In this document: positions 1-23,513 of the stretch, one piece after another
Numbering within the stretch: position 1 is the first letter of the stretch
Layout of the letters: every line of letters begins with the position of its first letter
IMG/VR virus record: IMGVR_UViG_3300039018_000081
Coordinates: 1 to 23,513 of that record
DNA from: a virus
Strand: one strand, 5' to 3'
Length of the DNA: 23,513 nucleotides
The notes under the pieces: model-generated
Told to the model about the DNA's origin: nothing
The model's database searches: none
Seen by the model: the letters and a program-made list of their open reading frames with translations, nothing else
Position numbers and translations under genes: made by a program

Positions 1-23
1 GCCTGCGAAAAGAGCCAGCTCAT
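1..23 (-). CDS. Start of a minus-strand gene running off the left edge
   Basis: Only seven codons are inside the window (MSWLFSQ). The ATG shares an ATGA overlap with the TGA stop of the upstream minus-strand gene, the same coupling seen between the next two genes of this leftward group. That spacing is the only support; no function can be read from so few residues. Confidence 0.35.
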
Positions 24-304
24 TCATCACCATCCTTAAACTTCTCCAGCGCAGTCACTTCAATGTGGTCCACCATGGACTGCAAGATCATGTGGGCAAT
101 GTCCACATCAGTGCCAGCGATGTATGCGTTATTAAGGGTCATGGATTCATCAAGGTCTGGCTCATAAGGTGATCCATAGGAGTCTGTCGAGCCTTTCTCT
201 TCTGGGCTGTATTCCAGAAAGCATATAAGGTCAACACCCTCAACGTCACATTGAAACTGGTAAAGGCCGACAGGGCAATGGGGGGTTGGAGGGTAATCTC
301 TCAT
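20..304 (-). CDS. Hypothetical phage protein, 94 aa, leftward early operon
   Basis: Unrecognised small acidic soluble protein. I start it at the ATG giving MRDYPPTPHCPVG because that ATG overlaps the TGA of the upstream 32-aa gene (ATGA). An in-frame ATG further upstream (367) would bury that gene. Visible features: three Cys near the N-terminus (residues 10, 19 and 28), a central Asp/Glu/Ser-rich linker with a YEPDLDES stretch (residues 48-55), and a C-terminal amphipathic helix ending KFKDGDE. No membrane segment or catalytic motif is apparent. It sits in a leftward group of three coupled small genes divergent from the Cro-like gene, a usual place for phage accessory or host-takeover proteins. 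That role is inferred from position only. Confidence 0.7.
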   Translation of the reverse strand: MRDYPPTPHCPVGLYQFQCDVEGVDLICFLEYSPEEKGSTDSYGSPYEPDLDESMTLNNAYIAGTDVDIAHMILQSMVDHIEVTALEKFKDGDE

Positions 305-399
305 GACGACCACCATGCCACCAAGAGTGCAGCCAAGCCAACGCCAATGACAGCAGCTGTCACACAATCCATAATAAAGTTTTCGGTTTCTGTTTTCAT
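301..399 (-). CDS. Tiny single-span membrane protein, 32 aa
   Basis: The reading frame MKTETENFIMDCVTAAVIGV continues into GLAALLVAWWSS and stop. Residues 11-29 form one hydrophobic segment ending in two tryptophans, a typical interfacial anchor. The first nine residues are polar and charged. A purine-rich stretch (ACGAAAGAAACCG) lies directly before the ATG and can act as a ribosome binding site. The TGA overlaps the ATG of the next leftward gene (ATGA), supporting translational coupling. It is the first gene after the divergent promoter region. Function unknown; a small phage inner-membrane protein is the most that can be said. Confidence 0.62.
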   Translation of the reverse strand: MKTETENFIMDCVTAAVIGVGLAALLVAWWSS

Positions 400-420
400 C
401 GGTTTCTTTCGTTTAAGTTG

Positions 421-436
421 AACAGTCGTAACAGTC
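421..436. repeat. Direct repeat AACAGTC x2, possible operator
   Basis: AACAGTC occurs at 421-427 and 430-436, 9 bp apart, so the copies are offset by slightly less than one helical turn. The second copy overlaps the proposed -10 of the leftward promoter. Related words lie nearby: GACAGAAAT at 440-448 and TTTAACTGTTG at 471-481, whose complement carries AACAGTTAA. The HTH protein encoded immediately to the right is the obvious candidate binder, but this is inference. Confidence 0.3.
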
Positions 437-462
437 TAAGACAGAAATGAATTATCTGTAAA
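433..462 (-). promoter_or_regulatory. Candidate sigma70-like leftward promoter
   Basis: On the minus strand TTTACA (complement of 457-462) is followed after 18 nt by TAGACT (complement of 433-438). This gives matches of 5/6 and 4/6 to the consensus boxes. It would start transcription about 30 nt before the 32-aa membrane protein gene and drive the leftward group. Matches are partial and AT-rich DNA produces such hits by chance. Confidence 0.32.
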
Positions 463-478
463 GAATTATTTTTAACTG

Positions 479-508
479 TTGTTTTTATACATAAAGCGCA
501 ATTAGAAT
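479..508 (+). promoter_or_regulatory. Candidate promoter giving a leaderless HTH mRNA
   Basis: TTGTTT at 479-484, an 18-nt spacer and TAGAAT at 503-508 (5/6 to TATAAT) precede the HTH gene. The expected transcription start, about 7 nt after the -10, falls on or beside the ATG at 515. There is no Shine-Dalgarno-like purine run between the -10 and the ATG, so a leaderless transcript is plausible. Phage lambda cI from PRM is the known precedent. Confidence 0.38.
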
Positions 509-514
509 GCGCCT

Positions 515-715
515 ATGCAATCAATTCACGACATCAAGGCAAAGGCCAAGGCCAACAAGATCACCATGGCTGCCGTGTGCAATGAGGCTGGCATCCAGCA
601 GTCCCAAGTGAGCCGGTGGCTGTCTGGGACTGTGGAGCCATTGTGGACATCAGTCAATCAATTGCACTTGGCCCTTGAGAAACTGATCGACAGATCACCA
701 GTCGCTGTCGATTGA
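515..715 (+). CDS. Cro/CI-like HTH DNA-binding regulator
   Basis: 66-residue protein, the usual size of a minimal Cro/C1-type HTH repressor. The helix-turn-helix lies around residues 17-38: TMAAVCNEAGI is the first helix and turn, and QQSQVSRWLSG the recognition helix followed by the WLSG motif typical of XRE-family proteins. The C-terminal half is helical (VNQLHLALEKLIDR) and may dimerise. It is transcribed divergently from the small leftward genes, with a 115-bp intergenic region that carries candidate promoters and short repeats. This suggests it controls both directions, by analogy with lambdoid Cro. Its last 21 bp overlap the 3' end of the convergent ssDNA-binding gene. No Shine-Dalgarno site is evident. 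No partner repressor or integrase is visible, so lysogeny cannot be inferred. Confidence 0.82.
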   Translation: MQSIHDIKAKAKANKITMAAVCNEAGIQQSQVSRWLSGTVEPLWTSVNQLHLALEKLIDRSPVAVD

Positions 716-1264
716 CTCGGCAGCAGCTGGCGCGCTCTTACCGGCCACCACGCCAAAGTCACTGGCCGCTGATGGCTTTGCACCACCCAGCGAGTCTCCT
801 TTGCTTAAAAGCATGATGTTGTTCAGCCCATACGACACGCCTTTATTGCCTGCCTGGTCATAGGCATAGGCATTCAGACTGACTCGGCCAAAGTCGCCAG
901 AGACTATGTCAGCACTGCCAATGATGTCATGGCCATGGGCATCCACTGCACCAGGCTTGGCCGTGGACTTGGTGTTAAAGAAGTAATGGCCAGCGTACTC
1001 TGGACCCAGTGGGCCGCCATCAGATTTCACTTCAGTGTCGCCATCACGCAAGGGGTTGCGAACAGTTTTGGGAATCTTGTCCCCGAACTTGGCGGTCAAT
1101 GCGGCCTTGGCTGCCGCTTTCAATTGGTTCACAGTCTCGGTATCTTGCTTGGGGACCAACACTTGCGTTGAAAACTCTTCTTTGCCGTTCATCTCATTCT
1201 TGCGAGCAGTCAAAGCGCTGAAGTATGAGAAGCGAACTTTACCGGTTACGACTCTAGTAGACAT
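695..1264 (-). CDS. Phage ssDNA-binding protein, DUF2815 family (gp2.5-like)
   Basis: 189-aa protein matching the DUF2815 pattern, a family of phage single-stranded DNA-binding OB-fold proteins. Seen in order: N-terminal strands VVTGKVRFSYFSA, then FSTQVLVPKQD, the charged RDGDTE block, EYAGHYFFNTKS followed by KPG, the GDFGRVSLNAYAYD strands, and the NKGVSYGLNNIMLLSKGDSLGG block. The C-terminus is acidic and ends in an aromatic residue (ESIDSDW), like the tails of SSB and T7 gp2.5 that recruit replication partners. The start is supported by AAAAGGAAAAAACC before the ATG. It is transcribed opposite to the other replication genes, so its expression is probably timed separately. Role inferred: protecting ssDNA during replication and recombination. 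Confidence 0.88.
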   Translation of the reverse strand: MSTRVVTGKVRFSYFSALTARKNEMNGKEEFSTQVLVPKQDTETVNQLKAAAKAALTAKFGDKIPKTVRNPLRDGDTEVKSDGGPLGPEYAGHYFFNTKSTAKPGAVDAHGHDIIGSADIVSGDFGRVSLNAYAYDQAGNKGVSYGLNNIMLLSKGDSLGGAKPSAASDFGVVAGKSAPAAAESIDSDW

Positions 1265-1328
1265 GGTTTTTTCCTTTTAAGGGTTTACAGGGTTAATGGT
1301 TTACTACGTTTCTGTCGTTAAACAGAAA

Positions 1329-1358
1329 TTGCACTTTAGCACAAATGTCAGTTAAGAT
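1329..1358 (+). promoter_or_regulatory. Candidate rightward early promoter
   Basis: TTGCAC at 1329-1334 and TAAGAT at 1353-1358 are separated by 18 nt, about 28 bp before the SNF2 helicase ATG. Just upstream, TTTCTG and CAGAAA form a small inverted repeat around TCGTTAAA (about 1309-1328), a possible operator shared with the divergent ssDNA-binding gene. Box matches are 4/6 each, so this is tentative. Confidence 0.32.
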
Positions 1359-1386
1359 GCCTGCAAGTTAAAACGAGGAAAACGAA

Positions 1387-2613
1387 ATGCAACTATTCCC
1401 CCATCAGCAGGAAGCCAAGCTCTTCTTGCTGTCTAGGCGCAGGGCCATACTGGCCGACCAGCCCCGTGTTGGCAAGACGCTACCCACAGCAGCTGCTGCA
1501 CTTGAAAACCTACCGGCCCTCATCGTCTGCCCAGCCATTGCCAAGACAGTCTGGGAGGCGGCTTTCAGTAAGCTGGCGCCCAAGACTTCAGTCAATGTGG
1601 TCAATGGAAAACGCGAGGCTTCACAGGTAAATTCAGCCGATGTGACCATCATTAACTATGACGTTTTGCAATATGCACAAACGAATGTGGACAGATATAA
1701 CACTCTAGTTTTGGATGAGTGCCACAGAATTAAGAATCCAAAGGCCCAAAGAACCAAGGCTGCCATGCTGGCCATGAAGAAAGTGGACCATGTCTATGCC
1801 CTCAGTGGAACACCAATACCCAATAGGCCCATCGAGCTGTGGCCAATACTGCACGGCCTTGGCATTTACAGAGGCGGCTGGTTTGACTTTGCTGCCCGTT
1901 ACGCAAAGATGTGGTCAGCCCCCTGGGGCTTAGACACATCAGGCGCTAGTAATCTGCCAGAACTCAAAGACATGATGAAACCTTATGTCATGCGTAGAAA
2001 AAAAGAAGACATCTTCAAAGACTATCGTGATCCACAAGTCAGCCTGATCACCTTTGATCTGGCCAACGACAAACGCGAGCAAAGTTTTGATGCCGATGCC
2101 TTGATGGCAAACCCCAATGCCTTGCTGGCCTTTGAGGGTCTGGCCGAGATCATGCGCGAGGCCGGAATGCGCAAAGTCAAGGCCGCTAGTGAATTTATTG
2201 ATGACTTGCTCCAGGCTAACGAGCCAGTGGTGGTCTTTGCGCACCACAAGGATGTGGTCCAAGCCTTACAAGATGAACTCAAAGACCACAAGCCAGTGAT
2301 CGTGGTGGGTGATACCGCACGGGCCAAGCGCGACAAAGCCATTGCAGACTTCCAGTCTGGCCAGACCAAGCTCATCATTGGCAACATTGCCGCCATGTCT
2401 GAAGGCGTGGACCTGAGTGCTGCCGACACGATTGTCTTTGTCGAATGCACTTGGTCTACCTCGGCACTGGAGCAAGCCTCAAGCCGTGTTGAAAATATCA
2501 ACAAATCAGGCATTCCACCCGTCATCTACATTCTGACCATCAAGGCCAGCTTGGACCATACAGTCTTGGCCAAGTGCTTAAAGAAACTGAATATCGTCAA
2601 CCAAATCATTTAA
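1387..2613 (+). CDS. SNF2-type superfamily 2 DNA helicase/ATPase
   Basis: 408-aa phage-sized SNF2-like ATPase. Motif Q/I region: LFPHQQEA (residues 3-10), then DQPRVGKT (24-31), where the usual D-E-x-G-x-G-K-T has become D-Q-P-R-V-G-K-T. Motif Ia is ALIVCPA (44-50), motif II DECH (110-113), motif III SGTP (140-143). The second RecA lobe has VVVFAHHKD, motif V MSEGVDLSAADTIVF and motif VI EQASSRVEN, with the canonical arginine retained. A GAGGAAAAC Shine-Dalgarno sits 5-8 nt before the ATG. It opens the rightward replication cluster and is followed after 12 nt by the DUF2800 nuclease; SNF2, DUF2800, DUF2815 and VRR-NUC genes recur together in phages. Probable role: dsDNA translocase in replication or recombination; strand separation is not demonstrated for this family. 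Confidence 0.88.
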   Translation: MQLFPHQQEAKLFLLSRRRAILADQPRVGKTLPTAAAALENLPALIVCPAIAKTVWEAAFSKLAPKTSVNVVNGKREASQVNSADVTIINYDVLQYAQTNVDRYNTLVLDECHRIKNPKAQRTKAAMLAMKKVDHVYALSGTPIPNRPIELWPILHGLGIYRGGWFDFAARYAKMWSAPWGLDTSGASNLPELKDMMKPYVMRRKKEDIFKDYRDPQVSLITFDLANDKREQSFDADALMANPNALLAFEGLAEIMREAGMRKVKAASEFIDDLLQANEPVVVFAHHKDVVQALQDELKDHKPVIVVGDTARAKRDKAIADFQSGQTKLIIGNIAAMSEGVDLSAADTIVFVECTWSTSALEQASSRVENINKSGIPPVIYILTIKASLDHTVLAKCLKKLNIVNQII

Positions 2614-2625
2614 CCAGGAGAAACC

Positions 2626-3633
2626 ATGCAACATGAAACCCGAAAACACGCCCGACTCTCAGCATCACGCACAGACCGCTTCATGTCTTGCCCTGGCTCA
2701 TACAGGCTTGAATCCCTCATGCCTTACGAGCCAGCAGGCGAGGCGGCTGCCATTGGCACAGCGATCCATGAACTGTCTGAGATCATTCTGCGCGGTGGTG
2801 AAATACCAACCGGAACTGATCCTGACCATTTATCTATGGCCCAAGGGTATGCCAACTTTGTCAATACTCTGGTCGAGAATCCGCGCAAAAAAATGATTGA
2901 GGTCAACTTGGATGAAGGTCTCAAGTCCCTGCACCCAGCACTTGGTGGCACTGCCGATGCAGTCTTGGTCGATGGCAACCATCTCCATGTCATTGATCTG
3001 AAGACCGGCAGGGTGGCCGTGGATGCCCAAGACAACAAGCAGCTCTTAACCTATGCCCTTGGTGCAATGCGCCAGCTCAAAGCGCCAAGCACCATCGAAT
3101 GCACCATGCACATATTCCAGCCGCGGGTTGGTCACAGCAAGTGGACAGTGTCGGGCAACCGCCTGAACTTGCATGGTGAGCGCTTGAAGTCGGCAGCCGA
3201 GCTGGCCCTGACTGATGACGCACCAACAAGCCCCAGTGTGGATGCCTGCCGGTACTGCAAGGCCAAGACCATTTGCCCATCTATGCGTGAGAAGGTCCAA
3301 GAGACCGCTAGGAGCGATTTCAAGCCAGACATGACTGTCACCCCTGAGATGCTGGACAACGCGGCTCTGGTGGCCGCATGGGCCGATGCAGTGCAGTCTG
3401 CTGCAAAGGATCAATTGACCAATGGCCAGACCATCCAAGGCTGGGCCATGCGCGCAGGCCGCAAGACAAAATTCTGGAAGGATGAGGCGCTGGTCATGGA
3501 AGCATTCAAAGACAACATGAGTGCATGGGAACTCAAAAGCCCCAGTGCTGTCTTGAAACTTGGGGTCGAAGTCAGCGAAGACCTAGTCGGTGAGAAGGTG
3601 GCTGCGCCAAGTCTTGTCAAGGCCAAGGAATAG
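2626..3633 (+). CDS. DUF2800 PD-(D/E)XK nuclease with probable Fe-S site
   Basis: 335-aa protein of the DUF2800 family, related to RecB/AddB/Cas4-type nucleases. Seen: LSASRTDRFMSCPGS (C22), GTAIHE (H48, E49), the nuclease core GGTADAVLVDG (D111) and HVIDLKTG (D124, K126), then QLLTYALG (Q139, Y143). A C-terminal cysteine set CRYCKAKTICP (C208, C211, C217) can pair with C22 to bind a 4Fe-4S cluster as in AddB and Cas4. AGGAG lies 7 nt before the ATG. Inferred role: exonuclease acting with the helicase and ssDNA-binding protein in recombination-dependent replication or end processing. Motif spacing is complete, so it looks active. Confidence 0.88.
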   Translation: MQHETRKHARLSASRTDRFMSCPGSYRLESLMPYEPAGEAAAIGTAIHELSEIILRGGEIPTGTDPDHLSMAQGYANFVNTLVENPRKKMIEVNLDEGLKSLHPALGGTADAVLVDGNHLHVIDLKTGRVAVDAQDNKQLLTYALGAMRQLKAPSTIECTMHIFQPRVGHSKWTVSGNRLNLHGERLKSAAELALTDDAPTSPSVDACRYCKAKTICPSMREKVQETARSDFKPDMTVTPEMLDNAALVAAWADAVQSAAKDQLTNGQTIQGWAMRAGRKTKFWKDEALVMEAFKDNMSAWELKSPSAVLKLGVEVSEDLVGEKVAAPSLVKAKE

Positions 3634-3659
3634 AATCCAATCCCCTGCCAAAAGAAAAA

Positions 3660-3689
3660 GACCTGATAGCGCGTAAACGCTACCAGGTC
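3660..3689. other. Stem-loop between nuclease and primase-helicase genes
   Basis: GACCTG (3660-3665) pairs with CAGGTC (3684-3689) and TAGCG (3667-3671) with CGCTA (3678-3682), with one A/C mismatch and a CGTAAA loop. No T-run follows, so it is not a canonical intrinsic terminator. It may shield or process the mRNA between 2626-3633 and the primase-helicase gene. The only other thing in this 111-nt gap is a five-codon ATG frame (MATNK). Confidence 0.4.
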
Positions 3690-3744
3690 AAAGGTCAACT
3701 CTCATGGCAACTAACAAATGAAACCCCTAACTAAAGGAATTTCA

Positions 3745-5874
3745 GTGCCAACTATAACTGAAACACCCCTGCCAGACACATTCAGCCAGTCCCAGTCTGT
3801 CGCCTGCAAGATTGGCGCTGTCGCCCCTGATGCGGTGTTCTGCACCTTTGCCCTACAAGGCAGCAAAAAAATCCCATACAAGCGATCTGGCCAAGGCGTG
3901 GCACGGGATACAGACCCAAGCGATCTCTACAACGCTGAAGACATTTGGGCTATGGACTCATGCCCACATGGCCAGTACCTTGGCCTAGTCCAGCAGCGCC
4001 CTATCATCAGCGCATCAGGCAACTTTCTGGTTTGCCTCGATGTGGACATGAAGCACGCTAGTGGCCCCACCAATGTGGCCATCCAGCGCATGGCCAAGTA
4101 TGTCAAGCAGCACAAGATGCTGACCGAGGTTTCTGTCTCAGGCCGTGGCCGTCATGTCTTCTTATGGGTCTCACCACCCAAAGAAGCTGACCAGGTGCTG
4201 CCCAAATACAAGCTAGGCGGTGGTCAGGAACTCGAAGTATTCGGCCTGCCAAACAGTGCCGGCAAGTCAGTGCTACTCAGTGGCAATGCCGTGGTCGGTG
4301 AATTCCAAGAGGCCGTAGACCTTTATGCTTTATTACAAGACTGGGGGATCATCGAGCAGCACCAGCTCCAAGAGCCAAAGCCTGTCGCCCCATCACAATC
4401 ATTTGACTTCACCCAATTAGGCTCAAGGCTTGAAGACAGCGATCTTGATCGTGCCATCAAGGCTTTGCACCATATTTCCCCAGACTGCGACTATGACCAG
4501 TGGATAGAGCTGGGCCAAGCGCTGCATACAGAATTCGGTGAAAACGGCCTCGGCCCATGGATGACATGGTCCATGGCCGGCAACAAGTTTGCAGGCACTA
4601 AAGACATAGAAGTCCACTGGAAGAGCTTTCACCAGGGCAAAGGTGTCGGGCTTGGCACTCTCTACAAACACGCCAAAGACTGTGGGTGGGAAGCCCCAAC
4701 TAAGCAGACCGAAAGAAAATCAGCCGTGGAAGACTTTGCCGCGGTGATCAATGCACCAGTCACCATAGATGCACCAGACCCGTCATGGCCAGAGCTGGCC
4801 TTAGACCTGACAAAGCTCAATCCCATCGATTACCTGATCGAAGGCTTCATGGCCCATTCTTTCTTTATCTTGGCCGGTCAGCCTGGCGTGGGTAAGACCA
4901 CAGCAGTGATCAGTCTGTGCATGGTCATGGCAGGGTTTAGTGTGGAAGGCTGCGAGATTCATTCAAAGACCAGGCGCAAGTCAATCATCGTGACTGAAGA
5001 CTCGGACCAGATAATCCGAACACTATTTGCATATTCAAAGCATTACAAGATAAATAATCTAAATGATTGGTTTGTGGTTATTGATGCCAGAAGGTCTAAT
5101 GTCAAAGATTTACTCAGGCTTGCACATAATATTGAGCGCCACACAGTTAATGGCATTAAGCCATTATTGGTTCTTGATACGGCCAATGCCACCATGGATA
5201 TTGATAATGAGAATGACAACTCGGAAGTGGGTGCATATATTGCCGCCATCAAGCAGACCATCTTTATCCAACAAAAAGCGCCAGTCTGCATCCTGACCCA
5301 CACAAACAAAACAATCAGCCGCCAAGACTCAGATGCCATGGCCCGTGGAGCTTCTGCCTTTACAGGCGATGCAACCCTCACAGGCGTGCTTTTCATGGAT
5401 GAGGATAACCAGCGGTATCTCAAGCTGACCAAGACCCGCTACGAGCCTCAGTTCAGAGAAATCAAATTCGACTCCATCACATTCCCAGAACTGGTCACTA
5501 CCAGCAATGGTGATCTGCAAGAGATTATTTGCAGGGTGGCTATTCCAGCCATGTCGTCAGAACAAGACCGGATGGCCGCCAAGCAGTCCCAGCAAGACAG
5601 CGCCAAAGAGCAGCGCATCCAAGACAAGTGCGATGAGGTCTGCAACCATGTCCAGTCCATCATCAATGACAAAGGCAGCGTCATTATGCGAAGAGGACCA
5701 GGCAGGCCGGTCGTGCCAAAAGAACTTCAAAGCGCCTACCAACTGGACTGGACTGAAATCTTCTCAACTGTTAAAGGCTCAGATGCAGGCTATATCCGCA
5801 AGCACATTGGCACGGCCATCTTCACCAGATTCGCATCAAACGAGCCATTGTCAGGCTGGGTGAGATTGGCATGA
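3745..5874 (+). CDS. Bifunctional prim-pol primase / RepA-like helicase
   Basis: About 709 aa, three domains. Residues 1-210 resemble archaeo-eukaryotic primase/polymerases (prim-pol): CLDVDMK carries the metal-binding D99/D101, SVSGRGRH carries the nucleotide-binding Ser/His (to H137), and ELEVFG (E162/E164) supplies the third acidic position. Residues 230-320 match PriCT_2 (helical linker with DYDQWIELGQALH, WKSF and GTLYKHAKDCGW). Residues 350-580 form a RecA/RepA-type ATPase with Walker A GQPGVGKTT (378-386) and Walker B PLLVLDTANATMD. I chose the GTG because AAAGGA stands 6 nt before it; the ATG at 3718 (nine codons longer) has no ribosome binding site. Predicted to prime and unwind the phage origin. 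The adjoining repeat array downstream is its likely target. Confidence 0.86.
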   Translation: MPTITETPLPDTFSQSQSVACKIGAVAPDAVFCTFALQGSKKIPYKRSGQGVARDTDPSDLYNAEDIWAMDSCPHGQYLGLVQQRPIISASGNFLVCLDVDMKHASGPTNVAIQRMAKYVKQHKMLTEVSVSGRGRHVFLWVSPPKEADQVLPKYKLGGGQELEVFGLPNSAGKSVLLSGNAVVGEFQEAVDLYALLQDWGIIEQHQLQEPKPVAPSQSFDFTQLGSRLEDSDLDRAIKALHHISPDCDYDQWIELGQALHTEFGENGLGPWMTWSMAGNKFAGTKDIEVHWKSFHQGKGVGLGTLYKHAKDCGWEAPTKQTERKSAVEDFAAVINAPVTIDAPDPSWPELALDLTKLNPIDYLIEGFMAHSFFILAGQPGVGKTTAVISLCMVMAGFSVEGCEIHSKTRRKSIIVTEDSDQIIRTLFAYSKHYKINNLNDWFVVIDARRSNVKDLLRLAHNIERHTVNGIKPLLVLDTANATMDIDNENDNSEVGAYIAAIKQTIFIQQKAPVCILTHTNKTISRQDSDAMARGASAFTGDATLTGVLFMDEDNQRYLKLTKTRYEPQFREIKFDSITFPELVTTSNGDLQEIICRVAIPAMSSEQDRMAAKQSQQDSAKEQRIQDKCDEVCNHVQSIINDKGSVIMRRGPGRPVVPKELQSAYQLDWTEIFSTVKGSDAGYIRKHIGTAIFTRFASNEPLSGWVRLA

Positions 5875-5878
5875 CCAG

Positions 5879-6063
5879 TCTAATGCGGAAAGACGGAACT
5901 AATGCGGATCTAATGCGGAATTCCGTATTAGACAATGGCAGGGATTGTTGGATAAGTGGGGTCTTTAGACCCACTTATCCACAGACCAGTCTCGGCTTGG
6001 AAGGTACTTCAGTTTCTAATGCGGAAAGGCGGAAAATTCCTTAAGGGCTTTCCGCATTAGAAA
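5879..6063. repeat. CTAATGCGGA iteron-like array with inverted repeats
   Basis: The word CTAATGCGGA recurs on both strands. Forward copies are at 5880-5889, 5899-5908, 5910-5919 and 6016-6025. Inverted copies are at 5921-5932 (one mismatch) and 6048-6063. The third and fourth copies abut to make a near-perfect 24-bp palindrome centred on an EcoRI-type GAATTC (5909-5932). The fifth and sixth make a perfect 16-bp inverted repeat (6013-6028 with 6048-6063) around a 19-nt loop. A further forward copy lies at 6161-6170 inside the next gene. Such direct/inverted repeats beside a RepA-like helicase gene are typical of replication-initiator binding sites, but they could also be operators. Confidence 0.75.
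5950..5980. other. Long hairpin whose 3' arm contains a DnaA box
   Basis: GGATAAGTGG-G-GTCT (5950-5964, one bulged G) pairs with AGACCCACTTATCC (5967-5980), 14 bp with a 2-nt loop. The 3' arm plus the following ACA makes TTATCCACA (5975-5983), a consensus DnaA box. No T-tract follows, so a terminator is unlikely; an origin hairpin or mRNA structure at the end of the primase-helicase transcript fits better. Confidence 0.55.
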
Positions 6064-6094
6064 CGAGCATTTGATGGTCCAACACAAAGGGAAG

Positions 6095-6114
6095 TTATGC
6101 ACAGCTTATCCACA
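6095..6114 (+). promoter_or_regulatory. Two DnaA boxes over the start of the next gene
   Basis: TTATGCACA (6095-6103) and TTATCCACA (6106-6114) both fit TTWTNCACA and lie 11 bp apart on the same strand and face of the helix. They cover the start codon (6097) of the 106-aa gene. Host DnaA bound here could take part in origin opening and also block transcription. With the box at 5975-5983 there are three consensus boxes within 140 bp. Confidence 0.65.
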
Positions 6115-6417
6115 AATTTAGATTTCATCGAAGATGAGCGCGTTTTCTGCCATCAATGCGCTAATGCGGAAATGGTCGAGCAGCGCCAGTCGATGCCAGC
6201 AGAGCAAATGGAAAGGCACAGAAAGGTCAACGCCAAACCATTGCAGTGGATGTTCGACCAGGCAAAGATCAAAGGTGGATGGGCAACAGTCACATGGTCC
6301 GAACATCAGTGCAGCCAAACGGGTCTCGCTGCATTCCCAACCGATGTCAAGCACCGATGCCATATGTTTCAGACCAAAGCCTCGGCAGTAGAATCCGAAG
6401 CATGGTGGTTGACTTAA
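6097..6417 (+). CDS. Hypothetical Cys-containing (possible zinc-binding) protein, 106 aa
   Basis: No family recognised. The four cysteines are VFCHQC (C18, C21), HQCSQ (C72) and HRCHMF (C88), an arrangement compatible with a treble-clef or zinc-ribbon site. The middle is charged and helical (residues 25-55). AAAGGGAAG ends 2 nt before the ATG and supports the start, although the spacing is tight. The gene overlaps the 5' end of the VRR-NUC gene by 16 bp, so the two are probably co-translated. Unusually, its first codons carry two DnaA boxes and an iteron copy, so it is embedded in the origin candidate. A short regulatory protein acting at that site is possible but unproven. Confidence 0.6.
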   Translation: MHSLSTNLDFIEDERVFCHQCANAEMVEQRQSMPAEQMERHRKVNAKPLQWMFDQAKIKGGWATVTWSEHQCSQTGLAAFPTDVKHRCHMFQTKASAVESEAWWLT

Positions 6418-6770
6418 AACGCAAGAGAAAAAGCATTGAACACACTGATCAAGTCAAAGTGGTCCAACACTTTCGAGCGTTCTATCCGGACATCATCATT
6501 GCAGCAATACCCAATGGAGGCGATAGAAGCCCTCAAGAGCGCGTTAGGTTGCACAGTGAAGGGGTATTGTCAGGGATGCCGGATTTATGCGTCTTGGAGC
6601 CTAAAAACGGGTTTCATGCGTTATTTGTGGAAATGAAGACCAAGGCCGGAGTGGTTTCAACCAAGCAAAGCGCTGTGGGTTTGCAGTTAAATACAAAAGG
6701 GTATCGGTCAGTGGTCGCCAGATCAGCTGCCGAAGCAATCAAATCAATTGAGGATTATCTGAATGGCTGA
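6402..6770 (+). CDS. VRR-NUC domain nuclease
   Basis: 122-aa stand-alone VRR-NUC protein (PD-(D/E)XK superfamily, the nuclease fold of FAN1), the usual phage size. Motifs: an N-terminal helix with VKVVQHFRAFYPD, AIPNGGDRSP (residues 35-44), RVRLHSEGVLSGMPDL (catalytic D61), and FVEMKTKAG (E77, K79), then TKQ (Q89). The frame is open upstream to 6246, but a start there would overlap the preceding gene by 172 bp. The ATG giving MVVDLKRKRK fits the family. Stand-alone phage VRR-NUC enzymes can cleave structured DNA such as four-way junctions. A role in resolving replication or packaging intermediates fits its place just before the terminase genes. It overlaps the small terminase gene by 8 bp. 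Confidence 0.88.
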   Translation: MVVDLKRKRKSIEHTDQVKVVQHFRAFYPDIIIAAIPNGGDRSPQERVRLHSEGVLSGMPDLCVLEPKNGFHALFVEMKTKAGVVSTKQSAVGLQLNTKGYRSVVARSAAEAIKSIEDYLNG

Positions 6771-7281
6771 ACCAAAACGTAAAGCACAAACACTTGCAGA
6801 AGTGGCCGACAACATTGCGACCAGGCAGATGGGACTCAAAGAGCAAGCAGCTCTTACACGCAAAGAAGCCACCGATGTCAACAAGAAGATTCACGCTGCT
6901 GGTGGCGAAATTACCATCCTAGACAGACTCTCCGAAGGTGAGACCATTCTCAGCTTGGCAAGGTCGTTGAAGGTGAGTCACACGGCTTTCTATGACTGGA
7001 TCGATAGAGGGGGCGAGGCGCGGGCTTCTGCCCTTGCGCGTGCGCGGGCGCGTGGTGGCCGAAGTTTAGCAGAGGAAACGATAGAAATTGCAGACGCTGC
7101 CACACCTCAAGACGCGCAGGTGGCCAAGCTGAGAGTGGACACAAGGCGCTGGCTGGCCTCTAAGCAGGCTCCAGATGAGTATGGTGACAAGCAGCAACCC
7201 TTGGTCAATATCGACCTTGGAAGCATGGCCCTCGATGCCCTGCGCAAGCGCACTGTCGTGTCACTAGACGATTCTGCATAA
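6763..7281 (+). CDS. terS: Terminase small subunit, Sf6-like
   Basis: 172-aa DNA-recognition subunit of the packaging motor. A Lys-rich N-terminus is followed by an HTH around residues 55-90 (ITILDRLSEGETILSLARSL then VSHTAFYDWI). The middle has an Arg/Ala-rich oligomerisation helix (ASALARARARGGRSLAEET) and the motif AKLRVDTRRWLASKQAPDEYG that typifies Sf6-type small terminases. It binds the packaging site and regulates the large-subunit ATPase. The start overlaps the VRR-NUC gene end. A 326-bp non-coding gap and five tiny genes separate it from the large subunit. A Gly/Arg block of very GC-rich codons (7011-7065) stands out from its surroundings. Confidence 0.85.
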   Translation: MAEPKRKAQTLAEVADNIATRQMGLKEQAALTRKEATDVNKKIHAAGGEITILDRLSEGETILSLARSLKVSHTAFYDWIDRGGEARASALARARARGGRSLAEETIEIADAATPQDAQVAKLRVDTRRWLASKQAPDEYGDKQQPLVNIDLGSMALDALRKRTVVSLDDSA

Positions 7282-7607
7282 ATGAATACTGAAGCATTCA
7301 GTCACTTTATACAACGACCATTATGTTAAGTGGATAAGTCGTTATCCACAGAATTAAGTGCATCAAAGTATTACAAGCCTAGTTATGCACAGGAATCTGT
7401 GGATAAAGTTGGCCAAAATCTGGGGACAAGTCGGTGGCGGCCAGCTGGCGGTTTGGTGGCCGTGACCCCCCCTTGGCCGGTTTGGCGGGGGCGACTGTGG
7501 CGGCACTAAACACCTACAAAAAAAATTTTTAAAAAAATATTGAACTAGTTGACATAAAACGCAAAAACCGATCACAATCTCTATTCCACAAACAACGGAG
7601 CAAACGA
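7282..7607. other. Non-coding 326-bp region: second DnaA-box cluster, GC block, AT block
   Basis: No convincing gene. Layout: 7330-7349 is a perfect inverted repeat GTGGATAA-GTCG-TTATCCAC whose right arm is a DnaA box (7342-7350). TTATGCACA follows at 7383-7391 and an inverted box TGTGGATAA at 7398-7406. At 7428-7505 there is a strongly GC-rich block with a GCCAGCTGGC palindrome (7440-7449), a C7 run (7466-7472) and GGTTTGG at 7450-7456 and 7479-7485. At 7506-7560 there is an A/T-rich block. A candidate promoter then precedes the small-gene chain. An origin, a packaging (cos/pac) site and the late promoter could all be here; its position between the terminase genes suits a packaging site. Confidence 0.6.
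7549..7578 (+). promoter_or_regulatory. Candidate strong promoter with UP-like A/T tract
   Basis: A perfect -35 TTGACA (7549-7554) is followed after 18 nt by CACAAT (7573-7578, 4/6). An A/T-only stretch of A and T runs (about 7518-7540) lies immediately upstream, like an UP element. Transcription would begin near 7585, leaving a 20-nt leader with GGAG before the first small gene at 7608. It is well placed to drive the small-gene chain and the large terminase and virion genes. Confidence 0.5.
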
Positions 7608-7772
7608 ATGAAATCTAAGCAAGCGACAGTGATACTTAAGGGTCAGGAGTGGATCGTCATCGACACTACTGAGACTAAAGACGGGAAAGTCTTCTGCACT
7701 TTAATGAGTCCAGACGGGCATACTGCTTTACACGCATGGGTGGACATTAACCAGATCGTGGGGATTATATGA
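7608..7772 (+). CDS. Hypothetical small protein, 54 aa
   Basis: Unrecognised. ACGGAG stands 6 nt before the ATG. The sequence alternates strand-like segments (ATVILKGQEWIVIDTTE, GKVFCTLMSP, ALHAWVDINQIVGII) and looks like a small beta-rich domain of the kind seen in modulators and decorators; no cysteine pair or membrane span. The TGA overlaps the next gene's start (ATGA). It is the first of five tiny coupled genes between the terminase subunits, directly downstream of the candidate promoter. Confidence 0.7.
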   Translation: MKSKQATVILKGQEWIVIDTTETKDGKVFCTLMSPDGHTALHAWVDINQIVGII

Positions 7773-7933
7773 ACATTACGTTATTAACTAAGGTTAGATA
7801 TTTGTTTAATGTCGATTATGTGCCTATTAGCACTAACAGACATAATCAGAGACAGTATATTAAGGCATTAAGAATGCTTGGTAATAAGTGGTTAACGCAC
7901 CCAAATAATCAGATTCAGAAAATAGCCCAGTGA
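7769..7933 (+). CDS. Hypothetical small basic protein, 54 aa
   Basis: Unrecognised. It starts in an ATGA overlap with the previous gene and ends in a GTGA overlap with the next, so its frame is fixed by both neighbours. The protein is basic and Asn/Gln-rich (NRHNQRQYIKALRMLGNKWL), which fits nucleic-acid or acidic-partner binding, though nothing specific can be claimed. Its codons are clearly AT-richer than the adjacent terminase genes. Confidence 0.62.
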   Translation: MNITLLTKVRYLFNVDYVPISTNRHNQRQYIKALRMLGNKWLTHPNNQIQKIAQ

Positions 7934-8010
7934 TTATTATTTATTTAATATTGGCATTTAATGTGCTGGTGCTTATTTGGGGAATATGGAAATGGTATCG
8001 TGAAGAGTAA
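7930..8010 (+). CDS. Tiny membrane peptide, 26 aa
   Basis: A GTG start overlaps the TGA of the previous gene (GTGA). The product is nearly all one hydrophobic helix: IIIYLILAFNVLVLIWGIW followed by a charged KWYREE tail, giving N-out/C-in topology by the positive-inside rule only weakly (one Lys, one Arg). The last 11 bp overlap the next gene. No known family. A peptide this short needs proteomic or ribosome-profiling support, but the tight coupling on both sides favours a real gene. Confidence 0.5.
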   Translation: MIIIYLILAFNVLVLIWGIWKWYREE

Positions 8011-8194
8011 TTTTGTAAATAATCCGGTGAGGTTGAATGGGAATGCGCATGGCCATAAATTACAGCTTTGTAATAAGTGCTCTTTAAAGAAGCCGCCAGA
8101 GGGTGGGGTTGAGATGAGTGCGACCAGGTGGTTGTGTGCGTCATGCTGGACCAATCGGGTGACGAGTCAGAACTTGAAAGAGATGGCCAAATGA
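8000..8194 (+). CDS. Small zinc-ribbon-like protein, 64 aa
   Basis: The start is taken at a GTG (MKSNFVNNPVRLNG) overlapping the membrane peptide gene. The open frame extends a little further upstream, but the GTG gives the overlap style of this cluster. Two CxxC knuckles, LCNKC (C24, C27) and LCASCW (C46, C49), are 18 residues apart, as in zinc ribbons. Basic residues surround both. Possible roles are DNA or RNA polymerase binding or structural metal binding; no family was recognised. TGA overlaps the next ATG (ATGA). Confidence 0.62.
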   Translation: MKSNFVNNPVRLNGNAHGHKLQLCNKCSLKKPPEGGVEMSATRWLCASCWTNRVTSQNLKEMAK

Positions 8195-8394
8195 CTGATT
8201 TATTGACGGCATTGCATTTGTCGGTGGTGATGTTGGATTTAAGAATCCGGATGATGGAGGCGATTGAAGAGGGCCGGTTTGACCTGGCGATGACGTATCA
8301 CTTGCTGATACTGGTGCGGCAAGACGAGCTAGATGCGCATAAGTGGGCGATGAGTCCCAAGGCTTGGGCCATCTATGAGACGATCCACCCATGA
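8191..8394 (+). CDS. Hypothetical helical protein, 67 aa
   Basis: The start is fixed by an ATGA overlap with the zinc-ribbon gene. The stop in turn overlaps the large terminase ATG (ATGA). Entirely helical by appearance (LLTALHLSVVMLDLRIRMM, EAIEEGRFDLAMTYHLLILV) with an acidic/aromatic end KAWAIYETIHP. No membrane span is certain. Its position immediately before the large terminase suggests a packaging accessory, but this is positional inference only. Longer in-frame starts upstream would overlap the zinc-ribbon gene fully and are rejected. Confidence 0.66.
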   Translation: MTDLLTALHLSVVMLDLRIRMMEAIEEGRFDLAMTYHLLILVRQDELDAHKWAMSPKAWAIYETIHP

Positions 8395-9797
8395 AAGAAA
8401 ATGTTTTCAGTCAGTGGGTAGAGAGGTATCAGCCTGATCCGGTGCTGTTTGTGCGGGAGGTTTTGGGGGTTGACCCTGACCCGTGGCAGGTGAAGTTTCT
8501 TGTGGCAATAGCACGGGGTGACAGGAAGATAAGTGTCAGGTCTGGCCACGGGGTGGGGAAAAGTACGGCAAGCAGCTGGGCCATGCTCTGGTACTTTATG
8601 ACCAGATCGCCAGTCAAGGTGGTGGTCACTGCACCGACAAGCTCTCAGCTGTATGACGCGATGTTTGCCGAGCTGAAGAGGTGGATCAATGCGATGCCTT
8701 TGCCACTTCAAGGTCTATTGACTGTCAAGCAAGAGAGGATTGAGTTCAATGCTGCACCGACTGAGATGTTTATCAGTGCCAGGACAAGTCGGGCAGAGCA
8801 GCCGGAAGCCTTGCAGGGGATTCACAGTGAGAATGTGATGCTGGTGGCCGATGAGGCTTCTGGTGTGCCGGAGCAAGTGTTCGAGGCCGCGGCTGGCTCG
8901 ATGTCTGGCCACAATGCGGTGACGCTGTTACTGGGCAATCCGGTGAGATCGAGTGGGTTTTTCTATGACACGCACACGCGATTAGCCGATGAGTGGACCA
9001 CGTTTCAGGTGGCTTGCACTGACTCGCCACGGGTGAGTGATGAGTACGTCAAAGAGATGGCCATGCGCTATGGCGAGGAAAGTAACGTCTACCGGATCAG
9101 GGTGATCGGTGAGTTTCCCAAGGGGGATGACGACACTGTCATTGCCATGGACTTGCTGGAGAGCGCGGTGAATCGGGATGTGGCGCCAAGCGAGTATGCG
9201 CCCATGCTCTGGGGCTTGGATGTGGCGCGGTTTGGATCGGACAGATCAGCGCTGTGCAAAAGGCAGGGCAATGCGGTGACTGAGAATATCCGGACATGGA
9301 AGAATTTGGACCTGATGCAATTGACTGGTGCGGTGGTGGCCGAGTACCAGGCGCTGCCACCGAGCCAGCAGCCCAGAGAGATATTAGTGGACAGCATTGG
9401 ATTAGGTGCTGGGGTGGTGGATCGGCTACGGGAGCTGGGCCTGCCGGCCAGAGGGATCAATGTGAGTGAATCACCCGCGATGGGTGGGACTTACAGGAAT
9501 CTGAAAGCAGAGCTTTGGTACAAGGCAAGGGCGTGGCTTGAGGCGCGGGACTGCAAGATGCCAAAGGATGAGGTCTTAATTGCTGAACTGGCCACAGTGC
9601 GGTACTCATTCACTTCAAACGGCAAGATCGCCATTGAGGGGAAAGATGAGATAAAGCGAAGGGGGCTGCCAAGTCCTGACAAGGCCGATGCCTTTGTCCT
9701 GACATTTGCGTCTGATGCAATGGCCGGAATGTACGGGTCAACTGGCTCAAGCAAGTGGAGCCAACCCCTGCGCAGAAACCTTGTCAGGGTTGCATAA
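8391..9797 (+). CDS. terL: Terminase large subunit (packaging ATPase and nuclease)
   Basis: 468 aa, typical length. ATPase domain: adenine-binding PDPWQ (residues 29-33), Walker A SGHGVGKST (51-59), Walker B VMLVADEA (149-156, catalytic E155), coupling motif LLLGNP (179-184). RNase H-like nuclease domain: LDVARFGSDRS (D277), ILVDSIGLGAG (D334), and SPDKADAF (D433). All key acidic residues are present, so it should cut concatemeric DNA and pump it into proheads with the small subunit and portal. The start is in an ATGA overlap. The plus strand of this gene is markedly G-rich, whereas genes left of 6 kb are C-rich. Confidence 0.95.
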   Translation: MKENVFSQWVERYQPDPVLFVREVLGVDPDPWQVKFLVAIARGDRKISVRSGHGVGKSTASSWAMLWYFMTRSPVKVVVTAPTSSQLYDAMFAELKRWINAMPLPLQGLLTVKQERIEFNAAPTEMFISARTSRAEQPEALQGIHSENVMLVADEASGVPEQVFEAAAGSMSGHNAVTLLLGNPVRSSGFFYDTHTRLADEWTTFQVACTDSPRVSDEYVKEMAMRYGEESNVYRIRVIGEFPKGDDDTVIAMDLLESAVNRDVAPSEYAPMLWGLDVARFGSDRSALCKRQGNAVTENIRTWKNLDLMQLTGAVVAEYQALPPSQQPREILVDSIGLGAGVVDRLRELGLPARGINVSESPAMGGTYRNLKAELWYKARAWLEARDCKMPKDEVLIAELATVRYSFTSNGKIAIEGKDEIKRRGLPSPDKADAFVLTFASDAMAGMYGSTGSSKWSQPLRRNLVRVA

Positions 9798-9826
9798 TTC
9801 ACACATCCACAACTAATGGGGAAACC

Positions 9827-10006
9827 ATGATGATGACCAAAGGACAAAAGAAGGTTGGCAAAGTGATGAGCGAGTACAAGGCTGGCAAGCTGACATCCAG
9901 CGGCAAGACTGTCAAGAATCCCAAGCAGGCAATTGCCATTGCAATGTCTGAGGCAAAACTTCCCATGCGCGGTCAGCGCACGGCAAAGAACAAGGCGAAA
10001 AAATAA
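9827..10006 (+). CDS. DUF6496-like small basic protein, 59 aa
   Basis: The segment KVMSEYKAGKLTSSGKTVKN followed by PKQAIAIAMSEAKLP matches the DUF6496 signature of short Lys-rich proteins in phages and bacteria. GGGGAAA lies 3 nt before three consecutive ATG codons; I use the first. The frame is open further upstream inside the large terminase end, but that lacks a ribosome site. The C-terminus is strongly basic (RTAKNKAKK). The TAA overlaps the next ATG (TAATG). Function unknown; a DNA-binding or structural role is suggested by charge alone. Confidence 0.75.
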   Translation: MMMTKGQKKVGKVMSEYKAGKLTSSGKTVKNPKQAIAIAMSEAKLPMRGQRTAKNKAKK

Positions 10007-10485
10007 TGGCTACTTTAAAACGCACCATGGAACAGGTCATGGACAGGGAAGAGGGCGAGGACATGGAAGGCGGTGAGAACTGCCCATTGCCCACGCAAGA
10101 CATTACCCTCAACCTAAAGAACCGCGCCAAGGCAATCACCAGCGCGGCCTATGGTCCTGAAAATCCCAAACTGCCCAATGAGGCTTTTTGGCGCAAGAAG
10201 TCTGACCAGTGGGATGTGAGCATTGTTGATGCAAAGAAAAGCCTGTGCGGTAACTGCGCGGCATTCAATGTGTCCGACAAGCTGAAACAGTGCATTGCCC
10301 AAGGCATTGGCATGGAAGCAGACCCATGGGGAACAATCAAGTTGGCCAACCTTGGCTATTGCGAAATCTTTGATTTCAAGTGCGCAGCCAGCAGAACTTG
10401 CGATGCCTGGGTGGTCGGTGGACCCAATACGGGTGAGCAAGAGGGTGAAGAGGGTGAAGACTATGAAGAAGGAGAAGAGGAATGA
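10006..10485 (+). CDS. Seven-Cys acidic protein, HiPIP-like cysteine pattern
   Basis: 159 aa. After an acidic N-terminus comes AAYGPENPKLPNEAFWRKK (residues 47-65), then a cysteine domain: CGNCAAF (C81, C84), KQC (C96), GYCEIFDFKC (C119, C126), TCDAWV (C132). CxxC followed by GxCxxF and a terminal C-x-x-W resembles high-potential iron-sulphur proteins, where four Cys bind a 4Fe-4S cluster; C119 to C132 spacing is close to the HiPIP spacing. The remaining Cys and the very acidic tail (EGEEGEDYEEGEEE) are extra. Proteins of this type are common between terminase and portal genes of aquatic phages as I recall, without known function. Zinc binding or disulfides are alternatives. Confidence 0.7.
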   Translation: MATLKRTMEQVMDREEGEDMEGGENCPLPTQDITLNLKNRAKAITSAAYGPENPKLPNEAFWRKKSDQWDVSIVDAKKSLCGNCAAFNVSDKLKQCIAQGIGMEADPWGTIKLANLGYCEIFDFKCAASRTCDAWVVGGPNTGEQEGEEGEDYEEGEEE

Positions 10486-10523
10486 AAGGTGGCTGCAATC
10501 AGTGCTAGGAACAAGGCCAAGAA

Positions 10524-11219
10524 ATGATTTGTCCAATCGTCATTGCCACTGTCAAGGGCCACGGGTTGGCCGTGCTGCTTGAATCCATCAAGCAATACGC
10601 GCCAGAGTGTCCGGTTTACTTGAGAGGCCCAGAGTCGGTGCTTGAGCGCTTTGATGCCGACTACAAACTCTATGGCCAGCCAAACAGTTTTGGCGAGGAC
10701 TACAACGAGATCATTGAAATGGCTCTCAAAGACTGGTCATCATGCATTGTGGCCAATGACGACATTGTGCTGACACCCACCAGCGTGAAGGTGCTGATGG
10801 AAGATGTGGCCATTGTCAGGACCATGAACAGCTACAAAGCTGGGTGGGTGGCGGCAAGGTGTGACGCGGCCAGACCTTGTCAGAATGTGCGGATCAGTGA
10901 GCCAGGCGAGAAGCTGAACTTCTACAAATTCCCATCTGAGTCCCACATCAAGCTGGTCCAAGAGATCAGCCCAATATTTGCATGGATATCAAGTGACGCA
11001 TTTGAAGAGGCAAAGTTTCCCCCTCTGAATTGGTACAGTGACGATGTGCATTGTATGGACTTGGTGCAAAAAGGCTATGGCCACTATGTGAGCGCAAGCT
11101 ATGTCCACCACATTGGCTCAAACACCATTGGCTTTAATGCGCAAAAACTGCATGAGCAGGCGCTGCCATGGCTGAGAGAGAATCGACCAAATTATGCGAG
11201 TGCCTGGTTTGATTCTTAA
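10524..11219 (+). CDS. Glycosyltransferase-like protein (GT-A fold, GT2-like)
   Basis: 231 aa. An N-terminal strand PIVIATVKGHG and the region ending in SCIVANDDIVLTP (D79/D80, the equivalent of the DxD metal/nucleotide-sugar site) resemble GT-A glycosyltransferases. Downstream, FAWISSDAFEEAKFPP and WYSDDVHCMDLVQKGYG correspond to the acceptor/base region (Asp-Asp followed by a basic or aromatic helix). It ends 26 bp inside the following methyltransferase gene. GGCCAAGAA before the ATG is a weak ribosome site. Inferred role: adding sugar to a virion protein or a host glycan. The acceptor cannot be read from sequence, and divergence from classic GT2 enzymes leaves room for a non-catalytic role. 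Confidence 0.68.
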   Translation: MICPIVIATVKGHGLAVLLESIKQYAPECPVYLRGPESVLERFDADYKLYGQPNSFGEDYNEIIEMALKDWSSCIVANDDIVLTPTSVKVLMEDVAIVRTMNSYKAGWVAARCDAARPCQNVRISEPGEKLNFYKFPSESHIKLVQEISPIFAWISSDAFEEAKFPPLNWYSDDVHCMDLVQKGYGHYVSASYVHHIGSNTIGFNAQKLHEQALPWLRENRPNYASAWFDS

Positions 11220-11727
11220 TCTTGGGTCTGGCAAAGACTGGAATTCTGAATATCTGAATGCAGATATACAGGCCAGCAAAAATCCTGATTGGCTGGTCGA
11301 TATCAGCAAGGTCAAGTGGGGCGACACGCTAAAGACGCGATTTGGGCAGCTGGAGATCGTGCCAGGTATGTTTGAGGCCATTGTGGCCAACGATGTGCTG
11401 GAACACATCCCCAATCTGGTTGATGCCATGACCAACTGCAAAGAGCTGCTGAAGGTGGGCGGTGAGATGCGGATTCATGTGCCTTATGACCTGAGTCTTG
11501 GGGCTTGGCAAGACCCAACCCATGTCAGGGCATTCAATGAGAACTCTTGGAAGTATTACACCGAGTGGCACTGGTACTTGGGCTGGCCGGATCGGTTTGA
11601 GCTGACAACGCTGGAAATGAGGCTCTCAAAGGTGGGAGAAGCACTAGAATTGCCACAAGACGAAATTATCCGCACCCCAAGGGCTGTGGACTCCATGTAT
11701 GTGGTTCTTACAAAGGTCAAGCCATGA
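11194..11727 (+). CDS. SAM-dependent methyltransferase (class I)
   Basis: 177 aa. Motif I is LILNLGSGKDW (residues 6-16), the SAM-binding glycine loop. Acidic post-I NADIQ follows, then the motif IV/V-like EAIVANDVLEHIPN and CKELLKVGGEMRIHVPYD, characteristic of methyltransferase type 11/12 proteins. DPTHVRAFNENSWKYYTEW is a signature often seen in small phage methyltransferases beside glycosyltransferases. It overlaps the glycosyltransferase gene and shares ATGA with the portal gene, so all three are translationally linked. It lacks a DNA-target recognition domain, so a small-molecule, sugar or protein substrate is more likely than DNA. Confidence 0.8.
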   Translation: MRVPGLILNLGSGKDWNSEYLNADIQASKNPDWLVDISKVKWGDTLKTRFGQLEIVPGMFEAIVANDVLEHIPNLVDAMTNCKELLKVGGEMRIHVPYDLSLGAWQDPTHVRAFNENSWKYYTEWHWYLGWPDRFELTTLEMRLSKVGEALELPQDEIIRTPRAVDSMYVVLTKVKP

Positions 11728-13937
11728 TTGAAAACATCACCGAAAATTTATCCACCGACATTGCAGCCACCGAGCCAATGGATGACATGGAATTACAGGC
11801 CATCATTACCCAAGACCTGACCGATGCCATCAGCTATGTGGACAGTGACTTGTCACCCACACGGGCCAAAGGGACTGAATACTATCGCGGTGATTTATTC
11901 GGCAATGAGGTCGAAGGCAACAGCAAAGTGGTGGCCATGGAAGTGCGGGACACTGTCTCGGCCATGCTGCCAAGCCTGATGCGCGTTTTCTTTAATTCTG
12001 AGAATGTGGTCGAGTTTGCACCCCGTGGCCCAGAAGATGTGAAGATGGCCCAGCAGGCGACCGACTATGCCAACTATGTTTTCCAAAACGACAACAATGG
12101 GTTTTTGACGAGCTATGCAATTTTTAAAGATGCACTGGTCAGGAAATGCGGAATAGCCAAATTCTGGTGGGAAGACGAAGAGAAGGTCCGAATCGAGGAA
12201 TATACGGGTTTAGATGACCAGACGCTAGAGATGCTGATGCAAGAGCCTGGTGGTGAGGTCAAGATCATTACGTCTTACCCAGACCCAAGCATTGACGAGG
12301 CGCAGCTGACAACTGTAGACCCGATGACTGGCGCACCGATGGTGATGCCTGCACCGATGATCCATGATGTGCAGATCAAGCGCATCACAAAGGATGGCCG
12401 GATCAGGATCATGGCCGTGCCACCAGAGGAATTGCTACTGGACAGACGCGCCAGATCGTTTGACGATTCGACCATCATTGCCCACCGGCAAATGGCCACC
12501 ATGGCTGATTTGTTGGCCATGGGTTATGACCAGGATGAGATTGAAGAGAATATGTCATCGACCGACTTGGACAGCAATGATGAATATTTAGCGCGTCAGC
12601 CACTGTCCACGACATTCGGCACAAATGACGCGGCCAACCCGATGATGAGGAGAGTCTTGTACATCGAGGCTTATTCCCGTGTGGACTTTGATGGCGATGG
12701 CATTGCAGAGCTGCGCAAGGTCTGCTGCATGGGTGGCGGCTATAAGGTGGTCAGGAATCTGCCGGCCAGCTACATTCCCTTTGCTGACTTTCCCTGCGAC
12801 CCAGAGCCACACACAAGCCCACTTGAGGCTATGTCGATTTTTGACATTACCCGCGACTTGCAAGAGATCAAGTCGGAAATACTCAGGAACACATTGGACA
12901 GTCTGGCCCAGTCGATCCACCCGCGCACAGCGGTGGTCGAAGGCCAAGTCAACATCGATGATGTCTTGAATAACGAGACTGGTGCAATCATTCGCATGAG
13001 AGCGCCTGGCATGGTCCAGCCATTGACCACGCCATTTGTGGGTCAGGCCGCATTCCCAATGATGGAATACATGGACCAGATCAAGGAAGACCGCACCGGC
13101 ATGAGCAAGGCCGCAATGGGTCTGAACGCTGACGCATTGCAGTCAAGCACCAAGGCCGCGGTAAATGCGACCATCAATGCAAGCCAAGGCCGCATTGAGC
13201 TGACAGCTCGCATTTTGGCTGAAGGCATGAAAAAGCTCTTTAAGGGCATTTTGTTCTTGGCCACAACGCATCAGGACAAAGCTCGCATGGTCAGAATGCG
13301 CAACGAGTGGGTGCAGATCGATCCAAGGTTCTGGGATGTGTCGATGGATGCCAACATCAACATTGCCCTAGGCAATGGCGACACCAATGAGAAACTGCAA
13401 GCGCTGATGATGATCATGGCCAAGCAAGAGCAAATTCTGCAACAACTTGGCCCAACGAATCCCCTGGTCACGCCACAGCAATTCAGTAACACCTTGCGAA
13501 AAATCGTAGAGTTATCTGGCTTTAAAGATTCGACCAGCTTTTTCCAAGATATCCCTGCCGACTATGTGCCACCCACACCCACACCCAAGCCAAGCCCAGA
13601 AGAGGTGCTGGCCCAAGTGCAGGCCGAGTCCATCAAGGCAGATATCCAAAAGAAAGCGGCAGAACTGGAGCTAAAGCGCCAGCAGATGATCATGGATGAT
13701 GATTTAAATCGCGACAAGATGGCCCAAGACCTGTACCTCAAAAAGTACGAAATTGAGTTAAAGTACAAATCACAGATCAGTACAGCCGAAATTGATGCGG
13801 CCCAGAATATTGATCGTGAAGCAATGCGTCAGCAGGCATTGTTGGCCCAGCAGCAGGCGGCACAGTTTGTGTCCCAGCCGCAGCCACCAGCGCCTGAGAT
13901 GATGCCCCCATCAACCTTTCAAGGAATGGCACAGTAA
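11724..13937 (+). CDS. Portal protein (head-tail connector)
   Basis: 737 aa, the size of podovirus portals of the P22/SU10 type. Visible blocks: N-terminal DLTDAISYVDSDLSPTRAKG and YYRGDLFGNE, the VRDTVSAMLPSLMRVFFNSE helix, FKDALVRKCGIAKFWWED, VPPEELLLDRRARS, the stem region YMDQIKEDRTGMSKAAMGLN followed by Ala/Asn-rich helices, and a long C-terminal coiled coil (about residues 635-720, Gln/Lys/Glu-rich) ending in a Pro/Met tail. The C-terminal helix would form the barrel extending into the capsid. It forms the dodecameric DNA gate and docks the large terminase. Start fixed by the ATGA overlap with the methyltransferase gene. Confidence 0.9.
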   Translation: MIENITENLSTDIAATEPMDDMELQAIITQDLTDAISYVDSDLSPTRAKGTEYYRGDLFGNEVEGNSKVVAMEVRDTVSAMLPSLMRVFFNSENVVEFAPRGPEDVKMAQQATDYANYVFQNDNNGFLTSYAIFKDALVRKCGIAKFWWEDEEKVRIEEYTGLDDQTLEMLMQEPGGEVKIITSYPDPSIDEAQLTTVDPMTGAPMVMPAPMIHDVQIKRITKDGRIRIMAVPPEELLLDRRARSFDDSTIIAHRQMATMADLLAMGYDQDEIEENMSSTDLDSNDEYLARQPLSTTFGTNDAANPMMRRVLYIEAYSRVDFDGDGIAELRKVCCMGGGYKVVRNLPASYIPFADFPCDPEPHTSPLEAMSIFDITRDLQEIKSEILRNTLDSLAQSIHPRTAVVEGQVNIDDVLNNETGAIIRMRAPGMVQPLTTPFVGQAAFPMMEYMDQIKEDRTGMSKAAMGLNADALQSSTKAAVNATINASQGRIELTARILAEGMKKLFKGILFLATTHQDKARMVRMRNEWVQIDPRFWDVSMDANINIALGNGDTNEKLQALMMIMAKQEQILQQLGPTNPLVTPQQFSNTLRKIVELSGFKDSTSFFQDIPADYVPPTPTPKPSPEEVLAQVQAESIKADIQKKAAELELKRQQMIMDDDLNRDKMAQDLYLKKYEIELKYKSQISTAEIDAAQNIDREAMRQQALLAQQQAAQFVSQPQPPAPEMMPPSTFQGMAQ

Positions 13938-14201
13938 GTGACAAACGAAGACCAGGTAAATAAAGGCCGAAAGGCCAAGCAGCTGCTGGAGGATGAAACC
14001 CTCAACAATGCAATTGCAAAATTAGAAGGCGACCAACTTTGGGTATTTCGTTCATCGAAACCCGAAGAGTCTGCGAGGCGCGAGACAGCGTGGTGTATGT
14101 TGCAGGCCATTGATGGCCTAAGACAAGAGTTGATCAAGATTATGGACAACGGAAAAATTGCACAAAACGCTATCAGCAAATCACAGAAAACCTTAATTTA
14201 A
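13938..14201 (+). CDS. Conserved helical phage protein after portal, 87 aa
   Basis: It starts at a GTG immediately after the portal TAA; AGGA 14 nt upstream is the only ribosome-site candidate, so reinitiation after the portal is likely. Helical throughout: GRKAKQLLEDETLNNAIAKL, then RETAWCMLQAIDGLRQELIK and a DNGKIAQ end. Short proteins of this shape commonly lie between portal and scaffold genes in related phages as I recall and may help portal or prohead assembly, but the function is not established. No metal site or membrane segment. Confidence 0.75.
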   Translation: MTNEDQVNKGRKAKQLLEDETLNNAIAKLEGDQLWVFRSSKPEESARRETAWCMLQAIDGLRQELIKIMDNGKIAQNAISKSQKTLI

Positions 14202-14210
14202 GAAAATACT

Positions 14211-15191
14211 ATGGCAGAAATACAAGCAATGAATATGGCCGATGCGGCCAGTGCTATCTCGGCAATGTTAGCCCCCGAAAAGGGACAAGCAGAACTTGAC
14301 GAGACGCAGCCAGTCGAGGAGTCTGATGAGGATTCTTTGACAGCGGCTTCTGAGGATGATGACTCTGGTGTGGAAGACGCGCCAGATGATGAAACCTCAG
14401 GGGAACAGTCCGAAGAAGAGGAAGAGCAAGAAGAGGGCGAACAGCCACAGACTTTCACTGTCAAAGTTGACGGCAAGGAAGTTTCTGTCACGCTAGACGA
14501 ACTCCAGAAGGGCTATTCCAGAACTCAGGACTACACCCGAAAAACGCAGCAGATTGCCGAGGTGCGAAAGCAAGCCGAGGCAGAGACGTATGCAGTTCGG
14601 GCCGAGCGTGAGCAATATGCTCAATTGTTGGGAGCATTGCAAGCCCAACTTCAGTCTTCAGAGCCTCAAATCGATTTGGAGCGCCTTTATCAAGAGGACC
14701 CAATTGAGTGGGTGAGGCAAAATGAAATCATGCGACAGAGACAAGAGAAACTCGGTGCTATTCAGTCCGAACAGCAGCGGCTTTATCAAGTTTCTCAGTA
14801 TGAGCAACAGCACGCTATGGAGACTCAACTTGCCAGCCAGCAAGAAGCTCTGCTAGCAGCTTTGCCAGAATGGAAAGATTCCAAGAAGGCAAAGGCCGAA
14901 AAGGCACTGGTGATTGAGTCTGCAAAGGCAGCAGGCTTTTCAGATGAAGACTTGAAGAGTGTTTACGACCACCGGCTGGTTTTACTGCTGCGCAAAGCGG
15001 CATTGTTTGACCAGATGGTAAGTAAACGCCAAGGCATTAAGCCTGTGGTGAACAATGGCCCACGAACAGCCAAGCCTGGTGCAGCTGGTCGGGTTTCGAC
15101 AACAACTGAGAGTGTGCGAGCAAAGCAGCGTCTTGCAAAATCTGGTCGCATCGATGATGCGGCTTCTGCAATTGAACTTTTATTAAAGTGA
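14211..15191 (+). CDS. Scaffold / prohead assembly protein
   Basis: 326 aa. The N-terminal third is extremely acidic (residues 27-80, with an E/D-rich SEEEEEQEEGE run). It is followed by the block FTVKVDGKEVSVTLDELQKG and YSRTQDYTRKTQ, found in scaffolds of SU10-like podoviruses, then a long Gln/Glu/Arg-rich coiled coil (about 110-250) and a basic C-terminus (AKPGAAGRVSTTTESVRAKQ) that would bind the capsid protein. Placement between portal and major capsid genes is the classical one. It guides capsid assembly and is then removed or cleaved. The ribosome site (AAGAAAAT) is weak. Confidence 0.85.
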   Translation: MAEIQAMNMADAASAISAMLAPEKGQAELDETQPVEESDEDSLTAASEDDDSGVEDAPDDETSGEQSEEEEEQEEGEQPQTFTVKVDGKEVSVTLDELQKGYSRTQDYTRKTQQIAEVRKQAEAETYAVRAEREQYAQLLGALQAQLQSSEPQIDLERLYQEDPIEWVRQNEIMRQRQEKLGAIQSEQQRLYQVSQYEQQHAMETQLASQQEALLAALPEWKDSKKAKAEKALVIESAKAAGFSDEDLKSVYDHRLVLLLRKAALFDQMVSKRQGIKPVVNNGPRTAKPGAAGRVSTTTESVRAKQRLAKSGRIDDAASAIELLLK

Positions 15192-15198
15192 GAAAATT

Positions 15199-16161
15199 AT
15201 GACTATCGTTAGTAACACGTTCCTGACTTACTCTGCAAAGGGTATTCGGGAAGATTTGAGCAATGTGATCACAAACATTGCGCCAGAAGAAACCCCTTAC
15301 ATGAGCAATATTGGCCGTGAAAACGTGTCCAATGCTCTGTTTGAATATCAGACAGATACATTGGCCGCAGCTGCTGCCAATGCCCAGTTGGAGGGCGATG
15401 ATGTTGCATCATTTGACTCTGTGACTGCTACTGTGCGTATGCAAAACTACGCGCAGATTTCACGCAAGACAATCATCTTGTCAGCTACTGAAGAAGTAGT
15501 GAACAAGGCAGGGCGTCGCAGCGAGCTGGCCTATCAAATTGCCAAGCGCGGTTCTGAGCTAAAGCGCGATCAAGAATTCATCATGTTGAATGGCGGTATC
15601 GCTGTGGCTGGTGATTCAACGACTGCCCGTGTGACTGCTTCTTTGGGTGCGTTTATCAAAACGAACACAGACAAGCAGACCAACGGAACTGACCCATCTT
15701 ATACAACGCTGCCAAACAGCGCCCGTACAGATGGCAACGTGCGCACATTTACTGAAACCATTCTCAAGAATGTGATTCAGAAAGTGTGGACTGCTGGTGG
15801 TACACCTAAGATTTTGATGTGCGGTCCTGTTAACAAACAGCGCGTATCAGGCTTCTCTGGTATTGCTTCCAGCCGTTTCAACATTGATGGCGGTGCAAAG
15901 CCTGCCACACTGGTTGGCGCGGTTGACATTTATGTTTCAGATTTCGGAAACGTACAGGTCATTGCAAATAGATTCCAGCGTGAGCGTGATGCATGGGTGA
16001 TCGATCCTGACTACGCCAAGATGACAGTGCTGCGCCCTTACCAGCAAGTCGAATTGGCCAAGACTGGCGATGCTGAAAAGCGTATGCTGATCGTTGAGTG
16101 GGGTCACAAAGTGTTGGCTGAAAATGCCCACGGCTTGGCCGCTGACTTGATCACTTCTTAA
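15199..16161 (+). CDS. Major capsid protein, DUF5309 / SU10 family
   Basis: 320-aa HK97-fold shell subunit. Recognisable blocks: N-terminal NTFLTYSAKGIREDLSNVIT and APEETPYMSNIGRENVSN, then QNYAQISRKTIILSATEEV, an RDQEFIMLNGG helix segment, ILMCGPVNKQRVSGFSGIAS, DIYVSDFGNVQVIANRF and the ending LAKTGDAEKRMLIVEWGHKV. It lacks a long N-terminal delta domain, consistent with use of the separate scaffold gene. Codon use shifts to a richer mix of frequent codons (GTT, ACT, GCT), as expected for a highly expressed gene. An intrinsic terminator-like hairpin follows immediately, likely isolating high expression. Confidence 0.92.
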   Translation: MTIVSNTFLTYSAKGIREDLSNVITNIAPEETPYMSNIGRENVSNALFEYQTDTLAAAAANAQLEGDDVASFDSVTATVRMQNYAQISRKTIILSATEEVVNKAGRRSELAYQIAKRGSELKRDQEFIMLNGGIAVAGDSTTARVTASLGAFIKTNTDKQTNGTDPSYTTLPNSARTDGNVRTFTETILKNVIQKVWTAGGTPKILMCGPVNKQRVSGFSGIASSRFNIDGGAKPATLVGAVDIYVSDFGNVQVIANRFQRERDAWVIDPDYAKMTVLRPYQQVELAKTGDAEKRMLIVEWGHKVLAENAHGLAADLITS

Positions 16162-16175
16162 TCGAAGGTAAACTG

Positions 16176-16205
16176 AAAGGGCCGAGGAAACTTGGCCCTT
16201 TTTTT
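16176..16205 (+). terminator. Intrinsic terminator or attenuator after the capsid gene
   Basis: AAAGGGCCGAG (16176-16186) pairs with CTTGGCCCTTT (16191-16201) through an 11-bp stem (one G-T pair) closed by a GAAA tetraloop, and seven T follow or overlap the stem base (16199-16205). This is a textbook Rho-independent structure. Because virion genes continue on the same strand 3 nt later, it probably acts as a partial terminator that keeps capsid transcript levels above those of later genes. Confidence 0.85.
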
Positions 16206-16208
16206 AAC

Positions 16209-16526
16209 ATGATTCACAAAAGACTACTTAGCGAAAACAAAGATCAAGGCATCAAACGCTACTGGCATGAGAATGCTGACACTGGCGATGTGACCATTGA
16301 GACCCAACAAGATGTCACAGCGGTGATTGAGGCCAACAAGGCCATCTATAACGCTGTGGATGAGAAAGCCAACTGGACTGGTGAGTGGCACTTGGTGGCA
16401 TCCATCCCCGAATCCCTTTATTACAAGATGAAGGCCGAGGGCAAGATCGATGACCAGGAGTACATGAAAAAATGGCTCAACGATTCCGACAACAAATTTT
16501 TTAGAACGAGACCAGGGAAAGTATGA
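16209..16526 (+). CDS. Conserved phage protein between capsid and adaptor genes, 105 aa
   Basis: No named family recalled with certainty. Visible: KRYWHENADTGDVTIETQQD (residues 16-35), a helical middle (VIEANKAIYNAVDE) and a basic, conserved-looking end with MKKWLNDSDNKFFRTRPGKV. Soluble, no Cys. The ATG lies 3 nt after the terminator T-run with no Shine-Dalgarno site, so translation may be weak or depend on readthrough of the hairpin. Its position suggests a head-completion or head-decoration part, which is inference. The TGA overlaps the next ATG (ATGA). Confidence 0.78.
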   Translation: MIHKRLLSENKDQGIKRYWHENADTGDVTIETQQDVTAVIEANKAIYNAVDEKANWTGEWHLVASIPESLYYKMKAEGKIDDQEYMKKWLNDSDNKFFRTRPGKV

Positions 16527-17173
16527 ACTACATTGCTGTTTGCACCCCTGCCCGTGATCAGGTCCACACAAATTACACATATTGCATGGTCAATATGGTG
16601 GCTTATCACACACTCAACACCACAGATGCAATCAGTCTGAAATTGATGCAAGGCACGATCATCCAAAACCAAAGGGCTGACCTTTGCTTGGATGCCATGG
16701 CCGAGGGCTGCACCCACATTCTTTTCATTGACTCAGACATGACCTTTCCACAGGACATGGTCCAGCGGCTCTTAAAGCACGACAAAGAGATTGTGGCTGC
16801 CAACTGTGCCAGGCGCAGAATGCCAACCGGCCCAACTGCCCAGAACTATGATGCTGACGGCAAGCGCCAGGCGGTCTACACCATGCCAGAATCCACCGGA
16901 TTGGAAGAGGTGGGAAGCATTGGAACGGGCATAATGCTGATCAAGCGCGAGGTGTTTGAGGGCATGAGTGAGCCATGGTTTGATATGCCGTGGCAGACCA
17001 CCAGAGGCTACATGGGAGAAGATGTGTTTTTTTGTAAGAAAGCGCAAGAGCTTGGCTACAAAGTCTACATCGACCATGATGTTTCAAAGGAAATTGGCCA
17101 CATTGGCACATTTGAGTTTCGCCATGAACACACTTGGATTGTGAAAGAGGAAATGGAAAAAGAGGCCCAATAA
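16523..17173 (+). CDS. Second glycosyltransferase-like protein (GT2-like)
   Basis: 216 aa. Motifs: N-terminal AVCTPARDQVHTNY, NQRADLCLDAMAEGCTHILF leading into IDSDMTFP (D70-S-D72, the DxD nucleotide-sugar/metal site), and the acceptor-side blocks EEVGSIGTGIMLIKREVF, then GYMGEDVFFCKKAQELGYKV (GED motif as catalytic base) and DHDVSKEIGHIG (a His/Asp end often seen in GT-A enzymes). This is a more complete GT2 pattern than the first glycosyltransferase. It sits inside the head-gene block between capsid and adaptor, a hint that the acceptor is a virion or cell-surface glycan. It is distinct in sequence from the protein at 10524-11219, not a recent duplicate. Confidence 0.78.
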   Translation: MNYIAVCTPARDQVHTNYTYCMVNMVAYHTLNTTDAISLKLMQGTIIQNQRADLCLDAMAEGCTHILFIDSDMTFPQDMVQRLLKHDKEIVAANCARRRMPTGPTAQNYDADGKRQAVYTMPESTGLEEVGSIGTGIMLIKREVFEGMSEPWFDMPWQTTRGYMGEDVFFCKKAQELGYKVYIDHDVSKEIGHIGTFEFRHEHTWIVKEEMEKEAQ

Positions 17174-17796
17174 TGGCACTGACAACCTACGCAGAACTGA
17201 AGACATCCATTGGTGACTGGCTTAATCGGTCGGACCTGACCACGGCCATCCCAGACTTTATTTCTTTGGCCGAGGCGCAAATCGAAAGAACGCTGCGCAC
17301 CAGGCAGATGATCGTCAGGGCCAATGCGTCTTTTGACGCGCAGTATGGCGCAGTGCCAAGTGACTTTTTGGAGGTCAAATCTTTAAAGCTCACTAGCACA
17401 AACCCACAAACCCCATTGTCGTTTTTGAGCATTGATGCGCTTGACAATGAAATGACCAAATACACGGCCAGCGGTAAACCAAAATTCTTTGGTGTGGTCG
17501 GTGGCCAATTCCGAATTGTTCCGACACCTGATGCTAATTACACGACCGAGCTGACCTATTACGCAAAGTTGACAAAGTTATCAACATCAGTGGCCAGCAA
17601 CTGGCTTTTGTCTTCAAGCCCCGACATTTATCTGTATGGATCACTTTTGCAGGCTGCGCCATACTTGCAAGATGATGCGAGAATCCAGACATGGGCAACG
17701 CTGTATGAGCGAGCCTTGAACGATTTACAAACTGCCGATGATCGCGGCTCATCTTCTGGTGGTGCATTGCTCACCCGTGCAAAGACTTTTGGATAA
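17173..17796 (+). CDS. Head-tail adaptor (connector) protein, SU10-like
   Basis: 207 aa. The N-terminal pattern TYAELKTSIGDWLNRSDLTT, IPDFISLAEAQIERTLRTRQ and ASFDAQYGAVPSDFLEVKSL, with the later ADANYTTELTYYAKLTKLS-like strand, matches phage adaptor proteins that attach below the portal. The middle DKPKFFGVVGGQFRIVPTP-type stretch forms beta strands. The C-terminal LLQAAPYLQDDARIQTWATL helix and an RGSSSGGALL tail complete the family look. The ATG overlaps the upstream TAA (TAATG); an in-frame start at 17134 is rejected because it lies within the glycosyltransferase gene. Function: ring linking portal and tail nozzle. Confidence 0.86.
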   Translation: MALTTYAELKTSIGDWLNRSDLTTAIPDFISLAEAQIERTLRTRQMIVRANASFDAQYGAVPSDFLEVKSLKLTSTNPQTPLSFLSIDALDNEMTKYTASGKPKFFGVVGGQFRIVPTPDANYTTELTYYAKLTKLSTSVASNWLLSSSPDIYLYGSLLQAAPYLQDDARIQTWATLYERALNDLQTADDRGSSSGGALLTRAKTFG

Positions 17797-17806
17797 GGAC
17801 TAGACC

Positions 17807-18202
17807 ATGTCATCTTTCAGCGACTACACCGAAAACCTAGTTTTAACTTTTTTATTTACGACCAGCACGGCCACGCGACCCACTGCTTGGTATGTTGGCC
17901 TATTTACGGCTGCGCCCAGTGACACGGGTGGCGGCACTGAAGTGTCTGGCAGTGCCTATGCACGGGTGGTGACTGGCACGATCTCCGGCTCTGGCACGGC
18001 CACGACATTTACCAATGCAGCGGCCATCGAGTTTGCAGCTGCTTCTGGCGGTAACTGGGGATCAGTCGGCTGGGCCGGCATCTTTGACGCATCAACTTCT
18101 GGCAATCTATTAGCTTGGGCGCCACTGACCACAGCTCGCACCATCAATGATGGCGATGTGCTGCGCATTCCAGCTGCATCTTTGAGCATCACATTGGCTT
18201 GA
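17807..18202 (+). CDS. Virion structural protein, Gp80-like family
   Basis: 131 aa. Blocks SSFSDYTENLVLTFLF (residues 2-17), TAWYVGLFTAAPSDTGGGTE and GSAYARVVTGTISGSGTATTF, then WGSVGWAGIFDASTSGNLLA and LRIPAASLSITLA, are the pattern of a beta-sandwich phage structural protein family (Gp80-like) found near tail genes. AAGGA stands 7 nt upstream of the ATG. No catalytic residues. Probably a tail or neck decoration subunit. The family assignment rests on memory of the motif order, so moderate confidence. Confidence 0.72.
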   Translation: MSSFSDYTENLVLTFLFTTSTATRPTAWYVGLFTAAPSDTGGGTEVSGSAYARVVTGTISGSGTATTFTNAAAIEFAAASGGNWGSVGWAGIFDASTSGNLLAWAPLTTARTINDGDVLRIPAASLSITLA

Positions 18203-18203
18203 T

Positions 18204-19016
18204 ATGGCTGCCTATGGATCGGGGAATTTTGGTGTTGGCCAATACTCTGATCCGAGGGTAGGCTACGGCTACGGCTCCTACGGCAAGGGCAATTACTCCA
18301 GAGGCACATTTGAGCCTCAAATAATTATTTCAGACACCAGCACCATGGCGGTGGCTGGTACAACTGTCTCCAATACCCAATTTGAGATTTATGACCAGTC
18401 CACCATGGCGGTGGCTGCCATCAGGTATGTCTCGGCTGCCATAGCAATTACATCCACCAGCACAATGACTGTGCAGGCCAATGAGGTGTTTGATGGTGCG
18501 GTGGCGATTACCGGCACAAGCACCATGGCCGTGGCGGCCAATAGCCTCAAGACTTGCGCATTCAGCATCAGCGATACAAGCACCATGGCTGTGGCTGGGG
18601 TGCGTTATGCCATAGGCGCAGCCACCATTACAGACACCAGCACCATGGCGGTGGGCGGTGTCAGGTATGCCATTGGCGCGGCCAGCATCACAGACACATC
18701 GACACTGACAGTGTCAACGACTATTCTTGGCAATTCTGGCTTTGCCGTGACTGGCACAAGTACCATGGTGGTGAATACGCAGCGCAGGCAGCCTGGTGCA
18801 ATTGCATTCACAGAAACATCATCCATGGCGGTCAATGCAAGACTAAAATGGCAAGCAGAAAGTGACACGGCAGAAAGTTGGTCTGGGATATCTGATAATT
18901 CAGAGACTTGGACACCTATATCTGACCAGTCAGAAACATGGACTGCAATTAGTGATTCAAGTGAAACTTGGACTCCAATTGCTGATAATAGCGAAACTTG
19001 GCAAATAGCCGCATAG
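18204..19016 (+). CDS. Repeat-built structural protein, 20-aa x9 and 10-aa x5
   Basis: 270 aa, no Cys-rich or catalytic motif. Residues 1-32: Gly/Tyr-rich start with YGYGSYGKGNYS. Residues 33-212: nine consecutive 20-residue repeats, each ending in a TSTMAV-like motif, with Val at residues 50, 70, 90, 110, 130, 150, 170, 190 and 210. Residues 221-270: five 10-residue repeats of the type SDNSETWTPI. Strands of S/T-rich repeats suggest a solenoid or trimeric fibre, and the Trp repeats a second elongated element. It sits between adaptor-side and tail-fibre genes. No Shine-Dalgarno is obvious; the ATG follows the upstream stop by 1 nt, suggesting coupling. Most likely a tail or fibre structural protein; ligand binding unknown. 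Confidence 0.82.
   Translation: MAAYGSGNFGVGQYSDPRVGYGYGSYGKGNYSRGTFEPQIIISDTSTMAVAGTTVSNTQFEIYDQSTMAVAAIRYVSAAIAITSTSTMTVQANEVFDGAVAITGTSTMAVAANSLKTCAFSISDTSTMAVAGVRYAIGAATITDTSTMAVGGVRYAIGAASITDTSTLTVSTTILGNSGFAVTGTSTMVVNTQRRQPGAIAFTETSSMAVNARLKWQAESDTAESWSGISDNSETWTPISDQSETWTAISDSSETWTPIADNSETWQIAA
18301..18840 (+). repeat. Nine in-frame tandem 60-bp repeats
   Basis: The motif ACCATGGCGGTGGC or close variants recurs at an exact 60-bp step, with its ATG at 18344, 18404, 18464, 18524, 18584, 18644, 18704 (diverged to CTG), 18764 and 18824. No unit has gained or lost a base. Units 5-7 also share the upstream words GCCAT(A/T)GGCGC. Silent changes differ between units, so the array is old or under protein-level selection rather than a very recent expansion. 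Confidence 0.9.
18861..19010 (+). repeat. Five in-frame tandem 30-bp repeats
   Basis: Five exact 30-bp units encode SDTAESWSGI, SDNSETWTPI, SDQSETWTAI, SDSSETWTPI and ADNSETWQIA. The period is half that of the preceding 60-bp array, and the GAAACTTGG-type core is the most conserved part. The last unit merges into the C-terminus. Confidence 0.88.
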
Positions 19017-19025
19017 GAGCATTAA

Positions 19026-19841
19026 ATGGCAGATTCCACAACGACCAACCTATTGCTGACCAAGCCAGAAGTTGGCGCATCCACCGACAGCTGGGGAACG
19101 AAGATCAATACCGATCTGGACAGCATTGACGCATTGTTTGACTCCGGCCCAGTGCTAAAGGTCACAAAGGGTGGCACGGGTGGCGCTACGGCATCAGCTG
19201 CCAGGACTGCGCTTGGCGTGGCCATTGGCACTGATGTGCTGGCCTATGACTCCAACTTGCAGAGCTTTGTCACGGCATTCACATTGCCAACTGCTGACAG
19301 CACGGCCAATTTTGTCTTGAAGACAAACGGCTCTGGCACATTGGGTTTTGCAGCAGCTGCTGCGGGTGATGCGGTGCTGTCAGCTGATCAAACCTTTACC
19401 GGCACAAACACTTTCTCTGGCTCAAGCTCAAAGACTGCCATTGTCCTAAACGATGCAGCAGAGGTGGCAACAGTATCAGCAACAGCGGCTACTGGAACGA
19501 TTAACTACGACATTACCACTCAGTCAGTCTTGTATTACACAAGCAACGCAAGTGCTAACTGGACTGTTAACTTCAGAGCCTCTAGCGGTACTTCATTGAA
19601 TACGTTGATGAGTACAGGTCAGTCAATGACTGTGGCTTTCTTAGTCACTCAAGGCTCTACTGCTTACTACAACTCTGCTGTGCAAGTGGATGGCACTACA
19701 TCTGGAGTTACTACAAGATGGCTAGGTGGTGCGCCTACTGCGGGTAATGCTAGTGGAATAGACAGTTACCGCTATCTCATCATTAAGACAGGTAGTGCGA
19801 CTTTCACAGTCTTGGCAAGCAACACACAATTTAAGGCTTAA
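19026..19841 (+). CDS. Tail fibre protein
   Basis: 271 aa. The N-terminal [20 protein letters not shown] and [18 protein letters not shown] segment is the widespread virion-attachment start of podovirus tail fibres, followed by the GGTGG turn (residues 48-55) and a [20 protein letters not shown] collagen-like/beta segment. From about residue 130 a C-terminal domain ([20 protein letters not shown], then [17 protein letters not shown] and [18 protein letters not shown]) resembles virion-surface jelly-roll-like domains of marine phages. AGGAG lies 8 nt before the ATG. Base composition changes inside the gene near 19.44 kb, exactly at the start of the C-terminal domain, pointing to domain exchange. 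Confidence 0.84.
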
Positions 19842-19845
19842 CACT

Positions 19846-21807
19846 ATGCCATTACAAGCAACAAGTGGTGCGGCAACATACGATGCCTTTGGTGGTGGTG
19901 CGGCTGCTGTTCCTCAGTACATTGAGGATGTGTTCAGTACCTATTTAACAACTGGCGCAAGCGCAAATATTACTGTTGTAAATGGTATTGATTTGTCGGG
20001 TAAAGGTGGTTTGGTATGGCAAAAAACACGAACTTCTGCGGGTTTTAATACACTTTTTGATACTGTTCGTGGTGTTAACAAATATTTAGTTTCAAACGCT
20101 ACAAATGCAGAAGCGTCTGCTTCAAACATATTGCCAACATTCAATAATAATGGGTTTGTAATTGGTACAGATAACAACTTAACCACTTCTGGCGAAAATG
20201 GTGTCTCATGGACATTCCGAGAGCAACCAAAGTTCTTTGATGTTGTGACTTATACGGGTTCTGGTTCTGGAACGCAAACTATTGCACATAACCTTGGTTC
20301 CGTGCCGGGTTGCATTATTACTAAATTAGTTTCAGGTGGGGATACTAGCGGAGTTGGCGGGTGGGGCGTATATCACAGGTCAACTGGGGCAAGTCAGGTA
20401 TTGGAACTTAATTCAACCGCCGCCGTTGCAACGGATAATTGGTACACCACAGCACCAACGTCATCTAACTTTTACGTGTTTGGCAATGACCCGCATTCAA
20501 ATCGCTCTGGCGGCACATATGTAGCCTACCTATTCGCCCATGACGCAGGAGGCTTTGGCCTAACTGGTACAGACAATGTGATTTCGTGTGGGACATTTAC
20601 TACTGATGGTTCCGGCAATGCAACTGTAAATCTTGGGTACGAACCTCAATGGTTATTGATTAAATCATCTAGTAACGCTGATAACTGGAAAATTGGCGAC
20701 AATATGCGAGGCTGGACTACCAGTGAATTTAGAACGCTGTTGCCAAACTTGTCTAACGCAGAAGGCTCATCCAGTAACCCACTTATAACCAGCACGGGTT
20801 TTCAGATGGTTGGGGATAACGCTTCAAGGACATTCATCTACATAGCCATTCGTAGAGGCCCGATGAAAGTGCCTACTGTGGGGACTAGTGTGTTTAGTCC
20901 TGTGACACGAACTGGCACAGGGTCAGCAGCTACAGTAACTGGATATGGATTTCCTCCAGACTTTGTAATTTCTCAGGAGAGAAATAACTACGCTGGTCTA
21001 GGAGCAACGTGGTTTGACCGCTTGCGTGGAGCATCGCCTCGTTTATTTTCATGGGGAACAAACGCAGAACAAGCTAATACAAATTCCATTACTTCATACA
21101 ATATGGATGGAATTTCAGTTGGCACTGATTCTGGCGGCACAATCAATTCAAACACAAATCCATATGTATATTGGAATTTCAGACGTGCGCCATCGTTTTT
21201 TGATGAGGTTTGCTATACAGGGACGGGAAGCGTAACAAACTATAGTCATAACTTAAGTGCTGTGCCTGAGTTGATGATTATGAAGAAAAGAAGTGCAACG
21301 GGAAATTGGAATGTGTATTCCAAAACTCTTGGTGTAACTGGTAATGACGTACTTTTCTTTAATGATGACCCAGCAGGTTCGGATGGTGGCGTATTTTGGA
21401 ATAGCACTGTCCCAACATCATCAGTATTTACTCTTGGTACTGGCGCAAATATAAATGGTTCAGGCGTAACTTTTGTAGCCTACCTATTTGCAACCTGCGC
21501 TGGTGTTTCTAAAGTAGGAAGCTACACAGGAACAGCCACAACACTTCAAATTGATTGTGGCTTCACAGCAGGTGCTAGGTTTGTGCTTATAAAGCGCACT
21601 GACTCAACTGGTGATTGGTATGTGTGGGACTCAGCACGAGGAATCGTAAGTGGCAATGACCCTTACTTGCTTTTGAACGGCACAGCGGCTGAAGTGACAA
21701 GCACTGACTACGTTGACACATACAGCGCAGGGTTTGAGATTAGTTCAACTGCGCCAGCCGCTATCAATGCTTCAGGGGGAACATTCGTGTTCCTTGCGAT
21801 TGCCTAG
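19846..21807 (+). CDS. Large tail fibre/spike protein with DUF7483-like repeats
   Basis: 653 aa starting at MPLQATSGAATYDAF; the frame is open slightly upstream but that would overlap the previous gene by 47 bp. An internal repeat is visible: FREQPKFFDVVTYTGSGSG (from residue 124) with HNLGSVPGCIITK corresponds to FRRAPSFFDEVCYTGTGS (from residue 445) with HNLSAVPELMIMKK. Both are followed by WxVYxR/K, a FNDDP or ELNST turn, W(Y/N)(T/S)T(A/V)PTSS and GGTYVAYLFA or GVTFVAYLFA. This matches DUF7483-type proteins of aquatic phages, thought to be receptor-binding or particle-surface parts. The last residues FVFLAIA repeat the strand end again. Codons are AT-richer than in head genes. Confidence 0.8.
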   Translation: MPLQATSGAATYDAFGGGAAAVPQYIEDVFSTYLTTGASANITVVNGIDLSGKGGLVWQKTRTSAGFNTLFDTVRGVNKYLVSNATNAEASASNILPTFNNNGFVIGTDNNLTTSGENGVSWTFREQPKFFDVVTYTGSGSGTQTIAHNLGSVPGCIITKLVSGGDTSGVGGWGVYHRSTGASQVLELNSTAAVATDNWYTTAPTSSNFYVFGNDPHSNRSGGTYVAYLFAHDAGGFGLTGTDNVISCGTFTTDGSGNATVNLGYEPQWLLIKSSSNADNWKIGDNMRGWTTSEFRTLLPNLSNAEGSSSNPLITSTGFQMVGDNASRTFIYIAIRRGPMKVPTVGTSVFSPVTRTGTGSAATVTGYGFPPDFVISQERNNYAGLGATWFDRLRGASPRLFSWGTNAEQANTNSITSYNMDGISVGTDSGGTINSNTNPYVYWNFRRAPSFFDEVCYTGTGSVTNYSHNLSAVPELMIMKKRSATGNWNVYSKTLGVTGNDVLFFNDDPAGSDGGVFWNSTVPTSSVFTLGTGANINGSGVTFVAYLFATCAGVSKVGSYTGTATTLQIDCGFTAGARFVLIKRTDSTGDWYVWDSARGIVSGNDPYLLLNGTAAEVTSTDYVDTYSAGFEISSTAPAAINASGGTFVFLAIA

Positions 21808-21823
21808 ACTTAAAGGAAAAATC

Positions 21824-22330
21824 ATGCAAATACGAATCAGAGAATCAGGCGCAGTCATGTACGAGGCAGAGTTTCGTACACATACAAAAGCCAATGGTGG
21901 CCCATCATGGGAGACAACAACAACTGAAGTCTTAACGGCTTTGGGTGCTGATGTAGTCTTTGAAGGCCCACAAGCTACTGGCGGTACTGTTTACCAATAC
22001 TCTCAAGCCTCTGGTGTTGGGCAGATTGATGGTAAGTGGTACACAAAGTATGTGCTTGGCCCTGTCTTTACAGATACTACAGATGAGGGTGTGACTACTA
22101 CAGCCCTTGAGCATGAGACTGCATACAAGGCTACTAAGGATACCGAGCAAGCCAAGTCTGTGCGTCAAAGCCGTGATGATAAGCTGGCCGAATCTGACTG
22201 GCGCGTGATCAAGGCTGCTGAGACTGCAACCACATTGGATGCAGCCTGGGCAACTTATCGCCAAGCACTGCGAGATGTGACTGGCCAGTCTGGATTCCCT
22301 TGGACCATCACATGGCCAGACGCGCCTTAA
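21824..22330 (+). CDS. Tail fibre assembly chaperone-like protein
   Basis: 168 aa. The C-terminal block RQSRDDKLAESDWRVIKAAE, then AAWATYRQALRDVTGQSGFP and ITWPDAP, is the signature of phage tail assembly chaperones (Phage_tail_APC type), which fold or attach tail fibres. The N-terminal 90 residues (RIRESGAVMYEAEFRTHTKA and the VFEGPQATGG region) are variable, as usual when matched to a particular fibre. AAAGGA stands 7 nt before the ATG. It lies right after the fibre genes, its normal position. The gene's first half shares the AT-richer composition of the fibre genes, and its end returns to the GC-richer, TGGCCA-containing style. Confidence 0.86.
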   Translation: MQIRIRESGAVMYEAEFRTHTKANGGPSWETTTTEVLTALGADVVFEGPQATGGTVYQYSQASGVGQIDGKWYTKYVLGPVFTDTTDEGVTTTALEHETAYKATKDTEQAKSVRQSRDDKLAESDWRVIKAAETATTLDAAWATYRQALRDVTGQSGFPWTITWPDAP

Positions 22331-22336
22331 TGAATC

Positions 22337-22534
22337 ATGGATGCCGATGTTGACAAAAGGCTTGCCGTGCATGAAGCGATCTGCTTAGAGAGATACAACA
22401 ACATTGACAAGTCATTGCGCGATGGGGACAAGCGCATGACAAAGATTGAATATCTGATTTATATCGTGATTGCCGCGGTTTTATTCGGTCCAGGGGTGGC
22501 TGCCGAATTCGTCAAAAAGATTTTCGGGCTATGA
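22337..22534 (+). CDS. Holin-like small membrane protein, XhlA-like layout
   Basis: 65 aa. A polar N-terminal helix (VDKRLAVHEAICLERYNNID, residues 5-24), charged GDKRMTKIE, then one hydrophobic span (YLIYIVIAAVLFGPGVAAEF, residues 39-58) and a basic end KKIFGL. The order coiled segment then C-terminal span is that of haemolysin XhlA-type or class III-like holin accessories. It opens the putative lysis cluster. No Shine-Dalgarno site precedes the ATG, so coupling to the upstream gene (6-nt gap) is likely. The TGA overlaps the next ATG (ATGA). Holin function is an inference from layout and place. Confidence 0.62.
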   Translation: MDADVDKRLAVHEAICLERYNNIDKSLRDGDKRMTKIEYLIYIVIAAVLFGPGVAAEFVKKIFGL

Positions 22535-22623
22535 AAGACTGGGCCGTGGCACTCATTGCTGCGGCCTGTATCACGGCCACCATCATTTGGTGCTTTACTG
22601 TCATCATTTTGTTTTGGCCATGA
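22531..22623 (+). CDS. Tiny membrane protein, 30 aa
   Basis: MKDWAVALIAAACITATIIW continues to CFTVIILFWP: one continuous hydrophobic stretch after three polar residues. Both ends are fixed by overlaps, ATGA with the holin-like gene and ATGA with the following gene. Candidate second holin or antiholin; no homolog recognised. Confidence 0.58.
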   Translation: MKDWAVALIAAACITATIIWCFTVIILFWP

Positions 22624-22745
22624 TCTATGCTTTGGTCCTATTAGCAGCTGCTGCCGAATATCGATGCACCAGGTGGACATGGACTGGTGATGTCTACAAT
22701 CGGAGGGTTGTTTGCCTTGAATGGAAAAAGGTAGAAAAGAAATGA
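22620..22745 (+). CDS. Small secreted or anchored Cys/Trp protein, 41 aa
   Basis: MIYALVLLAAAAEYRCTRWT continues to WTGDVYNRRVVCLEWKKVEK. The first 12 residues are a short hydrophobic export or anchor segment. The remainder carries two Cys (C16, C32) that could form a disulfide around the WTWTGDVYNR turn, implying a periplasmic location. Start and stop both lie in ATGA overlaps. I recall similar short sequences in lysis regions of aquatic podoviruses, without a known function. Confidence 0.6.
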   Translation: MIYALVLLAAAAEYRCTRWTWTGDVYNRRVVCLEWKKVEKK

Positions 22746-23239
22746 TCGTGGACCCCATCACAGCGCTAGAAGGAATACAGAGCGCCATCAGCATGGTCAA
22801 GAAGGCAGCAAAGGTTGCCAATGACTTAGGCTCACTTGCGCCCATGATTGGCAAGATGTTTGATGCGCGGTCAGTGGCCACCAAAGTCCTGCTTGATGCT
22901 AAAAAAAGCAAAGGCTCAAACATGGGGGTGGCCCTCCAAATCGAGATGGTTTTGGAGCAAAGTCGAGTTTTCGAGGAAGAATTGAAGCTCCTGTTTATGC
23001 AGACTGGCAAGATTGATGTCTTCAATAAGATCAAAGCTCGGCAGGCCCAAATGGACTTGGATGATGCCAGAGAACTTAGGTCTTTAGAGAAGGCAGAGAA
23101 AGCGGCAAAAAAGAAAGAAGAAGAAATGCAAGAGCTGGCAATAATCATTGGCGGCTGTGCGTTTGTGTTGTTCTTGGTTGCAATTGGAATTTATGAGTTA
23201 ATGCAATTCTGTGAAACCACAAAAAGGTGTGGTAGATGA
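22742..23239 (+). CDS. Coiled-coil protein with C-terminal membrane anchor, 165 aa
   Basis: Not assigned to a named family. Residues 1-60 are Ala/Lys-rich helices (GIQSAISMVKKAAKVANDLG), residues 60-130 form a charged coiled coil (EQSRVFEEELKLLFMQ, ARQAQMDLDDARELRSLEKA, KKKEEEMQ), and residues 132-154 one membrane span (LAIIIGGCAFVLFLVAIGIY) followed by a short tail with two Cys. A tail-anchored coiled coil in a lysis cluster could be an inner-membrane or ejection-related protein; an i-spanin normally has its span at the N-terminus, so that identity is unlikely. I use the ATG overlapping the previous TGA; the ATG at 22721 would add seven residues. Confidence 0.72.
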   Translation: MIVDPITALEGIQSAISMVKKAAKVANDLGSLAPMIGKMFDARSVATKVLLDAKKSKGSNMGVALQIEMVLEQSRVFEEELKLLFMQTGKIDVFNKIKARQAQMDLDDARELRSLEKAEKAAKKKEEEMQELAIIIGGCAFVLFLVAIGIYELMQFCETTKRCGR

Positions 23240-23388
23240 ACGAGTACCAAAAGACTTTTGATCAATTGCTCAAATGGTGGATAAGAGGGGCAGTGGCAAT
23301 TTATGCTCTTGGGTTTCTTCAATTTTTACCTGACAGTTTGTCCAATAAGATCATGGACAAATTCTTGGCAATGATTGGTTTAGGGTAA
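23236..23388 (+). CDS. Small membrane-associated protein, 50 aa
   Basis: MNEYQKTFDQLLKWWIRGAV continues to AIYALGFLQFLPDSLSNKIM and DKFLAMIGLG. A basic-aromatic KWWIRG interface precedes one hydrophobic segment (AVAIYALGFLQFL), then an amphipathic helix. It starts in an ATGA overlap with the coiled-coil gene and ends in a TAATG overlap with the lipoprotein gene. Likely a lysis-cluster membrane protein (holin or anti-holin candidate). No homolog recognised. Confidence 0.6.
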   Translation: MNEYQKTFDQLLKWWIRGAVAIYALGFLQFLPDSLSNKIMDKFLAMIGLG

Positions 23389-23513
23389 TGAGATATTTAT
23401 TGCTTCTGTTACTGCTGACTGGCTGCGAAGAAAAATATCGCTACAAGTGCCAGAATCCTGACAATTTTCACGCAACTGAGTGCCAAAAGCCTAGATGTCT
23501 ATTCACTCAGACT
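23388..23513 (+). CDS. Small lipoprotein, possible outer-membrane spanin; cut by window end
   Basis: MRYLLLLLLLTGCEEKYRYK begins the protein: one Arg, a run of seven Leu, and the lipobox LLTGC with acylated C13. The +2 residue is Glu, not Asp, so sorting to the outer membrane is expected. Further Cys at 21, 32 and 37 lie in a Lys/Pro-containing stretch (CQNPDNFHATECQKPRC). Short lipoproteins at the end of phage lysis clusters are often o-spanins, which link to an inner-membrane i-spanin; no clear i-spanin is seen here. The frame is still open at the right edge. Confidence 0.75.
   Translation, partial: MRYLLLLLLLTGCEEKYRYKCQNPDNFHATECQKPRCLFTQT

Follow-up and report, generated by a model that had tools for sequence, protein, structure and literature searches.

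Several described replication systems resemble the locus reported here. The oriV of RSF1010 carries iterons and short priming hairpins (ssiA/ssiB), and depends on a RecA-type helicase, a dedicated primase and the host polymerase (PMC4234260). The P4 alpha protein unites primase and helicase parts and binds the origin repeats through a C-terminal winged helix, and for pRN1 and the Bordetella phages BIP-1/BPP-1, origins with a stem-loop have been proposed 3' of genes encoding AEP-helicase-winged-helix proteins (both PMC4234260). As presented in the excerpts of Kazlauskas et al. 2018 (PMC5862659), PrimQH proteins combine an AEP, PriCT-1/2 and a P-loop helicase (of the RepA type among others) with a winged helix suggested to recognize the origin. 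In the A-site of the ABC-primosome, a hairpin in single-stranded DNA bears a DnaA box (PMC6127211).

Here we analysed a 23,513-base stretch of DNA from an uncultured freshwater phage (IMG/VR virus record IMGVR_UViG_3300039018_000081), hereafter the window, in which the stretch of repeats, hairpins and DnaA boxes downstream of a primase-helicase gene is very probably the phage replication origin. The locus brings together elements so far known apart: an AEP primase in one protein with a RecA-like helicase, iterons, hairpins of the single strand, and boxes for host DnaA. As in RSF1010, iterons and hairpins, a RecA-type helicase, a primase and the host polymerase all figure in our model, but RSF1010 uses three proteins (RepA/RepB'/RepC) where the phage has one polypeptide, and the phage DnaA boxes lie inside the conserved core. 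A single primase-helicase with a predicted C-terminal reader of origin repeats recalls P4 alpha, whose primase is of the bacterial Toprim type, whereas the phage protein is composed of AEP, PriCT_2 and AAA_25 RecA-like parts and is accompanied by DnaA boxes. The likeness to pRN1 and BIP-1/BPP-1 lies in the AEP, the helicase, the C-terminal winged helix (predicted in the phage) and the origin 3' of the gene; these systems, however, use an SF3 helicase and lack iterons, having one large stem-loop, as opposed to the RecA-like helicase, iterons and DnaA boxes of the phage. Compared by domain order alone, PrimQH agrees with the phage protein, but the excerpted text of PMC5862659 describes no iteron origin for it. 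The phage hairpin at 5949-5983 holds a DnaA box as the A-site does, although the phage has its own primase-helicase. In these sources, the AEP-PriCT-2-P-loop helicase-winged-helix architecture is already described and origins 3' of such genes are proposed; new is the combination of such an architecture with iterons and DnaA boxes, together with natural specificity classes. No account of this origin was found in the literature searched, which lay mostly outside subscription journals. Origins of uncultured phages are mostly guesswork, and a large collection of natural variants here locates, culture-free, an origin and the portion of the initiator that would read it.

Anatomy of the repeat locus

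The locus contains six exact copies of CTAATGCGGA, five on the + strand (5880, 5899, 5910, 6016 and 6161) and one on the - strand (6051-6060), as well as an inverted copy with one mismatch (5922-5931). With at most one mismatch allowed, the window holds eight matches, seven of them in this locus, against 0.96 expected from dinucleotide shuffles, which places the six iterons of the original prediction far above chance. The near-perfect 24-bp palindrome that it had described at 5909-5932 was recovered as well, and consists of the direct iteron at 5910 and the inverted iteron at 5922-5931, with one mismatched pair. A perfect inverted repeat does exist, but measures 17 bp (6012-6028/6048-6064) rather than the 16 bp proposed; similarly, the hairpin holding a DnaA box is present, with a stem of 12 perfect pairs instead of 14. 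The two further DnaA boxes expected at 6095-6114 were both found. Over the whole window, six DnaA boxes (TTATNCACA) were counted against 0.99 expected from dinucleotide shuffles. As in iteron origins, several direct repeats at fixed spacing thus lie by the initiator gene, with DnaA boxes alongside.

Compared with shuffles, single-strand folding gave z -5.6 for the hairpin and z -7.8 for the inverted repeat. No strongly A/T-rich stretch was found within 5875-6170, whose least stable 50-mer (6086-6135) is only weakly unstable, in the top 4% of the window. In the window, orf106 (6097-6417) appears to start within DnaA box 2; the likely start shifts in other relatives, and the DnaA boxes keep their places.

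Table 1 Features of the putative origin region and its surroundings (window coordinates).
Feature	Position	Strand	Sequence or basis
Primase-helicase / initiator gene	3718..5874	+	Pfam, invariant motifs, AF2 model
Predicted iteron-reading domain (residues 615-718)	5560..5871	+	Class-perfect residues, Mantel correlation
Iteron cluster 1	5880..5931		Direct copies 5880, 5899, 5910; inverted 5922-5931
Hairpin with DnaA box 1	5949..5983	+	12-bp stem 5949-5960/5970-5981; A-site / ssi-like
DnaA box 1	5975-5983		TTATCCACA; in and just past hairpin 3' arm
Iteron cluster 2	6012..6064		17-bp inverted repeat: direct iteron 6016, inverted 6051-6060
DnaA box 2	6095-6103	+	TTATGCACA
DnaA box 3	6106-6114	+	TTATCCACA
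Last iteron	6161..6170	+	Inside orf106
Second DnaA-box cluster	7330..7406	7342 +, 7383 +, 7398 -	Between terS and terL
A/T tract right of second cluster	7507..7560		Candidate unwinding element or promoter region

The primase-helicase and its relatives

Pfam identified PriCT_2 at residues 247-319 (E 1.6e-17) and an AAA_25 RecA-like helicase domain at residues 363-532 (E 3.8e-17). No Pfam model matched for an AEP domain. AEP-type motifs are present (DVD 108-110, H146), with D108, D110 and the S139-H146 region invariant or nearly so in 33 sequences, and we take this DxD and conserved histidine to be an AEP primase signature; the PHROGs DNA primase and primase-polymerase profiles also match the protein. 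Its solved-structure matches included no RepA chain, and the only whole-protein profile matches among them, pentatricopeptide-repeat chains over 36 residues, were judged to be due to chance. The full-length AF2 model, with a mean pLDDT of 55.7, was left out of the fold search.

A search of the viral collection returned 80 close relatives of this primase-helicase, a second lineage around the circular record MW202879 (52% protein identity to the window), and an intermediate lineage (L102, L168 and L169). Genome-scale comparisons covered 10 genomes, nine ~36-kb relatives of the window and MW202879. Gene order around the circle is common to the relatives while contig start points vary, which fits circular or permuted genomes. 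No phage matched the window by Megablast, and the genome collection yielded a single related contig, L102, from a MAG with the label Acidimicrobium; this was set aside as an indication of host, L102 being probably a misbinned phage contig. One relative, L062, encodes at 7625-9757 a primase-helicase whose N-terminal half is strongly divergent and whose helicase and C-terminus are of class A; judged by its sequence, this protein is a recombinant.

A fixed layout with class-specific iterons

The layout directly 3' of the primase-helicase gene is fixed in the ~80 relatives, down to 52% protein identity. Iteron cluster 1 keeps its position across 64 distinct relatives, and in nearly all loci with enough sequence DnaA box 1 lies near +100 from the gene, followed by boxes 2-3 near +220 to +240. 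The iterons hold register across relatives while their sequence differs: class A, that of the window, has CTAATGCGGA, class B GTAATGCGGT, class C GTAAACCGGT/GTAAAGCGGT (GTAAA[C/G]CGGT), and the MW202879 clade a CGGAGATACC-like repeat. Within a genome, iterons at different sites share 0.89 identity, as opposed to 0.68 for the same site between classes, indicating that the repeats change in concert. The last iteron co-varies with class in most relatives, the inverted repeat of cluster 2 is kept in all classes with a class-specific sequence, and L035-L037 carry an extra 19-bp repeat unit. Outside the origin, no copies of a genome's own iteron were found in the nine ~36-kb relatives. Within-class diversity at 5875-5994 (0.035-0.053) is among the lowest in the 2.8 kb examined. 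These data bear out the expectation that the repeats would flank the primase-helicase gene in related phages, with the addition that position is conserved and sequence changes in concert.

The C-terminal domain follows the iteron class

Since Mantel permutation counts ignore relatedness, the argument is carried by effect sizes and by the class-B chimeras: rho with the iterons was 0.843 for residues 615-718, 0.68 for the helicase and 0.063 for the AEP part. In partial tests, the C-terminal domain retained 0.684 given the helicase, and the helicase 0.12 given the C-terminal domain. Values for other proteins were 0.048 (HTH66), 0.045 (SSB), 0.016 (TerS), 0.01 (SNF2 helicase), 0.10 (VRR-NUC protein) and 0.28 (orf106, which overlaps the array). 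The HTH protein (515-715) was rejected as repeat binder, its variation not following the iterons (rho 0.05 versus 0.84). Four residues of the C-terminal domain, 623, 637, 640 and 680, are class-perfect. Among the class B loci, five have an A-like and four a C-like helicase, and all nine have B-type residues at the class-specific positions between 623 and 709; by their sequences these loci are natural recombinants, in which a single C-terminus/iteron type is combined with two types of helicase. The C-terminus of the primase-helicase and the repeats vary jointly, which makes this end of the protein the most likely reader. Linkage alone would yield some correlation, the domain and the origin being adjacent, but the correlation does not extend past 6175, and in class B the helicase is uncoupled; along the DNA, association with iteron class is restricted to ~4735-6175, a stretch reaching from the helicase domain through the last iteron, and is near zero outside.

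Residues 596-718 were modelled by AF2 with a mean pLDDT of 87.5, in the order long helix, strand, strand, helix, helix, strand, a predicted fold compatible with a winged helix. Foldseek against the PDB gave nothing significant (best E 3.5), and its single significant match among viral models was a 715-residue phage AAA protein (52% identity). Low-Z structural matches included winged-helix domains (Cul4B complex, Z 4.7; DasR, Z 3.9; ScpA, Z 2.7), mixed with glutaredoxins; Pfam returned nothing convincing for the domain. A similar co-specificity links the O protein and ori of lambdoid phages. The iteron classes and natural chimeras offer direct tests of protein-DNA specificity, and the classes could help call origins in related metagenomic phages.

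Base pairing at the hairpins

The hairpin at 5949-5983 carries a DnaA box in its stem, the arrangement of an A-site. Among relatives, changes on both sides of the stem occur at three pairs (5 of 216 cells), values reached by 0-1 of 500 shuffles, and MW202879 has a different stem that folds nonetheless (z -6.1). These compensatory changes, together with the different but folding stem, argue for a role of pairing in the putative hairpin, in keeping with a site of priming or loading on single-stranded DNA. The inverted repeat at 6012-6064 may reflect either a paired structure or a dyad binding site.

Position of the GC-skew minimum

The minimum of the detrended cumulative GC skew lies 16-223 nt before the primase-helicase stop in all 10 genomes, at 5841 in the window; where the original prediction called for a skew minimum close by, the minimum thus falls in the stop region throughout. 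At third positions the three genes on the left have negative skew, and most of those on the right are positive or close to zero; the right arm is uneven, with MCP and orf10006 negative at third positions. As genes on both sides lie on the same strand and differ in third-position skew, the switch does not simply follow gene orientation; skew also reflects transcription. Together with the conserved layout beside the primase-helicase, the skew minimum supports the reading of the locus as an origin.

Neither a PolA-type polymerase nor a tyrosine integrase was found in the 10 genomes, in line with a presumed use of the host polymerase and a lytic life. A search with DNA_pol_B_2 gave no match and its control was likewise silent.

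A second DnaA-box cluster and alternative readings

A second DnaA-box cluster, which did not figure in the original prediction, recurs +1.4 to +1.5 kb away in most relatives of the window clade that have enough sequence, and is absent from the MW202879 clade; outside both clusters, DnaA boxes are nearly absent from these genomes. The neighbouring A/T tract is conserved, is preceded by a GC-rich block and ranks in the bottom three of the window's 50-mers for stability. A hairpin at this cluster was discarded as a conserved element, its left arm not being conserved. This second cluster could supply the other half of the origin, serve as a promoter region or titrate DnaA. Its conservation and its place beside an A/T tract suggest that the origin may be bipartite, and bipartite bacterial chromosome origins provide a model for looping and melting there. 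Tentatively, DnaA could bridge the two parts, the iteron cluster looping to 7330-7406 and the A/T tract melting, with the exchangeable specificity types within one lake population of phages behaving like incompatibility groups; we consider this elaboration possible, though rather doubtful. That 7330-7560 is itself the true origin and 5875-6175 an accessory enhancer would fit the conserved DnaA boxes and the adjoining stretch of low stability, yet this is very unlikely: the MW202879 clade lacks the second cluster and retains the first, the skew minimum falls at the first, and no iterons occur at the second.

The repeats might instead form an operator or control region, at which the primase-helicase or the HTH protein regulates the neighbouring genes and DnaA acts as a transcription factor. 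Iteron initiators often double as autorepressors, and orf106 begins within the region of the repeats and DnaA boxes, but the array lies downstream of the gene with which it co-varies, and 5600-6500 yielded no promoter- or terminator-like site, including no sigma-70-like promoter. As the HTH protein does not follow the iterons, and the skew switch and the hairpins are left unexplained, we regard this regulatory reading as very unlikely. The terS gene is only 0.6 kb away and pac sites often lie near terS, so that a pac or partition-like site read by TerS (6763-7281) or a segregation protein was also considered; iteron type is, however, not reflected in TerS variation (rho 0.016), class association drops to near zero past 6175, and neither the DnaA boxes nor the linkage to the primase C-terminal domain is accounted for, which makes this reading extremely improbable.

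Proposed scheme of initiation

The best joint explanation, in which we place high confidence, is that 5875-6175 would be the origin of a lytic-type ~36-kb phage, working through the C-terminal domain, DnaA, the hairpins and the host polymerase. The primase-helicase would bind the 10-bp iterons through its ~100-residue C-terminal domain, as their co-inheritance suggests, and host DnaA would occupy the three boxes beside them, whose offsets are near-constant. Initiator and DnaA together could then melt the duplex and bring the RecA-like helicase onto it. Once exposed, the hairpins at 5949-5981 and 6012-6064 may act as priming or loading sites: either the phage AEP primase would start there, as at ssiA/ssiB of RSF1010, or a DnaA-dependent primosome would assemble, as at an A-site. 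Because no PolA-type polymerase was found, the primers would presumably be extended by the host DNA polymerase. Replication would probably be of the theta type, at least initially, and the C-terminal domain and iterons may constitute one exchangeable specificity cassette.

Other observations on the phage group

MW202879.1 is recorded as Myoviridae, a label that may be wrong; its portal and capsid proteins match a group including several podovirus-type phages. It also carries, near terS, a serine resolvase gene (966-1634), which was not found in the nine window relatives. At 1387-2613 the window encodes a SNF2-type helicase, weakly similar to defence-system helicases and conserved across the phage group.
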